Source: Candidatus Izemoplasma sp. (GTDB taxonomy: Bacteria > Bacillota_I > Bacilli_A > Izemoplasmatales > Izemoplasmataceae). From it: a stretch of DNA of 64,000 nt. The position numbers and the translations under genes are program-made. Shown here piece by piece: positions 1-64,000 of the stretch. Every line of letters begins with the position of its first letter. The first letter of the stretch is position 1. Location of the stretch: NCBI GenBank assembly GCA_007132465.1, contig SLOP01000021.1:1-64000 (forward strand), in the 5' to 3' direction. Under the pieces are notes generated by a model, which was not told where the DNA came from, ran no database searches, and saw nothing but the letters and a program-made list of their open reading frames with translations.

Positions 1-657
1 CCGCTGACGTTCCGCGAAACGATTGATGTTGCCGAGGCAACCGGCACACAAATCGAAGGTGCTGAGCTCGTTAGCATACTCGAAGGATTCCAAGTGCTTG
101 AAGCCAACAACGTTATCACCGACGACTTTGGCGACACGTTCGACGGCGCCGCCATCACCAACATGAGCGACACCGATATCGACAAGATGCTTGCTAGCGC
201 ATCGCTCCACGTCACCGTCGTGAACATGCTCTTTGGTAACCCGAACATCGAAGTGCCGTTGCTTGCCACAGACGGATGGGCCACCACCGCCACCCTTTAC
301 GACATCGGCGACTACGACATCATCACCGTTGCCGAAACGAAGAACTTCATCATTGCCGCCTTCACATTCGGTGAAATCAGCGGCTCGAGCGTCAGCTTTA
401 CCCAAGTGGAGTTCACCTTCAATGACATCATGGAAGCTGATGAAACCGATCGAAACGCCATCCTTGATTCAATGATTGTGCAAAAAACGCTTTACGCATT
501 CCTCGAGGATGAAGGCGTCTTCACGGCACTCGCGCTCGCCGGTTACACCCCGGACGATACGGATTACCATTTCGACAAAACAGAACCGCTTGCTGAGTTC
601 ATGCATCGCGACGGCTTAATCAACACCTACGACGCCATGCAAGTATACTTGCCTTAA
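1..657 (+). CDS. 3' part of an acidic repeat-containing protein, function unknown
   Basis: The reading frame is open from the first base of the window and ends at TAA 655-657, so only the last 218 residues of a larger protein are present. The fragment is acidic, with few basic residues and no transmembrane segment. Two stretches look like copies of one module: residues about 58-78 (D-x-D-K-M-L-A-S-A-S) and about 145-165 (D-R-N-A-I-L-D-S-M-I), each followed by a hydrophobic helix. This pattern recalls large extracellular or lipoprotein-like proteins of Bacilli, but I recognise no family. A strong terminator follows 20 bp after the stop. The internal GTG at 94 is not needed as a start. Confidence 0.6.
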   Translation, partial: PLTFRETIDVAEATGTQIEGAELVSILEGFQVLEANNVITDDFGDTFDGAAITNMSDTDIDKMLASASLHVTVVNMLFGNPNIEVPLLATDGWATTATLYDIGDYDIITVAETKNFIIAAFTFGEISGSSVSFTQVEFTFNDIMEADETDRNAILDSMIVQKTLYAFLEDEGVFTALALAGYTPDDTDYHFDKTEPLAEFMHRDGLINTYDAMQVYLP

Positions 658-677
658 TGACCACATAGACTCGAGCA

Positions 678-711
678 CAAACCCTCGATTGCGAAATCGG
701 GGGTTTGTTTT
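678..711 (+). terminator. Rho-independent terminator
   Basis: An inverted repeat with 13-bp arms (left arm CAAACCCTCGATT) surrounds a short loop and is followed by a T-rich run. It lies just after the stop of the truncated first gene. Confidence 0.85.
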
Positions 712-846
712 GTTTGGGCATATGGTATGATAGACCCGGATGCCATCGCGAAAGCGTCCTTATAACGGGCACTTATGATAAAACACGCCTTGAGATCTGT
801 TTGGCGGCAGTTTCGTGAGACGAATGGCACCAGATGAATCATCACA

Positions 847-857
847 TGTGGTACAAT
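847..857 (+). promoter_or_regulatory. Extended -10 promoter of the M3 peptidase gene
   Basis: TG-G-TACAAT is an extended -10 box; no good -35 is visible. It overlaps the upstream in-frame ATG at 856, which argues that translation begins instead at ATG 886 behind the GAAGAGGTG ribosome-binding site. Confidence 0.55.
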
Positions 858-885
858 GAACATAGTTTACGAAGAGGTGAAAACC

Positions 886-2580
886 ATGACATTTTCCGAA
901 TATCCCTACCAGCGCCCCGACATGGAGGCGTTTACCACCGCGTTTACCACCGCGATTGACACGTTTAAAAACGCCGACACCGCCGACGTGCAAGAAACCG
1001 CGATGGACACCATCCATCAACTGCGCTTTAACTTTGACACCATGCAGTCGCTGGCATCGATTCGTCACTCCATCGACACCAAAGACGAGTTTTATGACCA
1101 AGAAAAAGATTTTTTTGATGAAAACGGCCCGCTTTTTGAGCAGCTAAACCATCGTTATTATCAAGCGCTTGCTGCCGCGCGGTTCAAAGATGAGCTTACC
1201 ACGCGCAAAGGGTCGCTGCTTTTTGACATCGCCGAACAAGCGCTGCGCACCTTTAACGATGCCATCCTCGAGGACTTGAAGAAAGAAAACCGTCTCATCA
1301 GCCGCTATGACAAGCTAATCGCTGGTGCTGAAATTGAGTTTGAAGGTGAAGTCCGGAACCTGACCCAAATGTCACCGTTCATGCAAAAACCCGATCGCGA
1401 CGTACGCCGGCGTGCGAGCCGCGCCGTGAGCGCATGGTTTGCGTCACAAGAAGAAACGCTTGACGACATTTATGACGAACTGGTCCAAGTCCGTTCACAG
1501 ATTGCCAAGACCCTTGGGTACGATAACTTCACTAACCTTGCCTATGATCGTCTCGGTCGGTTGGATTACGGGCCTGAAGATGTCGCCACCTATCGCCGTC
1601 AAGTCCGTGACAACCTTGTGCCGCTGGCCAGTGAACTCGTCAAACGTCAAGGCAATCGGCTCGGTATCGACACCATGATGAGTTACGACTTGCCATTTGA
1701 GTTCAAAACAGGGAACCCCAAACCCAAAGGCAATAAAACGTGGATGATTGAAAAAGCGAAAACCATGTATCAAGCGATGAGCCCTGAGACCGATGAGTTC
1801 TTTCGTTACATGCTAGCACGAGAACTGATGGATCTTGACGTTAAAAAAGGGAAAATGGGCGGTGGCTACTGCACTTACATCCCTAACCACGAGTCGCCAT
1901 TTATCTTCGCCAACTTCAACGGCACCAAACACGACGTGGATGTGCTGACCCACGAAGCCGGCCATGCTTTCCAAGTGTTCCGCAGCCGTCATCACGATGT
2001 CCCCGAATACATGTGGGCGACGCTGGAAGCCAGCGAAATTCACTCGATGAGCATGGAGTTTTTTGCCTGGCCTTGGATTGACGCGTTCTTTGAAAACGAC
2101 ACCGAGAAATACAAGTTTAGCCACCTGGCTGGCGCGTTAATGTTCATTCCTTACGGGGTTGCCGTCGATGAGTTCCAGCATCGCATCTATGAAAAACCGT
2201 CGATGACGAAAGAAGAACGCAAGTTGACGTGGAGAGAAATCGAGAAGACGTACTTACCATACAAAAAGTACGATGACGACAACTTTATGGAACGCGGTGG
2301 TTTTTGGTTTCGACAAGGCCACATTTTTGCTGTGCCGTTTTACTACATCGACTACACCCTCGCCCAAGTGTGCGCCTTCGAATATTGGATAAAAGCGCAA
2401 GAAGATCGCACCGAAGCGTGGAAGAGCTATTTGCGACTCTGCGATGCTGGAGGCTCAAGAAGTTTCGTTGGCCTACTCGACCTTGCAGGGTTGAAAAACC
2501 CCTTTGAGCCGGGCACCATCGCCACCATGGTTCAGCCGCTTAAGAGCTTTCTTGATAGCATTGATGACACAAAACTCTAA
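886..2580 (+). CDS. M3 family oligoendopeptidase (PepF-like)
   Basis: This is a 564-residue cytoplasmic zinc metallopeptidase that cleaves short peptides. The zinc-binding HEAGH motif lies at residues 356-360 (followed by AFQ), and the third ligand is probably the glutamate of the EASEIHS segment near residue 384. The rest matches the all-helical M3 fold, and the length is typical of bacterial M3 oligoendopeptidases. The start at ATG 886 is chosen because GAAGAGGTG lies at proper spacing, while the upstream ATG 856 sits inside the -10 box. The gene is monocistronic between two terminators. The role is inferred to be peptide turnover. Confidence 0.93.
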   Translation: MTFSEYPYQRPDMEAFTTAFTTAIDTFKNADTADVQETAMDTIHQLRFNFDTMQSLASIRHSIDTKDEFYDQEKDFFDENGPLFEQLNHRYYQALAAARFKDELTTRKGSLLFDIAEQALRTFNDAILEDLKKENRLISRYDKLIAGAEIEFEGEVRNLTQMSPFMQKPDRDVRRRASRAVSAWFASQEETLDDIYDELVQVRSQIAKTLGYDNFTNLAYDRLGRLDYGPEDVATYRRQVRDNLVPLASELVKRQGNRLGIDTMMSYDLPFEFKTGNPKPKGNKTWMIEKAKTMYQAMSPETDEFFRYMLARELMDLDVKKGKMGGGYCTYIPNHESPFIFANFNGTKHDVDVLTHEAGHAFQVFRSRHHDVPEYMWATLEASEIHSMSMEFFAWPWIDAFFENDTEKYKFSHLAGALMFIPYGVAVDEFQHRIYEKPSMTKEERKLTWREIEKTYLPYKKYDDDNFMERGGFWFRQGHIFAVPFYYIDYTLAQVCAFEYWIKAQEDRTEAWKSYLRLCDAGGSRSFVGLLDLAGLKNPFEPGTIATMVQPLKSFLDSIDDTKL

Positions 2581-2591
2581 CCGGTGAACAC

Positions 2592-2630
2592 AAAAAAAAG
2601 ATCGATTCCTACGCGAATCGATCTTTTATT
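2592..2630. terminator. Bidirectional terminator
   Basis: An A-run, the stem AAGATCGATTC/GAATCGATCTT around a 6-nt loop, then a T-run serve the convergent peptidase (+) and hydrolase (-) genes. Confidence 0.9.
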
Positions 2631-2631
2631 G

Positions 2632-3516
2632 TTAGAGCACAAAGGTCTCCACCACGTTCATCAGATCACCGAGAGATCCCATCATTAAGGCGTGATCGCC
2701 GTTTTTCACCACATGAACCTCGGCGTTTTCACCAATGGCGCGCTTGTTTTCATACGCGGCTTGAAGCGGCACAGCACGGTCTTTATCACCATGGATAATC
2801 AACGTCGGCATCGCAATCTGTGACGCTTCACCTGTTCCTGACACCACGCCGTTGTGTTCTTCGGAGATGTTAAACCGTGAAAGCGCCAAGGTAACGTCGG
2901 CCAAGTTGCGTTGCATCATGAGCTCGTTCAGGTAATTATCATAACGTGCTTTAAGCGGTTTTTGATTGTTGAAGCGCTTGCGGTTAAGCATCCGCTTGAG
3001 TCGGTGGCGCCGGTTGCTTATTTTCCAATGTTCCACGGTAGCTACCCGTTTTTCCATGCCCTCTCTTGTCATCACAAAACGGCGCGATGCGCACAACCCG
3101 AATAAAGTTCGTTTACGAACCGGGATTCCTTTGACGCTGGGCGGTGCCAGCAACACGAGTTTTTCCACGTGTTCGGGGTAATCGATGGCAAAACGCATCG
3201 CCACATTCCCACCAAGTGACCAACCAATCAAGGTGAAGGTTTTGATGCCGATGGCGTCAACAAATTCTTTAAGATCTTCGGCGAAGGTGTCCAGTGAGTC
3301 GATGCGTGTAAAATACGAGGAATTACCAAAGCCACGCATGTCAATCGCATAGATTGTGAACGCCTTATCGATGTTCTCCATGAAATAATCATACTGACGG
3401 CTTGAGGCCATGTTCCCATGTAGCAAGACCAAGGTGTGTTTTCCGCCTTGGCGGTATCGATAGGAAAGCATCTCTTTGCTTTGGATGCGAACCTCGCGGC
3501 GTTCAATTGTGTCCAC
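2632..3516 (-). CDS. Alpha/beta hydrolase
   Basis: A 294-residue alpha/beta-hydrolase-fold protein. The nucleophile elbow GWSLGG places the serine at residue 100. The acid is probably D246 in HGDKDRAVP and the base H275 in GDHALM. HGNMASS near residue 33 is the oxyanion-loop region. No signal peptide is seen, so it is probably cytoplasmic. The lid region, residues about 130-230, is rich in Arg and Lys. The substrate cannot be read from the sequence. The gene is alone on the - strand, divergent from the PLD-family gene, and has its own promoter. Confidence 0.9.
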   Translation of the reverse strand: MDTIERREVRIQSKEMLSYRYRQGGKHTLVLLHGNMASSRQYDYFMENIDKAFTIYAIDMRGFGNSSYFTRIDSLDTFAEDLKEFVDAIGIKTFTLIGWSLGGNVAMRFAIDYPEHVEKLVLLAPPSVKGIPVRKRTLFGLCASRRFVMTREGMEKRVATVEHWKISNRRHRLKRMLNRKRFNNQKPLKARYDNYLNELMMQRNLADVTLALSRFNISEEHNGVVSGTGEASQIAMPTLIIHGDKDRAVPLQAAYENKRAIGENAEVHVVKNGDHALMMGSLGDLMNVVETFVL

Positions 3517-3545
3517 GCTATCAGCCCCTCATGTTTGTTAGCTTC

Positions 3546-3574
3546 ATTATACCATTGCCCCCGCCACGCCGCAA
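3546..3574 (-). promoter_or_regulatory. Sigma-A type promoter for the alpha/beta hydrolase
   Basis: Read on the - strand: TTGCGG, a 17-bp spacer, TATAAT, about 30 bp upstream of the start codon. Confidence 0.7.
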
Positions 3575-3632
3575 CGTGAACCGTACCGGGTTGTTTCACA
3601 TGTTTTTTTACCTGAATCCGGGGGTTTTTGTG

Positions 3633-3638
3633 TATAAT
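3633..3638 (+). promoter_or_regulatory. -10 box of the PLD-family gene
   Basis: A perfect TATAAT lies 33 bp before the ATG at 3672; the -35 is poor. Confidence 0.5.
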
Positions 3639-3671
3639 GGAAGTAACGCATGGAACCGAGGGAGGGTTGAG

Positions 3672-5069
3672 ATGAAACGGCTGGTAAAAAGACTTGCTTT
3701 GCTGCTGTATTGTGTGCTCATGTATTATGTCATCTTCGGCATGCTTGTATTCGCTGTTCACCAACCGATGCCAAGCGACCTCGATTACGACACCAATCGC
3801 ATGCGCACGACTGATGACGAGGCTACCTGGGCTTACTTGGTCGAATCGCGCACGCACGCATTTGATGTACGCCTTGCGTTAATTGAAAGCGCCACCGAAC
3901 GCATTGACATGACCACCTACCTTATCCGCACTGATCACAGCCGCAATATTCTCTTTGGTGCGTTGCTTGAAGCCGCCGATCGTGGTGTGGAGGTTCGGCT
4001 TGTCATTGACGGTGCCGGCATGCTCGGCTTGTATGGCCAAAACCGCGCGTACCGTGACGCCCTGGCAGCACACCCAAACATTACACTCGCGTTATTCGAA
4101 CCAATTACGCCGTTTCCGCCGTACGCACTTCAAAACATGCTTCACGACAAACTGTGGGTTATCGATGAACGCTATGGCATGGTGGGCGGTCGGAACGTCG
4201 GCGATCGCTATTATCTTGAATCGATGCCAGCGGAAGCCTCAACCCACGATCGCGATGTCCTTGTCTACGGAGATGAGACAATTGATGCAGTGGCTGACAT
4301 GATAGCCTACATCGACGAGTTGTTTGCGTATGAGCACACCGAACTGCTAAATGCCTCCGAAAGCCACGACACCGCCTCCTTGCAAACGATGATGAAAGAC
4401 GCGCATGATGATTATGTCGATGAACGAGGGTTGGATGCGACACTCATCATGGCGAGCATTCACGCCGACGCCATCGCTATTAATCGGGCCACGTTTTTGC
4501 GAAGCCCGCTGGAACGCATGCACAAATCCCCTGTCATTGTTCGGACGTTGGTCGAGTTGGCCGAACACTACGACGACATTTTCGTACAAACCCCCTTTTT
4601 CGTGCTTGATCGGGCCTTGCTTGAGGAACTAGATAGCCTCCAAGGGAAAACCATCACCATGTTGACTAACAGCCCTGCGGGCAACCCCAACTATCCCGCC
4701 CTGAGCGGATACATGCTGGTGCGTGAACGTTTTGCAGCACAGGGCACCGTGTACGAGTACCAAGGGTCGGAAAGCTTGCACGCCAAGACCGTGATGATGG
4801 GCAATGACATCACCATCATCGGAAGCCTCAACATCGATCCCCGCAGCGCTTTTTTAAGCACCGAGAGCGTCATCGTCATCTATTCAGAATCCTTTAACGC
4901 CCACATACACGAAGTCATCGCTCAAGAATACTTGGCGCAAAGCCTGCAAGTTGATGCCACCGGCGATTATCTCGACGGCCCGATTGAACCGCTCGAGATG
5001 TCTGATTTCCGCCGCATCACCCTACGTGTATTAAGCGTATTTGCTCGCTTATTTAGTTACATGCTTTAG
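3672..5069 (+). CDS. Phospholipase D / cardiolipin synthase family protein
   Basis: A 465-residue membrane-anchored member of the PLD superfamily, which includes cardiolipin synthases. One N-terminal transmembrane helix spans about residues 8-29. The first HKD motif is intact (H158, K160, D165, followed by GGRN). The second has H370 and K372, but the expected Asp at 377 is Gly, followed by GSLNIDPRS. Cardiolipin synthases usually have two helices and two complete HKD motifs, so this is a variant; a more general phosphodiesterase role is possible. The start at ATG 3672 follows GGAGGGTTGAG. The next gene begins 10 bp downstream and is probably cotranscribed. Confidence 0.85.
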   Translation: MKRLVKRLALLLYCVLMYYVIFGMLVFAVHQPMPSDLDYDTNRMRTTDDEATWAYLVESRTHAFDVRLALIESATERIDMTTYLIRTDHSRNILFGALLEAADRGVEVRLVIDGAGMLGLYGQNRAYRDALAAHPNITLALFEPITPFPPYALQNMLHDKLWVIDERYGMVGGRNVGDRYYLESMPAEASTHDRDVLVYGDETIDAVADMIAYIDELFAYEHTELLNASESHDTASLQTMMKDAHDDYVDERGLDATLIMASIHADAIAINRATFLRSPLERMHKSPVIVRTLVELAEHYDDIFVQTPFFVLDRALLEELDSLQGKTITMLTNSPAGNPNYPALSGYMLVRERFAAQGTVYEYQGSESLHAKTVMMGNDITIIGSLNIDPRSAFLSTESVIVIYSESFNAHIHEVIAQEYLAQSLQVDATGDYLDGPIEPLEMSDFRRITLRVLSVFARLFSYML

Positions 5070-5079
5070 GAGGGATACC

Positions 5080-5514
5080 ATGAAAACAGGGCATGTTATT
5101 GTAATCGCCGTGATGGCGTTGTTGCTGACGGCTTGCACAGGAGGAGAACCCGTGACGATGGACACAATCGATAACCATTTAAACCGCGACGACGTGCAAT
5201 ACGTCGAGCTGCGTGAAGCGTTTGAAATCGCTGAACTTGGCATGATTGAAGGTTTTGACATGATCCCTTTTTACACTGAGTTTGTCAACCCAGGACACCT
5301 TACGTTCCCACCGGATGGTCAGTTTCATGTGTCTCATATCCACGATGAAGCAGCGATTCGAGCCTACTTTGACGCCGATAAGACCATCTACCTCGTGTGT
5401 CGCCGGGGCAATCGCACCCGCTTCATGCATGATGTGCTTGTCCACCTCGGGTACGACGTCGTTGACGTCGGTGGCATTGAAGACTATCACGGCGACAATC
5501 TCATCTATCCTTGA
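5080..5514 (+). CDS. Rhodanese-domain lipoprotein
   Basis: A 144-residue predicted lipoprotein. The N-terminus has a hydrophobic helix ending in the lipobox LLTAC, with the lipidated cysteine at residue 19. The remainder is rhodanese-like: YVELREAFE is the first conserved block, and YLVCRRGNR carries the candidate catalytic cysteine C107, followed by a GYDVVDVGGI segment typical of the fold. It would face outward at the membrane. A sulfurtransferase or redox role is inferred, and the substrate is unknown. RBS TAGGAGGG lies at ideal spacing, 10 bp after the PLD gene. Confidence 0.85.
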   Translation: MKTGHVIVIAVMALLLTACTGGEPVTMDTIDNHLNRDDVQYVELREAFEIAELGMIEGFDMIPFYTEFVNPGHLTFPPDGQFHVSHIHDEAAIRAYFDADKTIYLVCRRGNRTRFMHDVLVHLGYDVVDVGGIEDYHGDNLIYP

Positions 5515-5556
5515 AAAGCGTCGTGAGGCGCTTTTTTGAAAGACGGTGACCCCACC

Positions 5557-6594
5557 ATGGACGCACAAACAAGCAAACAGTTAGCACACAATCTTATAAC
5601 GTGGTATCGTGCGAATGCGCGCGATTTACCCTTTCGCCACAGCCGCGATCCCTATCGCATTTTTATCAGTGAAATGATGCTCCAACAGACGCAGGTCGCC
5701 ACCATGCTACCGTACTATGAACGGTTTATCGCTCGCTTTCCTGATATTGAAACGCTCGCCCAAGCCAGCCTTGATGACGTGCTTTCACACTGGCAAGGCC
5801 TTGGATACTATCGCCGGGCCAAACACGTTCATGAAGCCGCCAAGCAAGTGTGCGCCACCCACGGTGGTCAGTTTCCAACCACCTTGGACGCACTGAAGGC
5901 GTTGCCTGGCATTGGCGATTATACGGCTGGCGCGATTGCCTCCATCGCGTTCAATCAACCTGAACCGGCCATTGACGGCAACGTGCTTCGCGTCCTAACC
6001 CGAGTGCTCGCCGAGGCGAGGCCCATCGCTCTTTCCGCCACCAAGGCAACCGTTAAAGACGTGGTGCGAGGCATGCATCACCATGCACCACCGCGTGAGC
6101 TGACGCAAGCAATCATGGAGTTAGGGGCCTTGGTGTGCGTACGCACGCCGATCTGCGAGGCATGCCCACTGCAACGCCATTGCCTGGCTTATGCGCAGGG
6201 CCGAATCGCCGAGATACCCATGAGGGCGCCCCGTCTTAAACAGCCACTCGAGCACTACATCGCCTTTGTGATTACCGGCGGTGACGCCGTTTACCTCGAA
6301 CAGAATCCCGACAAAGGGTTGCTTGCGAACTTATACGGGCTTCCACACATAATAGGCAGTGATGTCACGAAAGCCTATACCGCCCTTCAATCAAACTTGT
6401 CAATGGCGCTCACACTCGGTGAAACACTCGGCGAGATCACTCACGTGTTCAGCCACAAACGCTGGCGACTCACCGTCATCCACGCCACGAGCGGCCAGGT
6501 AACTGAGAACTTTCATGCACTAGATGATTTGCCGGCGATTGGCAAGGCTCATCGCAAGGCGATTGCGCTTTGGGAAGAGAAAATGAACAAATGA
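5557..6594 (+). CDS. mutY: A/G-specific adenine glycosylase MutY
   Basis: A 345-residue base-excision repair enzyme that removes adenine mispaired with 8-oxoguanine. The catalytic Glu39 lies in FISEMMLQQTQV, the helix-hairpin-helix is LPGIGDYTAGA (116-126), and Asp140 lies in AIDGNVLRV. The iron-sulfur ligands are C194, C200, C203 and C209. The first spacing is five residues, where MutY and EndoIII normally have six. A C-terminal NUDIX-like domain recognises 8-oxoG. The ATG at 5557 is preferred over the upstream TTG. radC follows closely on the same strand. Confidence 0.95.
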   Translation: MDAQTSKQLAHNLITWYRANARDLPFRHSRDPYRIFISEMMLQQTQVATMLPYYERFIARFPDIETLAQASLDDVLSHWQGLGYYRRAKHVHEAAKQVCATHGGQFPTTLDALKALPGIGDYTAGAIASIAFNQPEPAIDGNVLRVLTRVLAEARPIALSATKATVKDVVRGMHHHAPPRELTQAIMELGALVCVRTPICEACPLQRHCLAYAQGRIAEIPMRAPRLKQPLEHYIAFVITGGDAVYLEQNPDKGLLANLYGLPHIIGSDVTKAYTALQSNLSMALTLGETLGEITHVFSHKRWRLTVIHATSGQVTENFHALDDLPAIGKAHRKAIALWEEKMNK

Positions 6595-6632
6595 TGCATA
6601 CCATACGGGTAAACAACTACCCGAGGTGATGC

Positions 6633-7310
6633 ATGCTATTAATCAAGGAGATGCCGCTTAAAGAAAGACCCCGTGAACGCTTTTTGACCTACGGACGAGA
6701 AGCCCTTGCCACCCACGAACTGATTGCGATTATTTTACGCACTGGCACAAAGGAGCGGTCTGTGCTCGACGTTGCGCAACGTTTGTTTTACAAGTACGAT
6801 TCCATTCGGGCACTTAATCAAGCCTCCATTGACGACTTGGTGCGTGTCAAAGGCATGGGGAAGGCGAAATCTGTGCAACTGTTAGCGGCCCTTGAACTTG
6901 GCAAGCGGTTGCATCAAGAGCGTTACGTCGAAAACGTTCAACTCACGACGCCCGAGGCGGTCTATGCGTTTTTAAAAGCCGATTTGGAAATGTTGACACA
7001 AGAGATGTTTTATGCCCTCTACCTTAACACCAAAGGCAAACTCATTAAGAAACAACTGCTTTTTATGGGGTCGCTCTCAAGCGCCATCGTTCACCCAAGA
7101 GAAGTGTTCAAACACGCCGTGTCGGTGTCGGCGGCCAGCATCATCATCGTCCACAACCACCCATCAGGAGACCCGACCCCCTCGCCTGCTGACCTCGACA
7201 TCACCGCGACCATGGTCGAAACCGGGCGCGTCATGGACATCGATGTGATGGACCACATCGTCATTGGTCAAGGCAGGTATTACTCATTTCGCGAACATGG
7301 ACACTTTTAG
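6633..7310 (+). CDS. radC: RadC family protein (JAB/MPN domain)
   Basis: A 225-residue protein with an N-terminal helix-hairpin-helix region (residues about 60-95) and a C-terminal JAB1/MPN metalloprotease-like domain. The JAMM signature HNHPSGDP starts at H174 and the acidic ligand D187 follows, so the metal site looks intact. The family was named for a DNA repair link that is no longer accepted; its true role is unsettled. The RBS GAGGTG precedes ATG 6633. The gene follows mutY by 38 bp. Confidence 0.93.
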   Translation: MLLIKEMPLKERPRERFLTYGREALATHELIAIILRTGTKERSVLDVAQRLFYKYDSIRALNQASIDDLVRVKGMGKAKSVQLLAALELGKRLHQERYVENVQLTTPEAVYAFLKADLEMLTQEMFYALYLNTKGKLIKKQLLFMGSLSSAIVHPREVFKHAVSVSAASIIIVHNHPSGDPTPSPADLDITATMVETGRVMDIDVMDHIVIGQGRYYSFREHGHF

Positions 7311-7338
7311 TGGACAAAACCGACGAATGTGCTATAAT
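7311..7338 (+). promoter_or_regulatory. Promoter 1 of rplU-rpmA
   Basis: TGGACA, a 16-bp spacer and TATAAT, beginning at the radC stop. Confidence 0.65.
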
Positions 7339-7364
7339 GTTAAAGGCTGATTGCGTACCCACGG

Positions 7365-7393
7365 TTGACAAACGGAGTGAAGTTTGCTATCAT
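7365..7393 (+). promoter_or_regulatory. Promoter 2 of rplU-rpmA
   Basis: A perfect TTGACA, a 17-bp spacer and TATCAT. With promoter 1 it forms a tandem pair ahead of the ribosomal protein genes. Confidence 0.8.
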
Positions 7394-7399
7394 TTGTAC

Positions 7400-7470
7400 G
7401 CTTAAGCAGCATACCGCTCAGAAAAGGTCTTAAAGCATAGTCACCTTAATGGCGAGTCTTAATCTATGAG
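7400..7470 (+). promoter_or_regulatory. Untranslated leader of rplU, possible L21 leader
   Basis: About 80 nt separate the promoter-2 start region from the rplU ATG. Firmicutes commonly carry a structured L21 leader here (Rfam L21_leader). GCTTAAG at 7400-7406 can pair imperfectly with CTTAAAGC near 7430. I cannot fold it fully, so assignment is tentative. Confidence 0.35.
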
Positions 7471-7481
7471 GAGGTGCTCAC

Positions 7482-7790
7482 ATGTACGCAGTCATCGAAA
7501 CCGGCGGGAAACAAGCACGCGTCGAAAAAGGCGCTGAAATCTTTGTCGAGAAGCTTGATGCCGCCCAAGGCGACACCATCACGTTCGACCAAGTGTTGAT
7601 GGTCGGCGGTGAAAAAACCGTGATCGGAAATCCTTTCGTCGACGGTGCCAAGGTGGAAGCCAAGGTTATGAAACACGGCAAAGGACGGAAAATCATCGTC
7701 TTTAAGTTCAAGGCGAAGAAAAAATACCGTCGCAAGCAAGGCCACAGACAACCTTACACCAAACTTGAAATCACAAACATTACGGCATAA
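7482..7790 (+). CDS. rplU: 50S ribosomal protein L21
   Basis: A 102-residue large-subunit ribosomal protein that binds 23S rRNA. The N-terminal [11 protein letters not shown] and the basic C-terminal stretch [15 protein letters not shown] are hallmark L21 sequences, and the length is normal. RBS GAGGAGGTG precedes the ATG. It is first in a transcription unit with rpmA, 36 bp downstream. In most Firmicutes the gene prp (ysxB), for the protease that trims L27, lies between rplU and rpmA; here there is no room for it. Confidence 0.98.
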
Positions 7791-7826
7791 AACGAAACAA
7801 CGAAAAACTAATCGGAGGTGACAATT

Positions 7827-8111
7827 ATGTTGTTCGACATTCAACCCCTCATATGCATGGCGTCGAAAAAAGGCGTCGGGTCGACCAAAAACGGTCGTGA
7901 CTCGGCCTCAAAACGCCTCGGCGCAAAACTCTCAGACGGCCAATTTTGTAAAGCAGGCTCAATCATCTACCGTCAACGCGGCACCAAAGTGCATCCCGGC
8001 ATTAACGTCGGTATCGGCGGCGATGACAGCCTCTTCAGCAAAGTCGACGGCGTACTCCGTTACGAGAAAATCGGCAAAGGACGGAAACGCGCATCGGTTT
8101 ACCCACAGTAA
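7827..8111 (+). CDS. rpmA: 50S ribosomal protein L27 with N-terminal extension
   Basis: A 94-residue L27 located near the peptidyl-transferase centre. The body starts [16 protein letters not shown] and is standard. The strong RBS CGGAGGTG is six bases before ATG 7827, giving ten extra residues ([10 protein letters not shown]) ahead of the internal Met. Firmicute L27 has a similar ML.x.DLQ-FF extension that Prp cuts after FF, but here FF is replaced by PLICM. The internal ATG at 7857 has no visible RBS. Whether the extension is removed, and by what, is unknown. A terminator follows. Confidence 0.95.
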
Positions 8112-8114
8112 TCG

Positions 8115-8154
8115 AAATGGCAAACGCGTCAAACGTGTTTGCCATTTTATTTTG
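8115..8154 (+). terminator. Terminator of rplU-rpmA
   Basis: A 14-bp stem AATGGCAAAC.../...GTTTGCCATT with a short loop and a T-rich tail; its 3' arm contains the -35 box of the next promoter. Confidence 0.85.
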
Positions 8155-8167
8155 CCGCGTGTATAAT
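8139..8167 (+). promoter_or_regulatory. Promoter of the GNAT-kinase/obg unit, overlapping a terminator
   Basis: TTGCCA (in the terminator's 3' arm), a 17-bp spacer and a perfect TATAAT. Confidence 0.75.
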
Positions 8168-8199
8168 AGGTTTTGAACACGACACACAAGGTGGACGCT

Positions 8200-9198
8200 A
8201 TGATACGAAAAGCCCGAACCGGCGATTTAGACGCGCTCGACACCCTCAGCCAGGCAGTCATTGCCGACATGCACGCTAATGGCATTTTTCAATGGCCAAA
8301 CACCTACCCGCGTAAAGCGCATTTCGCCCGTGACATTGAAAACGATAGCCTTTACGTGTTGGAAGACGGCGATTGCATCATCGGTGCAATGGCTTTTTAT
8401 GAGGAGAACGACCCACCGTATCGGACCGTTGACTGGCTTCGCGATTACAGCCTCGTCATTCACCGCATTCTCGTCGACCCTAATCGCCACCGAAGCGGCG
8501 CGGCCTCGACACTGATTCGCTTCGCCATCAAACGTGCCCATCGCGAAGGATATGACTCGATTAAAATCGACACCCATCCTGGCAACACTCGCATGCGACA
8601 CTTCTTGAAGCGAAACCAGTTCATCGAAGGGGAGTACATTAAACCGATGCACCGCATCGCCTTTGAACGCCTCGTCGAACACCAACGCATGCGACGGATC
8701 ATGATTCTTGGCAGCCCCGGCACCGGCAAAACAACGCTTGCTCGGATGCTTGCCCGCAAACTCGGGATTCCGAGCTTATTGCTCGACACCATCTACTGGC
8801 AACGCAACTGGGAATCCCTAAGCAAGGACAGGTTTGCTAAGGAAGTGCGTGCGTTTCTGCGTCAACACGACCGTTACGTGACCGAAGGCAACTACACCAA
8901 CAGCGTCACGTTCATGGAGCGAATGAAACTCGCCGACACCATCATCATCCTCGACTACACTACCCAAGACGCCCTTAAAGGCATCATCGAACGCGAAGCG
9001 CGTTACAAACACCGCTATCGTAGTGACATGGCATCGGGGTGTATCGAAGAAATCGATCAAGAATTTTTACACTACGTCATGCAATTTAACACAAAGAAAC
9101 GCAAAATCATCGCTTGCGCGAACCAGTTCACCGGTCATAAACACGTCCTCCGTTTTAAGCGACGCGAGGACATGATGCGATGGTTCGACACGCTTTAG
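8200..9198 (+). CDS. Fusion of GNAT acetyltransferase and P-loop kinase-like domain
   Basis: A 332-residue two-domain protein. Residues 1-155 are a GNAT N-acetyltransferase: HRILVDPNRHRSG is the acetyl-CoA-binding region and FLKRNQF the closing strand. Residues 165-332 are a small P-loop NTPase with Walker A GSPGTGKT (171-178), LDTIYWQRNW, and EGNY near 230, resembling the adenylate-kinase-like 'topology modulation' (FlaR-type) proteins. The order is unusual. Substrates are unknown for both halves. ATG 8200 follows a weak RBS AAGGTGG. obg starts 12 bp after the stop, so the two are probably cotranscribed. Confidence 0.85.
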   Translation: MIRKARTGDLDALDTLSQAVIADMHANGIFQWPNTYPRKAHFARDIENDSLYVLEDGDCIIGAMAFYEENDPPYRTVDWLRDYSLVIHRILVDPNRHRSGAASTLIRFAIKRAHREGYDSIKIDTHPGNTRMRHFLKRNQFIEGEYIKPMHRIAFERLVEHQRMRRIMILGSPGTGKTTLARMLARKLGIPSLLLDTIYWQRNWESLSKDRFAKEVRAFLRQHDRYVTEGNYTNSVTFMERMKLADTIIILDYTTQDALKGIIEREARYKHRYRSDMASGCIEEIDQEFLHYVMQFNTKKRKIIACANQFTGHKHVLRFKRREDMMRWFDTL

Positions 9199-9209
9199 GA
9201 GAGTAAACC

Positions 9210-10493
9210 ATGTTTGTGGATTTAGTTAAACTACAAGTTAAGAGCGGTAAAGGAGGCGATGGTATGGTCGCCTTTCGCCGTGAGAAATACGTTCCCAAAG
9301 GTGGCCCTGCTGGTGGCGATGGGGGTCGTGGCGGACATGTTGTTTTTGAAGGCGATGAAGGCTTGAGCACCTTGCTGGAGCTGCGTTACAACAAAATCAT
9401 CGCCGGCGACGACGGCGAAAACGGCGGCAACAAGCGCCTGACCGGAAAAACCGGCACCGACGCCCTAATCAAGGTGCCCGTCGGCACCACCATTTTTAAC
9501 GATGAGACCGGCAAGGTCATCGCCGACATCACCGCCAATAATCAGCGTGTCATCGTGGTTAAAGGTGGTCGTGGCGGACGCGGTAACGTGCATTTTACCA
9601 CAAGCCGAAACACCGCCCCGGAAATCGCTGAAAAAGGCGAACCCGGCGAGCAACTCACACTCAGGGTTGAACTTAAACTGCTTGCCGACGTCGGTTTGAT
9701 TGGCATGCCGAGCGTCGGAAAAAGCACGTTAATTAGCGTGATTTCCGCCAGCCGTCCGAAGATTGCCGACTATCATTTCACGACATTACGCCCTAACCTC
9801 GGCGTTGTCGGCGTGCCTGATGGCCGCAGCTTCGTCGCGGCCGACATGCCTGGCTTGATTGAAGGAGCAAGTCTTGGCCAAGGGCTTGGGACGCAGTTTT
9901 TGCGTCACATTGAACGGACGCGCGTGCTGCTTCATGTCGTTGACATGAGCGCTTACGAAGGGCGTGATCCTTATGAGGATTACCAGACGATTCAGCATGA
10001 ACTCGCTTCATACACCTACGACTTGACCAAACGACCACAAATTGTCGTCGCCAATAAAATGGACCTGTCCGACGCGGAGGCTAACCTTAACACCTTTAAA
10101 GCCAAGCTTCCCGAGGGCATTGAGGTTATTCCCATCAGCGCCGCCACACGAAAAAACGTGGATTTGTTAATGCTAAAAACAGCGGACATGCTTGATAACA
10201 CCCCGGCGTTCGACTTGTACAAAGACGAAGAATATGATAGCGTTGTCACGTACAACTTCGAAGCCGAAAAAGCGCCATTTACGGTTGAAACTGGCGACGA
10301 TGGCATCATTGAACTCAAAGGAGACGCCCTTAAGCGCCTGTTTGAGATGACCGATTTTTCGCGTGACCAATCCGTGCAACGGTTCGCACGCCAACTAAGA
10401 TCCATGGGCGTTGATGAAGCCCTTCGTAAACATGGCGTCAAGGACGGTGACACCGTTCGCATCTTCGGAACCACTTTTGAGTTCAAGGATTAG
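9210..10493 (+). CDS. obg: GTPase Obg/CgtA
   Basis: A 427-residue essential GTPase in 50S ribosome assembly and stress signalling. The glycine-rich Obg fold occupies residues 1-158 (KSGKGGDG, FRREKYVP, GGRGGRGN). The G domain has G1 GMPSVGKST, G2 TTL, G3 DMPGLIEGAS and G4 NKMD. The C-terminal OCT domain covers about 340-427. All GTPase motifs are intact. Its place after rplU-rpmA is the classical one, although the GNAT-kinase gene has been inserted between. The RBS is TAGGAGAG. Confidence 0.98.
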   Translation: MFVDLVKLQVKSGKGGDGMVAFRREKYVPKGGPAGGDGGRGGHVVFEGDEGLSTLLELRYNKIIAGDDGENGGNKRLTGKTGTDALIKVPVGTTIFNDETGKVIADITANNQRVIVVKGGRGGRGNVHFTTSRNTAPEIAEKGEPGEQLTLRVELKLLADVGLIGMPSVGKSTLISVISASRPKIADYHFTTLRPNLGVVGVPDGRSFVAADMPGLIEGASLGQGLGTQFLRHIERTRVLLHVVDMSAYEGRDPYEDYQTIQHELASYTYDLTKRPQIVVANKMDLSDAEANLNTFKAKLPEGIEVIPISAATRKNVDLLMLKTADMLDNTPAFDLYKDEEYDSVVTYNFEAEKAPFTVETGDDGIIELKGDALKRLFEMTDFSRDQSVQRFARQLRSMGVDEALRKHGVKDGDTVRIFGTTFEFKD

Positions 10494-10512
10494 AACGCAA
10501 GGACGTGTTCAC

Positions 10513-11889
10513 ATGAAAGATACTGACCAACGCACCACCTTCAAACAAGAAATCATCACTGTCATCGAATCGGCAAGCCCTAAGCGTTTGCAGGATTTTT
10601 TGACGAACTATCATCCGTCGGATCTCGCCGACGTGTTTCATGCTCTCGATGAAGAAAAACGGCTGTTTGTGTTGCAGACACTGAATTTTCACGTGCTCGC
10701 CGAACTGCTTGCCTACGTGCACGAAGGAGAAACAGCCCGTCACCTTCGCACGATGCCGGTGCAAAAAGCCACCAACATACTCGAGGCAATGCCCACCGAC
10801 GATGCCGCTCGCGTGCTCCGTAAAATAAAAGGTGAACGTCGTGACGAACTGCTTCACGCCATGCACACCGACATGCGTGAGCGACTGACCCACCTGCTTC
10901 GCTATCGCCTTGGCACCGCCGGCGCCCTCATGACGACCGACTACATCGCCGTGACGCCGGATGCTGATGTCAAAGAGGCGATGAAAGCGGTGGTTGACAA
11001 AGCCGCCACCATCGAAGCGTTTCAACGCGTCTTTGCGCTCGAAGACAACGGGTTTCTTGTCGGCGCCGTTGATTTGAAGACATTGATTCGTGCGCGTTCG
11101 CCCAAGCGCATCGCCGAGGTCATGCACCATGACGTCATCAGTGTCCATATCCACGACACCGCCGAGGCCGTTGCGCGACACATGCAGAACTACGGGGTCG
11201 CCGCGATGCCCGTCGTCAACGACAAAAACCAACTCCAGGGCGTCATCACCGTCGATGATGCCGCCGACATTCTCGACGACGCGACGGACGAAGACGTTGC
11301 AAAGCTGGCTGGCGTATCCAGTCGAGTCATGTTACGTGAAGGCTTGGTTAAGACCATTGCACACCGCCTACCGTGGCTATTTGCCATGGTGATTCTTGGC
11401 ACAGTGGGAGCTTTTGTGGTGGCGGCATTTAGTTCAACCATTGAACGCGTCATCGTCATGGTTGCCTTCTTACCGCTTGTGCTCGACATGGCCGGAAACA
11501 GCGGCACACAGACTGCGGCTTTGACTGTGCGTGGCTTGGGTCGTAATGAATATCGCATCGCTAAGGCGACGCGTCGACACGTGGTGAAGGAACTCGGCGT
11601 CGGCTCATTAAACGCCCTTGTGATTGGCCTGCTTACGTTCGCGTTGACGCTTGCGCTGACGCACATCTTTACGCCATCAGTTCCGTTGCGCTATTTCTTT
11701 GCAGCCACCGTGTCGATCAGCGTCATGTTGTCGCTGGTGTTTGCGGCCTTAAGCGGTACCGCAATGCCGCTTGTGCTTAAAAAGTTCGGCGCTGATCCGG
11801 CGTTTGCCGGCGGACCGCTTGTCACCGCCGTGAATGATCTTTTTGCGCTAATTGTGTACCTGACGTTGATTAGCGTCTTGGTGCAATAG
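10513..11889 (+). CDS. mgtE: Magnesium transporter MgtE
   Basis: A 458-residue Mg2+ channel-type transporter. The layout is the cytoplasmic MgtE_N helical domain (about 15-125), two CBS domains (about 130-255), a plug helix, and five membrane helices (about 280-458). The family's pore signature is intact: PLVLDMAGNSGTQ, with GNSGTQ at residues 328-333. The last helix keeps the pore Asp in AVNDLFALIVYL. In this family Mg2+ bound between N and CBS domains closes the pore. The RBS before ATG 10513 is weak. A second mgtE-like gene starts 10 bp downstream. Confidence 0.96.
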   Translation: MKDTDQRTTFKQEIITVIESASPKRLQDFLTNYHPSDLADVFHALDEEKRLFVLQTLNFHVLAELLAYVHEGETARHLRTMPVQKATNILEAMPTDDAARVLRKIKGERRDELLHAMHTDMRERLTHLLRYRLGTAGALMTTDYIAVTPDADVKEAMKAVVDKAATIEAFQRVFALEDNGFLVGAVDLKTLIRARSPKRIAEVMHHDVISVHIHDTAEAVARHMQNYGVAAMPVVNDKNQLQGVITVDDAADILDDATDEDVAKLAGVSSRVMLREGLVKTIAHRLPWLFAMVILGTVGAFVVAAFSSTIERVIVMVAFLPLVLDMAGNSGTQTAALTVRGLGRNEYRIAKATRRHVVKELGVGSLNALVIGLLTFALTLALTHIFTPSVPLRYFFAATVSISVMLSLVFAALSGTAMPLVLKKFGADPAFAGGPLVTAVNDLFALIVYLTLISVLVQ

Positions 11890-11899
11890 GAGCGATACC

Positions 11900-13282
11900 A
11901 TGAAGAAAACCCGATTGTTCAAACGCAACAAGCCGCTTGAAGTCTATGAACTCCTGACGCAGGAAACACGGCATAATGCCGTGGCTTCGAAGCTGGAAAA
12001 ATATCATGCCTACGACATCGCCGAAGCCATAGAAATGATGACAGAAGACGATGTCAGCCGGCTATTATCGTACCTTAATACCGACAAACAAGGTGCCGTT
12101 TTCGCGTACCTTGACCCTAAATCCGCCGCGCGCCTGCTTCGACACGTGGATGATGACCTCGCCGTGCAAGTGCTTGAAGCGATGGAGCCCGATGACGCGG
12201 TGGATTTAATCCAATCCGCTGGCAAGGCGGCCGCCATTGCGTGGTTGCCGAACATGGATGACATAAAGCGTTCGCACCTGAAACAGCTGATGAAGCACGG
12301 GAAAGCAACCGCTGGCGGTGAGATGAACAATCGCATCATCACCCTTAAACCAACCGATGACGTCAAAACGGCCATGAAAACCTTGATTACAGAGGCCTCG
12401 CGCATTGAATACATCGACACGCTCTTCGTGCTCGATTCCGATAAGCGCTTGCTTGGGACTGTTTCGCTGCAGACCTTAATCGCGGCGCGAAGCCCTCTCC
12501 GTGTCAAACAGATTATGAAACCTGCACACGAGGTCATGCACGTCGATAATCCGCTTGAAGATGTCGTACGCACCATCCAAAAATACGACATCATGGCCTT
12601 GCCTATCCTCGATAAAGACGATTGCTTTGCCGGTGTGGTGACGATGCACGATACGCTTGATGTCATCGATCGCACCTCGCGTGATGATTACGCACGTCTC
12701 GCGGCCGTTCCCATCGCGATTGATCGCAAGGAGAGCATCGTCAAAGCAGCCCGCCGTCGATTGCCTTGGTTACTGGGTTTGTTAGCCCTTAACGCGATCA
12801 TTGCGGTAATGATCTTCCAGTTTGTCGACACCGTGGAAGCCGCCCTCGCACTGGTCATGTTTCAACCACTGATTGTTGCCCTTGCGGGCGTCGTCGCCAC
12901 CCAATCTCTGGCGCTCACCGTACTCAAACGCGCCAAGGAATCGATTCACCGACGCCTCGATGTGACGCGTCATCTCATCCGAGAATGGGCCGTTGGCACA
13001 CTCAGCGGCATTGTGCTCGGGGCGCTGGCCGGCATCATTGCGTATGGCATGTTGCAGCTAACCGACATGGCCGTTGGGTTTGAAGGAACTTTGGCCCTTG
13101 TGGTGGGTGGAAGCGTGCTCGCTGCGTTGGTTATTGGGGCGCTAATCGGGAGTGGATTACCGCTAATTTTGCATATGATTAAAGTTGATCCAACCCGCGC
13201 AAACGGCCCCTTGTTAACCACGTTCAATGATTTTGTCGCCTTGGCAATCTATTTGATGCTTGTGACAATTTTTATCGTTTAA
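11900..13282 (+). CDS. MgtE paralogue with degenerate pore signature
   Basis: A 460-residue protein with the same architecture as its neighbour: MgtE_N, paired CBS domains and five C-terminal membrane helices. However, the conserved GN[AS]GTQ signature of the pore is GVVATQ (330-335), preceded by PLIVALA in place of PLVLDMA. The pore Asp of the last helix is retained (TFNDFVALAIYL). It may be a regulatory subunit that pairs with the intact MgtE, or a transporter with changed selectivity; sequence alone does not decide. RBS TAGGAGCG. It is almost certainly cotranscribed with the upstream mgtE. Confidence 0.9.
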   Translation: MKKTRLFKRNKPLEVYELLTQETRHNAVASKLEKYHAYDIAEAIEMMTEDDVSRLLSYLNTDKQGAVFAYLDPKSAARLLRHVDDDLAVQVLEAMEPDDAVDLIQSAGKAAAIAWLPNMDDIKRSHLKQLMKHGKATAGGEMNNRIITLKPTDDVKTAMKTLITEASRIEYIDTLFVLDSDKRLLGTVSLQTLIAARSPLRVKQIMKPAHEVMHVDNPLEDVVRTIQKYDIMALPILDKDDCFAGVVTMHDTLDVIDRTSRDDYARLAAVPIAIDRKESIVKAARRRLPWLLGLLALNAIIAVMIFQFVDTVEAALALVMFQPLIVALAGVVATQSLALTVLKRAKESIHRRLDVTRHLIREWAVGTLSGIVLGALAGIIAYGMLQLTDMAVGFEGTLALVVGGSVLAALVIGALIGSGLPLILHMIKVDPTRANGPLLTTFNDFVALAIYLMLVTIFIV

Positions 13283-13323
13283 ACCCTATCAGTTAGCAAA
13301 CGAACCATAAGGAGGAACCGCGC

Positions 13324-13881
13324 ATGTACAGCTACTTTAAAGGGACAGTCAAAGAAATTGAGCCGACCAACATCACCCTTGAGGTAAACGAGGTCGGCTA
13401 CCGTATCATCACCCCAAACCCCTACGACTACACGCTTGATAAGACGGAAAAGGTCTACCTGTATCAGCACGTGCGCGAGGATGAGCTGACGTTATTCGGA
13501 TTTCGGACCACCAAAGCAAAAACCCTTTTCATGCAGCTCCTTGCGGTTAAAGGCATTGGTCCAAAGAGTGCCTTAGCGGTGCTCGCAAGCGCTGAGGTTG
13601 ACGATGTGGTCAAGGCAATTGAAAGCGGCGACACGAAATACTTGAATCGGTTTCCGGGCATCGGCCCCAAAGCAAGCCAACAAATTGTTCTCGATCTCAA
13701 AGGGAAAGTTCACGTGGGTCCCCTCACGCTCAAACACACCGATCGGCTCGCCGACGTCGACGACGCGCTCAAAGCTCTGGGTTACAAAACCAAAGAAATC
13801 GATCGGGTGCTAAAGAAACTCGATCGAACGAAAGAAACCGCTCAACTCATCAAAGATGCGCTGCGCTTAATTGGCGCTTAA
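13324..13881 (+). CDS. ruvA: Holliday junction helicase subunit RuvA
   Basis: A 185-residue DNA-binding subunit that tetramerises on Holliday junctions and loads the RuvB motor. The OB-fold domain MYSYFKGTVKEI starts the protein. Two helix-hairpin-helix motifs follow: VKGIGPKSAL near 74 and FPGIGPKASQQIV near 107. The RuvB-interacting three-helix domain is at the C-terminus. RBS AAGGAGG. RuvB, normally the next gene, is absent: a terminator and a convergent gene follow directly. Confidence 0.96.
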   Translation: MYSYFKGTVKEIEPTNITLEVNEVGYRIITPNPYDYTLDKTEKVYLYQHVREDELTLFGFRTTKAKTLFMQLLAVKGIGPKSALAVLASAEVDDVVKAIESGDTKYLNRFPGIGPKASQQIVLDLKGKVHVGPLTLKHTDRLADVDDALKALGYKTKEIDRVLKKLDRTKETAQLIKDALRLIGA

Positions 13882-13885
13882 CACC

Positions 13886-13924
13886 AAAAAACGCGACCCC
13901 CAGGGGGTCGCGTTTGTTTTTTTT
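13886..13924. terminator. Bidirectional terminator between ruvA and ansA
   Basis: An 11-bp perfect stem ACGCGACCCCC/GGGGGTCGCGT, flanked by an A-run and a T-run. Confidence 0.92.
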
Positions 13925-14897
13925 AGGCGAAGAGGCGCTCAATTTCCTCGCGTTGAATGCCGTTTTCCAGCGCGACCATGAGCAATAAGCGCGCTTTGGG
14001 GCCACTCAAATTTCCGCCCATCATGCATCCTTGACGCACAAGGTCTTTACCGCCGCCCAAATACCCGTAAGTATCCAGCACGCGTCCACCAATGCAGCGC
14101 GAAACAATGATAATTTCCACGCCCTTGCGGCGGGCGTTCTTAATGGCGTCCATCATCGGCGCCGGCACGTTGCCACGACCCAGCGCCTCAAGCACGATGC
14201 CCTGTGCGCCGGATTCAACTAAGGCATCGATTAACTCTCCACCCATGCCGGCGTACACCTTCAGAAGATGCACGTCGTTGTTGAAGCCGCTTTTAAAACT
14301 TAGTTGCTTGCGCTGTGTGCGCTCCCTGAAATAGATTACGTCATCATCATCGATAATGCCAAGCGGGCCGAACTCAACGCTTTGAAACGTGTCCAGATTA
14401 AGCGTATGTGTCTTAGTAACCTCCCACGCGGCATTGATGGCGTAGTTCATCACCACAAGCACACCTTTACCGCGGGATGTCGGTTCTAAAACCACTTTAA
14501 TGCTTGAGACAAGGTTCGTCAAGCCATCATACCCTAGTTCGCTCGCGTTTTTCATCGATCCTGTTAAAACCACCGGTTTGTTGCTGTTTGCGACAATATC
14601 CAAATAAAAAGCCGTTTCCTCAAGCGTATCGGTCCCGTGAACGACCACCACACCTGCAAAAGCCTCATTCTCAAGATAACCATCGATAATCGTTTTAAGT
14701 TCATGCATTTTGGCGGGCGTAATCGATGGGCTGGGTAGTTTGGAAAACTCATACGTCTCCAAGTTTTCATACGGTGTATACGCCGCAATCGATGAAACGA
14801 TTTCATCCGGCGTCACGCTGGGAACGGCACCTTGCAATTTAGAGTTAACTTTCATGGCGATTGTACCGCCGGTAAAAATCAGTGCAACCTTTTGCAT
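13923..14897 (-). CDS. ansA: L-asparaginase, type I (AnsA-like)
   Basis: A 324-residue enzyme that hydrolyses asparagine to aspartate and ammonia. The first active-site threonine is T12 in FTGGTIAMK; the second motif HGTDTLEETA carries T89 and D90. There is no signal peptide, which fits the cytoplasmic type I enzyme. RBS AGGTGATG precedes the ATG. The gene is monocistronic. The aspartate produced could feed NadB, encoded nearby, though that link is only an inference. Confidence 0.94.
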   Translation of the reverse strand: MQKVALIFTGGTIAMKVNSKLQGAVPSVTPDEIVSSIAAYTPYENLETYEFSKLPSPSITPAKMHELKTIIDGYLENEAFAGVVVVHGTDTLEETAFYLDIVANSNKPVVLTGSMKNASELGYDGLTNLVSSIKVVLEPTSRGKGVLVVMNYAINAAWEVTKTHTLNLDTFQSVEFGPLGIIDDDDVIYFRERTQRKQLSFKSGFNNDVHLLKVYAGMGGELIDALVESGAQGIVLEALGRGNVPAPMMDAIKNARRKGVEIIIVSRCIGGRVLDTYGYLGGGKDLVRQGCMMGGNLSGPKARLLLMVALENGIQREEIERLFA

Positions 14898-14931
14898 AAC
14901 ATCACCTGCATTAGAAGTAAACTACACATGC

Positions 14932-14961
14932 ATTGTATCACGAAAGCGATGAAGCCGACAA
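14932..14961 (-). promoter_or_regulatory. Promoter of ansA
   Basis: On the - strand: TTGTCG, an 18-bp spacer, TACAAT, 34 bp before the start codon. Confidence 0.6.
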
Positions 14962-15396
14962 TGAAAAACACGAAACGGAGCATGACAGGAAATTTTCATT
15001 TTTTGGGGTGTCGTGTTTGCAGCCTGCAAAATTAACAAAAGCACGTTATAATGATTTACACAATTCCACACTGTCCGTGATTAGACAAGCCCCTAGATGA
15101 TATACTCAAGTAAACATAATATATATTATCGGCAGTAACGCACCAAAGATAAAACCCTGCTCTTTTGTCGAAACAGGGCTGCATCTGACCACGATTGACC
15201 TGTTTAGATCGGTTGTTGGATGATGTGTTCTCGGATAAACGGGTTCAAGTTCAGGGGATGACCCCGTTTATGCACCGCTGCTTTTTTGTGGAATTTTGTC
15301 GAAAATGAAATCGTTTCTCGCGGCGTTTTTATCCTTGAACGAGTATTTAGACGTCTTACGTGTAAAAAACGCTTAGAACGGAAATTTCGCAGGGTG
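14962..15396. other. Gene-free stretch with two hairpins
   Basis: No convincing coding region. A plus-strand TATAAT is at about 15046 without a good -35. A hairpin at 15151-15178 (CCCTG/CAGGG) reads as a possible distal terminator for the - strand PHP gene. A second stem, ATAAACGGG at 15235-15243 with CCCGTTTAT at 15263-15271, has a long loop and no T-run. A small RNA is possible but not shown. Confidence 0.4.
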
Positions 15397-16188
15397 TCAT
15401 GTAAAATGCAAGCGTGTGCTCAACGTCAGCTGCCACTGATCTACCAACACTTCTGCTTTTTTAACGGCATCGTCATACAGGAAGGCAGGTCGATGACAGT
15501 CGGAACTGAGGATTATCTTACAACCATGCGCTTTGGCGATGTCCCAAAACGCTTTAACAGGGTAGGGGTAACGCGTGCCATCGACGGCTTGAATCAGCCC
15601 TCTGCGAATGCCGTTAGCATTAAACTCTAGCGGTATATCGTGTTTTTTGGCGGCGGTGCAGATGAGGGTCGCGGCGTTTTGGGCGGCCTCGTCAAACCGG
15701 GGATACGCACAAAGGTAAAGGTCGGGATGCCCCACAAGGCTAAAATAACCACTCTCTATGGCGCGCACGACGTCTTTGGCGTACTGGATAATATGGTGGG
15801 GATTTTGAAGGTTAAACGACGACACAAGCGAATTGTGAGCCGATTCATCGCGGACGTAGTGTTGGCCGAGGATGAGATAATCCGTGTTGGCGCGCAATCG
15901 TTCGTAGTATTCCGGATCAGGTTCCAGATATTCGACCTCTAATCCCGTGTATACGGTGATATCTTCGCTGTAACGGCGTTTTATCGTCTTTACCTCATCG
16001 AGGTACTTCGGAAGGTCTTCTGCGTCCATGCGGACGTTATCGGCGTGATCGACGAGGGTGTCAACCGGAGCGTGATCGGACATGCCAAGCACGGTGAAAC
16101 CTTGTTCGAGGGCTTCTTTGACATAATCTTCAGTCACGCCGACGGCGTGTTTACAGTATTTGTGGTGGGTGTGATAGTTTCTTTTCAT
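15397..16188 (-). CDS. PHP-domain phosphatase, histidinol-phosphatase (HisK/HisJ) family
   Basis: A 263-residue PHP-domain metallophosphatase. The N-terminal motif has H6 and H8 (YHTHHKYCKH), followed by MSDHAPV, the metal-binding GLEVEYL, LGQHYV, and the late ligands GHPDL and SSDCHRP. These are the usual trinuclear-metal residues of the family. No histidine biosynthesis genes are nearby, so the substrate may not be histidinol phosphate. The start is ATG 16188 behind AGAGGAAAG; the longer upstream frame lacks an RBS and overlaps the divergent rarA gene. Confidence 0.88.
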   Translation of the reverse strand: MKRNYHTHHKYCKHAVGVTEDYVKEALEQGFTVLGMSDHAPVDTLVDHADNVRMDAEDLPKYLDEVKTIKRRYSEDITVYTGLEVEYLEPDPEYYERLRANTDYLILGQHYVRDESAHNSLVSSFNLQNPHHIIQYAKDVVRAIESGYFSLVGHPDLYLCAYPRFDEAAQNAATLICTAAKKHDIPLEFNANGIRRGLIQAVDGTRYPYPVKAFWDIAKAHGCKIILSSDCHRPAFLYDDAVKKAEVLVDQWQLTLSTRLHFT

Positions 16189-16287
16189 CGACTTTCCTCT
16201 GCTTTCTGGTACGTGTGCATTATACCAGTTTTCGCCACTTAAGACAACGCGGCGTGCTATAATGGAGGCACGAAAGGAATGAGGCCC

Positions 16288-17526
16288 ATGAACCGACCAC
16301 TCGCATACCGTGCGCGCCCTGAAAGCTTTGATGACATCGTCGGCCAACCCCACTTGGTCGGCGCCGAAGGTGTGCTTCGGAAGATGGCTGACCAAAGCGC
16401 TCATGCTAGCGTGATTCTTTACGGCCCACCTGGCACCGGAAAAACGACCATCGCCAGCGTCATGGCGGCACAGTTTGGGTTGAACGCGTTCACCTTTAAC
16501 GCGTCTACCGACAGCAAAGCCACGCTTAAACAGATCGTGACGCAAGCCACCGGGTATGGCGCCTTGGTGGTTGTCGATGAAATTCACCGGATGAAAAAAG
16601 ACGTGCAGGATTATTTGTTGCCGCACGTGGAGAAGGGTGACGTCATCATGGTTGGCATCACCACGAATAACCCCTATCACAGCGTCAATCCAGCGATTCG
16701 CTCACGGGCGCACGTCTTTAAGTTGCACCCAATCACCGAAGGCGCTTTGGTGAGCCATTTAAAGCGCATAAAAACAAAGTTTGCCGATGAACTGACAGCG
16801 GAACTTGACGAACGGGTATACGCCTACATCGCCAAGGCAAGTCGAAACGATATCCGTGCTGCCATCAACCGACTAGCGTTGATTGAACAAACCCATCCCA
16901 ACGCCCACGTGACCTTGGAGGCGGCGAAAAAGATCGTTCACGCGCCAACGTTAGACCTCGATAAAGACGAGGATAACTACTACAACATCCTTTCGGCCTA
17001 CCAAAAATCCATCCGCGGCAGCGACGTCGACGCCAGTTTGCACTATTTGGCGCGGCTCATTGCCATGGAGGACCTTGACAGCATCCTGCGCCGTTTGAGC
17101 GTTATCGCGTATGAAGACATCGGCCTGGCCAACCCGTCGGTGTTTGCTAAAATGCATGCCTGTGCCGCCGCCGTGGAACGGCTTGGTCTGCCTGAGGCAC
17201 GCATTCCCTTAGCGGCACTCACCATCGATCTGGCCCTCTCACCAAAATCAAACAGCGCAGTGAAGGCCATCGACAAGGCCCTCGCCGACATTCAGGAAGG
17301 AAAAACCTACGCGATTCCGAACCACCTTATCACCGTGGCTAATTTTGAAGCTAAAGCGGATTACTTGTACCCGCACGACTACCCTGATCACCACGTTGTG
17401 CAACAATACCTACCGGATGCCCTTCAAGAAGCTGTCTATTACGAAGGCGTTGACACTGGCAAATACGAATCAGCCTTAAAAGCGCGTCATAAAGCCATGC
17501 GGAAAATAAAGCATGCCAAAAAGTGA
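16288..17526 (+). CDS. rarA: Replication-associated recombination protein RarA (MgsA)
   Basis: A 412-residue AAA+ ATPase related to the clamp loader, acting at stalled forks. Walker A is GPPGTGKT near residue 50, Walker B VVDEIHR, and sensor 1 TTNNP. The C-terminal tetramerisation domain includes the conserved DYLYPHDYPDHHV. RBS AAAGGA supports ATG 16288; ATG 16279 would abut that site with no spacing. A TATAAT at 16258-16263 is a likely -10. A terminator follows at 17543. Confidence 0.95.
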   Translation: MNRPLAYRARPESFDDIVGQPHLVGAEGVLRKMADQSAHASVILYGPPGTGKTTIASVMAAQFGLNAFTFNASTDSKATLKQIVTQATGYGALVVVDEIHRMKKDVQDYLLPHVEKGDVIMVGITTNNPYHSVNPAIRSRAHVFKLHPITEGALVSHLKRIKTKFADELTAELDERVYAYIAKASRNDIRAAINRLALIEQTHPNAHVTLEAAKKIVHAPTLDLDKDEDNYYNILSAYQKSIRGSDVDASLHYLARLIAMEDLDSILRRLSVIAYEDIGLANPSVFAKMHACAAAVERLGLPEARIPLAALTIDLALSPKSNSAVKAIDKALADIQEGKTYAIPNHLITVANFEAKADYLYPHDYPDHHVVQQYLPDALQEAVYYEGVDTGKYESALKARHKAMRKIKHAKK

Positions 17527-17542
17527 CAGATTAACTGGGAAC

Positions 17543-17573
17543 GGCTTTATATAGAGGTAGAAAGCCATTTTTT
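17543..17573 (+). terminator. Terminator of rarA
   Basis: GGCTTT (17543-17548) pairs with AAAGCC (17561-17566) and a T-run follows. Confidence 0.7.
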
Positions 17574-17888
17574 GACAACTGTGGCATAAGTCGACATGAC
17601 ACTTCCTGTCATCGAACCGTCAAAACACCCGATAGTATCCGTGCAAAAGTTTGCTATAAAGGCATAGTTAGTCCGCTAACAAATTCGCCTATGCCTCATT
17701 AAATAGCGATTTAACATAAAAACGCGACCGAGACATGGGTCGCGTTTTTGATGAAAAATACAAACGATAAGTCAAAAACCAAGAAAGTGTACTGTACAGC
17801 GGATTTCCCTGCTGTTTTTGGTGTAAACAGGGCTAAAACGGCATAAATCAGCGTCAAAAAATGTCTGTGAAGCGCTGTGCATAGACGT
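17574..17888. other. Gene-free stretch with several stem-loops
   Basis: No open reading frame of note. Stem-loops: ATGACA-CTTCC-TGTCAT (17596-17612); GGCATAG/CTATGCC (17661-17695) enclosing a smaller TTAG/CTAA hairpin; and a terminator at 17718-17749. A further imperfect hairpin near 17808-17835 lies just after the nadB stop on the - strand and resembles one near 15155. No clear promoter is visible for a small RNA. Confidence 0.4.
17718..17749. terminator. Bidirectional terminator
   Basis: AAAAACGCGACC/GGGTCGCGTTTTT with a short loop; it may end a small transcript from the left or the nad operon from the right. Confidence 0.8.
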
Positions 17889-19388
17889 TCAGTTGATTCG
17901 GAAATGGGCGCCGATGCTGGTGGGGCGAGCCAGGGCGTCGTCGACGACGGCGAGGGCGACCGTGATCATGTTTAAGGTTTCATGGTAGCGGGGATGGCGG
18001 TTTGGGTATCTAACAAGCGTTTTCCGCATGGCACTCAGTTCTTCTTTTGCTTTGGTAAGGCCTTTCGCCGTTCGCACGATGCCAACGTGTTCTTCCATCA
18101 TTAAGCCGAGTTTCTTGCGCACGGGGGCGTAGTTGTAAGGCGCGCTGCCTGGAAAAGTGTTGTCAAGGGCGAGCCGGCTTACGGGCAGGGGGTTCTGGTT
18201 GATGCTTTCAGCAATGCGGCGTCCGAAAACCACGCATTCTAGCAGCGAGTTGGACGCCAGACGGTTGGCGCCGTGGACGCCCGTCGAGGCGCATTCACCC
18301 AGTGCGTACAGCCCGGGCATGGTGGTGCGACCTTCGAGGTCGGTTTTGATGCCGCCGATGGTGAAATGCTGCACGGGGGCCACGGGAATTAAGTCTTCAC
18401 CGAGCGTGATGCCGTGCTGCTTTAGGGCTTGATGGATGGTGGGAAAGCGTTGACTAAGGTATGCGGTATCTAGGTGCCGGGTGTCAAGGGTGACATGATC
18501 ACACCAGGTGTCATACATTTCTCGATGAATCGCCTGACTGACGATATCGCGTGGGGCTAGATCGCCGTCCGGATGGTATTTTTTCATGAACGCGTCGCCT
18601 TCGATGTTACGCAACACCGCGCCATCACCGCGAACGGCCTCGCTGATGAGAAAACGCCGTCCTTCGGGTTTAGCTGGATCAAAAAAAGCTGTTGGATGAA
18701 ACTGGATGAAGGCCATTTTCTCTACCCTTACCCCCGCCCGTAAAGCCATCGCGATGCCATCGCCAGTGGCGACAGGGCTGTTGGTGCTGGCGGCGTAGAC
18801 GGCGCCGATGCCACCGGTCGCAAGCACCGTGTGCGGTGCGAAATAAAGGTGGATAGCATGGTCGTGGTCTAAACCACTCAGGCCGTGGACGCGGCCGTCT
18901 TCGACGATAAGGTCGATGGCCGTGGTGTGTTCATGGACGGTGATGTTGGGGCGTTTCTTAACGGCGCGATGCAACGCGTTGATGATGTCTTTACCGGTTT
19001 GATCGCCACCGCTGTGTAAAACCCGCGGCGTGCGATGGCCTCCTTCTCGGGTGGTTTTCATCGTGCCGTGCTCGTCGGTGTCAAAGGCGACACCGAGCGC
19101 AAGCAAGGTGTGAATGTTCTCGTGGGCCTCGTTGACAAGCGCGCGGACGGCGCGGACGTCGTTGAGGTGACTTCCGGCTTTGATGGTGTCGTCGATGTGC
19201 GCTTCAATTAACCGTTTTTCATGGTTGAGTTCAGCGGCAATACCGCCTTGGGCAAGGTTGGAGTTGCTTTCTGTCAACGCCGATTTAACCAGCAAATCGA
19301 CGGTGCGCGAGGAATCGATCAACAGCGCCGCGTATAGGCCGGACAACCCGGCGCCGACAATGATGACGTCCGCTTGGTGTCTGGTCAT
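17889..19388 (-). CDS. nadB: L-aspartate oxidase NadB
   Basis: A 499-residue FAD enzyme that oxidises L-aspartate to iminoaspartate, the first step of de novo NAD synthesis. The N-terminal dinucleotide fold is VIIVGAGLSGLYAAL. Other flavoprotein motifs are SNLAQGGIAAEL, ATGGIGAVY, and the C-terminal GLYALGECASTGVHGANRLASN segment that closes over FAD. Length is slightly below the E. coli enzyme. It is last of the nadC-nadA-nadB operon, overlapping nadA by four bases (ATGA). Confidence 0.96.
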   Translation of the reverse strand: MTRHQADVIIVGAGLSGLYAALLIDSSRTVDLLVKSALTESNSNLAQGGIAAELNHEKRLIEAHIDDTIKAGSHLNDVRAVRALVNEAHENIHTLLALGVAFDTDEHGTMKTTREGGHRTPRVLHSGGDQTGKDIINALHRAVKKRPNITVHEHTTAIDLIVEDGRVHGLSGLDHDHAIHLYFAPHTVLATGGIGAVYAASTNSPVATGDGIAMALRAGVRVEKMAFIQFHPTAFFDPAKPEGRRFLISEAVRGDGAVLRNIEGDAFMKKYHPDGDLAPRDIVSQAIHREMYDTWCDHVTLDTRHLDTAYLSQRFPTIHQALKQHGITLGEDLIPVAPVQHFTIGGIKTDLEGRTTMPGLYALGECASTGVHGANRLASNSLLECVVFGRRIAESINQNPLPVSRLALDNTFPGSAPYNYAPVRKKLGLMMEEHVGIVRTAKGLTKAKEELSAMRKTLVRYPNRHPRYHETLNMITVALAVVDDALARPTSIGAHFRIN

Positions 19389-20299
19389 TGTTCGCTTAAG
19401 GCCATCATCTTATCGATGGCGCGGCGCGCACCCTGAGCGACCTCGGGATCTACTTCGATGGCGTGTGTGTTGGTTTTAAGCGCACGGTGGACGCTTTCAA
19501 GGGTGGTTTTTTTCATGTCATAGCACCGCAAATCAGGTGTGAGAACGATGACGTCTTTCTCCGGTGCCGTTTTGTGCATTTCATGCAAAAGCCCCTCTTC
19601 TGTGCCCACCAAGTATTGGCTGTGTGGCGAGGTTTTTACGTATTCGATAAGGCCTTTGGTGCCGCCGACGTAATCGGCTTCGTCGAGGACATCAAGCGGC
19701 GCTTCAGGATGGACGATCAAGGCGGCGTCGGGATAGCGTTTGCGCATGGTGGTGACGAGCTCGACCGTCAGGTCGTTGTGAATGCAGCAAAAGCCGGGCC
19801 ATGCCTCGAGGTCGAGGTTGAACTTCCGCTTGACGTAGTTTCCGAGGTTTTTATCGGGAACGTAGAGAAGTCTATGGTCTTGGTAGTGCGCTAGGATCTT
19901 TTCGGCGTTGGCGCTGGTGACGCAGACATCCGAAAGCGCTTTGACACCGGCCGTTGAATTGACATAACAGACCACGGTACGCTCGGGGTTTTCTGCTTTG
20001 TAGCGTGCAAGGTCGTCGGCGGTGATGCGATCGGCCATCGGACAGCCTGCGTCGGCCTCCGGCAAGAGCACGGTTTTTTCTGGAGAAAGCAATTTGGCGG
20101 TTTCGGCCATGAAATGCACCCCGCAAAACACGATGGTGTCGGCCTCGGTTTCAGCGGCTTTTCGGCTTAATGCATACGAATCACCGACAAAGTCGGCGAT
20201 GTCTTGCACCTCAGGGTACTGGTAATAATGTGCTAAAATCACCGCATTTCGTGCCTGTTTAAGGGCGTTGATTTCTTTTATCATCATGCGTCTATTCAT
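19385..20299 (-). CDS. nadA: Quinolinate synthase NadA
   Basis: A 304-residue iron-sulfur enzyme that condenses iminoaspartate with dihydroxyacetone phosphate to quinolinate. Typical blocks are ILAHYYQ near the start, FCGVHFMAETAK with one cluster cysteine, the CYVNSTAGVKALSD segment, and GFCCIHNDL with a further cluster cysteine. ATG 20299 follows GTAGGTG; a GTG nine bases upstream lies inside that RBS. It overlaps the 3' end of nadC and the start of nadB, indicating translational coupling. Confidence 0.95.
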   Translation of the reverse strand: MNRRMMIKEINALKQARNAVILAHYYQYPEVQDIADFVGDSYALSRKAAETEADTIVFCGVHFMAETAKLLSPEKTVLLPEADAGCPMADRITADDLARYKAENPERTVVCYVNSTAGVKALSDVCVTSANAEKILAHYQDHRLLYVPDKNLGNYVKRKFNLDLEAWPGFCCIHNDLTVELVTTMRKRYPDAALIVHPEAPLDVLDEADYVGGTKGLIEYVKTSPHSQYLVGTEEGLLHEMHKTAPEKDVIVLTPDLRCYDMKKTTLESVHRALKTNTHAIEVDPEVAQGARRAIDKMMALSEQ

Positions 20300-21140
20300 G
20301 GTTTTCACCTACTTCGTCGTCAAAGCGTAAACTGATGTCAAAAGCCTGAACCGAGTGTGTCAACGCGCCCACCGAGATGTAATCGACACCGGTCTCGGCG
20401 ACCGATGCCACGCGGTCTAGGGACATGTTGCCGCTGGCTTCAAGCACCTTTTTTGCGTGGTTGCGTTCAACACAAAGGCGCATCGTCGGGTTGTCCATGT
20501 TGTCAAGCATAATCCAGTCGACATCGGTTTGTTGCGCTTCGTCGAAGGCTTCGATGGTGGTGACTTCCACTTCAATTTTGAGGCGGCTCTCCACATGGGT
20601 CCGCGCTTTTGCGACGGCCTGTTGGATGCCGCCGGTGGCGCTGATGTGGTTGTCTTTGATCATCACCATGTCGGAAAGCGATTGACGATGGTTGGTGCCG
20701 CCACCTTCGCGAACGGCGCGTTTGTCGAGAGCGCGAAGGCCGGGTGCGGTTTTCCGCGTGTCGAGAATTTGACACGGTGTGTGCTTAATAGCCTCGACAT
20801 AACGGCGCGTTTCGGTGGCGATGCCAGCCATCCGTTGAAGGATGTTGAGCGCGGTGCGTTCCGCTTTCAAAAGGGAGGCGGTGGGGCCTTCGAGGATGCA
20901 GAGCGTCGTGCCACGCGACACGACATCACCGTTGTTGACGCACGGCCTCACCTGCACGGTGGCATCGACACGTGCAAACACGCGCGCGAACACATCGAGA
21001 CCAGCCACGACGCCATCGGCCTTGGCCATGGCGTAAGCGCGGCTTCGTTGGTGATTAAACAACGCATCGGTGGTCACATCACCGTGCGGCATGTCTTCGG
21101 CAAGGGCCGCGTCAATCAGTTGATTCAGCGTGTCGTTCAT
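20292..21140 (-). CDS. nadC: Quinolinate phosphoribosyltransferase NadC
   Basis: A 282-residue enzyme converting quinolinate and PRPP to nicotinate mononucleotide. Family motifs are EDMPHGDVTTD at the N-terminus, ERTALNILQRMAGIAT, LDTRKTAPGLRALDK, GGGTNHR, and IEVEVTT with LDNM. It is the promoter-proximal gene of the nad operon. ATG 21140 is chosen because it matches the usual N-terminus; the upstream extension looks non-coding. A TATACT-like -10 lies near 21197-21202 on the - strand. No known NAD-repressor site was recognised. Confidence 0.95.
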   Translation of the reverse strand: MNDTLNQLIDAALAEDMPHGDVTTDALFNHQRSRAYAMAKADGVVAGLDVFARVFARVDATVQVRPCVNNGDVVSRGTTLCILEGPTASLLKAERTALNILQRMAGIATETRRYVEAIKHTPCQILDTRKTAPGLRALDKRAVREGGGTNHRQSLSDMVMIKDNHISATGGIQQAVAKARTHVESRLKIEVEVTTIEAFDEAQQTDVDWIMLDNMDNPTMRLCVERNHAKKVLEASGNMSLDRVASVAETGVDYISVGALTHSVQAFDISLRFDDEVGENHE

Positions 21141-21385
21141 GGCAATCACATCCGGGGTTGGAGTTGTTGTGCGTGCTTTAGGGGTGTCCGTCCCAAGTAT
21201 ACCATAACTCCCCCTTGACACGGACACTTTTTCGGTATTTTTGCCCGTGGATTGGCGATAGGTCGACATGCAGATTTAGGGTGGTTTACCGTGTGAGATG
21301 ACAACGTGAAGACACATTTAAAACCGGTAGTGATATCCTGAAAACGCGACGATTGACCCAAGAAAAAAATGTTTCTTCAGACCGC

Positions 21386-21414
21386 TTGACAAGTGATAAA
21401 AAGTTGTGTATATT
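21386..21414 (+). promoter_or_regulatory. Sigma-A promoter of groESL
   Basis: A perfect TTGACA, a 17-bp spacer and TATATT, immediately upstream of the CIRCE element. Confidence 0.9.
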
Positions 21415-21418
21415 TTTA

Positions 21419-21445
21419 TTAGCATACAGGGCACACGAGTGCCAA
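21419..21445 (+). promoter_or_regulatory. CIRCE operator (HrcA binding site), slightly degenerate
   Basis: TTAGCATAC, nine bases, GAGTGCCAA. The consensus is TTAGCACTC-N9-GAGTGCTAA, so 15 of 18 arm bases match. Placement at the transcription start between promoter and groES is the classical one for HrcA heat-shock repression. HrcA itself is not in the window. Confidence 0.88.
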
Positions 21446-21469
21446 AAGAAATAAGAAGGAGTTGATTTC

Positions 21470-23372
<1,903 letters not shown>

Positions 23373-23375
23373 GCC

Positions 23376-23399
23376 AAAGCGGACCTCGTCCGCTTTTTT
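23376..23399 (+). terminator. Terminator of groESL
   Basis: AAAGCGGAC-CTC-GTCCGCTTT followed by a T-run. Confidence 0.9.
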
Positions 23400-23402
23400 C
23401 AT

Positions 23403-23431
23403 TTGGATTGACGCCGTCTATCTCGTATAAT
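23403..23431 (+). promoter_or_regulatory. Promoter of the nitroreductase gene
   Basis: TTGGAT, a 17-bp spacer and TATAAT. It overlaps the in-frame ATG at 23430 and so favours ATG 23451. Confidence 0.65.
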
Positions 23432-23450
23432 GAAGGTGGAGGATGATGCC

Positions 23451-24047
23451 ATGAACACGTTCAATCACGCCATCTTAACACGCCGTTCGCGCTATGAACT
23501 CAACCGCGAAAGCACGCTTGAAGATAGTGAACTGCAAGCGCGCTTGGCAGCAACCATCAAACACATGCCAAGTCCGTTTCACGCCCAACATCAGCGTGCG
23601 GTGCTGGTGTTGGGTAAACAGCATGACGCGTTGTGGGAACTTGTCCGTCGAACGCTCAAAAAGCGTGTCAAACCCAACAAACTCAAACAAACTAACGACA
23701 AAATCGACGGGTTTAAGCGCAGTTATGGCACGATCTTGTTTTTCGACGATTGGCCGACCATCGATGCGCTGCAAACAAAATACCCGCGCTACAAAGACAC
23801 GTGGGCGCTTTGGGCGCATCAGTCGCAAGGGATGGCGCAGTTTGCCGTGTGGATGATGCTCGCTGATGCGGGCATGGGCGCCAGCTTGCAACATTACAAC
23901 CCGCTCATCGACGACGACGTTACCCAGGCTTTTGACATCCCCAAAGGCTGGAAGCTCGCCGCGCAAATGCCCTTCGGCAAGCCAGTGGGTAGTCCGAAAG
24001 ACAAAACCTTCAAGCCGATTGAGCACCGCGTTCTCATTCGCACATAA
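23451..24047 (+). CDS. Nitroreductase family protein (Frm2/Hbn1-like)
   Basis: A 198-residue FMN-dependent oxidoreductase of the nitroreductase fold. The N-terminal ILTRRSRYELNRES is the FMN phosphate-binding region; HMPSPFHAQHQRAVLVLG is the characteristic second block of the Frm2/Hbn1-like subgroup; the C-terminal half has GMGASLQHYNPLID. Natural substrates are unclear; members reduce nitroaromatics and may respond to redox or lipid stress. RBS GGTGGAGGATG. It is monocistronic with its own promoter and a shared terminator. Confidence 0.88.
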   Translation: MNTFNHAILTRRSRYELNRESTLEDSELQARLAATIKHMPSPFHAQHQRAVLVLGKQHDALWELVRRTLKKRVKPNKLKQTNDKIDGFKRSYGTILFFDDWPTIDALQTKYPRYKDTWALWAHQSQGMAQFAVWMMLADAGMGASLQHYNPLIDDDVTQAFDIPKGWKLAAQMPFGKPVGSPKDKTFKPIEHRVLIRT

Positions 24048-24048
24048 A

Positions 24049-24088
24049 AAAACACTGCGCCGTCTTCACCGTGAGGGCGCAGTGTTTT
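24049..24088. terminator. Bidirectional terminator
   Basis: AAAACACTGCGCC/GGCGCAGTGTTTT, 13-bp stem with a 13-nt loop, between convergent genes. Confidence 0.9.
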
Positions 24089-24833
24089 AGTTAGCTTTAG
24101 GTCGGATGTAGATGACGCTTTTGGCTTTTTTTGTCTCGAACTCGTCCATGTTTTGGAAGAACGTGAGCGGACGAACTTGCTGGCCGTAGTTACGCGGATG
24201 GAAGCCCGGGAACTTCTTCTGAAGCAACTGCGCGACCACGCTCCAGTAAGCGTAGTTGTCATCTTCGCTGTTTTCAGCGATGATCTGTTTGAGCTCACTC
24301 TTGATTTTTTTCAGCGGCGTAATTGAACTTTCGCTTTTAGGAGCCTTCTTCTTCGTGCTTGGGGCTGGTTGTCCTTTATCTTCTTCTTTTTCGCCGTTGA
24401 GCATTTTGTCGAGGTACGTGAAGGCGTCACAGGAGTTGACAAGCGCAATCGGGGTCTTCGATTCGCCCATGCCGATGACGAAGATGTTGTCTTCTTTAAG
24501 ACGGGTGACGAGTTTGGTGAAGTCAGAATCGCTTGTGACAATCGCAAAACTGTCGACTTTTCCCGAATAAAGAATGTCCATCGCGTCGATGATAAGCGTG
24601 AAATCGGAGACGTTTTTGCCCGAGGTGTAGGCGTATTGTTGGATTGGTGTCAGGCCGAACTCGTTGATTTTGTCTTTCCAACTGGTCAGCTGTGTTGTTG
24701 TCCAATCGCCATACACACGGCGGTAGTTAATCTTGCCGATTTTGTTTGCCTCGTCGACAATGATTTCAATGTATGAGGGCGAGATGTTCTCGCCATCAAT
24801 CAGCAATGCAATGTTTTTGGTTTCGATTTTCAT
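24087..24833 (-). CDS. NYN-domain protein with C-terminal OST-HTH/LOTUS domain
   Basis: A 248-residue protein of the LabA/DUF88 type. The N-terminal NYN (PIN-like) domain, residues about 5-150, shows the expected acidic residues: ALLIDGEN (D13), DFTLIIDAMDIL, and TSDSDFTKL. A basic linker (KKKAPK near 166) leads to a C-terminal OST-HTH/LOTUS domain (about 175-245) with YWSVVAQLLQKKFPGF. NYN domains are predicted metal-dependent RNases, and LOTUS domains bind RNA, so an RNA-processing role is inferred. ATG 24833 follows AAAGGA. Confidence 0.88.
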   Translation of the reverse strand: MKIETKNIALLIDGENISPSYIEIIVDEANKIGKINYRRVYGDWTTTQLTSWKDKINEFGLTPIQQYAYTSGKNVSDFTLIIDAMDILYSGKVDSFAIVTSDSDFTKLVTRLKEDNIFVIGMGESKTPIALVNSCDAFTYLDKMLNGEKEEDKGQPAPSTKKKAPKSESSITPLKKIKSELKQIIAENSEDDNYAYWSVVAQLLQKKFPGFHPRNYGQQVRPLTFFQNMDEFETKKAKSVIYIRPKAN

Positions 24834-24912
24834 AACGTTCCTTTCATTTAGATTCCCGCGCAAACAAGGTCTGCTGGGTGGCTCCGCTGACAGCGTAAGC
24901 GAATCAGGGGAG

Positions 24913-26406
24913 TTAGCTTAAAAACCGTTGCCCTTTGGAGACGGGCGGAATGTAGGTGATGTTTTCAAACGGGACGTCATAATACTGGTGAAGGTAATAG
25001 ACGTCGAGGTAATTCGTGTGGACGGTCGCGTGTTTCGTGATTGTGCCATCAGACTCGATGATGATTTCGACGTGGCCGATTTTGTTGACGTCGGCGCCGT
25101 CGGTGGTGATGACGAGGCGGGTTTGGTTCTCCCGAGCAAACCGCGCGAGCGCCTCGAAATCGTCATCTTCGAGGGCAATCAAATCGTTGATTAATTCCAA
25201 AGAAGATTCGACATCGAAGGGGAAAGCCTCGCCAAGCGTGTCTTTAAGTGGCGTGACGTCGTCGACCTCGATGTCGCCGCCCATTTCGAACTGAAAGCGT
25301 TCGCGAAAGGACGCGTTTTCAAAGGCAATGACGCTGTAGGCGTTTAAAAAGAGGTCGATGCCGTGGATGCCGGCAAGGTCATAGAATTCGGCGTTGTCAA
25401 GCTCGTAAATGGCGCTTTCGTCCATGTTGAGGACAAGTTTCACCACCAGCAGCACGTCGAGCAGTTGCAGGTCGGTTTTACGTTGGTGTGCGTCGTAATC
25501 GGAAAGCGTTAAGCCAAAATAGTCTTCGGCGTCAAAGTCGATGATGCGTGACAACTCCAAACAAAAGTTGGCCGCTTGAAACAGGAGTTGATGGGCTGAA
25601 GGGTAGCCGCGATCGGTGCGGAAAAACGGGTTGCCTCCCTTCTCGTGGAGATAGAAAACATACTCGGGGTTGACCGCGTGCCGCAAGGCTTCGTGAAAGA
25701 ACGTTAGGCCAAACTCGTTGTGGGTGTTAAGGTCGAGTTTGCGTTCGAGCAAAAAATCGATGGTGCGTTCAAAGAGCGCGCTGTCTTCAAGCTTCAACAC
25801 CGGCACAAACGCATCGATTTCAAAATGCTCGGACAAATCTTCAATAAACTCAATGTAAGGCAATAAATGCTGGTGGTAAGCGATGATTTCATACACAATC
25901 GACTCATGCTTCAGGTGCTTTTTAAACGGGTTGAGTTTGACGAGATAATCAAACACGGCTTCGTTAGATAACGAAATTTTCAGCAGATCGCGGCGGTGTT
26001 TTTTGTCGATGCCGTACGCTTTGTAGAACTGCTTAAAGTACTCAACGTCTTTGTGTTCGACCATGTGTTCGTACATCGCGAGCATTTGTTGTGGCCCGAA
26101 GGGAATGGCATCGAGGGCATCCACGAGCATGCTTTCTCGTTCAAACACCATCAAGACGACCGGGAGGGTAAGCCGGAAAGGGTTGTGGTAATCCGAATAA
26201 TCGTAGGTTTTGACAAGGTAATCAAAGATGGCGGCGCTGTGATACGCGGCGGCGATTTCAATCGGGTCAATCATCAGTTCCTTGTCGGCGTAAGGTTCAA
26301 ACACGCGCACAAAGGTTTCGACATCGTCGTCGATGATTGCTTGGGCGTACGGGGTGATTTCCGTGAGCTCGTCCGACAAAAAGAACTGCTTGTATTGTTC
26401 AATCAT
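24913..26406 (-). CDS. Large acidic protein with ankyrin-like helical repeats, function unknown
   Basis: A 497-residue acidic protein without signal peptide or membrane helix. Helical pairs recur through residues 20-280, and some resemble ankyrin units: LNTHNEFGLTFFHEAL and GGNPFFRTDRGYPSAHQLL. The C-terminal about 170 residues look like a separate alpha/beta region with VEIIIESDG and NYLDVYYLHQYYDV. I do not recognise a family. It lies upstream of the NYN-LOTUS gene on the same strand with an 80-bp gap. A TAAAAT-like -10 is visible near 26443 on the - strand. Interaction scaffolding is a guess from the repeat type. Confidence 0.7.
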   Translation of the reverse strand: MIEQYKQFFLSDELTEITPYAQAIIDDDVETFVRVFEPYADKELMIDPIEIAAAYHSAAIFDYLVKTYDYSDYHNPFRLTLPVVLMVFERESMLVDALDAIPFGPQQMLAMYEHMVEHKDVEYFKQFYKAYGIDKKHRRDLLKISLSNEAVFDYLVKLNPFKKHLKHESIVYEIIAYHQHLLPYIEFIEDLSEHFEIDAFVPVLKLEDSALFERTIDFLLERKLDLNTHNEFGLTFFHEALRHAVNPEYVFYLHEKGGNPFFRTDRGYPSAHQLLFQAANFCLELSRIIDFDAEDYFGLTLSDYDAHQRKTDLQLLDVLLVVKLVLNMDESAIYELDNAEFYDLAGIHGIDLFLNAYSVIAFENASFRERFQFEMGGDIEVDDVTPLKDTLGEAFPFDVESSLELINDLIALEDDDFEALARFARENQTRLVITTDGADVNKIGHVEIIIESDGTITKHATVHTNYLDVYYLHQYYDVPFENITYIPPVSKGQRFLS

Positions 26407-26511
26407 GGCAACCCGTCCTTTGCGTGTGAAAAATCAGCTTCATTTTATCACAGATGCGCAGAAAAAACCACATGACATCAGGGGAGAAACATAACAGGAA
26501 AACGTCTTTTT

Positions 26512-27087
26512 CTAGCGTTCTTCATCGTCGTCCTCGACGTCGATAAGCGACGACTCATCGTCGCGGACTTGATTGACGTATTGTTCGAGGATTTTCCCGA
26601 TGGACTCGGTGTTTTGCGCGTCGTGCATCATCGCGGCCATGGGGCTTTGACCGGTTTTGTGCGCGTCGTCGAACAACGGGATGTCTTGTGGTGTGAAACG
26701 CACGGCATAGTCCAGTTTCAGCACGAGGGTCCGCAGGCAATATTTTCCAAACATCTTAAGCAAAATGGCCACGAAATAGATGGTGATAAACGGCAACATC
26801 AACAACGTGACAATCACATTAAGCAAACCATAGGCGCGGCGTGTCCACACCTTGATTGTCTGTGCGCGCGTTTGCATCATCTTGATTTGGAAGATGAGGA
26901 AACGGCGGAAAACTGGTGAAAAAATCCGTTCAACGGTGTAAAAGATGGCCGTGAGCGCATAAAGCAGTGCGCATAAAGGTAAAGCCAGTGGCATGAAAAA
27001 CAGTTTAAGGATAGTCTCACCAGGTTTATAACCCTTGAAAGTAAGTAAGGCGGGAAACGCATTTAATCCGTCTTTGTAGGCGTTCAT
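26512..27087 (-). CDS. Membrane protein of unknown function
   Basis: A 191-residue protein with two hydrophobic stretches: one at about 25-47 (PLALPLCALLYALTAIFY) and one at about 87-109 (LNVIVTLLMLPFITIYFVAI). A short basic loop rich in Arg lies between, and the cytoplasm-like C-terminus is strongly acidic, ending in ESSLIDVEDDDEER. I recognise no family. RBS AAGGAG supports ATG 27087; the longer frame upstream lacks one. It lies between the ankyrin-like gene and the SDR terminator and seems to be a single-gene unit. Confidence 0.7.
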   Translation of the reverse strand: MNAYKDGLNAFPALLTFKGYKPGETILKLFFMPLALPLCALLYALTAIFYTVERIFSPVFRRFLIFQIKMMQTRAQTIKVWTRRAYGLLNVIVTLLMLPFITIYFVAILLKMFGKYCLRTLVLKLDYAVRFTPQDIPLFDDAHKTGQSPMAAMMHDAQNTESIGKILEQYVNQVRDDESSLIDVEDDDEER

Positions 27088-27163
27088 GGTATCAACTCCT
27101 TGCGATGCTAGGCTTATTCTATCACACTTCTTAAGGGTTTGCACCCTTATCGAGGCGCAAACG

Positions 27164-27186
27164 AAAAGGACGCCCAGGCGTCCTTA
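27164..27186 (-). terminator. Terminator of the SPT-like/SDR operon
   Basis: AAGGACGCC/GGCGTCCTT hairpin with T-run on the - strand; it overlaps the SDR stop codon. Confidence 0.8.
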
Positions 27187-27984
27187 TTTTGCGTACAGCT
27201 TGTAAATGATGCGCTCGCGCCATCGCCACGGCACACGGTTGGCAAGCCACACGAGCAGCTTGTACTTGCACCCGACCACAACATGCGCCTTCATGCGTTT
27301 TTTTCGAATCTGTTTTCGCACGGCGTTGACCACACTTAGCGGGTTTTTGCCGCGCCGTTCGTCTGCCTCCATACGCCTCACAGAGCGTTCGATACGGCTC
27401 GTGTAAGGCGAGTCGGCGAGCACGTTTGTTTGTCGGTGAGCGGTGAAGTCCGTTTTCGTGTCACCGGGCATGACATTGGCCACATCGACACCAAAGGGTT
27501 TAAGTTCTAAGCGCAGCGCGTCCGTTAACGCGGCAAGCGACGTTTTGCTCATGGAGTAAAATGCTTGGAAAGGAATCGTGATGGCGCCGGCCACGCTGCC
27601 GATCATGATGATTTTTGGACGCTCGGATTGACGGAGCATCGGCATCAATAACTGCGTCATCATGAAGGGGCCGAGCACGTTGATTTGGTGTGTTTTTAGC
27701 GCTTGTTGGTAAGGCGTTTCTTCAATTGCCCCGGCAATGCCCATGCCGGCGCAGTTGATCAGCACATCAAGACGGTCGTGGCGTTTGCCTAAGGCTTTCG
27801 AAAAATCGACCATGGATGACTCCTGTTTTACATCACAGATCATGTAGTCGAAGTTATAAGGTTGTTTTGGGTAGGTGCGCGAACAGCCGATGACGGTGTG
27901 TCCCTCATCATACAGCCGCCGTGCCAGTTCGAAACCAATGCCGCTTGAAGCACCAGTGACGACGATGGTTTTATTGGTCGGCAT
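27184..27984 (-). CDS. Short-chain dehydrogenase, candidate 3-ketosphinganine reductase
   Basis: A 266-residue classical SDR. The cofactor motif TGASSGIG is at 10-17, NCAG at 77-80, the catalytic Ser is in the IMIGSVAG segment, and YSMSK carries Y143 and K147. The C-terminal helix with KYKLLVWLANRVPWRW may be membrane-associating. The start overlaps the 3' end of the SPT-like gene by 14 bases, so the two are translationally coupled. From that pairing I infer reduction of 3-ketosphinganine or a similar 3-keto long-chain base. Without the context only a generic SDR could be claimed. Confidence 0.85.
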   Translation of the reverse strand: MPTNKTIVVTGASSGIGFELARRLYDEGHTVIGCSRTYPKQPYNFDYMICDVKQESSMVDFSKALGKRHDRLDVLINCAGMGIAGAIEETPYQQALKTHQINVLGPFMMTQLLMPMLRQSERPKIIMIGSVAGAITIPFQAFYSMSKTSLAALTDALRLELKPFGVDVANVMPGDTKTDFTAHRQTNVLADSPYTSRIERSVRRMEADERRGKNPLSVVNAVRKQIRKKRMKAHVVVGCKYKLLVWLANRVPWRWRERIIYKLYAK

Positions 27985-29197
27985 GTTTCATCAAATCCCG
28001 CGTAACTTCCTCTTCCGACTCGGGAATGCTTTTCAGGACGTCGGCGATGATGTCGGCGGCTTCGTCCATCAACGCTTTGGTGTGGGTTGAGGTATAACTC
28101 GTGCGAATCATGCATTGGCCTTCGGGCGACGCCGGTGGGAGCACCGGATTGACATAGACGCCGCGTTCAAAGAGCAGCTTGCACGCCACAAGCGTGCGCA
28201 TCGGCGTGTAAGTGTAAATCGGAATGATGGGGGTGTTGTCTGTGTCGACGATGTCAAGCCCGTGTTCAAGCAGTTTCTTGCGCATGTAATCAGCGATATC
28301 AAGCACCGCTTGGACGCGTTCGGGTTCTTCACGAATAATCTCGAGCGCTTTTTTCGCGGCGGCAGCGTTGGCCGGGGTGATGGCGGCGCTGAAGATGAAC
28401 GCCCGTGCGTGGTGACGAACGTAATCGACAATGACCTCATCGGCCACGAGGAAGCCCCCGAGGCTGGCGAGCGATTTTGAGAAGGTTCCCATAATCAAAT
28501 CGACGTCGTCTTCAAGGCCGAAATGCGCGGCGGTACCGCGACCACCCGGGCCGATGACGCCAACACCATGGGCGTCGTCAACCATCACACGAGCGTTATA
28601 TTTTTTGGCTAGACGCACGATGTCCGGCAGTTTGGCGATGTCGCCTGACATCGAAAACACGCCGTCGGTGACGATCAGTTTGCCGCGGTTTGAATCGGCA
28701 TTGTTCAATTGCTTTTCAAGATCATCCATGTCGTTGTGCTTGTAGCGCACCATGTCGGCGAAGCTGAGACGCGTCGCGTCATAAATGCTCGCGTGGTTCT
28801 CGCGGTCGCAAAAAATGATGTCGCGTCGTTGTGCCACGGCGGCGATGATGCCCAGGTTGCTTTGGAAACCGGTTGAGAAGACCATGCAGCCTTCTTTGTT
28901 TAAAAAACTGGCGAGGTTGCGTTCGAGTTCAAGGTGCAACTCTAAGGTTCCGTTAAGGAAGCGCGAACCTGAAACGCCGCTTCCAAAGGTTTTGGTTGCC
29001 TCGATTGACGCGTCGATGACACGCTGATCACCGGTAAGGCCAAGGTAATTATTTGAACCGATCATGATTTTTCGGAAGCCTTCCATTTGCACCTCGATGT
29101 CTTGTTTGGATTCGAGTGCGTGGAAATACGGATAGATACCGAGTGCTTTCGCTTCTTTCACGGTGTTAAAGTCATAACATTTCTGAAATATGTCCAT
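27971..29197 (-). CDS. Alpha-oxoamine synthase, probably serine palmitoyltransferase
   Basis: A 408-residue PLP enzyme of the family containing AONS (biotin), KBL (threonine breakdown), ALAS (heme) and serine palmitoyltransferase. The PLP lysine is K241 in GTFSKSLASLGG; TFSKSLASxGG is the form found in bacterial serine palmitoyltransferases, whereas KBL and AONS have TLGKA. SNNYLGLT, GSGVSGSRFLNGT, the PLP-stacking H135 and the DDAHG motif (207-211) are intact. The N-terminal segment GIYPYFHALES also fits SPT. The coupled SDR supports sphingoid-base synthesis; no biotin genes are nearby. RBS GGAGGGTG. Confidence 0.85.
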   Translation of the reverse strand: MDIFQKCYDFNTVKEAKALGIYPYFHALESKQDIEVQMEGFRKIMIGSNNYLGLTGDQRVIDASIEATKTFGSGVSGSRFLNGTLELHLELERNLASFLNKEGCMVFSTGFQSNLGIIAAVAQRRDIIFCDRENHASIYDATRLSFADMVRYKHNDMDDLEKQLNNADSNRGKLIVTDGVFSMSGDIAKLPDIVRLAKKYNARVMVDDAHGVGVIGPGGRGTAAHFGLEDDVDLIMGTFSKSLASLGGFLVADEVIVDYVRHHARAFIFSAAITPANAAAAKKALEIIREEPERVQAVLDIADYMRKKLLEHGLDIVDTDNTPIIPIYTYTPMRTLVACKLLFERGVYVNPVLPPASPEGQCMIRTSYTSTHTKALMDEAADIIADVLKSIPESEEEVTRDLMKHADQ

Positions 29198-29232
29198 GGG
29201 TCACCCTCCAACGTTGTCCGTTCGTATAAAGT

Positions 29233-29241
29233 ATTATAGCA
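29233..29241 (-). promoter_or_regulatory. Extended -10 promoter of the SPT-like operon
   Basis: TGCTATAAT on the - strand, 36 bp before the start; the -35 is weak. Confidence 0.6.
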
Positions 29242-29295
29242 TGCACCGTGCATTTTCGAAAACGCTTTTTGCCGTTTTTCAGGGAAAAACTCATG

Positions 29296-29322
29296 AAAAA
29301 GACGGTGTCTTAAGAAACCGTC
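29296..29322 (-). terminator. Possible terminator of the PerR-like gene
   Basis: On the - strand GACGGT/ACCGTC is followed by five Ts; it lies about 190 bp after the gene. Confidence 0.55.
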
Positions 29323-29512
29323 AAATCAACAAATAGATGCTTGGTCTTGCACAAGCACATGACCCAACCGTGGCAATAAGCCACGCCATTTCACCTAACA
29401 CGCAGTGTCCGACCACCTTTATAAATAAGCGGAAGGAACGAAAACGTCATGGGTGGTGCTTGCCTTCATGACAGCCGTTCGCTTCCGCGATGACATCCTT
29501 TAGGTGTGCCGT
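29323..29512. other. Gene-free stretch with a long imperfect hairpin
   Basis: No reading frame of note. CGTGGC-AATAA-GCCACG forms a small hairpin at 29369-29385. At 29429-29488 two arms of about 22 bases (GCGGAAGGAACG... and ...CGTTCGCTTCCGC) form a long stem with one bulge and a few mismatches around a 15-nt loop. It could be the 3' UTR of the PerR-like gene or a relic of a small mobile repeat. Confidence 0.45.
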
Positions 29513-29914
29513 TTACACGGCCTGTCGGCAGCGTTTGCACGTGCCGTGATACACCAGTTGCGCATCTCGCACGTCACTAATGTCAGCGTGTTTTGGCGCG
29601 ATGGGTGGGGTGATATCGATGTCATAAAGGGTATCACACACGTCACACTTAAAGTGTGCATGGGGCGTTCGAACGATGTCATAGCGCTTATGATCTTGAA
29701 GGTCAATTTCTTTCACCAAATGGTGACGCACAAACAGGTTCAACGTGTTATAGATAGTGGTTTTCGACAAGGTAGGAAGCGTGGCAGATAACGCGTCGTA
29801 AATCGCTTCCACCGTCGGGTGCTCACGGTGTTCGTCCAAGTAACGATAGATAGCCATCCGAGTGTAAGATGGGCGGATGTCGTGATTGCGTAACAGGGTT
29901 TGGATGCGTTCCAT
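29513..29914 (-). CDS. perR: Fur-family regulator, PerR-like
   Basis: A 133-residue metal-dependent repressor. The N-terminal winged helix includes RPSYTRMAIYRYL and the recognition region LSKTTIYNTL. Structural zinc ligands are C90, C93, C126 and C129. The regulatory site resembles PerR: H32, D79, H85, H87 and an Asp near residue 98-100, where Fur usually has Glu. PerR senses peroxide by metal-catalysed oxidation of the histidines. A palindromic box sits directly between its promoter and RBS (GGAGG), suggesting autoregulation. Zur remains an alternative because the box is GTAAT-type. Confidence 0.85.
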   Translation of the reverse strand: MERIQTLLRNHDIRPSYTRMAIYRYLDEHREHPTVEAIYDALSATLPTLSKTTIYNTLNLFVRHHLVKEIDLQDHKRYDIVRTPHAHFKCDVCDTLYDIDITPPIAPKHADISDVRDAQLVYHGTCKRCRQAV

Positions 29915-29932
29915 GATGTGCCTCCTGTAAAA

Positions 29933-29945
29933 TGTAATGATTACA
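29933..29945 (-). promoter_or_regulatory. PerR/Fur-family operator
   Basis: The perfect 6-1-6 palindrome TGTAATGATTACA lies just downstream of the -10 box of the PerR-like gene. It matches the core of the family's 7-1-7 boxes, intermediate between PerR and Zur consensus forms. Confidence 0.78.
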
Positions 29946-29950
29946 AAAAT

Positions 29951-29979
29951 ATAATATCAACAAAAAAGCATCGAGTCAA
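29951..29979 (-). promoter_or_regulatory. Promoter of the PerR-like gene
   Basis: On the - strand: TTGACT, a 17-bp spacer, TATTAT. Confidence 0.8.
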
Positions 29980-29991
29980 GACGTGAACAAA

Positions 29992-30016
29992 AGAAAAACC
30001 CCGCGTCGCGGGGTTA
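29992..30016 (-). terminator. Terminator of the PAS-GAF-PAS gene
   Basis: AACCCCGC-GAC-GCGGGGTT then TTTCTTTT on the - strand; it overlaps the stop codon. Confidence 0.85.
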
Positions 30017-31339
30017 AGGCTTAAGAATCAAGGTTACGCCGACAAAATTATCACCGTCGTGCACCGCGTGTGCTGTCCACTTAATGGATTGATTGTCGGG
30101 GTTAAGGGTGCCGCTTAACTGCCAATCGGGTGTGGGGTCATCAAAAAACGCGTCAATGTCGTCTTTAGGTTCCAGCTTTAGCGTGTCGTGCCACGGCTTG
30201 CCTATGACGTCTTTTTTAACCAGCCCTAAGGCTTTTTCGGCCGAGCGATTAAGGTAACCTAGGGTTTGATTGGCACGGATCGAGACGATGCCATCCCGCA
30301 CCTGATCAAAGGTGGTGTATGCGTAGGCGCGTTGACGCGCAAAAGTCGCAAGCATGCGTTCACGCTCGATGGTACCGGCGGCGCCACGCACGAGCAACAT
30401 CAGCTGACGCTGATCGGCGTCGGTGTAGTCCTCGGGTTTGTTAGCGACCACGATGATGGCGTAAGGGTGGTTTTCAACGTCAACAGACATGGCCAGATAA
30501 CGATTGACGTCGCATGTGTCCGCCTGCAAGTCTGATCGGTTGTCAAAGATGAGTTCTTTGTCTTCAAACAGCAGCGTTTTGGCGGTGTTGTCTTCCATCA
30601 TCACCGCAAACAATCGTTTGCAGTTTTCGGGCTTTACGCACCCCAATGAAGCCACATGCACATAATCCTTCTGATGACGCATGAGCATGAATCCGCTGAG
30701 GCTTTCGGTCAGCTCAACGGCGCCCTCTAGAAGCATTCGATAGGGAACGCGACCGGTCGCTTCGGTCTCCTGAACGATGTCAAGCAGCCGTTTTTGACGC
30801 TTTTCTATTTTAAGGTTTTCGCTGCGAAGGCGCTCTTCTTCAGTGATGTCTTTAATGATGGCGCCAACCCCGACTTCGCCTCTAGAAAAAAGCACGGGAA
30901 ACTTGTTGATGCTGTACACGTCACCACCGTAACGCACGGTGCGACGAATGCGTTCTTTGCCGTTGAGCACTTCTAGGTCGGTTTCGCGGCGCCACTCGGC
31001 GCGTGCCGTATCGGTGATCGCAAAATCATCGACACCGATTAGATCTTTGCGATCCATGTCAATGTGTTTGGCTAGCGCATCGTTGAGGAACAGGTAGCGC
31101 AGTTCAGGGTCTTTTAAGTAAATCAGATCATCGCTGGCGTTGATAAACGATTCACGAAGCGAAAAACGGTTGCTGAGGTGGGTGTGTTTTTGTTGCAGAG
31201 CGAGGTAATTTTTTCGGGTTCGTACGAACGCATAGACTAAGCCGATGATCGCAATCAGGCAAAGCGTGAAAAGCACGCCAATGGCAATGCGGTCGTGGGT
31301 GCTAAGCAAAGACGGGGTGGAAGCCATCAAATCGCGCAT
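30014..31339 (-). CDS. Membrane-anchored PAS-GAF-PAS sensor protein without output domain
   Basis: A 441-residue protein with one transmembrane helix (about 18-39), a short coiled linker, a PAS domain (about 66-180, SFINASDDLIYLKDPELRY), a GAF-like domain (about 195-335) and a second PAS domain (about 345-440). No histidine kinase, GGDEF, EAL, HD-GYP or DNA-binding domain follows, and a terminator overlaps the stop. It may signal through a partner protein. ATG 31339 follows AAAGGA; the upstream in-frame ATG overlaps the divergent GNAT gene. Confidence 0.82.
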   Translation of the reverse strand: MRDLMASTPSLLSTHDRIAIGVLFTLCLIAIIGLVYAFVRTRKNYLALQQKHTHLSNRFSLRESFINASDDLIYLKDPELRYLFLNDALAKHIDMDRKDLIGVDDFAITDTARAEWRRETDLEVLNGKERIRRTVRYGGDVYSINKFPVLFSRGEVGVGAIIKDITEEERLRSENLKIEKRQKRLLDIVQETEATGRVPYRMLLEGAVELTESLSGFMLMRHQKDYVHVASLGCVKPENCKRLFAVMMEDNTAKTLLFEDKELIFDNRSDLQADTCDVNRYLAMSVDVENHPYAIIVVANKPEDYTDADQRQLMLLVRGAAGTIERERMLATFARQRAYAYTTFDQVRDGIVSIRANQTLGYLNRSAEKALGLVKKDVIGKPWHDTLKLEPKDDIDAFFDDPTPDWQLSGTLNPDNQSIKWTAHAVHDGDNFVGVTLILKP

Positions 31340-31368
31340 AGAAAACAGTCCTTTCGATGTGTATGATT

Positions 31369-31396
31369 TGTCGGTCGTGGGATGAAAACGTATAAT
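31369..31396 (+). promoter_or_regulatory. Promoter of the small GNAT gene
   Basis: TTGTCG, a 16-bp spacer and TATAAT. Confidence 0.65.
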
Positions 31397-31418
31397 AAAA
31401 GTAAGAGGTGATGCATGC

Positions 31419-31697
31419 ATGGACATGGAAATCAAACAAGGAAACCGTTGTTTTTACCTGGGTGATGATGAGGCTAACGCTATTGCCATTATCAAGTACA
31501 AGGTGAAGAGCGATGACGAGATTGTTGCCAACTCAACGTTTGTCGATCCCTCACTGCGCGGTCAAAACATCGCTCGTAAGTTGCTTGATCGCCTAGCCGA
31601 TTACGCCCGAGAACAGGGTTGGAAAATCGAGCCGACGTGCTCGTATGTGGTTCGTGCTTTTGAGCGTTACGACGCATACGACGACGTCAAAGCCTAA
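31419..31697 (+). CDS. Small GNAT-like N-acetyltransferase (YjdJ/COG2388 type)
   Basis: A 92-residue single-domain protein of the Gcn5-related mini-acetyltransferase group. The strand NSTFVDPSLRGQNIARKLLD contains the acetyl-CoA pyrophosphate-binding loop RGQNIA, and WKIEPTCSYV is the typical C-terminal block. Substrates of this group are mostly unknown. Several ATG codons lie together after RBS GAGGTG; 31419 has good spacing and 31425 is possible. It has its own promoter and terminator. Confidence 0.87.
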   Translation: MDMEIKQGNRCFYLGDDEANAIAIIKYKVKSDDEIVANSTFVDPSLRGQNIARKLLDRLADYAREQGWKIEPTCSYVVRAFERYDAYDDVKA

Positions 31698-31700
31698 AGG

Positions 31701-31730
31701 AAACGACCGGAGACCCCGGTCGTTTTTTTA
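31701..31730 (+). terminator. Terminator of the small GNAT gene
   Basis: AAACGACCGG/CCGGTCGTTT, a perfect 10-bp stem, then a T-run. Confidence 0.92.
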
Positions 31731-31774
31731 TTGGGGTCATTACCATTATAGCGCGGAATGAACCATATGCAAAC

Positions 31775-32107
31775 CTAGAATGTGTCGATGACGTCCGCGG
31801 CGTCAATCCACGTTCCGCCGACACGGAGGCGCCGCGCCGCGAAATCGACCTCGGAGAGGGGGCCCTCGAGGGTTCTTTCGGTGCCCGAATCGTGCACGAC
31901 AAGGCGCAGGGAGCACTCGTTGTGCAAGGCGGTCTCAAACGCGCGCTGCAAGACTTCCAGTCGGTCTTCGCTGAGCGTGGGTTTGGGTTGTCGCAAGCGT
32001 TTTTCGCGCAACGTGCGAAGGCTTTTTCCTTGTTCGGGAAGCGACTGAAAAGGCAGCCATTTGAGCATTTTACGATCGTGATAGACGGCGCTATTCACGG
32101 TGACCAC
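31775..32107 (-). CDS. YolD-like protein
   Basis: A 110-residue YolD-family protein. The diagnostic segment is MLKWLPFQSLPEQGKSL near residue 14, followed by KPTLSEDRLEVLQRAF. In Bacillus such proteins are encoded with Y-family UV-repair polymerases and probably act with them. Here the gene overlaps the 3' end of the polymerase gene by 17 bases, the same partnership. The start is GTG at 32107 with a weak RBS; GTG at 32098 is an alternative. Confidence 0.85.
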   Translation of the reverse strand: MVTVNSAVYHDRKMLKWLPFQSLPEQGKSLRTLREKRLRQPKPTLSEDRLEVLQRAFETALHNECSLRLVVHDSGTERTLEGPLSEVDFAARRLRVGGTWIDAADVIDTF

Positions 32108-33359
32108 CGATTAACCCGCTGCGCTCCAAATAGGTCCCGCTTGTTTGGTGACTGGAAAGTCGAGCCACCGCGTTCTTTCCAAACCGGCGTCGAACCTCGT
32201 CAATCGTACGCCACAGATGATTGCGCGACGTCGTCCGCTCAGGCGTCTCAAAAAGTGTGGTTTGCATGCCGGCCGTGGCGTCGACCAACCGCGTTGCCCG
32301 AATAAACACTTGACGGATAGGCGCGTCATCGCCATGCGCGGCGAAAAGCGCACGCACCGCCGCCAGCAAAGCGTCGTTATCGTCGGTGGCGACATCGAGC
32401 GTGCGCTGATGGGAAAACCCGCCGCCGACGGATTTGCTGTAACCGATGCCAAGGTGCACGGTCTTGGCGTGCTTGCGAACAAAACGAAGCCTTTCAGCGA
32501 CCTCATCGCACATCTCGATGAAAATCTGTTCGATGTCCGTGACGTCATAATCACGAAACAGCGTTTGCCCGAGACCGACGCTTTTCATCGGCGCTAAATC
32601 AAGGTGCTTGTCGCGGATGCGCGAGGTGTCGATGCCGTGGGCATGGAAATACAGTTCATCGCCGAGGATGCCGAAGCGTTTGTGCAACACGCGACGATCG
32701 GCACGTGCCACGTCCCCGAGCGTGTAAAGGTTCATCGCTTCAAGGCGGCGCTCCATACGCGCGCCGATGCCCCAAATCTTCGACAGCGGGCGAATCGGCC
32801 ATAGTGTTGACTCGACATCATCGTATCGCAAGGTCGCAAACCCGTCTTTCGATTGCTTGCTGAAAAGATCGAGAGCAAGCTTCGACAACAGCATATTATC
32901 GCCGATGCCACAGCTCGCCGGCACACCGGTTTCTTCATGCACCGCATGAACAATCTGCCGTGCTAACGTCTCGACGTCGGTGCCGTAGTAAGCAAGGTAG
33001 TTAGTGACATCCAAAAACGCTTCATCGATGCTGTAGACGTGCAGGTCTTCTTCGGACACAAAGCGTAAATATATATCGACGACGCGAATTGCCACCTCGA
33101 CGTACGCGCGCATTTGGGGACGCGCAACCATCATCGTCGAGGTATCGCCGACTTCAAACAAGCGGCATCGCGAGGGCATCCCGCGTTGTTTTAAATAGGG
33201 CGACACGGCCAGGACGATTGATCCGCCACCACGGCCTTCATCGGCTACAATCAACGGCGTTTTAAAAGGGTCAAGGCCGCGCAAAGCACATTCAACCGAC
33301 GCAAAAAAACTTTTGAGATCAATACACAGCACTTGCCGTTTGATTTTCAGGTGGTCCAC
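32091..33359 (-). CDS. Y-family DNA polymerase (UvrX/YqjW-like)
   Basis: A 422-residue translesion DNA polymerase of the UmuC/DinB superfamily. Catalytic motifs are CIDLKSFFASVEC with D14, and YSIDEAFLDVT with the paired acidic residues. The helix-hairpin-helix region IWGIGARMERRLEA and the little-finger domain (about 245-360) follow. Length matches the UvrX type. The GTG start at 33359 is chosen for the excellent AAGGAGG eight bases upstream; the longer frame runs through the promoter. It forms a two-gene unit with the YolD-like gene. Confidence 0.93.
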   Translation of the reverse strand: MDHLKIKRQVLCIDLKSFFASVECALRGLDPFKTPLIVADEGRGGGSIVLAVSPYLKQRGMPSRCRLFEVGDTSTMMVARPQMRAYVEVAIRVVDIYLRFVSEEDLHVYSIDEAFLDVTNYLAYYGTDVETLARQIVHAVHEETGVPASCGIGDNMLLSKLALDLFSKQSKDGFATLRYDDVESTLWPIRPLSKIWGIGARMERRLEAMNLYTLGDVARADRRVLHKRFGILGDELYFHAHGIDTSRIRDKHLDLAPMKSVGLGQTLFRDYDVTDIEQIFIEMCDEVAERLRFVRKHAKTVHLGIGYSKSVGGGFSHQRTLDVATDDNDALLAAVRALFAAHGDDAPIRQVFIRATRLVDATAGMQTTLFETPERTTSRNHLWRTIDEVRRRFGKNAVARLSSHQTSGTYLERSGLIGGHRE

Positions 33360-33389
33360 GAAAAATCCCTCCTTGGTGATGGTGTTATC

Positions 33390-33411
33390 AGTATACGGAA
33401 GAATTTTCCGT
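33390..33411 (-). promoter_or_regulatory. Polymerase promoter region with inverted repeat, candidate damage-response operator
   Basis: A TATACT -10 (33390-33395, - strand) abuts the perfect inverted repeat ACGGAA-N5-TTCCGT (33395-33411), which fills the spacer. It is not the Bacillus LexA consensus (GAAC-N4-GTTC) nor the E. coli one. The position fits a repressor site. Confidence 0.5.
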
Positions 33412-33448
33412 TTTTTAAGTATTGACATCGCTGCCATTTTTTGAACAA

Positions 33449-33476
33449 AAAGAGCCATCACGGTTGACGGCTCTTT
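33449..33476 (-). terminator. Terminator at the end of the hisS operon
   Basis: AAAGAGCC-GTCA/TGAT-GGCTCTTT, then a T-run on the - strand. Confidence 0.85.
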
Positions 33477-33500
33477 ATAATTTTTATAAATCGAACTCGA

Positions 33501-34430
33501 TCAATCAAGTCGACCATGATAACGCTTGTGCATCGGTCGTGCGTCGCCGACATCAAGCCCCGTGCGCAGCGATCGATTGCCAAACAAGGTGCGCACGTAA
33601 AGCGTGTCACCCGTTTCGAAATGGGCTTTGACCGCTCCGATTAAACGGTTAGCCTCATCGTAGGCATCGAGGTAAAGATCGTCGAAACTCTTGCGACTCG
33701 GCTCGCCGCTGACGGGGTGGTGCCAGACACGTCGGTCGCGATTGAGCACATCAAAACGGCTTTTGGTGGCGGTGCGGAACGTCACATCCACAAACCGTGG
33801 GCCGGTTTGTCGAAGTCGATCAAGCAGGCTTAAAAGCGCCGTTTTCACACCGGTGCGATCGCGTACAAGGTGGGAGAAAACAAAGCGCATGCGTCGGTAG
33901 CCAAGCGCATAAACATCGCCAGCGCCGCTGATGTCAAAACATTCAAGCGCGATGTGATCAATCAAGGCGCAGATGTCCCGCGGGACGCGGGAGACAGGGA
34001 AAAACCGTTTACAAGCCAGGCGGTCAGGCGACGCGCCGGTATCTTCTTGAATCAATCGCGCATCGATGGCTCGTTCAAAGCGCAGATGCAAGGCGTCGGA
34101 GCCCGGTTCAAGGCGTGCGTCGCCAACGTGGTAATGCACGTAAGGGTGCGCAGAAACGTCAAGCGCAAAATGCGTTAGATACCCATACACGTAGCTTTCC
34201 AGCGCCGTGCTTCGACGCCGTGCCACAAAATCAAGCATCGTCGCAAAAAGCGCATTGATGGTTTTTTCATGAAAGGCGTCGCCGAGACGACGCGCTTTGG
34301 CACGTTGGTTGCTGGCGATGACGTAGTAAAACGGATCGGGTCCCATGGCCCCAAGCGCGACCATGGTTTCATCGACATCATCGCCAAGCACGTCACGGGC
34401 AAGGCGCATGTGGACATATAGATCAGGCAT
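33501..34430 (-). CDS. Zinc-dependent phospholipase C family protein
   Basis: A 309-residue protein beginning MPDLYVHMRLARDVL, resembling the Zn_dep_PLPC group. Conserved His and Asp residues suited to metal binding are at H7, in DPFYYV, DAFHEKT, GYLTHFALD and HPYVHYHVGD. No signal peptide is evident, so it is probably cytoplasmic and the phospholipase activity is uncertain. The start overlaps the end of rluD by eight bases, indicating coupling at the tail of the lspA operon. The second half is Arg-rich. Confidence 0.82.
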   Translation of the reverse strand: MPDLYVHMRLARDVLGDDVDETMVALGAMGPDPFYYVIASNQRAKARRLGDAFHEKTINALFATMLDFVARRRSTALESYVYGYLTHFALDVSAHPYVHYHVGDARLEPGSDALHLRFERAIDARLIQEDTGASPDRLACKRFFPVSRVPRDICALIDHIALECFDISGAGDVYALGYRRMRFVFSHLVRDRTGVKTALLSLLDRLRQTGPRFVDVTFRTATKSRFDVLNRDRRVWHHPVSGEPSRKSFDDLYLDAYDEANRLIGAVKAHFETGDTLYVRTLFGNRSLRTGLDVGDARPMHKRYHGRLD

Positions 34431-35337
34431 CGCGACGCAACTCCTCAAGCAATGAAGCGAAAGGATTAGGAAGCGGTGCGCTGAACGTGAGCGCTTCACC
34501 GGTGGTCGGGTGCGGGAGCGAGAGGGTGGCCGCGTGGAGGTGTTGGCCATGGGTGGTGTCGGTGTGTCGGCGTCCGTAGGTTGGATCGCCGACGACAGGA
34601 TGATCGATGTAGCGTAGGTGCACGCGAATTTGATGCGTGCGTCCCGTGTCCAACGTGCAGCGGATTAAGGTGTGCTTGGCGAAACGTTCGACAACCTCGA
34701 AATGGGTGACGCTGTCGCGGCCACCGGCGATGACGGTCATCCGTTTACGGTTGTGTGGGTCACGGCCAATCGGCGCGTCGATTTTCCCTTTGTTGTGAGA
34801 GATAACGCCCTCCACAAGGGCGAGGTATTCGCGAGCAATTTGCCGCGCTTGCAAGGCTTTTTGCAAGGTTTTCAACGCGGCTTCATGCTTGGCGACCACC
34901 AACAGCCCGCTCGTGTCCTTGTCGATGCGGTGAACGATGCCAGGCCGTGTCGTGTCACCAATTTGACCCAAATCATCAATCGCCGCTAACAACCCATGGA
35001 CAAGCGTCGGTTCGCGCACCGTCTCGGCGGGATGCACAATGAGCCCAGAGGGTTTGTTGACAACCAGGATATCGGCATCTTCATGCACGATGTCGAGCGC
35101 CATATCAACCGGTTCCATGTCAATCGGTGTGGCGTCTTCAACGCGGACGATCACGGTGTCGTTGGTGCGAACGGTGGCGCTGCGTTTGGTGTCGTAGCCA
35201 TTGAGCGTGACGTCACCGCGTTCAATTAAAGTGCGGGCCCGATTGCGTGAAAAAAGGCCCTCAGACACATCGCTCAAGGCTTTGTCAAGGCGGAGTCCGG
35301 CCAAGGTTTCAGGAATGACGTAGTGGTAAGTTTTCAT
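34423..35337 (-). CDS. rluD: Pseudouridine synthase, RluD family
   Basis: A 304-residue rRNA modification enzyme. An N-terminal S4 RNA-binding domain (RLDKALSDV to about 70) precedes the catalytic domain. The signature HRIDKDTSGLLVVAK carries catalytic D139; DTGRTHQIRVHL and PHP-like C-terminal motifs are present. It probably forms pseudouridines in 23S rRNA; the exact site cannot be told among RluC/RluD homologues. It lies one base after lspA, the common Firmicute pairing. Confidence 0.95.
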   Translation of the reverse strand: MKTYHYVIPETLAGLRLDKALSDVSEGLFSRNRARTLIERGDVTLNGYDTKRSATVRTNDTVIVRVEDATPIDMEPVDMALDIVHEDADILVVNKPSGLIVHPAETVREPTLVHGLLAAIDDLGQIGDTTRPGIVHRIDKDTSGLLVVAKHEAALKTLQKALQARQIAREYLALVEGVISHNKGKIDAPIGRDPHNRKRMTVIAGGRDSVTHFEVVERFAKHTLIRCTLDTGRTHQIRVHLRYIDHPVVGDPTYGRRHTDTTHGQHLHAATLSLPHPTTGEALTFSAPLPNPFASLLEELRRDA

Positions 35338-35338
35338 C

Positions 35339-35842
35339 TTATCCCCGCTTCCGTCTGGGTTCGAGTAGGAGCGTGTCGATAGCGAAAAAGATCATCCCGA
35401 ACACGAGGGCCATGTCGGCGATGTTGAAGGCCGGAAACAGTCGGTTGCTCAACCATTGGCTGATAACATCGAGCGGAACGAAGCCGATAAAATCGACCAC
35501 AAGGCCTGAATAGAGGCGATCGATGAAGTTACCAAGCGCACCACCGATGATGAGAGCAAGCCCAACGGAAAACATGCGCATGCGTGTGAAGTCAAGGTCT
35601 TTGGCTAAGTAGGTAAACAGCGCCAGGGCGATGATGGTGACGATGATGAAAAACATGCGCTCACCGGCAAAAAGTCCCCACGCCATCCCATCGTTCAGAT
35701 GATGGGTAAAGTAAAGAACCCCAGGAATGATGGTGTGTTTAGCGCCGAGGGCGACGGTGGCGGCAACAACCCATTTACTGATTTGGTCGAGCGCCACCAC
35801 GATGATGACGATCAGGGCAGCATGTCGGTAATCTTTTTTCAT
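35339..35842 (-). CDS. lspA: Lipoprotein signal peptidase LspA
   Basis: A 167-residue inner-membrane aspartic protease that cleaves prolipoproteins after lipidation. Four transmembrane segments are visible. The catalytic aspartates are D117 in the GNFIDRLYSGLVVDF motif and D143 in FNIADMA. The rhodanese lipoprotein at 5080 would be a substrate. It is located directly upstream of rluD in the same operon. Confidence 0.96.
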   Translation of the reverse strand: MKKDYRHAALIVIIVVALDQISKWVVAATVALGAKHTIIPGVLYFTHHLNDGMAWGLFAGERMFFIIVTIIALALFTYLAKDLDFTRMRMFSVGLALIIGGALGNFIDRLYSGLVVDFIGFVPLDVISQWLSNRLFPAFNIADMALVFGMIFFAIDTLLLEPRRKRG

Positions 35843-35854
35843 AAGAACACGTCC

Positions 35855-36220
35855 TTACATGTAGGTAGGCACCACCACGAGGGTGATGATGAGGGCGGTG
35901 AGAAATAAAAGCGTGCCGAAGACAAGGCTTTCGATGGTGCGCCGACGTGATAAGTTCAAGCCGTGATCAGGGCGGTAGCGACGCAACAAGGCGTAAATCA
36001 GATGCACCCATAACGCCCCGAAAGCCGCCGCCGCGAAGGCGATGATAAACGCCCAAAACGTCCACCGCCAAAACCAGACGACCACGGCGTTGGCGATCAC
36101 AAGCGCCACGGGAAACGCCAGCACGCTGGCAATCAACAGCGCACACACGACGCTGCGTGCAATTTCATGCCAACGAAAGGCGTTGAATATCGCTTGTTTG
36201 CTTTTGATGTAACGCATCAT
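35855..36220 (-). CDS. Small membrane protein of unknown function
   Basis: A 121-residue protein with three hydrophobic segments at about 22-47, 52-78 and 98-119, and positively charged loops (RRYRPDH, SRRRTIE). I recognise no family. The ATG overlaps the stop of the upstream YlbL-like protease by four bases, and lspA starts 12 bp downstream, so it belongs to the operon. An ATG three bases later is an equally good start. Confidence 0.72.
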   Translation of the reverse strand: MMRYIKSKQAIFNAFRWHEIARSVVCALLIASVLAFPVALVIANAVVVWFWRWTFWAFIIAFAAAAFGALWVHLIYALLRRYRPDHGLNLSRRRTIESLVFGTLLFLTALIITLVVVPTYM

Positions 36221-37266
36221 GGCGTTTCACCTCGTAAGTATGCCACGGCCTCAAGCCATGTTTCCACGCGGACGACGGTGATTGACAAGGTAAATTTTTC
36301 TACCGTGTCAAGCGCTTGTAAGTAAAGCGAATCGCTTGAGCCGGGTGGAACAAAAAAGATGTCTGCCCCGGCGGCATCGGCGCCGATGACTTTTTGTTTG
36401 ACCCCGCCGACGGCGCCGACGGTGCCGATGACTTCTCCCCCTTCAACACGGAGGGACAAGGTGCCGGTGCCGGCGACGTGCCGTCCCTTTAGCAGGTCTT
36501 CTTCAATCAGCGAATCGTAGAGTTGTAAAAACTGCATAAGCCCACCGCTTGGTCCAACAATCCACGTTGGCGCGGTGTCGACAGGTACGGCGTCAGTGAG
36601 CGCATAATAGGTGTCTGTGCGTATCGATGAGAGGCATCGTCCGAGTTCATCGGTGTGTTTGATGATGCCCGGCAAGGTGGTTAAGGTCGTCTCGCCGTGT
36701 TTTTGGACAATTAGGGTCATCTCCACGTCGCAAGACACGCTGGCAGGGTTGGTGCCGACGGACGTGTCATCGATCAGGATGTCGACGATTTCATCGCGCA
36801 ACCCAAGGCCGGGCACGGTGGCGAAGGTGTGGTTGATGAGCGTTACCACGTTGTGCGTCGTGTAGAGCGGTTCGATGTCGTGACCGAGCATGTAATAGGC
36901 GAGAAGCACGGCTTTATTGTCGGCGTTTTCACGGGCAATTGAGGCGCGCTCATATTCATCGGCTGGGCTGATGCCACGCAACGAAACCGGCACAATCGAG
37001 ATGTCGGTGGCCTCGGTGAAGGTGGCGAAGATGAGCTGCAAGAAGGTGGTGTGTCCGGAGTCGATAATGTAGGTTGAGGAGTAGGTGCCGTTTAGGTCAT
37101 AGGTATCAAAATCGCGCAGGTCAAGACGATCTTCAAGGGGACTGACGCCGCCTGGGGCGGTTAACCGCCAATCCTCCAATGGGTAGGCAGCCAAAAAAAT
37201 CAGCGCGAAGTATGGCAAGGTGAGCAACGCAATCAGGCGTCGATGGTCTTTTAGGAAAGCAATCAT
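36217..37266 (-). CDS. Membrane-anchored Lon-type (S16) protease, YlbL/SepM-like
   Basis: A 349-residue protein with one N-terminal membrane helix (about 11-29) and an extracytoplasmic protease domain. The S16 catalytic serine is S240 in VGPSGGLMQFL and the lysine is K290 in GTVGAVGGVKQK. Length and layout match YlbL/SepM proteins, which normally carry a PDZ domain in the middle; here the middle segment (about 140-210) shows no clear PDZ signature. SepM-type enzymes process signalling peptides. It overlaps both neighbours by four bases. Confidence 0.85.
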   Translation of the reverse strand: MIAFLKDHRRLIALLTLPYFALIFLAAYPLEDWRLTAPGGVSPLEDRLDLRDFDTYDLNGTYSSTYIIDSGHTTFLQLIFATFTEATDISIVPVSLRGISPADEYERASIARENADNKAVLLAYYMLGHDIEPLYTTHNVVTLINHTFATVPGLGLRDEIVDILIDDTSVGTNPASVSCDVEMTLIVQKHGETTLTTLPGIIKHTDELGRCLSSIRTDTYYALTDAVPVDTAPTWIVGPSGGLMQFLQLYDSLIEEDLLKGRHVAGTGTLSLRVEGGEVIGTVGAVGGVKQKVIGADAAGADIFFVPPGSSDSLYLQALDTVEKFTLSITVVRVETWLEAVAYLRGETP

Positions 37267-37733
37267 GAGCCGACAGTGACTCGCACTCGTGGTGTTTGTC
37301 GAATCGTCACCCCGGCGTCTTCAAGCATGCGCATCGACGCTTGGACGCTCGCTTTTTCTTGGTATTTGTTTTCGACATAGACGATTTCTCGGATGCCGCT
37401 TTGAATGATTAGTTTGGCACATTCATGACAAGGGAAAAGCGTGACGTATAGCGTGGCGCCATCGAGGTCGACGGTGCTGTTTAAAATGGCGTTCGGCTCG
37501 GCATGGACGACGTAAGGGTACTTTGTGTTCAAAAAATCACCGTCTTTTTCCCAAGGGTACTTGTCGTCGTCAAGGCCGATGGGGAATCCGTTGTAGCCGA
37601 TGCCGACGATGCGTTTTTTTGCGTTTACAATGCACGCGCCTACTTGCGTGGCGGGATCTTTACTGCGAAGGGCCGACAGGGCGGCAACGCCCATAAAATA
37701 CTCGTCCCAGGAAATGTAATCGCTGCGTTTCAT
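37263..37733 (-). CDS. dCMP/CMP deaminase family protein (ComEB-like)
   Basis: A 156-residue zinc-dependent deaminase supplying dUMP for thymidylate synthesis. The zinc site is H77 with catalytic E79 (VVHAEPNAIL) and C102/C105 (PCHEC). VGACIVNAKKRIVGIGYNGFP is the usual N-terminal block of dCMP deaminases. Length is typical. It lies between msrA and the YlbL-like protease gene in the hisS operon, overlapping the protease start by four bases. Confidence 0.93.
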   Translation of the reverse strand: MKRSDYISWDEYFMGVAALSALRSKDPATQVGACIVNAKKRIVGIGYNGFPIGLDDDKYPWEKDGDFLNTKYPYVVHAEPNAILNSTVDLDGATLYVTLFPCHECAKLIIQSGIREIVYVENKYQEKASVQASMRMLEDAGVTIRQTPRVRVTVGS

Positions 37734-37741
37734 CTTCTCAC

Positions 37742-38230
37742 CTACTTCACGTTTTTGACGCTAGACAAGTTGATGTGACAATAGCCATTCTCGTGTTTGT
37801 CGAGGTAGTCTTGGTGCGCTTCTTCGGCTTCATAGAAAGGGCTGTCCCGTTTCACATCAACGTGGATGGGTCGGGTGTGTTTCCTCCGCAGTTCCTTGAG
37901 GTACTCGGCAATCACGTTGTCATCGCGCTCATGAAAATTATACATGCCGGTGCGATATTGCATGCCGATGTCGGGACCTTGGCGGTTTTTGAGTGTCGGA
38001 TCGACGATGTTGAAAAAATGCTCAAGCAACGTATAAAGCGACACGATACGCTCGTCGTAGACGACGCGAACGGCTTCGGCGTGGCCGCTTCCGGCACACA
38101 CTTGGTCGTAGGTTGGGTTTTTGGTTGGGCCGTCAACGTAACCGACGGTGGTGTCTGTGACGCCCTGCACAAGCTTAAAGTAGGCTTCAACGCCCCAAAA
38201 ACAACCGCCGGCAAAATCGATGCGTTTCAT
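37742..38230 (-). CDS. msrA: Peptide methionine sulfoxide reductase MsrA
   Basis: A 162-residue repair enzyme that reduces methionine-S-sulfoxide. The active-site motif GGCFWGVE places the catalytic cysteine at residue 10. Candidate resolving cysteines lie in DQVCAGSGHAE and GYCHINL. ATG 38230 follows AAAGGATGA and overlaps the TGA of tcdA by one base. There is no fused or adjacent MsrB. Confidence 0.96.
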   Translation of the reverse strand: MKRIDFAGGCFWGVEAYFKLVQGVTDTTVGYVDGPTKNPTYDQVCAGSGHAEAVRVVYDERIVSLYTLLEHFFNIVDPTLKNRQGPDIGMQYRTGMYNFHERDDNVIAEYLKELRRKHTRPIHVDVKRDSPFYEAEEAHQDYLDKHENGYCHINLSSVKNVK

Positions 38231-38928
38231 CACAAATCATCCTTTCCGATGAGGTGGTTTACAATCCTTGATGCGGCCACCAAGCCTGCCGCAGGCGGCA
38301 CGAACGGGCTTGAGGCGGGATAGGGAAGCGAGTTGGGTGTCGGTGGTTCAAGGCTGAAGACGCAGGGCACACCTGCGGTGATGCCGATGCGGCGAAGGCT
38401 TCCCCGCATCACCCGAGCGAGCGGGTCGTGGGTGACCGAGAAGAGATCGCCGACGCGAATGGCTGTGGCATCAAGCCGATTGCCTTGGCCACAACTCGTT
38501 AAAAGCGGTATGCGGTGAGCACGGCACTCGCGCACCAAATCAATTTTAAAGGTCACCGTGTCAATGGCGTCGAAGATGACGTCAGGTGTGGCGTCAAAGA
38601 TATGGTGTTTGGTTGTGTCATCGTACATCATCACCAGCGGTGTGGTCGTGCAACGGGGATTGATTGCGCGGACGCGCGCCGCCATCACGTCGGCTTTAGC
38701 TTGGCCCAACGTGTCTTGGGTGGCGATGAGTTGACGGTTGACGTTGGTTGCCTCGATGGTGTCTTTGTCGATGAGGATGAGATGGCCAACGCCGCTTCGT
38801 GCCAGAGCGTCCGCGGCGGCGGCGCCCACACCGCCCAAGCCGATGACGCACACAGTGGCCTTGGTGAGCGCGGTGATGCCGGCATCGCCGAAGAGTGCAC
38901 GTGATCGCTCAAAGAGTGCCTCAGACAT
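38230..38928 (-). CDS. tcdA: tRNA threonylcarbamoyladenosine dehydratase (TcdA, ThiF/E1-like)
   Basis: A 232-residue E1-like enzyme that dehydrates t6A37 in tRNA to the cyclic form ct6A. The nucleotide-binding motif is VIGLGGVGAAAADALARSG (starting at 28), followed by LIDKDTIEATNVNRQ and the late block GITAGVPCVFSLEP. A cysteine lies in SCGQGNR. It overlaps the end of aspS by eight bases, fitting a tRNA-centred operon with hisS and aspS. Confidence 0.92.
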   Translation of the reverse strand: MSEALFERSRALFGDAGITALTKATVCVIGLGGVGAAAADALARSGVGHLILIDKDTIEATNVNRQLIATQDTLGQAKADVMAARVRAINPRCTTTPLVMMYDDTTKHHIFDATPDVIFDAIDTVTFKIDLVRECRAHRIPLLTSCGQGNRLDATAIRVGDLFSVTHDPLARVMRGSLRRIGITAGVPCVFSLEPPTPNSLPYPASSPFVPPAAGLVAASRIVNHLIGKDDL

Positions 38929-40675
38929 CGGTTTTATCGGGCGTGTCGGGTTTGAACACGGTGAGTTGGTCGGCGTCGATGGAACTGGGCGCGCCCGTCA
39001 TTAAGCATTGTGCACTGGCGGTTTTTGGAAAGGCGATGACGTCTCGGATGTTTTTGGTCTTGCCAAGCAACATCACGAAGCGATCAAAGCCGAACGCGAT
39101 GCCGCCGTGGGGTGGCGTGCCATAGGTTAAGGCGTCGGTGAAGAAACCGAAGCGACGTCGCTGTTCTGCTTCCGTGAGCCCAAGCACGCTAAACACGGAT
39201 TGTTGCATCGTCTGTTCGTGAATCCGCATTGAGCCACCGCCGAGCTCTTGGCCTTGCACGACTAAGTCGTAACAATACGCCAACGCGTCTAACGGTTTGT
39301 CGACGAACGAACTTTTGTGTTGATCGATCACCCGGGTAAACGGGTGATGCAACGTGTAGTAGCGTTTCGTTTCTTCGTCGTATTCAAACATCGGCCAGTC
39401 GACAATCCACGTGAAATCGTAGACGTCGTCATCGATGAGGTTTTGTGTTTTTGCGATGTGGTTTCGCAGGTGTCCCAGGCTTTTACGAACGACCGCAGGG
39501 GTGTCGGCGACAATCAACACCAAATCCCCTTCCGTGGCGTCGGTGCGCGATTGAATGGCGTCGGTCTCCTCAGCAGATAAGAATTTAGCCACGGAGCCGC
39601 TGATGCCTTTTTGGAATTTAAGGAAAGCGAGTCCTTTGGCACCGTGCTTTTTCGCTTCTTCAGTCAAGGCGTCAATCGCCTTACGTGAGTAAGCCGAGGC
39701 GCCGCCTTTGACGGCGATGGCTTGAACGCTTCCACCGGTTTCCAGCACGGACTTAAAGACGTTGAAATCGGTCTTTTTAAGTATGTCAGAGAGATCTTTC
39801 AACAACATTCCAAAGCGGGTGTCGGGTTTATCGGTGCCGTAATCGCGCATCGCATCATGGTAGGTCATCCGCTTGAATGCTGCGTCGAAGGGTTTGCCGG
39901 CGACGGTTTGCATGATGTGTTTGACGAGCCGTTCGCTGGTTTGGATGACGGTTTGTTGATCGACAAAGCTCATCTCAAGATCGATTTGGGTGAACTCCGG
40001 TTGGCGATCACTTCTCAGGTCTTCGTCACGAAAACACTTGGCAATTTGATAGTATTTCTCAAAGCCCGACACCATCAACAACTGCTTAAACAGCTGTGGC
40101 GATTGGGGCAGGGCGTAATATTCGCCTTTGTGGATTCGGCTGGGCACGATGTAATCGCGCGCACCCTCAGGGGTTGAGGCGGTGAGGACCGGCGTATCGA
40201 ACTCGATGAAGCCTTCTTCATCGAGGAACGCGCGCGTCGCGCGCATCATCTGATGACGCAGACGCATCAGTTTTTGTAGCACGGGGCGTCGCAAATCGAG
40301 GTAACGGTACTTAAGGCGTGTTTCTTCAAGCGCGTCGGTGTCGTCTTGGATGAGCAGTGGCGGTTGCGCCGCGGTGTTTAAGACGACAACTTTATCGACG
40401 TCGATTTCAATGTCGCCGGTGGTTAAGTTCGGGTTTTTGCTGGTGCGTTCACGAACCGTGCCTTCGATGTCAATGACGTATTCGTTTTTCAGCGCCTGAG
40501 CAATCGACTTGAGGTCGTTGTCGGCGTCAAAAGCCAATTGTGTGATGCCCTCACGATCACGTAGATCGATGAAGACGAGGTTGCCGAGGTCGCGGCGTTT
40601 GGCGACGAAGCCTTTGAGTCGGACGCGCGTGTTGACGTCGTTGAGGGTGAGGGCGTTGTTGTGGTGTGTGTACAT
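38921..40675 (-). CDS. aspS: Aspartyl-tRNA synthetase
   Basis: A 584-residue class II synthetase. The N-terminal OB-fold anticodon-binding domain is followed by motif 1 near residues 130-160, motif 2 (CFRDEDLRSDRQPEFTQ) and motif 3 (GIAFGFDRFVMLLG). The bacterial GAD insertion domain (about 280-400) is present. It starts two bases after the hisS stop region and shares the hisS T-box leader. Confidence 0.98.
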   Translation of the reverse strand: MYTHHNNALTLNDVNTRVRLKGFVAKRRDLGNLVFIDLRDREGITQLAFDADNDLKSIAQALKNEYVIDIEGTVRERTSKNPNLTTGDIEIDVDKVVVLNTAAQPPLLIQDDTDALEETRLKYRYLDLRRPVLQKLMRLRHQMMRATRAFLDEEGFIEFDTPVLTASTPEGARDYIVPSRIHKGEYYALPQSPQLFKQLLMVSGFEKYYQIAKCFRDEDLRSDRQPEFTQIDLEMSFVDQQTVIQTSERLVKHIMQTVAGKPFDAAFKRMTYHDAMRDYGTDKPDTRFGMLLKDLSDILKKTDFNVFKSVLETGGSVQAIAVKGGASAYSRKAIDALTEEAKKHGAKGLAFLKFQKGISGSVAKFLSAEETDAIQSRTDATEGDLVLIVADTPAVVRKSLGHLRNHIAKTQNLIDDDVYDFTWIVDWPMFEYDEETKRYYTLHHPFTRVIDQHKSSFVDKPLDALAYCYDLVVQGQELGGGSMRIHEQTMQQSVFSVLGLTEAEQRRRFGFFTDALTYGTPPHGGIAFGFDRFVMLLGKTKNIRDVIAFPKTASAQCLMTGAPSSIDADQLTVFKPDTPDKTDV

Positions 40676-40676
40676 G

Positions 40677-41984
40677 TTATGCAGCTCCTTTTTGGTGATC
40701 GCAGTCTTCGCACACGTCGCCTTTGGTCAATAATTTCACGACAGTATCGTAGGCTTTGCTGAGCGATGCTTTTACCGTTTCGCCCGTGTGTTGGTCTTTG
40801 ATTTCCAGTGTTTTCTCGGCGATTTCGGCGTCGCCGATGACCATGACAAAGCGGGCGTGTTGGTGTTCAGATTGCTTAAATTGTCCTTTGATGTTTTTGT
40901 CTAGAAAATCGGTGTTGCAGGTAATGCCACCTAATCGGAAGCGCTGCATCATCGCTAGCGTGGCCAGTTTGGCTTGGTCGCCAAGCGCAATGAAAAACAC
41001 GTGCAAACGGTCGGGTTCAGGGGTGATGTTGGCCGCTTTCATGGCGACGATTAAGCGTTCAATGCCGAAGGCGAACCCGCTGGCAGGGGTCGGTGGGCCA
41101 CCCAGGGTTTCGACAAGGTGGTTGTAACGCCCACCACCACAGATGGCGTTTTGGCGGCCTAAAAGCGCTTCTGAGACTTTGATTTCAAACACCGTGTGGG
41201 TGTAGTAATCAAGCCCGCGCACAAGGTTTTCATCGACCGTGTAGGAAATCTGCATCGCCTTGAGCGCTGCTTGGACACGCTCAAAATGCGTGCGATCTTC
41301 ATCGGTCAAGTAGGCGATTGGCTTTGGCGCGCTGTTGACGAGCGGATGCTTGGCGTCGACTTTGCAATCGAGGATGCGAAGCGGGTTGTCTTGAAACCGC
41401 GTTTGACAATCTTGACAGAGCGCGGCAATGTCATCTTTGAGATGCGCGTTGAGCGCGCTGTGGTAAGCGGTTTTGCTATCCTTGCCACCAAGGCTGTTGA
41501 GGTGGACGGTGACGTCGTTGAGTTTAAGGGCTCTTAAGAACGTGACTGCGTAGGCGATGATTTCGGCGTCAATCTCCGGGCTGCTTGCGCCGAACGCTTC
41601 GGCACCAAACTGACGAAACTCTCGGAAGCGACCTTTCTGTGGGCGTTCATAACGAAACATCGATCCTTGGTAGAAGTATTTTTGCGGGGTCACCGGATCG
41701 GCGTGCAGCTTGTTTTCAATGTAGGCGCGCACCACGCCCGCCGTGCCTTCCGGGCGCAATGTGTTTTGTCGGTTGCCGCGGTCGGTGAAGGTATAGGTTT
41801 CTTTGTTGACGATGTCGGTGGTTTCGCCGACGCCGCGGTGAAAGAGCTCGGTCGCCTCAAAATGGGGCGTGCGAATTTCTTTGTACTGAAAGAGTTTGCT
41901 CACCGTGAGCATCTTCTTTTCAATGGTTTGCAAGTAGCCGATGTCGTCAGTGACATCGTAGGTGCCTTTCATTTTGGTAATCAT
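40677..41984 (-). CDS. hisS: Histidyl-tRNA synthetase
   Basis: A 435-residue class II synthetase. Motif 1 includes ATELFHRGVGE, motif 2 is SMFRYERPQKGRFREF, histidine-specific blocks are GLDYYTHTVFE and ICGGGRYNHL, and motif 3 is ASGFAFGIERLIV. The C-terminal anticodon-binding domain begins near 330. ATG 41984 is used because AAAGGAG lies eight bases upstream; the GTG at 41993 is inside that RBS. Expression is predicted to be controlled by the upstream T-box. Confidence 0.97.
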   Translation of the reverse strand: MITKMKGTYDVTDDIGYLQTIEKKMLTVSKLFQYKEIRTPHFEATELFHRGVGETTDIVNKETYTFTDRGNRQNTLRPEGTAGVVRAYIENKLHADPVTPQKYFYQGSMFRYERPQKGRFREFRQFGAEAFGASSPEIDAEIIAYAVTFLRALKLNDVTVHLNSLGGKDSKTAYHSALNAHLKDDIAALCQDCQTRFQDNPLRILDCKVDAKHPLVNSAPKPIAYLTDEDRTHFERVQAALKAMQISYTVDENLVRGLDYYTHTVFEIKVSEALLGRQNAICGGGRYNHLVETLGGPPTPASGFAFGIERLIVAMKAANITPEPDRLHVFFIALGDQAKLATLAMMQRFRLGGITCNTDFLDKNIKGQFKQSEHQHARFVMVIGDAEIAEKTLEIKDQHTGETVKASLSKAYDTVVKLLTKGDVCEDCDHQKGAA

Positions 41985-42003
41985 CACGTTCACTCCTTTT
42001 TAT

Positions 42004-42228
42004 AAAAAAACCGCCCTTAGAAAAGCTAAGGGCGAATCGCTCCGCGGTACCACCTTAGTTCCGGTCATTGACCGGCCCTTTACCCGTAACGCAGGCGACG
42101 TTCCTCCCTACTCATTTCAGGAGGACCCTTGGAAATGTCCAGCCCAATGTGTGCATGCGGCGCTTTCACCGTTCGCCGTTCGCTAGGATGCGTTTCATGG
42201 GGCCTCTTTTCCGCTTCGGTTTATGTCA
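42004..42228 (-). promoter_or_regulatory. T-box riboswitch leader of hisS-aspS
   Basis: On the - strand the conserved T-box sequence AAGGTGGTACCGCGG is at 42042-42056, followed by the terminator hairpin CGCCCTTAG/CTAAGGGCG (42012-42034) and a run of seven Ts. The leader starts just after the promoter at 42234. A His codon CAC in the likely specifier-loop region (about 42149-42153) suggests tRNA-His sensing, but I did not fold stem I fully. Confidence 0.92.
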
Positions 42229-42233
42229 ACGTC

Positions 42234-42262
42234 ATTATACCGCTTGCGTTGCGCGCTGTCAA
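42234..42262 (-). promoter_or_regulatory. Consensus promoter of the hisS operon
   Basis: On the - strand: perfect TTGACA, a 17-bp spacer, perfect TATAAT. Confidence 0.93.
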
Positions 42263-42265
42263 TCA

Positions 42266-42862
42266 CTAGACGTCATCGTCGATGACAATCGATTGTTTAA
42301 ATGGCTCGATGACATCGGTAAAATCACGGGCATAATCGTCGTCGGTGTAGCTGGCGACGACTTCGTCCAGCAAACGACCGTCGGTGTGTTTGAATCCTTT
42401 GCGAAGCAAGCCTTCCTCGGTGAAGCCGAGTTTTTTGCGTAGCGCGCGACTCGGTTCGTTATCGGGAAAGTGTTTGTAGGCGATGCGTTTGAGGTCGAAG
42501 CGTTCGATGCCGATGACAATCGCGGCGCGAGCCGCTTCGGTCATGATGCCTTGGTTCCAGTAGGCTTCATCGAGCGCGAAGCCGATTTCTGCTTTGTGTT
42601 CATGGAATCCGTGAAACTCAATCGTGCCGATGAGGCGCCGGTCGGCCTTGTGCATGATTGCCCACGGGCCCGGCTGGCCGCGTTTTTGTTTATCTTCGAC
42701 GAAATCGAGAAAATCGTACGTATCGTCAATTGAGGCATGCGGCAACCACCCTGCGGGCGGCCCAACGGCAGGGTTTTTTGCCCAGGCGTAAATCGCTTTG
42801 GCATCTTTTCGCGTGAGCGGCCGTAGCCGCAAACGCGGAGTCGTGATAGCGGGAAGGTTCAC
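42266..42862 (-). CDS. GNAT acetyltransferase, RimJ/RimL-like
   Basis: A 198-residue N-acetyltransferase of the ribosomal-protein type. TPRLRLRPLTRKDA opens the fold; EIGFALDEAYWNQGIMTEA is the acetyl-CoA-binding region; NEPSRALRKKLGF closes it. The target is unknown. The start overlaps the previous GNAT gene by four bases. The stop is three bases before the -35 box of the hisS promoter, with no terminator between. Confidence 0.9.
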   Translation of the reverse strand: MNLPAITTPRLRLRPLTRKDAKAIYAWAKNPAVGPPAGWLPHASIDDTYDFLDFVEDKQKRGQPGPWAIMHKADRRLIGTIEFHGFHEHKAEIGFALDEAYWNQGIMTEAARAAIVIGIERFDLKRIAYKHFPDNEPSRALRKKLGFTEEGLLRKGFKHTDGRLLDEVVASYTDDDYARDFTDVIEPFKQSIVIDDDV

Positions 42863-43671
42863 GGGGTCGCCTTGGTGTCCTTAATGAGCATAATCCATTC
42901 GCCGATGTGCACGAAACCATATTTTTCATACAGGGCCCCGGCACGAGGGTCGTCGTAATATAGGCATAGCGTTTTGGCTTTGTGGTTTACGTAATAGTCG
43001 ACCAGGTAATGCATGACTTTCTTCCCGAGACCACGTTTGCGGTAGTCGGGGTGTGTGGCGACGCCGACTACCATCGCCGTTTTTTTGGTTTCGCCGACAG
43101 CGCTGGCGTTGGCGACCACTTTGTCGTCTTCGCGGTAAAAGACGGTGGTGCCGTTGTCGTTGGTGTTGTCCATCAAGTAACGAATGAACTCGTCTTTGGT
43201 TTTTCTACGTACGCTGTCGAGTTCGTCGATGCCGTTTAAAAGGTCGTAGACGAGTTCAGCATCGCGTTCGTTATCGAGCACTTCGATGCCGCCATAGTCG
43301 ACATCGGGGTCGCGAGTGAAGGTCGTTGATTTCATGAAATCAAGCCGGTCTTCATAGACGTCGTCCAGGTGTGGGCTGATCGCTTTCATCAACGACGCTT
43401 TTCCGCTGATGAACAAGTAGTTATAGCGAGTAAACATGTCAACCCACGCAGGGTTGAAATCGGTGTCGATGGCGTAGTAAACGATGTGAGATAAATTTCG
43501 GCTCATGACGGCATAGTAATCACCTGCACGGAATTCGGCATAGATCGCCGTGCCATCGCACTCGAAACCAAAGTTTTTAATGTCACCGATCAGGTAGAGG
43601 TTCATCTCCGGCTCACGGTACAAAAATGCCAGCACGGCATCACGGTCTTGGTCGGTCAGTTTACGAATCAT
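42859..43671 (-). CDS. GNAT acetyltransferase with an N-terminal GNAT-like half
   Basis: A 270-residue protein. The C-terminal half (about 130-270) is a canonical GNAT domain with GVATHPDYRKRGLGKKVMHY as the acetyl-CoA motif and YEKYGFVHIG at the end. The N-terminal half (FLYREPEMNLYLIGDI) resembles a degenerate second GNAT fold. ATG 43671 follows AAAGGA. The start overlaps dtd by 11 bases. The substrate is unknown. Confidence 0.88.
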   Translation of the reverse strand: MIRKLTDQDRDAVLAFLYREPEMNLYLIGDIKNFGFECDGTAIYAEFRAGDYYAVMSRNLSHIVYYAIDTDFNPAWVDMFTRYNYLFISGKASLMKAISPHLDDVYEDRLDFMKSTTFTRDPDVDYGGIEVLDNERDAELVYDLLNGIDELDSVRRKTKDEFIRYLMDNTNDNGTTVFYREDDKVVANASAVGETKKTAMVVGVATHPDYRKRGLGKKVMHYLVDYYVNHKAKTLCLYYDDPRAGALYEKYGFVHIGEWIMLIKDTKATP

Positions 43672-44116
43672 TGTCTTCGTTCCTTTCAAGCAAAATCGTC
43701 ACTGGGCCGTCGTTGGTTAGGCTGATGTGCATCGTTTCACCAAACTGGCCGGTGTTGACGGGAATGCCATGACGTGAAAGCGCGTGGTTAAACTGGTCAT
43801 ACAGCGGGTGTGCTTGTGTGGGGGCAAGCGCTTGTGTGAAGGAAGGACGGTTGCCTTTGCGGGCGTCCGCTTCCAAGGTAAACTGGCTGATCGAAAGCAC
43901 CGACCCGGCCACGTCTTTAAGCGAGCGGTTCAGGTTGCCTTCCGCATCGTCAAAAATCCTAAGGTTGGCCACCTTTTTCGCCATCCAAGGGATGGCTTTG
44001 CCGGTTTCGCCGTCGCGAAACGACACAAAGAGCACAAACCCATGACTGATGGCGGCGGTGATGTCGTCGTTGATGCGGCAATGGGCTTCACGGACGCGCT
44101 GGACAAGTACCTTCAT
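43661..44116 (-). CDS. dtd: D-aminoacyl-tRNA deacylase
   Basis: A 151-residue enzyme that frees D-amino acids from mischarged tRNAs. MKVLVQRVREA is the standard N-terminus; the active-site motifs are SISQFTLEADARKGNRPSF and LTNDGPVTILLE. The ATG overlaps the relA stop (ATGA), the common Firmicute relA-dtd arrangement. Confidence 0.97.
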   Translation of the reverse strand: MKVLVQRVREAHCRINDDITAAISHGFVLFVSFRDGETGKAIPWMAKKVANLRIFDDAEGNLNRSLKDVAGSVLSISQFTLEADARKGNRPSFTQALAPTQAHPLYDQFNHALSRHGIPVNTGQFGETMHISLTNDGPVTILLERNEDNDS

Positions 44117-46290
44117 CACTTCATCAGCCTTTCGATGCTGAAGACGCCGCGAACTTTTTTGACGTTGCGAATCACCGTTTCGAGTTCGCTTTTGTGGTGA
44201 ACGCCGACTTTCATCTTGATGACGCCTTCACCGCGCTTGTTGGTGTTGGCCGCGACTTGAATGACGCTGGCTTTGTTGGCTGTCATGGTGTTGATGATTT
44301 CGGCGAGAATGTTGTCGCGGTTGGAGACGATGAGTTTGACGTTAACGCCGTAGATGCGGCTGCGATCGGCACCCCATTCGACGTTGATGTAGCGTCCTTC
44401 ATCGAGGTTTTGAAGGTTGTTGCAACGGGTGCGGTGGACGGCGATGCCGGACCCCTTGGATACGTATCCGGTGACCCGGTCACCAGGAATCGGTGTGCAG
44501 CAGTTCGATAACTTAATTGACGGGTTGTCAACGCCCTCGATGATGATGTCGGTCTCGCTTTTTTCGATTTTTGATTCACGCCGGTTGATGGCGTCGATAA
44601 GCTCTTGTTCCTTCGCTTTTTCCTCGCCGATAAGCACGTTGATTGCGCCGTTGGCTGTGAGGGTATTTTTGCCGATTTCGTAGTAGAGATCTTCGACGGT
44701 TTTAATGCCTTTATGGATGAAATTGTCGGCGGCGAGCTTGTCGGTCAGTTGTAAGGTGGCAGCGCGGGTGGAGAGTTCTTTTTGAAACGCTTCTTTGCCC
44801 ATTTCAACCAGCACGTCGCGGCGTTGTTTGTTAAGGTAGTTTTTGATTTTTGATTTAGCACCCGAGGTTTTAACAATTTTCAGCCAGTTGTCGTTGGGAC
44901 CAAAACTGTTTTTGCTTGTTTTGATGTTGACGATGTCCCCGGTTTGCAGTTCGTATTCAAGCGGCACAATTTTGCTGTTGACAATCGCCCCGACGCAACG
45001 GATGCCGATTTCGGTGTGGATACGAAAGGCAAAATCAAGCGGCGTGGCGCCTTTAGGCAAGTCGATGATGTCGCCTTTTGGGGTGAAAACGTAGACGTTT
45101 GAATGCAAAATGTCGTCGCGCAACAAATCGAGGACGTCTTCGTCGGACTCGCTTTCTTCGGTGAACTTAATCAAATCGCCGTACCATTTCAGTTTTTTGC
45201 TGACGAGTTCGGTCATCGGGACCTTGCCACGGTTTTCTTTGTACGACCAGTGGGCGGCGATGCCGTACTCGGCGATTTGATCCATTTCTTTGGTGCGTAT
45301 TTGAATTTCATACACCTTGCCGTTGGCGATGACCGAGGTGTGAAGCGATTGATACAAGTTTGGTTTGGGCATCGCGATATAATCTTTAAAGCGGTTGGGA
45401 ATTGGTGTCCATTTGCTGTGGATAACGCCGATGGCGCTGTAACAGGCTTCCACGTTTTTGACGATGATACGCAGGGCCAAAAGATCGTAGATGTCATCAA
45501 AATCTTTGTTGCGGATTTGCATTTTTTTGTAGACGGAATAGATGTTTTTGATGCGGCCCTTAACGTCGAATGCAAAGTTGTGTTCGCCGAGCAAGTACTC
45601 TAGGTTCGTGCGCATTAAATCAAGGTCTTCTTCGCGGTTTTCACGCGTGTCGCTAATCATCTGCGCAATCAAGCGATACTGTGCGGGGTTAAGGTATTTG
45701 AACGCGGTGTCTTCAAGTTCGGCCTTGAGCACGTACATCCCGAGGCGATGACCAAGCGGGGCGTAAATGTCTAGCGTTTCTTTGGCGATGCGCTTTTGTT
45801 TTTCTTCGGGAAGGCTATCTAGGGTGCGAATGTTGTGCAGGCGATCGGCGAGTTTGACGATGATGACACGGATGTCTTTGCTCATGGCAAGGAGCATCTT
45901 CTGGTAGTTTTTCGCTTGAATTTCCTGTTTTTCCGCTTCCTCGTTGTCAAGGCCTTTGAACTTGTACTGGCCGAGTTTCGTCACCCCTTCAGTCAGAAGC
46001 GCGACCTCTTCGCCGAACACATCTTCAATGTCTTCGAACGTCGCGCCGGTGTCTTCAATGCAGTCGTGCAAAAGCCCCGCCATGATGGTGGTGGGGTCGG
46101 TTTTGTACTCGACAAGAATGTGGGCGACGCTGAGGGGATGGGTGATGTATTCATCGCCGCTTTTGCGCATCTGACCCCGGTGGTGGCGCACCGCAAAATC
46201 GTGCGCATCGCGGATGCGCGAAAGATCGTCGGGGTCATCGATGTAGGCCGTGACGTCCTTCATAAAAGCGTCATAAGTTAAGTCTTTCAT
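44116..46290 (-). CDS. relA: Bifunctional (p)ppGpp synthetase/hydrolase RelA
   Basis: A 724-residue long RSH enzyme of the stringent response. The hydrolase HD domain is intact (H51, and HDCIED with H75 and D76). The synthetase domain includes KPNLYQSLHTSV and the EIQIRT block. TGS (about 390-450) and a C-terminal ACT domain (about 650-724) follow. Both activities are therefore predicted. It sits between apt and dtd, as in Bacillus. Confidence 0.98.
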   Translation of the reverse strand: MKDLTYDAFMKDVTAYIDDPDDLSRIRDAHDFAVRHHRGQMRKSGDEYITHPLSVAHILVEYKTDPTTIMAGLLHDCIEDTGATFEDIEDVFGEEVALLTEGVTKLGQYKFKGLDNEEAEKQEIQAKNYQKMLLAMSKDIRVIIVKLADRLHNIRTLDSLPEEKQKRIAKETLDIYAPLGHRLGMYVLKAELEDTAFKYLNPAQYRLIAQMISDTRENREEDLDLMRTNLEYLLGEHNFAFDVKGRIKNIYSVYKKMQIRNKDFDDIYDLLALRIIVKNVEACYSAIGVIHSKWTPIPNRFKDYIAMPKPNLYQSLHTSVIANGKVYEIQIRTKEMDQIAEYGIAAHWSYKENRGKVPMTELVSKKLKWYGDLIKFTEESESDEDVLDLLRDDILHSNVYVFTPKGDIIDLPKGATPLDFAFRIHTEIGIRCVGAIVNSKIVPLEYELQTGDIVNIKTSKNSFGPNDNWLKIVKTSGAKSKIKNYLNKQRRDVLVEMGKEAFQKELSTRAATLQLTDKLAADNFIHKGIKTVEDLYYEIGKNTLTANGAINVLIGEEKAKEQELIDAINRRESKIEKSETDIIIEGVDNPSIKLSNCCTPIPGDRVTGYVSKGSGIAVHRTRCNNLQNLDEGRYINVEWGADRSRIYGVNVKLIVSNRDNILAEIINTMTANKASVIQVAANTNKRGEGVIKMKVGVHHKSELETVIRNVKKVRGVFSIERLMK

Positions 46291-46322
46291 CCGCGCACCT
46301 CCTTCACGTGGTCGTGGTTAAG

Positions 46323-46835
46323 CTAATAGGTAATCAAGCTATGGATTGGGTACCCCTCAACGTTGTCCCGCCCCTTGAGGAAGGAAAGCTCGATAAGAAA
46401 CGCGAGCCCCGCGACCATCGCGCCGCTTTTTTCAACGAGTTTGATCGTGGCGGCGATGGTGCCGCCTGTGGCGAGTAGATCGTCGACGATTAACACCCGT
46501 TGGCCTGGCTTGATGTCGTCTTTGTGGATGCAGAGCGTGTTTTCACCGTACTCGAGTTCATAGGACTCACACACGGTTTCGCGTGGCAGTTTGCCGGGTT
46601 TACGCACCGGCACGAAGCCGAGTTTAAGTTGCGTGGCGACGGGTGCACCAAAGATGAAACCGCGTGCGTCGGGGCCGACGATGATGTCAGCGCGCACTTT
46701 TTGGGCGATGGCACACATTTTGTCGACGGCGTGGCTGAACGCTTCGCCATGACCAATGAGCGGCGTGATGTCTTTAAACTGGATGCCCTTTTTGGGAAAA
46801 TCAGGGACGTTGATGACGTAATTGTCAAGTTTCAT
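46323..46835 (-). CDS. apt: Adenine phosphoribosyltransferase
   Basis: A 170-residue purine-salvage enzyme forming AMP from adenine and [16 protein letters not shown] and the PRPP-binding motif [13 protein letters not shown] (115-127) are intact. RBS AGGAGGG. It is followed by relA after 32 bp; the apt-relA pairing is conserved in Bacilli. Confidence 0.97.
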
Positions 46836-46851
46836 GATGGACCCTCCTTAT

Positions 46852-48483
46852 TTACATTCGCTCGATGGCGTCTACGCCAACGAGGGTTAATGCGTCTTTC
46901 AGTACGACCTTCACGGCGTGCATGAAGGCCAGCCGTTCAGCGGTCGTGTCGAGATTGTCGGTCAACACCTTGGTGTCGGCGTAATAGCTGTGCAGTGCCG
47001 AGGCGAGTTTGTGAATGTATTGTGGGATGCGATGCATCAGCCGCTTCTCTGCCGCGTCGCGCACCACGTGAGGGTAATCCGCCAGCACCGCGAGCAACGC
47101 GTCGGCCTTCTCACCGCCGAGGGCGGTGAACTCACGAATGGTGGTGTTGAGTTCGATGCCGCGCGCGCCGGCTTCACGAAGCACGCTAGCAATCCGGGCG
47201 TGGGCATACTGGGCGTAATAAACGGGGTTTTCGTTCGTTTGGCGAAGCGCTAAGTCTAAATCGAGTTCCATGTGGGTGTTTAGGCTGCGCATCGCAAAAA
47301 AGTAACGAATCGGATCTTTGCCCACCTCGGTGATTAAGTCGGCGAGGGTAATCGCTTTACCGCTGCGTTTAGACTGAGTGAGTTCCTTGCCGTCTTGCAT
47401 CACCTTGACCATCTGTAATATGTCGACATCGAGCATGTTGTCTTTGCCAGAAATCATCTTAATGGCGGCTTTAAGACGCGGCACATAACCGTGATGGTCA
47501 CCGCCTAAAATATCGATTAGATAGGTGTAACCGCGTGCGAGTTTGTCGTGATGATAGGCGATGTCTGGCAGAAGGTAGGTATAGGTGCCATCGGATTTGA
47601 TGATGACGCGGTCTTTCTCGTCGCCCAGGTCGCTTGTCTTAAGCCAGTGCGCCCCGTCTTTTTCATAAATATAGTCTTTTTCGCGCAATATCGCAAGCGT
47701 TTTGTCGATGGCGTTGCTTTCATAGAGGGTGGTTTCGTGATACCAGACATCAAACGACACACCAAAAGCTTCCAAATCGCGCTTTAAGCCGTCGAGCAAT
47801 TCACGCACGCCGCGCTCTTTGAAGTATTCATAGCCGTCTTCATGAAGAAAGCGGTCACCCAACTCGGCTTTGACGCGTTCGGCGATGTGTTTGATTTCGC
47901 TGCCGTGATACCCGTCTTCGGGCATCGGCACATCGCGACCAAACAACTGCTGATAGCGGGCATCGATTGAACGGGCTAAGGTGTTGATTTGGTTGCCGCC
48001 GTCGTTAACGTAAAACTCGGTGGTGACACGATAGCCCGCTTTTCTCATAATGCGTGCCATGGCATCACCGGCGGCGGCACCGCGGGCGTGCCCGATGTGA
48101 AGGTGCCCGGTCGGGTTGGCGCTGACGAACTCGATGTTTACGTGTTGACCACGGCCCACATCAAGGCATGCGTAAGCCTCGCCGAGGCGGTTGATGTCGC
48201 GAACAACGCTGTGGTACACGCGGCTGTCAAGGTAGAAGTTGATGAACCCCGGCGGGGCCACCTCGACGCGTTGAATGCCGTCGGTGAGGGGAAGGTTGTC
48301 GGCGATGTCCTTGGCGATGGTGAGGGGGGCTTTACGAAGCACGCGCGCCAGTTTCATCGCGACGTTGGTGGAATAATCGCCGTGGTGGCTGTCGGCGGGT
48401 TTTTCAATTTCAATCTCGACGTCGTCGATGTCGAGGGACTTGAGGGCGTCGTTGAGCAACCCGATAATGGTAGGTTTAAGCAT
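46852..48483 (-). CDS. argS: Arginyl-tRNA synthetase
   Basis: A 543-residue class I synthetase. The N-terminal Arg-specific domain precedes SANPTGHLHIGHARG, containing the HIGH motif; SKRSGKAI stands for KMSKS (QSKRSGK). The C-terminal DALR anticodon-binding domain ends the protein. It lies between the Fic-like gene and apt on the same strand, with 12-16 bp gaps. Confidence 0.97.
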   Translation of the reverse strand: MLKPTIIGLLNDALKSLDIDDVEIEIEKPADSHHGDYSTNVAMKLARVLRKAPLTIAKDIADNLPLTDGIQRVEVAPPGFINFYLDSRVYHSVVRDINRLGEAYACLDVGRGQHVNIEFVSANPTGHLHIGHARGAAAGDAMARIMRKAGYRVTTEFYVNDGGNQINTLARSIDARYQQLFGRDVPMPEDGYHGSEIKHIAERVKAELGDRFLHEDGYEYFKERGVRELLDGLKRDLEAFGVSFDVWYHETTLYESNAIDKTLAILREKDYIYEKDGAHWLKTSDLGDEKDRVIIKSDGTYTYLLPDIAYHHDKLARGYTYLIDILGGDHHGYVPRLKAAIKMISGKDNMLDVDILQMVKVMQDGKELTQSKRSGKAITLADLITEVGKDPIRYFFAMRSLNTHMELDLDLALRQTNENPVYYAQYAHARIASVLREAGARGIELNTTIREFTALGGEKADALLAVLADYPHVVRDAAEKRLMHRIPQYIHKLASALHSYYADTKVLTDNLDTTAERLAFMHAVKVVLKDALTLVGVDAIERM

Positions 48484-48494
48484 GTTATCCGTCC

Positions 48495-49568
48495 TTATAC
48501 TTTCAGGGTGATTTGCTCATAGATTGAGGACTTCTTCTGTGATTTATACAGCTTCATCCATTTGGCGCTGCGACCTTTGCCAAGGGGGCGGATGCGTTTT
48601 TCATCGCGCAGTCGGCGCAAGGTGCGGTTGATGGTTGAATCGGAAATCGTTGGATGGGCGCGACGGATGTCGTCTTTGCTGAAGACGTCGTCGAGCTTGT
48701 TGATGGTGTTTTCGATGTAATCCGATTTATTGGTTTCTTGATCGAAGGTGTAGTTTCTGAGCAACTCGTGAAGGCCTTGGTAACTTTCGAGCAGTTTTTG
48801 CAAGATGAAACGGTGCAAGGTCATGACGTTGGCGAGGCCTTCTTCCCAGTTGCGGCTGGCTTCTTGGGTGTGTTTGTGCAGTTTATCGTGGTGTTTGTAA
48901 AGCAGTTCGAAGAAACTGGCGAGATGCAAGCTCTTCACCCCGTGGCTAAGCAGCAACAAATAAAGCGTCAGAAGTCCGATGACGTCGTTATGGACGACAA
49001 ATGGCTTAAGGTTGATAAAATCAACATAGAAATTGACGCAAAGGAAGATGGGTTCGAAATCGCTTTTGCTCAGTAAATGGCGAAAATCGTCGATGAGCGT
49101 TTCAAGGGCTTCGCGCTTTGTTGGATGATGGCTTGAAAGCAGATTGGTGGTTTTCTCGCGTTTGCGCTCGGTTTTCGCATGCCGCAACCGTGTTTCAGGT
49201 TCCACGTCGTGATACAAAAACCGTAAGAGGTCACGCATCTCCGTTTCGCGCAACTCGAAGGTGTCGGTGTCATTGTGTATTTTCTCAAAGGCACGCTTGA
49301 CGTTTTTCACGAACCGCTCGGTTTTGTTTTTGGCGGCGGCGTCTTTGACGACGAGACTTTTGAAGCGGGCCTCAGGAAGGTCCACGCCGAAAAGCCGTAT
49401 CGCAAAGCCGGTGTCGAGGCGAATGGTTTCGCCGACGAGCACGTCGAAGTCTTTCGACACGGTTTTGAGCATGGTGTCGTTACGCCCGATGAACGGGTAC
49501 AGGTGGGTGTAAAGTTTGACAATGTCGTTGGGCATGACGACGCGATCAATGTTTTTCAGACAATACAT
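48495..49568 (-). CDS. Fic-fold protein with degenerate active site and C-terminal winged helix
   Basis: A 357-residue protein. Residues about 165-215 align with the Fic core: VNFYVDFINLKPF then IGLLTLYLLLLSHG. The catalytic motif HPFxxGNGRxG is K188-P-F-V-V-H-N-D-V-I-G198, so catalytic His, both glycines and the Arg are replaced. The C-terminal about 70 residues form a winged-helix-like domain (HPTISDSTINRTLRRLRDE). AMPylation is therefore unlikely; a regulatory or structural role is inferred. RBS GAGGTGA. It lies between parC and argS in an operon of essential genes. Confidence 0.75.
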   Translation of the reverse strand: MYCLKNIDRVVMPNDIVKLYTHLYPFIGRNDTMLKTVSKDFDVLVGETIRLDTGFAIRLFGVDLPEARFKSLVVKDAAAKNKTERFVKNVKRAFEKIHNDTDTFELRETEMRDLLRFLYHDVEPETRLRHAKTERKREKTTNLLSSHHPTKREALETLIDDFRHLLSKSDFEPIFLCVNFYVDFINLKPFVVHNDVIGLLTLYLLLLSHGVKSLHLASFFELLYKHHDKLHKHTQEASRNWEEGLANVMTLHRFILQKLLESYQGLHELLRNYTFDQETNKSDYIENTINKLDDVFSKDDIRRAHPTISDSTINRTLRRLRDEKRIRPLGKGRSAKWMKLYKSQKKSSIYEQITLKV

Positions 49569-49580
49569 GCGCTCACCTCG

Positions 49581-52112
49581 TTATTCGTCGTCAAAAAGCG
49601 TCGGTTGGTGGGGCGCTTCGCGTTTGATTGGGCGGTAATCGGAGAGTGGCGGGGTGTCGTTGCGGGTTTCGGCGTCGACGTCAACTTTGCCAAGCACCAT
49701 GTGGCGTGGTGTGCCGGCGCTTGCCTTGACAAAGCGTTTGCCGGTTTCGGCGGCGTTGCGCTTCAGGTCAAAGGCGTTCACTTTGACGTGGCTTTTGTTG
49801 GTGATGACATGCAGTGTGGCGCGGTGTTTATAGGAGATGGCGTCAAGCATGGTCAAGTCGCGCACGAGGTATGGCTTGGTTTTGACCTGCCTGTATAGCG
49901 GCACGCCCTTTAAGGCGCGGCGCTTTTTCTCGATGGTGTCGATATCTATGCGTTTTAGGGTGCCGCGATTTGTCAGCACCAAGAGGTCACAACCCGGTTC
50001 AAGCACAATCGATGCGGCCAGCGTGTGTCGCGCTGCAAGCGACATCGCTTTGACGCCTTTGGCGTCGCGGCTAGTGATGGGGATTTCGTCGAGATCGAAA
50101 CGCAAGGCGGCACCGTGGGTGGCGGCGACGAGCACTTCTTTGTCGAGTTGATTGGTTTCGGTAACATGAACGACGGCGTCGCCTTCGGTGAGGGTGAGCG
50201 CTTTAAGAATTTTATTGTAGCGCAACGCTTTGAACTCAGCGACGGGTGTCAGTTTGACCAGGTTTTGCTTGGTCGTGAACAAGTAGTGTCGACCGTTATT
50301 GAAATCGCTGACGCGGGAGATGAATAAAATCTCTTCTTTGAGTTCGATGCCAAGGAGGGCGTTGATGTGCGTGCCGAGTTCTTTCCAACGGCTCTCTGGG
50401 ATTTTAAAGACCGGCAGGTAAAGGTAGTTTCCGGCGGCCGTAAACAGCAGCAACGTATCGAGGGTTGACACTTCGTCGACGAACAAGAAGGCATCTTGGT
50501 CTTTCATGTTAGCTGATTCGGTCGCTTTGTATGACCGAATTGAGGCTTGCCGGATGTAGCCTTCTTTGGTGATGCCGACCATGACTTGTTCGGATTGGAT
50601 GAGTTCTTGTTCTTGGAACGTGATTTTTTCAATCGTCTCCTCGATTTCACTGCGACGGACGGTGTCCGCGTCGCGAATCGCTTGACGCAGCTCTTTTTTG
50701 ATGACTTTCTTAAGCGTGTCTTCGTTATGCAGGATGTCGTTGAGTTCATCGATCCAGCGTTTTAGTTCGCGTTCTTCCTTTGTGAGCGCGGTCATGTCGG
50801 TGTTTGACAAGCGATAGAGTTGCAGCGTTAAGATGGCTTCCGCCTGTTCTTCACTGAAGGCAAACGTTTTGATGAGTTTGCTTTTGGCGTCGGCCTTGCC
50901 TTTAGAAGCGCGAATGAGCGCGACGACATCGTCGACGACATCGAGCATGCGAATGATGCCTTCAACGATGTGCAAGCGCTTCTGAGCGCGGCGAAGGTCG
51001 TGGTTTGAGCGGTTGGTGACAACTTCTTTTTGGTGATAAATGTAGGAGTCGAATATCGTTAAAATGCCCATCTGTTCTGGGCGTTTGTTGTTGATGGCGA
51101 CCATGTTGTAGTTAAACGACTTGGTCAGGTCGGTTTTACGGTGCAGGAAGTTAAGGACGGCTTCAGAATCAAAGCCTTTTTTGATGTCGACCACGACGCG
51201 GAGGCCTTCTTTATCGCTTTCGTCGCGAACTTCTTGGATGCCGTCAACTTTTTTGCCGAGGCGGATTTCGTCAATTTTACGGACGAGCGAGGCTTTGTTG
51301 ACTTCATAAGGAATTTCTGTGATGACGATGCGTCCTTCTTCAATGCGGGTTTTGGATTTGATGATGATGCGCCCGCGACCGGTTTCAAACGCTTCTTTGA
51401 TGCCTTCTTCGCCTTGGACGATGGCGCCGGTTGGAAAATCGGGTCCTTTGATGATTTTCAGCAAATCCTCGACCGTGCAGTCGGGGTGATCGAGGCGTTT
51501 GATGACGCCCTTGACAATTTCTTCGAGGTTGTGCGGAGGGATTTCCGTGGCATAACCCGCCGAAATACCAGAGGCCCCGTTGACGAGCAAGTTCGGGAAG
51601 CGAGCCGGCAAGACGATCGGCTCGTATTCCTCATCGTCGAAGTTGGGGATGAAGTTGATGGTGCGTTTGTCGATGTCGCGAAGCAAGTGTTCGGCCATCT
51701 CGGTCATCCGCGCTTCGGTGTATCGCATCGCTGCAGCGGGATCGCCATCGATGGAACCGTTGTTACCATGCATGTCGATGAGCGGGATGCGCATTTTAAA
51801 GTCTTGGCTTAAGCGAACCATCGCCTCATAGACGCTGGAATCGCCATGCGGATGGTATTTACCGATGACATCGCCCACGATGCGCGCCGATTTTTTATAC
51901 GGTTTATCGTGGGCCATGCCAAGCATGTGCATCGCGTAAAGAATCCGGCGTTGCACCGGTTTAAGCCCGTCGCGAACGTCGGGCAAAGCACGGTCTTGAA
52001 TGATGTATTTCGAGTAGCGACCGAAGCGCTCGCCAACGATGTCTTCGAGGTTTTCTTCGAGGATGCGGCCTTCGACGAAAGCTTCGATGGTTTTTTTGAT
52101 GTCTTGCGCCAT
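49581..52112 (-). CDS. parC: DNA topoisomerase IV subunit A
   Basis: An 843-residue type IIA topoisomerase subunit that decatenates chromosomes. The DNA-cleaving tyrosine is Y131 ([11 protein letters not shown]). The quinolone-resistance region reads [14 protein letters not shown] with S92 and E96, the susceptible residues at E. coli ParC positions 80 and 84. The C-terminal beta-propeller lacks the GyrA-box QRRGGKG, favouring ParC over GyrA. It starts six bases after parE. Confidence 0.93.
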
Positions 52113-52118
52113 GGGGGT

Positions 52119-54056
52119 CTACTCCTTTATCTCAAAGTTGTCTTCGTTGGTGAAGATGACGTTCGATTCAATCCAATCGCGACGTGGTTCAACCGAGTCA
52201 CCCATGAGGATGCGAATGCGTTTTTCCGTGTCCGCGAGGTCGTCGATTTTGACTTTGACGAGCGTGCGGGTGTCTGGGCTCATGGTCGTTTCGTAAAGCT
52301 GATCGGCATTCATTTCGCCAAGCCCTTTAAACCGCTGGACGCCGGCGGATTTGAAATTTTCCAGCAAGATTTTCAGTTCGTCGTCGTTCCAGGCGTAGGT
52401 CACGACGTCTTTGCGGTTTTTCTTCACGGTGACTTTGTATAAGGGCGGTAAGGCTATATAGACGCGTCCTGCTTCGACGAGTTGTCGCATGTAACGGAAG
52501 AAAAAGGTTAAGAGCAGCACCTGGATGTGGGCGCCATCGGTGTCGGCGTCGGTCATGATGATGATTTTTTTGTAGTTACAGGATTCGATGTCGAAATCGG
52601 ACCCGAACCCGGCGCCGATGGTGTGGATGATGGTGTTGATCTCTTCGTTTTTCATCACGTCTTCAATGCGTGCTTTTTCGGTGTTAATAACCTTGCCGCG
52701 AAGCGGTAAGATTGCTTGATAACGGCGATCGCGCCCTTGTTTGGCCGAGCCGCCTGCCGAGTCACCCTCGACGAGGTACAGTTCGGTGTTTGAGCGGTCT
52801 TTGCTGGTGGCGGGTGCGAGTTTGCCCGAAAGAATCGGTTCTTTTTTGCGGCTTCGCTTTTCTAAACGCGCTTCTTCACGGGCTTTACGCGCCGCTTCGC
52901 GAACCGACTGGGCCTTCATCGCTCGTTCGATGAGCGTGGCTGCAAGCGTCGGATTTTCTTCAAAGAAATACGTCATGCGCTCACTGACGACCGTTTCCAC
53001 CGCCGTGCGGGCTTCGCTGGTGCCGAGTTTATTTTTGGTTTGGCCCTCAAATTGCAACAAAAACTCAGGAATTCGTATCGACACGATGGCCGATAATCCC
53101 TCGCGAATGTCAGCGCCTTCAAGCTTTTTGGTTTTATCCTTTAAGAGCCCTGTGCGAAGGGCGTATTCGTTGAAAATCTTTGTGAAAGCCGCTTTGAACC
53201 CAGTTTCGTGGGTGCCTCCATCACGCGTGCGGACGTTGTTGACAAAGGAATAGAGCTGATCGGTGTAGGACTTGGTGAATTGAAAGGCGACTTCAACTTC
53301 GATTTGTTGGAATTCACCTTCAAAAAAGACGGTTTGGTGTATTTCTTTTTTCGTCTTGTTTAGGTGTTCGATGTAGGAAAGAATGCCATCGTTGTACTGG
53401 TAGGTTTCCTTTTGTTTCGAACGCTCGTCGTTGAGCGTGACTTTAACCCCTTTAATTAAAAACGCACTTTCACGGAGGCGCTCGGAAAGCGTTTGGTAGT
53501 TAAACACGGTGGATGAAAAAATGTCTGAATCGGGTTTGAACCAGACGGTCGTGCCGTTGCGTTTTCCGCCTTCTACCTCTTCAAGACGCGAAATGTCGCG
53601 GCCGCCGTTGTTGAACACCATGCGGTATGTTTTTCCGTTGCGGGTGACGGTGACGTCCAAGAACTCTGATAAGGCATTGACAACGCTGGCGCCGACCCCG
53701 TGCAACCCACCGGAAACTTTGTAGCCGCCGGCCTGGCCGAACTTCCCACCGGCATGCAGTTTTGTGTAGATGATTTCGATGGCGGTTTTGCCTGATTGAT
53801 GGTCTTCAACGGGGACGCCTCGTCCAAAGTCTTGAACGACGACACTGTTGTCTTCTTTGATGGTAACGATGATCTCATCGCCGTAACCGGCAAGCACTTC
53901 ATCAATGGCGTTGTCAACGATTTCCCAGACGAGGTGGTGTAGACCGGTGGCGTCGGTTGAACCGATGTACATGCCGGGACGCTTGCGAACGGCGTCGAGT
54001 TCTTCGAGTACTTGAATCGAGTCGGCATTATAGTTGTCAAATGCATCTGTCGTCAT
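52119..54056 (-). CDS. parE: DNA topoisomerase IV subunit B
   Basis: A 645-residue ATPase subunit. GHKL motifs are EIVDNAIDEVLAG, DFGRGVPV and GGLHGVGASVVNAL; the TOPRIM domain has VEGDSAGGSAKQGRDR and MTDADTDGAHI. Pairing with parC argues for ParE over GyrB. ATG 54056 is preferred because AGAAGGA has proper spacing; GTG 54062 is too close. Confidence 0.94.
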   Translation of the reverse strand: MTTDAFDNYNADSIQVLEELDAVRKRPGMYIGSTDATGLHHLVWEIVDNAIDEVLAGYGDEIIVTIKEDNSVVVQDFGRGVPVEDHQSGKTAIEIIYTKLHAGGKFGQAGGYKVSGGLHGVGASVVNALSEFLDVTVTRNGKTYRMVFNNGGRDISRLEEVEGGKRNGTTVWFKPDSDIFSSTVFNYQTLSERLRESAFLIKGVKVTLNDERSKQKETYQYNDGILSYIEHLNKTKKEIHQTVFFEGEFQQIEVEVAFQFTKSYTDQLYSFVNNVRTRDGGTHETGFKAAFTKIFNEYALRTGLLKDKTKKLEGADIREGLSAIVSIRIPEFLLQFEGQTKNKLGTSEARTAVETVVSERMTYFFEENPTLAATLIERAMKAQSVREAARKAREEARLEKRSRKKEPILSGKLAPATSKDRSNTELYLVEGDSAGGSAKQGRDRRYQAILPLRGKVINTEKARIEDVMKNEEINTIIHTIGAGFGSDFDIESCNYKKIIIMTDADTDGAHIQVLLLTFFFRYMRQLVEAGRVYIALPPLYKVTVKKNRKDVVTYAWNDDELKILLENFKSAGVQRFKGLGEMNADQLYETTMSPDTRTLVKVKIDDLADTEKRIRILMGDSVEPRRDWIESNVIFTNEDNFEIKE

Positions 54057-54089
54057 GCTCACACGTCCTTCTGTCTAACTCGTTAGTTT

Positions 54090-54118
54090 ATTATATCAGA
54101 ATAACCAAGCGTTTTAAA
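54090..54118 (-). promoter_or_regulatory. Promoter of parE-parC
   Basis: On the - strand: TTTAAA, a 17-bp spacer, TATAAT. A short inverted repeat CTAAC/GTTAG lies just downstream. Confidence 0.6.
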
Positions 54119-54139
54119 GTGTATTTTTGCCTTGTGGTG

Positions 54140-54148
54140 TGATATAAT
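54140..54148 (+). promoter_or_regulatory. Extended -10 promoter of plsY
   Basis: TGATATAAT, 33 bp before the plsY start. Confidence 0.65.
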
Positions 54149-54181
54149 CGACACGAACAAAGATGAAAAAAGGTGATATTA

Positions 54182-54868
54182 ATGGACATTATTTTACTCC
54201 ATGCGTTGTACTTTCTGATGGCGTATTTTATTGGATCGATTTCTTTTTCCTACCTTGTTGGCAAGGTGTTTCGCGGTATAGACATTCGCGAACACGGATC
54301 AGGCAATCCTGGCACGACGAACGCCTTTCGCGTCCTTGGGAAAAACCTCGGCACGCTGGTGTTTATTCTTGACGTGATTAAAGGTGGCGTGATGATTACG
54401 CTGGTGTTGCACGTGCTGCCGGGCAACGAAATTCACCCGCTCGTGTACGGTTGGATAAGCGCCCTCGGTCATGTGTACCCGGTTTTCTTACGTTTTAAAG
54501 GCGGCAAAGCGGTCGCCACCGGTGTCGGCGCGTTTCTCTTTTATGCGCCTGTGCTGGGGGTCATCGGTCTTGGTGGCTACATCGTGGTGCTTAAAATTAC
54601 CCGTTATGTCAGCCTTGGTTCAGTCATCGGTACCGCCGCGGTGATGGTGGCAAGCTGGGTCGTGTTTGTGATTGGCCCGGAAGCCAGCGTGCCGATGAGT
54701 TGGACGCAGATGCTGTTTGGGGTCGGTCGGGATTGGGTCATGCCGATTGTCGCCACGCTCGGGTTGGGGATGATCACGTATCGTCATCTCGGCAACTTCA
54801 AGAAAATTCGCGAAGGCACCGAGCCCAAGGCAAACTTTCTGCAAAAGCGTGCGAAACACATCAACTGA
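54182..54868 (+). CDS. plsY: Glycerol-3-phosphate acyltransferase PlsY
   Basis: A 228-residue membrane enzyme that transfers the acyl group of acyl-phosphate to glycerol-3-phosphate, the first step of phosphatidic acid synthesis. Five or more membrane helices are visible. Conserved loops are GSISFSYLVGK, REHGSGNPGTTNAFR and FKGGKAVATGVG. RBS AAAGGTGA supports ATG 54182. It is divergent from parE, a common Firmicute arrangement. Confidence 0.96.
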   Translation: MDIILLHALYFLMAYFIGSISFSYLVGKVFRGIDIREHGSGNPGTTNAFRVLGKNLGTLVFILDVIKGGVMITLVLHVLPGNEIHPLVYGWISALGHVYPVFLRFKGGKAVATGVGAFLFYAPVLGVIGLGGYIVVLKITRYVSLGSVIGTAAVMVASWVVFVIGPEASVPMSWTQMLFGVGRDWVMPIVATLGLGMITYRHLGNFKKIREGTEPKANFLQKRAKHIN

Positions 54869-54875
54869 AAACGAA

Positions 54876-54899
54876 TGCGGGGCAACCCGTGTTTTTTTT
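54876..54899 (+). terminator. Terminator of plsY
   Basis: TGCGGG-GCAA-CCCGTG then eight Ts. Confidence 0.8.
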
Positions 54900-54907
54900 G
54901 ACCATAA

Positions 54908-54937
54908 CAAAAAAACTTCCTGTGGGAAGTTTTATTT
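54908..54937. terminator. Bidirectional terminator
   Basis: AAAACTTCC-TGT-GGGAAGTTTT; it overlaps the stop of the UPF0154 gene. Confidence 0.88.
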
Positions 54938-55144
54938 GTGTTGATTCATTGACGCCATGACTTGACGCACTTGTTTCTCTGAGGGTTTACGACCCATTTG
55001 CGTCATCATGGCGCGCACCATTTTCTCGTTGATCGGCGGGTTTTTTTCAAGGTAGCGCTTGAAATAGCGTTGCGAAAGAAAAAAGCCGATGATCGCACCG
55101 ACAAGCAGCGCGAGCACGATGAACAGATAAGCATACCAAGGCAT
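54932..55144 (-). CDS. UPF0154 (YneF-like) small membrane protein
   Basis: A 70-residue protein with one N-terminal membrane helix (MPWYAYLFIVLALLVGAIIG) and a conserved basic tail including NPPINEKMVRAMM, QMGRKPSEKQVRQ. This is the UPF0154 signature, spread through Bacilli and Mollicutes, with unknown function. ATG 55144 has AAGGAG eight bases upstream. Confidence 0.92.
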   Translation of the reverse strand: MPWYAYLFIVLALLVGAIIGFFLSQRYFKRYLEKNPPINEKMVRAMMTQMGRKPSEKQVRQVMASMNQHK

Positions 55145-55209
55145 GTTAATCACTCCTTTTCACCCTTCTCATTGTACACAAAGCATGGTCAAAAGACAAG
55201 CCCGAACGC

Positions 55210-56616
55210 TTAGGAATTCGCCTGTTTGGGGTTGAGTTTTAGCAAGATGCCCACGACGAGGGCGGTCAACACCACAATGATACCGAGCGTCAACCACGTG
55301 CTGAGGCCACTGCGTGGTGCAATGCCAACCAGCAAAAGCACAGGGAAACCGAACATGATGGCCGTGGTTGAGCCCACCACGAGATCGTTAGCAGCGGGCG
55401 TTTCAAAGTTCGGGTCGGCCTCGCGCAACAGCACGACGCCGGTTGAGGCGGTGCCCGTCAGCATCCCAAACATGCCGAGGCTAGCTTCAATAGGATACTC
55501 GGGGTAAATGCGACGGGTCATCTTCACGACGTAAATCAACGTCACGATGCCGATGATGAACGAGATGATTAAGAACGGCGCCCAAAGCCCGCGTAAATCT
55601 TCAATGCGTATTGCGGTGATGGCTGAGACAATCATGAAATCAAAGACGGTGCCGGCGATGCGGTTAAGCATGTAGTTGTTGGGGTATTGGCGGGTCATCA
55701 AGTTCATTTTACGCAAGCCGATGAAGATGCGCTTGAACAAGAGCGCAAACAGCATCCCGACGATGAAGTTGAAACCGACGATGAGCGGGGCAACGGTCTC
55801 AACACCGAAGTTGCCGAGCGCGCCGGCTTGCATTAGTGAGACCACGCCGTAGATAAAGGCGAAGGTGATGACATAGACCGTGAGCACGAGCGCGGTCTGC
55901 ACGGTGAACTTGTCGATTGCTTCGGCCACGGGGATTTCATCGGGACCTTCGATTTCTTGGCTGCTAATGAGCCCCGATTTGTGCTCTTTTTGGCGGATGA
56001 GCTGTTTCTTTCTAACCAGGGTGTTTAGATAAATCACCCCGGCGATGGATGCCCACAAAAAGCCAAAGGAAGCGATGGCAAGCCCAAATGAGGTGCCGCC
56101 GACAAAACCGTAATCGACTTCATAGAGCGACCCGATGTTGTGAGCTTGACCGGGACCCTGCCCAAAACCGAGCGGAAAGAGCATCCCGGCGGCCGGGAAG
56201 AGTGCGGTGAAAAGGGTGTAGGAAAAGACAATCGTCAGCGAGAGCGCAATCAAGCCTTGCAGTAAATACGTGGAGACGATGAGCAAACCGCTGAACATGC
56301 TTTTGTTGTTGTTGAGTTTGAGTTTAACGGCATCGGCCGATTTAAGGCCGAGGGCGATGAAGCCAAGCGCAATCGCGTGATAGGTAATCAGCCGTAAGGT
56401 GCTAAGCGTCACGTCGTATTGCGTCTGCCCAAAAACGGGTATAAAGAGCGTTTCTTTGATGGCGAGGCCGATAAAGCCGGCGATGACGGCTGTCGGCAAC
56501 AGCGAGCGGCGCAAAAACGGAATCTTGCGGCGCATCACGTTGGCGAGCAACATCAAAATCGACAAACCACCAAAATGCAATAATCCTTGCCATGAAGCCA
56601 GTTGTGCGAATTCCAT
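55210..56616 (-). CDS. Probable sodium/glutamate symporter family (GltS/ESS-like) transporter
   Basis: A 468-residue integral membrane protein with about 11-12 helices. The pattern of two half-repeats and the conserved GFGQGPGQAHNIG loop and SLGMFGMLTGTASTGVVLLRE segment resemble the ESS sodium:glutamate symporter family. A cytoplasmic hydrophilic loop occurs near 205-235. The substrate is not certain. The RBS AAGGAG lies inside the end of the PlsC-like gene upstream, so they are probably cotranscribed. Confidence 0.7.
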   Translation of the reverse strand: MEFAQLASWQGLLHFGGLSILMLLANVMRRKIPFLRRSLLPTAVIAGFIGLAIKETLFIPVFGQTQYDVTLSTLRLITYHAIALGFIALGLKSADAVKLKLNNNKSMFSGLLIVSTYLLQGLIALSLTIVFSYTLFTALFPAAGMLFPLGFGQGPGQAHNIGSLYEVDYGFVGGTSFGLAIASFGFLWASIAGVIYLNTLVRKKQLIRQKEHKSGLISSQEIEGPDEIPVAEAIDKFTVQTALVLTVYVITFAFIYGVVSLMQAGALGNFGVETVAPLIVGFNFIVGMLFALLFKRIFIGLRKMNLMTRQYPNNYMLNRIAGTVFDFMIVSAITAIRIEDLRGLWAPFLIISFIIGIVTLIYVVKMTRRIYPEYPIEASLGMFGMLTGTASTGVVLLREADPNFETPAANDLVVGSTTAIMFGFPVLLLVGIAPRSGLSTWLTLGIIVVLTALVVGILLKLNPKQANS

Positions 56617-57798
56617 TTAGTTCACTCCTTTGTGTAATGCCTCAATCGCTTGCACGTATTTTAGCGCGTTACGTTTGCGATGATTGAGGAGATAGTAGGT
56701 GCGTTTCTGAGCTTTATCGTACAAAATCAACTTGTTTTTTTGTTGCACCGACGCCCGCACGTCGTGCACGGGAATCACCATCGTTTCACGGTCGTAAAAA
56801 GCGATTTCGATGCGATCGTCATAAAGCGTGATGTCGGCGTTTCCAAGCGGTATTTTTTCGGTTCCCCGGCGGACGTCAAGCACGGTTTCATTCACGTCGT
56901 TAAACAGTTTCCCACCGCATTTCACACGCTCGGCGATGGCGGCTTCTTGTGCTTGATACCATGGCGTTGTGGTTTCAAAACAGGCCTCCCCAGCGATTGT
57001 CTCGATGCGTCCTTCCGCTGTGTACCGCGCTTGGAAGTCGCAAGCGGAACAAACCACGGTGTGGCCTTCGCTTTTCAGGGTATCAAAACGGCCGCATGAA
57101 GGGCATAGGCTGTAGGCGCTTTCGATGTCCTCGGCGAGCGCTTTGCATGGGTAATGCGAACCGGTGGTTTGTTGAAAAGCATAAGGGTCGGCATCGATGG
57201 CATCGATGATGGTCGCGTACAACGTGTCGTTATCCATCGCGGCAGCTTCGTCGGGGGTGATGACGCGCATCACCTGGCCGCGCGCTTTGCCGCGACGTGT
57301 TTTGTGTGCCCAACGGGGCTTGTTGAGGTAACCGCCTTCGAGGCGATACAGCACCAACGGTATTTTTAAGAGACGCACGAGTTTGACAACGGACCGGTCA
57401 ATCGGCATCAGTTTTCCATGGAAGGTCGAATTTCCCTCAGGAAAAAGGCCGATGGTGCCACCGCTTTTGACCATTTTGATGATGTCGCGGACGGTTTCCA
57501 TGTCACTTCGGTATTTCGTCTTGGGAATCGGGCTGACAAGGTAACGAATGAACCTTGACCAGATAGGAATGGAAAAAATCATGTCGCTTGCCACATAAAA
57601 AATCGGTTCCCGAAAACTCAGTGCCAGCAAAAACGGATCAATGGCGAGGGCATGGTTGGAAACGATGAGATAAGGGCCTTTGACGCCACGATCGGGCTTG
57701 AATTTTTTGGCGCGAAAACCGAATTTAATAAAGAGAAACAGACGAAAAAAAGGACGTAATGTGGTGTAGACAATGGTGTGGCGGAGACGTTTGCGCAT
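56617..57798 (-). CDS. PlsC-like acyltransferase with zinc-ribbon and C-terminal domain
   Basis: A 393-residue protein. Residues 1-200 are a 1-acylglycerol-3-phosphate acyltransferase-type domain: NHALAID gives the HX4D catalytic pair H49/D54, and LFPEGNST is motif III. A four-cysteine zinc ribbon follows (C232, C235, C250, C253), then about 100 residues resembling a PH-like beta domain (YDDRIEIAFYDRETMVIP). The ribbon is unusual for PlsC. The start at 57798 follows GGAGGAG. It probably acts in phospholipid synthesis. Confidence 0.85.
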   Translation of the reverse strand: MRKRLRHTIVYTTLRPFFRLFLFIKFGFRAKKFKPDRGVKGPYLIVSNHALAIDPFLLALSFREPIFYVASDMIFSIPIWSRFIRYLVSPIPKTKYRSDMETVRDIIKMVKSGGTIGLFPEGNSTFHGKLMPIDRSVVKLVRLLKIPLVLYRLEGGYLNKPRWAHKTRRGKARGQVMRVITPDEAAAMDNDTLYATIIDAIDADPYAFQQTTGSHYPCKALAEDIESAYSLCPSCGRFDTLKSEGHTVVCSACDFQARYTAEGRIETIAGEACFETTTPWYQAQEAAIAERVKCGGKLFNDVNETVLDVRRGTEKIPLGNADITLYDDRIEIAFYDRETMVIPVHDVRASVQQKNKLILYDKAQKRTYYLLNHRKRNALKYVQAIEALHKGVN

Positions 57799-57935
57799 AA
57801 GACTCCTCCGGGGTTGTGGTGTTTTTATGATACCACAGATTATTTGAACGACAAAGAAAATATTCCCCTGAAAACAAGGTGTATGAAGACACACAATAAA
57901 AAAGTTTCAAATAGCGTAAAAACGCCCTTTTCTTA

Positions 57936-57964
57936 TTTACAAACCAGGCGCTTTCGTTTACAAT
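57936..57964 (+). promoter_or_regulatory. Promoter of the ferredoxin gene
   Basis: TTTACA, a 17-bp spacer and TACAAT. Confidence 0.75.
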
Positions 57965-57997
57965 GGGTTTAGATTAATGGGTAAGGAGGAATGACCA

Positions 57998-58168
57998 ATG
58001 CCGCGAAGAATTACCGAAGATTGCATCGCGTGTGCCGCGTGCGTCGCGGAATGCCCGGTGGACTGCATTTCGGAAGGTGAAGACATGTACGTCATCGACG
58101 AAGAAGTTTGCATCGACTGTGGGGCATGTGAAGTTGTTTGTCCGGTTGAAGCCATCATCGAAGTATAA
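57998..58168 (+). CDS. 2[4Fe-4S] ferredoxin
   Basis: A 56-residue bacterial ferredoxin. Two CxxCxxCxxxCP motifs are present: [12 protein letters not shown] and [12 protein letters not shown], each able to bind a [4Fe-4S] cluster. It is a low-potential electron carrier, suggesting anaerobic or fermentative metabolism such as pyruvate:ferredoxin oxidoreductase. RBS AAGGAGGA; own promoter and terminator. It is the only + strand gene in its neighbourhood. Confidence 0.96.
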
Positions 58169-58176
58169 AGTAATCA

Positions 58177-58205
58177 GGTGTTGCCTAGGCAACACCTTTT
58201 TTTTA
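58177..58205 (+). terminator. Terminator of the ferredoxin gene
   Basis: The perfect palindrome AGGTGTTGCC/GGCAACACCT followed by eight Ts. Confidence 0.93.
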
Positions 58206-58208
58206 TGC

Positions 58209-58976
58209 TTACACGGTTTCAAAAGGGTCGGGATCGACACGGCTCGCGTGCACTGGGGCCGCCATGCCCGCTTCGTTGAGTTCGTTTGCTAGGGCTGCGG
58301 CGAAAAACTTCTCTGTCGCATGGCCGATGTCAAGCACTGCCAAGCCCATTTGGAGGGCGTCGTGGGCATGGTGGTAGGTGACGTCGCCGGTCAAGTATAG
58401 GTCGGCACGCTGACGCTTGGCTTCGGTCATGAAGTCGGTGCCTGAACCGCCGCTTAGGGCGACGGTGCGCACGGTGATGTGGCGCGTGGCGCTAATCAAC
58501 CGCGCATAACGCAAGTTAAGGCGTGCTTTGATGGTGTCGATGGCATCATTTAAGGGCATTGCGTCGATGCGGCCAATGCGGCCGATGCCTCGCGTTTCAT
58601 CGACCCTGTCGAGGACGGTGGCGTCTTGTAAGCCGATGGTGTCGGCGAGCACCGCGTTCATGCCCGCGTCGCCGATGTCGTAGTTGGTGTGGGCGACGTA
58701 CAGGGCGATGTCGTGTTTCATCAACCGTTCAATCACCTGGCCTTTATAGGCGTCGGTGGTGATGTTTCGCAGCGGTTTAAAAATCAGCGGGTGGTGAGAA
58801 ACGATGACGTTGGCGTTGCACGCCAGTGCTTCATCGATGACGTCCTTGGTGACGTCAAGGGCCACCAACACGCCGGTGATGGGTTTGTTTAAAGTGCCGA
58901 TTTGCAGTCCCACGTTGTCCCAATCATAGGCTGATTCGGGTGGGTAGCGGGCGGCAAAAAATTCAGCGAGTGTCAT
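58209..58976 (-). CDS. Nif3-like dinuclear metal-centre protein (YqfO family)
   Basis: A 255-residue member of the Nif3/DUF34 family. Metal ligands are in SHHPLIFKPL, HTNYDIGDAGMN and the late DIGHATEK motif. YDWDNVGLQIG is the usual N-terminal block. The PII-like insertion found in longer homologues is absent. Function is unsettled; a GTP cyclohydrolase-like role has been proposed. ATG 58976 overlaps the end of trmK by 14 bases. Confidence 0.92.
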   Translation of the reverse strand: MTLAEFFAARYPPESAYDWDNVGLQIGTLNKPITGVLVALDVTKDVIDEALACNANVIVSHHPLIFKPLRNITTDAYKGQVIERLMKHDIALYVAHTNYDIGDAGMNAVLADTIGLQDATVLDRVDETRGIGRIGRIDAMPLNDAIDTIKARLNLRYARLISATRHITVRTVALSGGSGTDFMTEAKRQRADLYLTGDVTYHHAHDALQMGLAVLDIGHATEKFFAAALANELNEAGMAAPVHASRVDPDPFETV

Positions 58977-59622
58977 CGGATAATACCTCCTCAATGGCGT
59001 TGAGTTCACGGGTGAGTTCGTTGGTGTCAACGGTGTCGGGAAGCTGTGTTAACAGTTTTTTGAGGTGTGTTCTTTCAGTCCTTAACATGCGCAAAAACGC
59101 CGTTTCACGTGTTTTAAGCAAGGTTGGTCCGAACCGTTTTTCCTGTTCGGTGAGCCGACCACGCCCCGGTTCCATGACGATGGTCGGATAAAACCGGTCT
59201 CCTGCGTCCACGACGGTCTCCTCAACAATATGCCAATCGATGATGTCGCACAGCGCACGCACGCGGTGCGCGTGGGCGGTGGGTTGTAAGATAAGGCGCT
59301 TCACGTGCTTTAGGGCACCGGTGGCGATGACATCATGAATCGTTTGGCCGCCGACACCCGCAAAGACGATGAGGTCATGCGTAGCCTCGAGCGCCTGAAG
59401 GCCGTCGGCTAAGGCGGTGCGAATCGGGGCTTCGGGATGCAGCGCCAGGTTCGCCCTCGCTTGAACAAGCGGACCTTTTTTGTTGTCGACGGCGAGGCAA
59501 TCGTCGATCAAACCTTCTTGCCAGGCGGCGATGGGCAGTTTAGCGTGGTCGGTGCCGATGTCGTATAGCCTGCGGTGGGGTGGGAAATAATCCAACAAGA
59601 CGCGCAAGCGACGCGAGGTCAT
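58963..59622 (-). CDS. trmK: tRNA (adenine22-N1)-methyltransferase TrmK
   Basis: A 219-residue SAM-dependent methyltransferase for m1A22 in tRNA. The SAM-binding motif is [13 protein letters not shown], and the family's FAGVGGQTI and [11 protein letters not shown] blocks are present. A coiled-coil C-terminal tail is seen. It overlaps rpoD by four bases; the rpoD-trmK-nif3 order is conserved in Firmicutes. Confidence 0.95.
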
Positions 59623-60863
59623 CGTCCGCTCATGAAGTCTTTAAGCTTTTTGCTGCGGGAGGGATGGCGCAGCTTGCGTAAAGCTTTGGCTTCTATTTGT
59701 CGAATGCGTTCGCGGGTGACACCGAATTCACGGCCTACTTCCTCCAAGGTTCTCGTACGACCATCAAGCAGGCCAAAGCGCATGCGAAGCACTTTCTCTT
59801 CACGGTCGGTTAAGGTTTCGAGCACGTCATCGAGTTCACGCTTAAGCATTTCTTTTGAGGTGAATTCAAGCGGTGTTGGCGTGTCTTGATCGGCGATGAA
59901 ATCACCGAGGCTCGAATCCTCTTCTTCACCAACGGGCGATTCGAGGGAAATCGGCTCTTGGGCCACTTTCTGAATAATCTGCACTTTTTCGACGCTGATG
60001 CCCATGCGTTCGGCGACTTCTTCGGGTTGGGGTTCGCGCTTGAGTTCCTGGATGAGTTGGCGCTGTGTGCGGACAAGTTTGTTGATGGTTTCGACCATGT
60101 GCACGGGGATGCGGATGGTGCGGGCTTGGTCGGCGATGGCGCGGGTGATGGCTTGGCGAATCCACCACGTGGCGTAGGTCGAAAACTTAAAGCCCTTGGT
60201 GTGGTCGAACTTGCCCACGGCCTTAATCAGGCCCATGTTGCCTTCTTGAATGAGGTCAAGAAACTGCATACCTCGTCCCACGTAGCGTTTAGCAATGGAG
60301 ACGACCAGACGTAAATTCGCCTCGACGAGGCGGTTTTTCGCGAGTTCGCCTTTGTACAGCAGTTCTTCGACTTCTTTTTTGTATTCAGGCGTGATGGCGT
60401 CGTCGTTTTCTTGCGCTTCTTCGTATTGGGTGCGCGCGATTTCGGCGTAGTAAATGTCTTTGGCGAGGGAAAGTTCGGTTTCGCTGTCGAGCAACTCCAC
60501 TCGGCCAATTTCTTTTAGGTACATGCGCACAGGGTCGTCGACTTTAATTGATATGGCGCTCTCAAACGATTTATCATGAAGCAGTTCTTCCTCGATGCTT
60601 TTGGCAAAATCGAGGTCGAGGTCGGCGTCAAAGACGTCGTCTTCCTCGTCATCGTCATCGTCGCTGAGGGTTAGGGTGGGAATCTTGTACGTGATCATCT
60701 CTTCTTCGCTGACGACATCCACACCGGCTTTTTCAAGCGCGGCGATGATTTCATCGAAATCATCGGAGTTTTCGTCGACGAAGCGGGTCACTTCTTTTAC
60801 CGTGAGGTAGCCCTTGAGTTTGCTGGACTCAACGAGCTCTTGCAGGATTTTTTCTTTGTCCAT
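59619..60863 (-). CDS. rpoD: RNA polymerase primary sigma factor (SigA/RpoD)
   Basis: A 414-residue housekeeping sigma factor. A region 1.1-like N-terminus and an acidic linker (DDDDDEED near 70) precede region 1.2 ([16 protein letters not shown]). Region 2 includes the [18 protein letters not shown] and [13 protein letters not shown] segments; region 4 includes [19 protein letters not shown] for -35 recognition. RBS GGAGG lies within dnaG, whose 3' end it overlaps by 35 bases. Confidence 0.98.
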
Positions 60864-62601
60864 GTTTGGCGTCCTCCTTAATCAGACGGTCGATCTGGCG
60901 TTGAATTTCAATGCGTTCTTCTCGTGTCTTGGCATGGCTTTTCTTGTTTTTGAGGCGTGCTTTTTCATTGCGGCGGTTGAGTTCTCGGACGGTTTTAAGA
61001 TAATCGTCAAACTCGTTTTCGTCGTAAGGATAATCTTTGACCATGACGTGTTTTTCAACATAGCTCTTCAGTGTGGGTTTGAGGTTCTCGATGAAGAGCC
61101 TCGGCACGAGTCGGGTTTGTGCGTGCGCTTCTTGGTCGTAGTATTGCATAATCTCCAGTTGAACTTCGCGTGCGTCTTTGTCCGAAAACATCAAGGTTTT
61201 AAACGCGGACTTGAACCGTCGCACGAAATGGGGATCGTAAAGAAAGTACCGGATAAAGCCGCGTTCGGCTTTGCGAAACTTGTCGGTGATTTCTATTTTG
61301 GGCTGTGGGCGCTTGTAGGTGGTGAGGTGAGCGCGCTTGCGCTCGTTGAAATCTTGTTCAAGCACATCGAGCGACACCTTAAGGTCGCGCGCCAACATCG
61401 AAAGATAATGGTTCTTCTGCACGTTCGATAGCGGGGCGACCATGTCGAAGACGAGCTTTTTGAATCGCTCGGCATCGGTGATTTTACTTACATCCAACGA
61501 GGCTTTGTAATCGTTATAAATGTGTTCGCGCCCGTCGATGGCATTATCAATGAGTGACTTTAACTGCTTGGCGCCGCGTTTGCGCACGTAGTCGTCAGGG
61601 TCGAGTCCCTCGGGCACAAGCGCCACATAAACCGTGAAGCCAGCGCGTTCGAAGTCGTGTAAGTATTTCCTTGTCGCATCGCGCCCGGCGGTGTCGCCAT
61701 CAAAACATAAGATGACCCGTTTGGTCAAGGCTTTGAGGCGCGCAATGTGGTGTTCGGTGAGCGCCGTGCCCATGATGCCAACGGCTTCGGTGATGTCAGC
61801 CTTGGCGGCGGCGAGCACGTCCATGAAGCCTTCAAAGACGACGACGCGGTCGGCGTCTTTAATCGCTTTTTTCGCTCGGTGGAGGTTGTAAAGCACCTTG
61901 TTTTTTTCAAACACCGGTGTTTGCGGGCTGTTCATGTATTTGGCGGTTTTATCGTTGGGTTTGTGAGTCCGTCCGGAGAAGCCGACGACGTTGCCGAGCT
62001 CATCATGCAGCGGAAACATCACGCGTTCGCGGAACACATCACGCACCCGTTCGCCGTCGCGCACCAACCCGAGATCGACCATGTCGCTGGTGAGTACGTC
62101 CTTTTTATCAAGCGCTTTATAGAGTGCGTCTGGGCCTTTGGGTGCGTATCCGATGTCAAAGCGTTCGATCAGGGTTTTGTCGATGTCGCGGTTGGTCAAA
62201 TAACTAAGCGCCTCGGCACCACCTTTGGTGTGCGTTAACGCGACGTGGTAAAAGGTGGACGCGTCACGGTTGATGTCGTGGTACTTTTGGTTTGGGCTTT
62301 GCCGGCGTTCGCCGATGTCGATGCCGGCGCGCTCAGCGAGGATTCGAACGGCTTCGCCGCCGCTAACCTGTTGGGTTTCTTTGACAAAGGTGATGGCGTT
62401 ACCGCTGGCTTTGCAGGAGAAACAATGGTAAAAGCGCTTGTCTTCGTTGACCGAAAACGAAGGGGTTTTTTCATGGTGAAAAGGGCAAAGACCGAAGTGG
62501 TTTTTGCCTTTTTTCTCGAGTTTGGTGACCTCACTGACAAGTTCGACGAGGTCAGTCTTGTCGAGGATGGTTTCGATGAGTTGGTCGCGTTTTTCCTCCA
62601 T
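60829..62601 (-). CDS. dnaG: DNA primase DnaG
   Basis: A 590-residue replicative primase. The N-terminal CHC2 zinc site is C39, H42, C60, C63 (CPFHH...HCFSC). The catalytic TOPRIM core has [12 protein letters not shown] and [11 protein letters not shown]. The C-terminal helicase-binding region is less conserved. ATG 62601 follows AGGTG with a six-base gap; ATG 62607 would abut it. It continues into rpoD and follows glyS after 21 bp. Confidence 0.96.
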
Positions 62602-62622
62602 GAGCATCACCTGGTCCGTGGT

Positions 62623-63996
62623 TTAAAATGCGGTTTTTTTAAGAATGTATTTGATGAGTTCGTCTTCGTGAAGGCGGATTTGTTCCATGGTGTCGCGATC
62701 GCGCACGGTGTAGGTGTTGTCCTCAAGCGAGTCGTGATCGACGGTGATGGCAAGCGGGGTGCCGATGGCGTCCTGACGTCGATAGCGTTTGCCGATGTTG
62801 CCGGTGTCGTCATACAGCGTGGGCACGTGTTTGCTAATCAGGTCATAAAGCCTGAGGGCTTCGTCTTTATGGCGTTTTTTGATCAGCGGGAAGACAGCTG
62901 CCTGATAGGGCGCAATCGCTGGATGCAAGGCGAGGTTGATGCGCGTCTCTCCATCTTCAAGCGTCTCGTCTCGATACGCGTCGGACAGCACCGCTAAAAA
63001 CAAGCGTTCAACGCCGAGTGAAGGCTCGATAACGTAGGGTAAATAGCGCTCCTGAGTCACCGGGTCGTGGTACTCAAGGTTTTCCTTCGAATGCGTCTGG
63101 TGAGCTTTTAAGTCAAAATCGGTTCGCGAGGCGATGCCCCAAAGCTCATCAAATCCCCACGGATAGTGGTAGTCGATGTCGGTGGTGGCGTTGGAGTAAT
63201 GCGACAGTTCTTCCGCATCGTGTGCGCGGAGTCGCAGGTTGTCTTTGTTTAGGCCGAGGTCGAGTAAAAAGCGTTCGCTTGCCTCGACGTAGGTTTCAAA
63301 CCAAGTTTTTTCCTCGCCCGGCTTGCAAAAAAACTCGAGTTCCATCTGCTCAAACTCACGCGTCCGGAAAATAAAGTTTCCCGGGGTAATCTCGTTGCGG
63401 AACACTTTGCCGATTTGACAGATGCCAAAGGGCAGCTTTTTGCGTGTCACGCGCTGAACGTTTTTAAAGTTGAGGAAAATGCCTTGTGCCGTTTCGGGGC
63501 GCAAATAGATGGATTGGCTTTGGTCGTCGAGCACGCCTTGGCTCGTTTTAAACATTAAGTTAAACTGGCGGATTGACGTGAAGTCATGCTTGCCACAAAG
63601 CGGGCAAGGCACGGCGTGTTCATTGATGTACGCTGTCATCGCTTCCATGGTCATGCCATCGGCATGCAGCGAGGCATCGTAGCCTTCCAGTAAATGGTCG
63701 GCGCGAAAGCGTGATTTGCACGCTTTACAGTCGATTAACGGATCGCTGAATCCGTCGACGTGGCCGCTTGCTTTCCAAACATCAGGGTTCATTAAAATGC
63801 TGGAATCCAAGCCCACGTTGGTGCGGCTTTCTTGCACGAACCGCTGCCACCAGAGTTTTTTAAGGTTGTTTTTGAGGGCGGTGCCCAAGGGGCCGAAGTC
63901 CCACGTGTTAGCCAACCCGCCATACAGTTCGCTTCCTTGGAAGACGAAACCGTGTTGTTTCATGTACGCTACCAGTTTTTCCATGGTCATGCTCAT
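62623..63996 (-). CDS. glyS: Glycyl-tRNA synthetase (single-chain type)
   Basis: A 457-residue class II synthetase of the alpha2 (GRS1) type. GSELYGGLANTWDFGPLG is the usual N-terminal block; zinc-type cysteines are in CKACKSRF and CPLCGKHDF; motif 2 is IGKVFRNEITP; motif 3 is PSLGVERLFLAVL. The Met at 63996 or 63990 is the probable start, but the frame stays open to the window edge, so the exact N-terminus is uncertain. Confidence 0.95.
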   Translation of the reverse strand: MSMTMEKLVAYMKQHGFVFQGSELYGGLANTWDFGPLGTALKNNLKKLWWQRFVQESRTNVGLDSSILMNPDVWKASGHVDGFSDPLIDCKACKSRFRADHLLEGYDASLHADGMTMEAMTAYINEHAVPCPLCGKHDFTSIRQFNLMFKTSQGVLDDQSQSIYLRPETAQGIFLNFKNVQRVTRKKLPFGICQIGKVFRNEITPGNFIFRTREFEQMELEFFCKPGEEKTWFETYVEASERFLLDLGLNKDNLRLRAHDAEELSHYSNATTDIDYHYPWGFDELWGIASRTDFDLKAHQTHSKENLEYHDPVTQERYLPYVIEPSLGVERLFLAVLSDAYRDETLEDGETRINLALHPAIAPYQAAVFPLIKKRHKDEALRLYDLISKHVPTLYDDTGNIGKRYRRQDAIGTPLAITVDHDSLEDNTYTVRDRDTMEQIRLHEDELIKYILKKTAF

Positions 63997-64000
63997 GATG

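What the first reader, a model, noticed from the sequence alone, without database searches (positions are those of the whole stretch)
48495..49568. Pseudo-Fic protein inside an essential-gene operon
The Fic core is recognisable, but HPFxxGNGRxG is K-P-F-V-V-H-N-D-V-I-G, losing catalytic His and phosphate-binding residues, and a winged-helix domain follows. It sits between parC and argS. Fic proteins can AMPylate topoisomerase IV and gyrase (FicT toxins), so a dead Fic next to parE-parC is suggestive of a binding or regulatory role retained after loss of catalysis.
Basis: partly seen in the sequence, partly recalled or inferred. Interest (0 to 1): 0.66.

Follow-up and report, generated by a model that had tools for sequence, protein, structure and literature searches.

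The report
Dead Fic protein in topoisomerase operon
A protein descended from toxin-like AMP-transferring (Fic) enzymes has lost its catalytic site but kept, and strongly conserved, its DNA-binding-type domain; it has long been inherited beside the genes of the DNA-untangling enzyme topoisomerase IV, and its tail looks like a hook for the DNA-copying machinery, which suggests an unstudied core factor of chromosome replication.

Summary
Window 48495-49568, minus strand, encodes a 357-aa protein with a Fic fold (AlphaFold pLDDT 85; best PDB fold matches all Fic) and a C-terminal winged helix, in a parE-parC-fic-argS-apt-relA run. It is no local oddity: orthologues occur in 82 of 90 genomes of the order and in ten families of the class. 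All 100 aligned orthologues lack the GNGR loop and the inhibitory glutamate, 98 the catalytic histidine; they form one vertically inherited clade. ParE-ParC lies just upstream, or one gene away, in eight of ten families; argS is a neighbour only in the window's own family. Selection is strong (dN/dS 0.05) and conservation is inverted: canonical Fic paralogues conserve the catalytic loop (85%) over the winged helix (38%); here it is 36% and 62%. New here: after the winged helix most orthologues carry a tail, lacking in canonical Fics, with a DnaN-clamp-binding-type motif (QLSLF, QLDLKL; QITLKV in the window), 67 of 98 against 3 expected. ParC ends QPTLF plus DDE, PolC QMTLEL. Best reading: a pseudo-Fic repurposed as a clamp-tethered winged-helix accessory of topoisomerase IV. 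Clamp, DNA and ParE/ParC binding are inferred, not shown.

The parts
48495..49568 (-). pseudo-Fic/winged-helix protein, 357 aa (P0001)
49386..49403 (-). residues 56-61, place of the Fic inhibitory motif SxxxE(G/N); here A-I-R-L-F-G, Glu replaced by Phe
   Evidence: alignment with canonical paralogues
48834..49325 (-). Fic core, residues 82-245
48975..49007 (-). degenerate Fic loop, residues 188-198 KPFVVHNDVIG
48552..48692 (-). winged helix, residues 293-339, the most conserved part of the family
48498..48515 (-). C-terminal clamp-binding-like hexapeptide, residues 352-357 QITLKV (QLDLKL/QLNLKL in the family, QLSLF/QLDIF in Acholeplasmataceae)
49581..52112 (-). ParC, immediately upstream in the operon
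49593..49607 (-). ParC C-terminal QPTLF (QxxLF clamp-binding-like) motif
52119..54062 (-). ParE, first gene of the operon
54090..54122 (-). parE promoter element ACACTTTAAA...TGATATAAT, conserved in the family; the only match to its pattern in the genome
46852..48483 (-). ArgS, downstream neighbour in this family only

Best explanation
The gene belongs to an old pseudoenzyme family derived from a Fic protein with an N-terminal inhibitory helix and a C-terminal winged helix. AMP-transferase chemistry and its self-inhibition were lost, most simply once, in a common ancestor (inferred from sequence and tree). The protein then became a core, probably co-transcribed companion of topoisomerase IV (shown: synteny, near-universal presence in the order, purifying selection). 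The most likely mechanism is inferred: the winged helix contacts DNA, the C-terminal QLxLxL/QLxLF peptide docks on the DnaN sliding clamp, and the Fic fold serves as a scaffold, possibly still contacting ParE or ParC. This would hold topoisomerase IV on newly replicated DNA behind the fork, or tune its activity there. ParC carries a QxxLF tail of its own, so the two products of the operon would meet on the same hub.
For: Fic homology by profile and fold. 100 of 100 orthologues lack the GNGR loop and the inhibitory Glu, 98 of 100 lack the His, while 12 of 13 paralogues in the same class keep HPFxxGNGR. One clade, 100% support. ParE-ParC just upstream or within one gene in f1, f2, f3, f5, f10, f12, f16 and f18, whereas the downstream genes differ. 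Winged-helix identity 62% against 36% in the Fic loop, the reverse of canonical paralogues (38%, 85%). C-terminal clamp-binding-like motif in 67 of 98 tails, shuffled mean 3.3, maximum 9; canonical paralogues end at or soon after the wing without the motif. The consensus QL[S/D]LF, more generally QxxLF, and the hexapeptide QLSLPL of Hda come from PMC12309361 and PMC9690074. The same genome's PolC ends QMTLEL, and PolC of relatives ends in QMSLF, QLSLF or QLNLF motifs. Of 59 ORFs in the window only pseudo-Fic and ParC end in such a motif. DnaN is present in the genome.
Against: No binding was measured or modelled as a complex. The tail motif is missing in f3, f7, f10 and f18, three of which keep the parC linkage, and f22 keeps a tail without the linkage, so tail and linkage are not strictly coupled. 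The window's own tail (QITLKV) is weaker than the family consensus. The own GyrA also ends in PKLTLFDDED, so LF-containing tails are not unique to this operon. The tail has low pLDDT. Parts of the operon are ordinary housekeeping genes, so linkage alone does not prove a shared function.
Confidence: 0.42

Rival explanations
1. A transcription factor that autoregulates the parE-parC operon, like the Fic-HTH protein CccR but without catalysis. The Fic part is only a dimerisation scaffold and the C-terminal peptide is incidental.
For: CccR shows that a Fic-HTH protein can repress its own promoter through its HTH (PMC9755527). The winged helix is the conserved part. The parE promoter of the window's family carries a conserved ACACTAYAAA element upstream of an extended -10, matched once in the genome.
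Against: The recognition helix is nearly invariant across ten families, yet the promoter element is not shared outside the window's family and no common operator was found upstream of parE in seven other families. In f7 and f22 the gene no longer sits with parEC.
Confidence: 0.27
2. A FicT-like binder of topoisomerase IV: the dead Fic fold holds ParE at the old AMPylation site and acts as a reversible inhibitor, chaperone or activator, without need of clamp or DNA.
For: Canonical Fic proteins modify ParE and GyrB (PMC7479194, title and abstract). The gene is linked to parE-parC in eight families.
Against: The Fic half is the fast-evolving part (28-36% identity by segment) and residues 136-145 are disordered in the model. 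This does not explain the near-invariant winged helix or the tail.
Confidence: 0.17
3. A housekeeping protein with another function (for example an RNA- or nucleotide-binding role) that stays in the operon only because the gene order is old.
For: Flanking genes such as argS, apt, relA and recJ are ordinary, and linkage is lost in f7 and f22.
Against: ParEC is the one neighbour shared across families while the other neighbours changed.
Confidence: 0.11
4. A decaying pseudogene of a Fic toxin.
For: Catalytic and inhibitory motifs are lost.
Against: Near-universal in the order, intact, dN/dS 0.05, one clade conserved across ten families.
Confidence: 0.01

Closest known systems
Fic family protein of Bordetella bronchiseptica, PDB 8uqu
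   Same: Same fold and same full-length sequence architecture including the GKGRxAKW wing; the only PDB sequence hit of the profile, TM 0.89 by target length
   Different: Keeps HPFxxGNGR and the inhibitory motif (alignments); the chain ends about two residues after the matched wing, without the tail
CccR of Yersinia pseudotuberculosis (PMC9755527)
   Same: N-terminal FIC, C-terminal HTH; similar length and domain order; DNA binding through the HTH demonstrated there
   Different: CccR is catalytically active and secreted and modifies FtsZ; the pseudo-Fic is dead by sequence, core-genomic, in the parEC operon and carries a clamp-like tail
Fic-1 and FicT type toxins acting on GyrB and ParE (PMC7479194, PMC13327609)
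   Same: Fic fold; connection with type II topoisomerases
   Different: Those AMPylate and Fic-1 comes with a separate antitoxin; here no catalysis is expected, the former inhibitory helix lacks its Glu, and no antitoxin gene is adjacent
Clamp-binding proteins with short motif (PolC QLSLF, Hda QLSLPL; PMC12309361)
   Same: Short Q-L-x-L-F / Q-L-x-L-x-L peptide near a terminus, as in PolC of the same genomes
   Different: Not found reported for Fic proteins or ParC in the papers searched here; binding not tested

Membership tests
Fic/FIDO superfamily (fold and homology) | Fic fold, detectable homology to solved Fic proteins | tested here: met
   hmmsearch 8uqu 3.8e-25; all Foldseek hits with E up to 0.1 are Fic
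Fic/FIDO superfamily (fold and homology) | Pfam Fic gathering score | tested here: not met
   18.5 bits against a cut-off of 24; 7 of 16 orthologues match at E up to 0.05
Catalytic Fic AMP-transferases | HPFx[D/E]GN[G/K]R with catalytic His | tested here: not met
   KPFVVHNDVIG; 98 of 100 orthologues lack the His and 100 of 100 the GNGR loop
Catalytic Fic AMP-transferases | AMPylation activity | not testable with these tools
   needs purified protein
Class II Fic (inhibitory helix N-terminal to the core) | [S/T]xxxE[G/N] inhibitory motif before the core | tested here: not met
   position 60 is never E or D in 100 orthologues; E, D or N in 13 of 13 paralogues
FicTA toxin-antitoxin modules | adjacent small antitoxin gene | tested here: not met
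   neighbours are parC (12 bp) and argS (11 bp), no room for a small gene between
FicT acting on topoisomerase IV | binds or modifies ParE | not testable with these tools
   only genomic linkage shown
Fic-HTH regulators such as CccR | C-terminal HTH/winged helix | tested here: met
Fic-HTH regulators such as CccR | operator at own promoter | tested here: inconclusive
   ACACTAYAAA element confined to the window's family, no shared operator across families
Clamp-binding proteins | QL[S/D]LF, QxxLF or QLxLxL motif in a flexible terminus | tested here: met
   67 of 98 tails against 3.3 in shuffles; low-confidence, probably flexible tail in the model; the window tail QITLKV is a weak form
Clamp-binding proteins | binding to DnaN | not tested
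   no complex prediction or assay available

The most novel reading that the evidence does not exclude
A previously undescribed core replication factor of Izemoplasmatales, Acholeplasmatales and relatives: a catalytically dead Fic protein that became a clamp-bound, DNA-binding recruitment subunit of topoisomerase IV, so that both ParC and its partner are tethered to the sliding clamp, in place of the MukB-ParC type of recruitment known from E. coli.
Probability: 0.25. Interest if true: 0.85.

Novelty: new variant of a known kind. Interest (0 to 1): 0.64.

Why it matters
Fic proteins are studied as enzymes, toxins and effectors. A whole clade that lost catalysis and self-inhibition, and was then kept as a near-universal gene of the topoisomerase IV operon, would show a toxin-like fold domesticated into core chromosome biology. 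A near-invariant winged helix combined with a clamp-binding-type tail gives a concrete, testable route by which topoisomerase IV could be coupled to the replication fork in this group; in E. coli topoisomerase IV is placed by other proteins (MukBEF, MatP; PMC3950513, PMC4738335). The window protein falls below the Pfam threshold, so the family is probably annotated as hypothetical in many genomes.

Tried and rejected
A common operator upstream of parE across families: only A/T-rich strings and -10-type promoter sequences (such as TGATATAAT) are shared; ACACTAYAAA is confined to the window's family. Inverted repeat around the parE promoter: explained by two divergent extended -10 boxes. Covariation between PolC tail and pseudo-Fic tail across families: not seen, since Acholeplasmataceae, f16 and f22 PolC lost the Gln while their pseudo-Fic kept QLSLF-type tails; the match is one of motif class, not of paired changes. 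ArgS as functional partner: rejected, adjacent only in f1. An active Fic in the same genome of which this could be a decoy: none found with the Pfam Fic model. Two f1 loci counted as not linked are an artefact of stop-to-stop ORF ends; one search shows ParC adjacent in every f1 locus.

Full report
WHAT IS THERE. The minus-strand ORF at 48495-49568 encodes 357 aa, 12 bp downstream of the parC stop and 11 bp upstream of argS, in a run parE-parC-ORF-argS-apt-relA-dtd. Pfam gives Fic below threshold (18.5 bits, E 0.0037). A single-sequence PDB search gives 8uqu, a Fido/Fic protein, at 1.4e-15 over residues 54-339, and a profile of 16 orthologues gives 3.8e-25 over 20-333. The AF2 model has pLDDT 85.4, with very low confidence only at 136-145 and in the last 12 residues. 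Foldseek places it among Fic proteins, 8uqu first with TM 0.89 by target length, then 4rgl, 8cil, SoFic and FICD. The C-terminal part is a winged helix (residues 293-339).

DEAD IN EVERY ORTHOLOGUE. Orthologues were found in 45 of 49 genomes of the family (20 of 20 good-quality ones), 82 of 90 of the order, and in seven further families of the class; named members are Acholeplasma granularum, Haploplasma modicum and Izimaplasma MAGs. (Family labels f1, f2 ... are those of the genome tool: f1 is the window's own, f1-f3 its order; f12 holds Acholeplasma.) In 100 aligned orthologues none has a GNGR loop and none has E or D at the inhibitory position (60 in the window protein). Two of 100 keep a His at 188 without the rest. 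The 13 paralogues of the same class that the search also returned keep an E, D or N at the inhibitory position, and 12 of 13 keep HPFxxGNGR. The Asn of the loop is kept in 93% of the thinned set and is probably structural. A maximum-likelihood tree gives one clade separated from the canonical paralogues by a branch of 1.65 changes per column with 100/100 support. Seven of the ten families each form a single clade; f22 needs two changes, and f1 and f12 are interleaved with the named records that belong to them. This fits one loss of catalysis followed by vertical inheritance. dN/dS against the 89%-identical orthologue is 0.05, lower than parC (0.07) or argS (0.10).

NEIGHBOURHOOD. ParC lies immediately upstream in f1, f3, f18 and most f5, within 700 bp in most f10, and one gene away in f2 (a GLUG-motif protein) and in f12 and f16 (a uridine-kinase-like protein). 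Only f7 and f22 have lost the linkage, and f22 keeps the uridine-kinase-like neighbour. Two f1 cases scored as unlinked come from stop-to-stop ORF ends; one search shows the ParC. What follows the gene varies: argS, nadC then recJ or argS, a PHP/HisJ-type phosphoesterase, tsf, a UvrD-like protein. The shared neighbour is therefore topoisomerase IV.

CONSERVATION IS INVERTED. In 74 thinned orthologues mean pairwise identity is 28-36% through the N-terminal and Fic parts and 62% in the winged helix. In eight thinned canonical paralogues it is 85% in the Fic loop and 38% in the winged helix. Nine of the twelve fully invariant positions lie in the winged helix (F296, P306, S309, T312, I313, L317, G332, R333, W337), with K281 just before it. 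This is a sequence result: selection moved from the catalytic centre to the winged helix.

A TAIL THAT CANONICAL FICS LACK. After the wing most orthologues have about 16-25 residues ending in or near Q-[LIM]-x-[LIF]-F or Q-[LIM]-x-L-x-[LVI]: QLDLKL, QLNLKL, QITLKV (window) in f1; QLNLDL, QMKLNL in f2; QMKLDI in f5; QLSLF, QLDIF, QLTLF in f12 and f16; QMSLF, QVSLF in f22. A regular expression for these finds 67 of 98 tails, shuffled tails 3.3 on average and 9 at most. Related sequences are not independent, but the fixed positions persist while the others change across deeply separated families. f3, f7, f10 and f18 lack it. The bacterial clamp-binding motif is QL[S/D]LF, more generally QxxLF, with QLSLPL in Hda, often at the C-terminus (PMC12309361, PMC9690074). 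In the same genomes PolC, the established clamp partner, ends QMTLEL (own genome) or carries QLNLF, QMSLF, QLSLF or QISLF at its end; in f12, f16 and f22 its Gln is lost. ParC ends with QPTLF in the window and QxTLF, QLELF or RLDLF elsewhere. Of 59 window ORFs only these two neighbours end in such a motif. A caution: the own GyrA ends PKLTLFDDED.

MECHANISM. Shown: fold (predicted), loss of catalytic and inhibitory residues, strong selection, operon linkage, conserved winged helix, statistically enriched tail motif. Inferred: winged helix binds DNA; tail binds DnaN; the Fic scaffold contacts ParE or ParC or dimerises. Together these make a clamp-tethered accessory of topoisomerase IV the best-supported reading (0.42). 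An autoregulator in the manner of CccR (PMC9755527) is the main rival. It is weakened because the recognition helix is near-invariant over ten families while no operator upstream of parE is shared; the ACACTAYAAA element (54090-54122 in the window) is confined to the window's family.

COMPARISON AND NOVELTY. By homology it is a Fic-superfamily member; by defining residues it is not a Fic AMP-transferase nor a class II Fic, and by neighbourhood not a FicTA module. Papers searched describe Fic inhibition of gyrase and topoisomerase IV by AMPylation, possibly inactive Fic/Doc clades (PMC4454073) and a Fic-HTH autoregulator, but nothing was found on this family, on ParC clamp tails or on Fic proteins with clamp motifs. 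That covers open-licence full text only. I rate it a new variant of a known kind.

Noticed in passing
49593-49607 (-) and L161 (own GyrA): ParC ends QPTLFDDE; ParC of relatives ends QxTLF, QLELF or RLDLF, and own GyrA ends PKLTLFDDED: type II topoisomerases of this group seem to carry clamp-binding-like tails.
   Followed up: partly
54090-54122 (-): parE promoter with a conserved ACACTAYAAA-type element upstream of an extended -10, seen in nearly all f1 genomes examined; its pattern occurs once in the genome.
   Followed up: partly
L210 (own PolC) and L222, L229-L232, L236: PolC of the window genome ends QMTLEL instead of QxxLF, and PolC of Acholeplasmataceae, f16 and f22 lost the Gln (xxGLF-type ends).
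   Followed up: partly
L101, L102, L116-L118, L104, L105, L107: A uridine-kinase-like protein of about 550 aa (with a ThrRS-like N-terminal match) lies between parC and the pseudo-Fic in Acholeplasmataceae and f16, and before it in f22.
   Followed up: no
L051-L066: In family f2 a 420-aa protein with a GLUG motif lies between parC and the pseudo-Fic.
   Followed up: no
L079, L086; G062:C91, G074:C18, G215:C20: Several canonical Fic paralogues of the class were reported with one stop inside the match, so some may be recent pseudogenes.
   Followed up: no
about 32000-33400 (-): A second Y-family polymerase-like protein (IMS domain, 469 aa) with an internal QTTLF motif.
   Followed up: no
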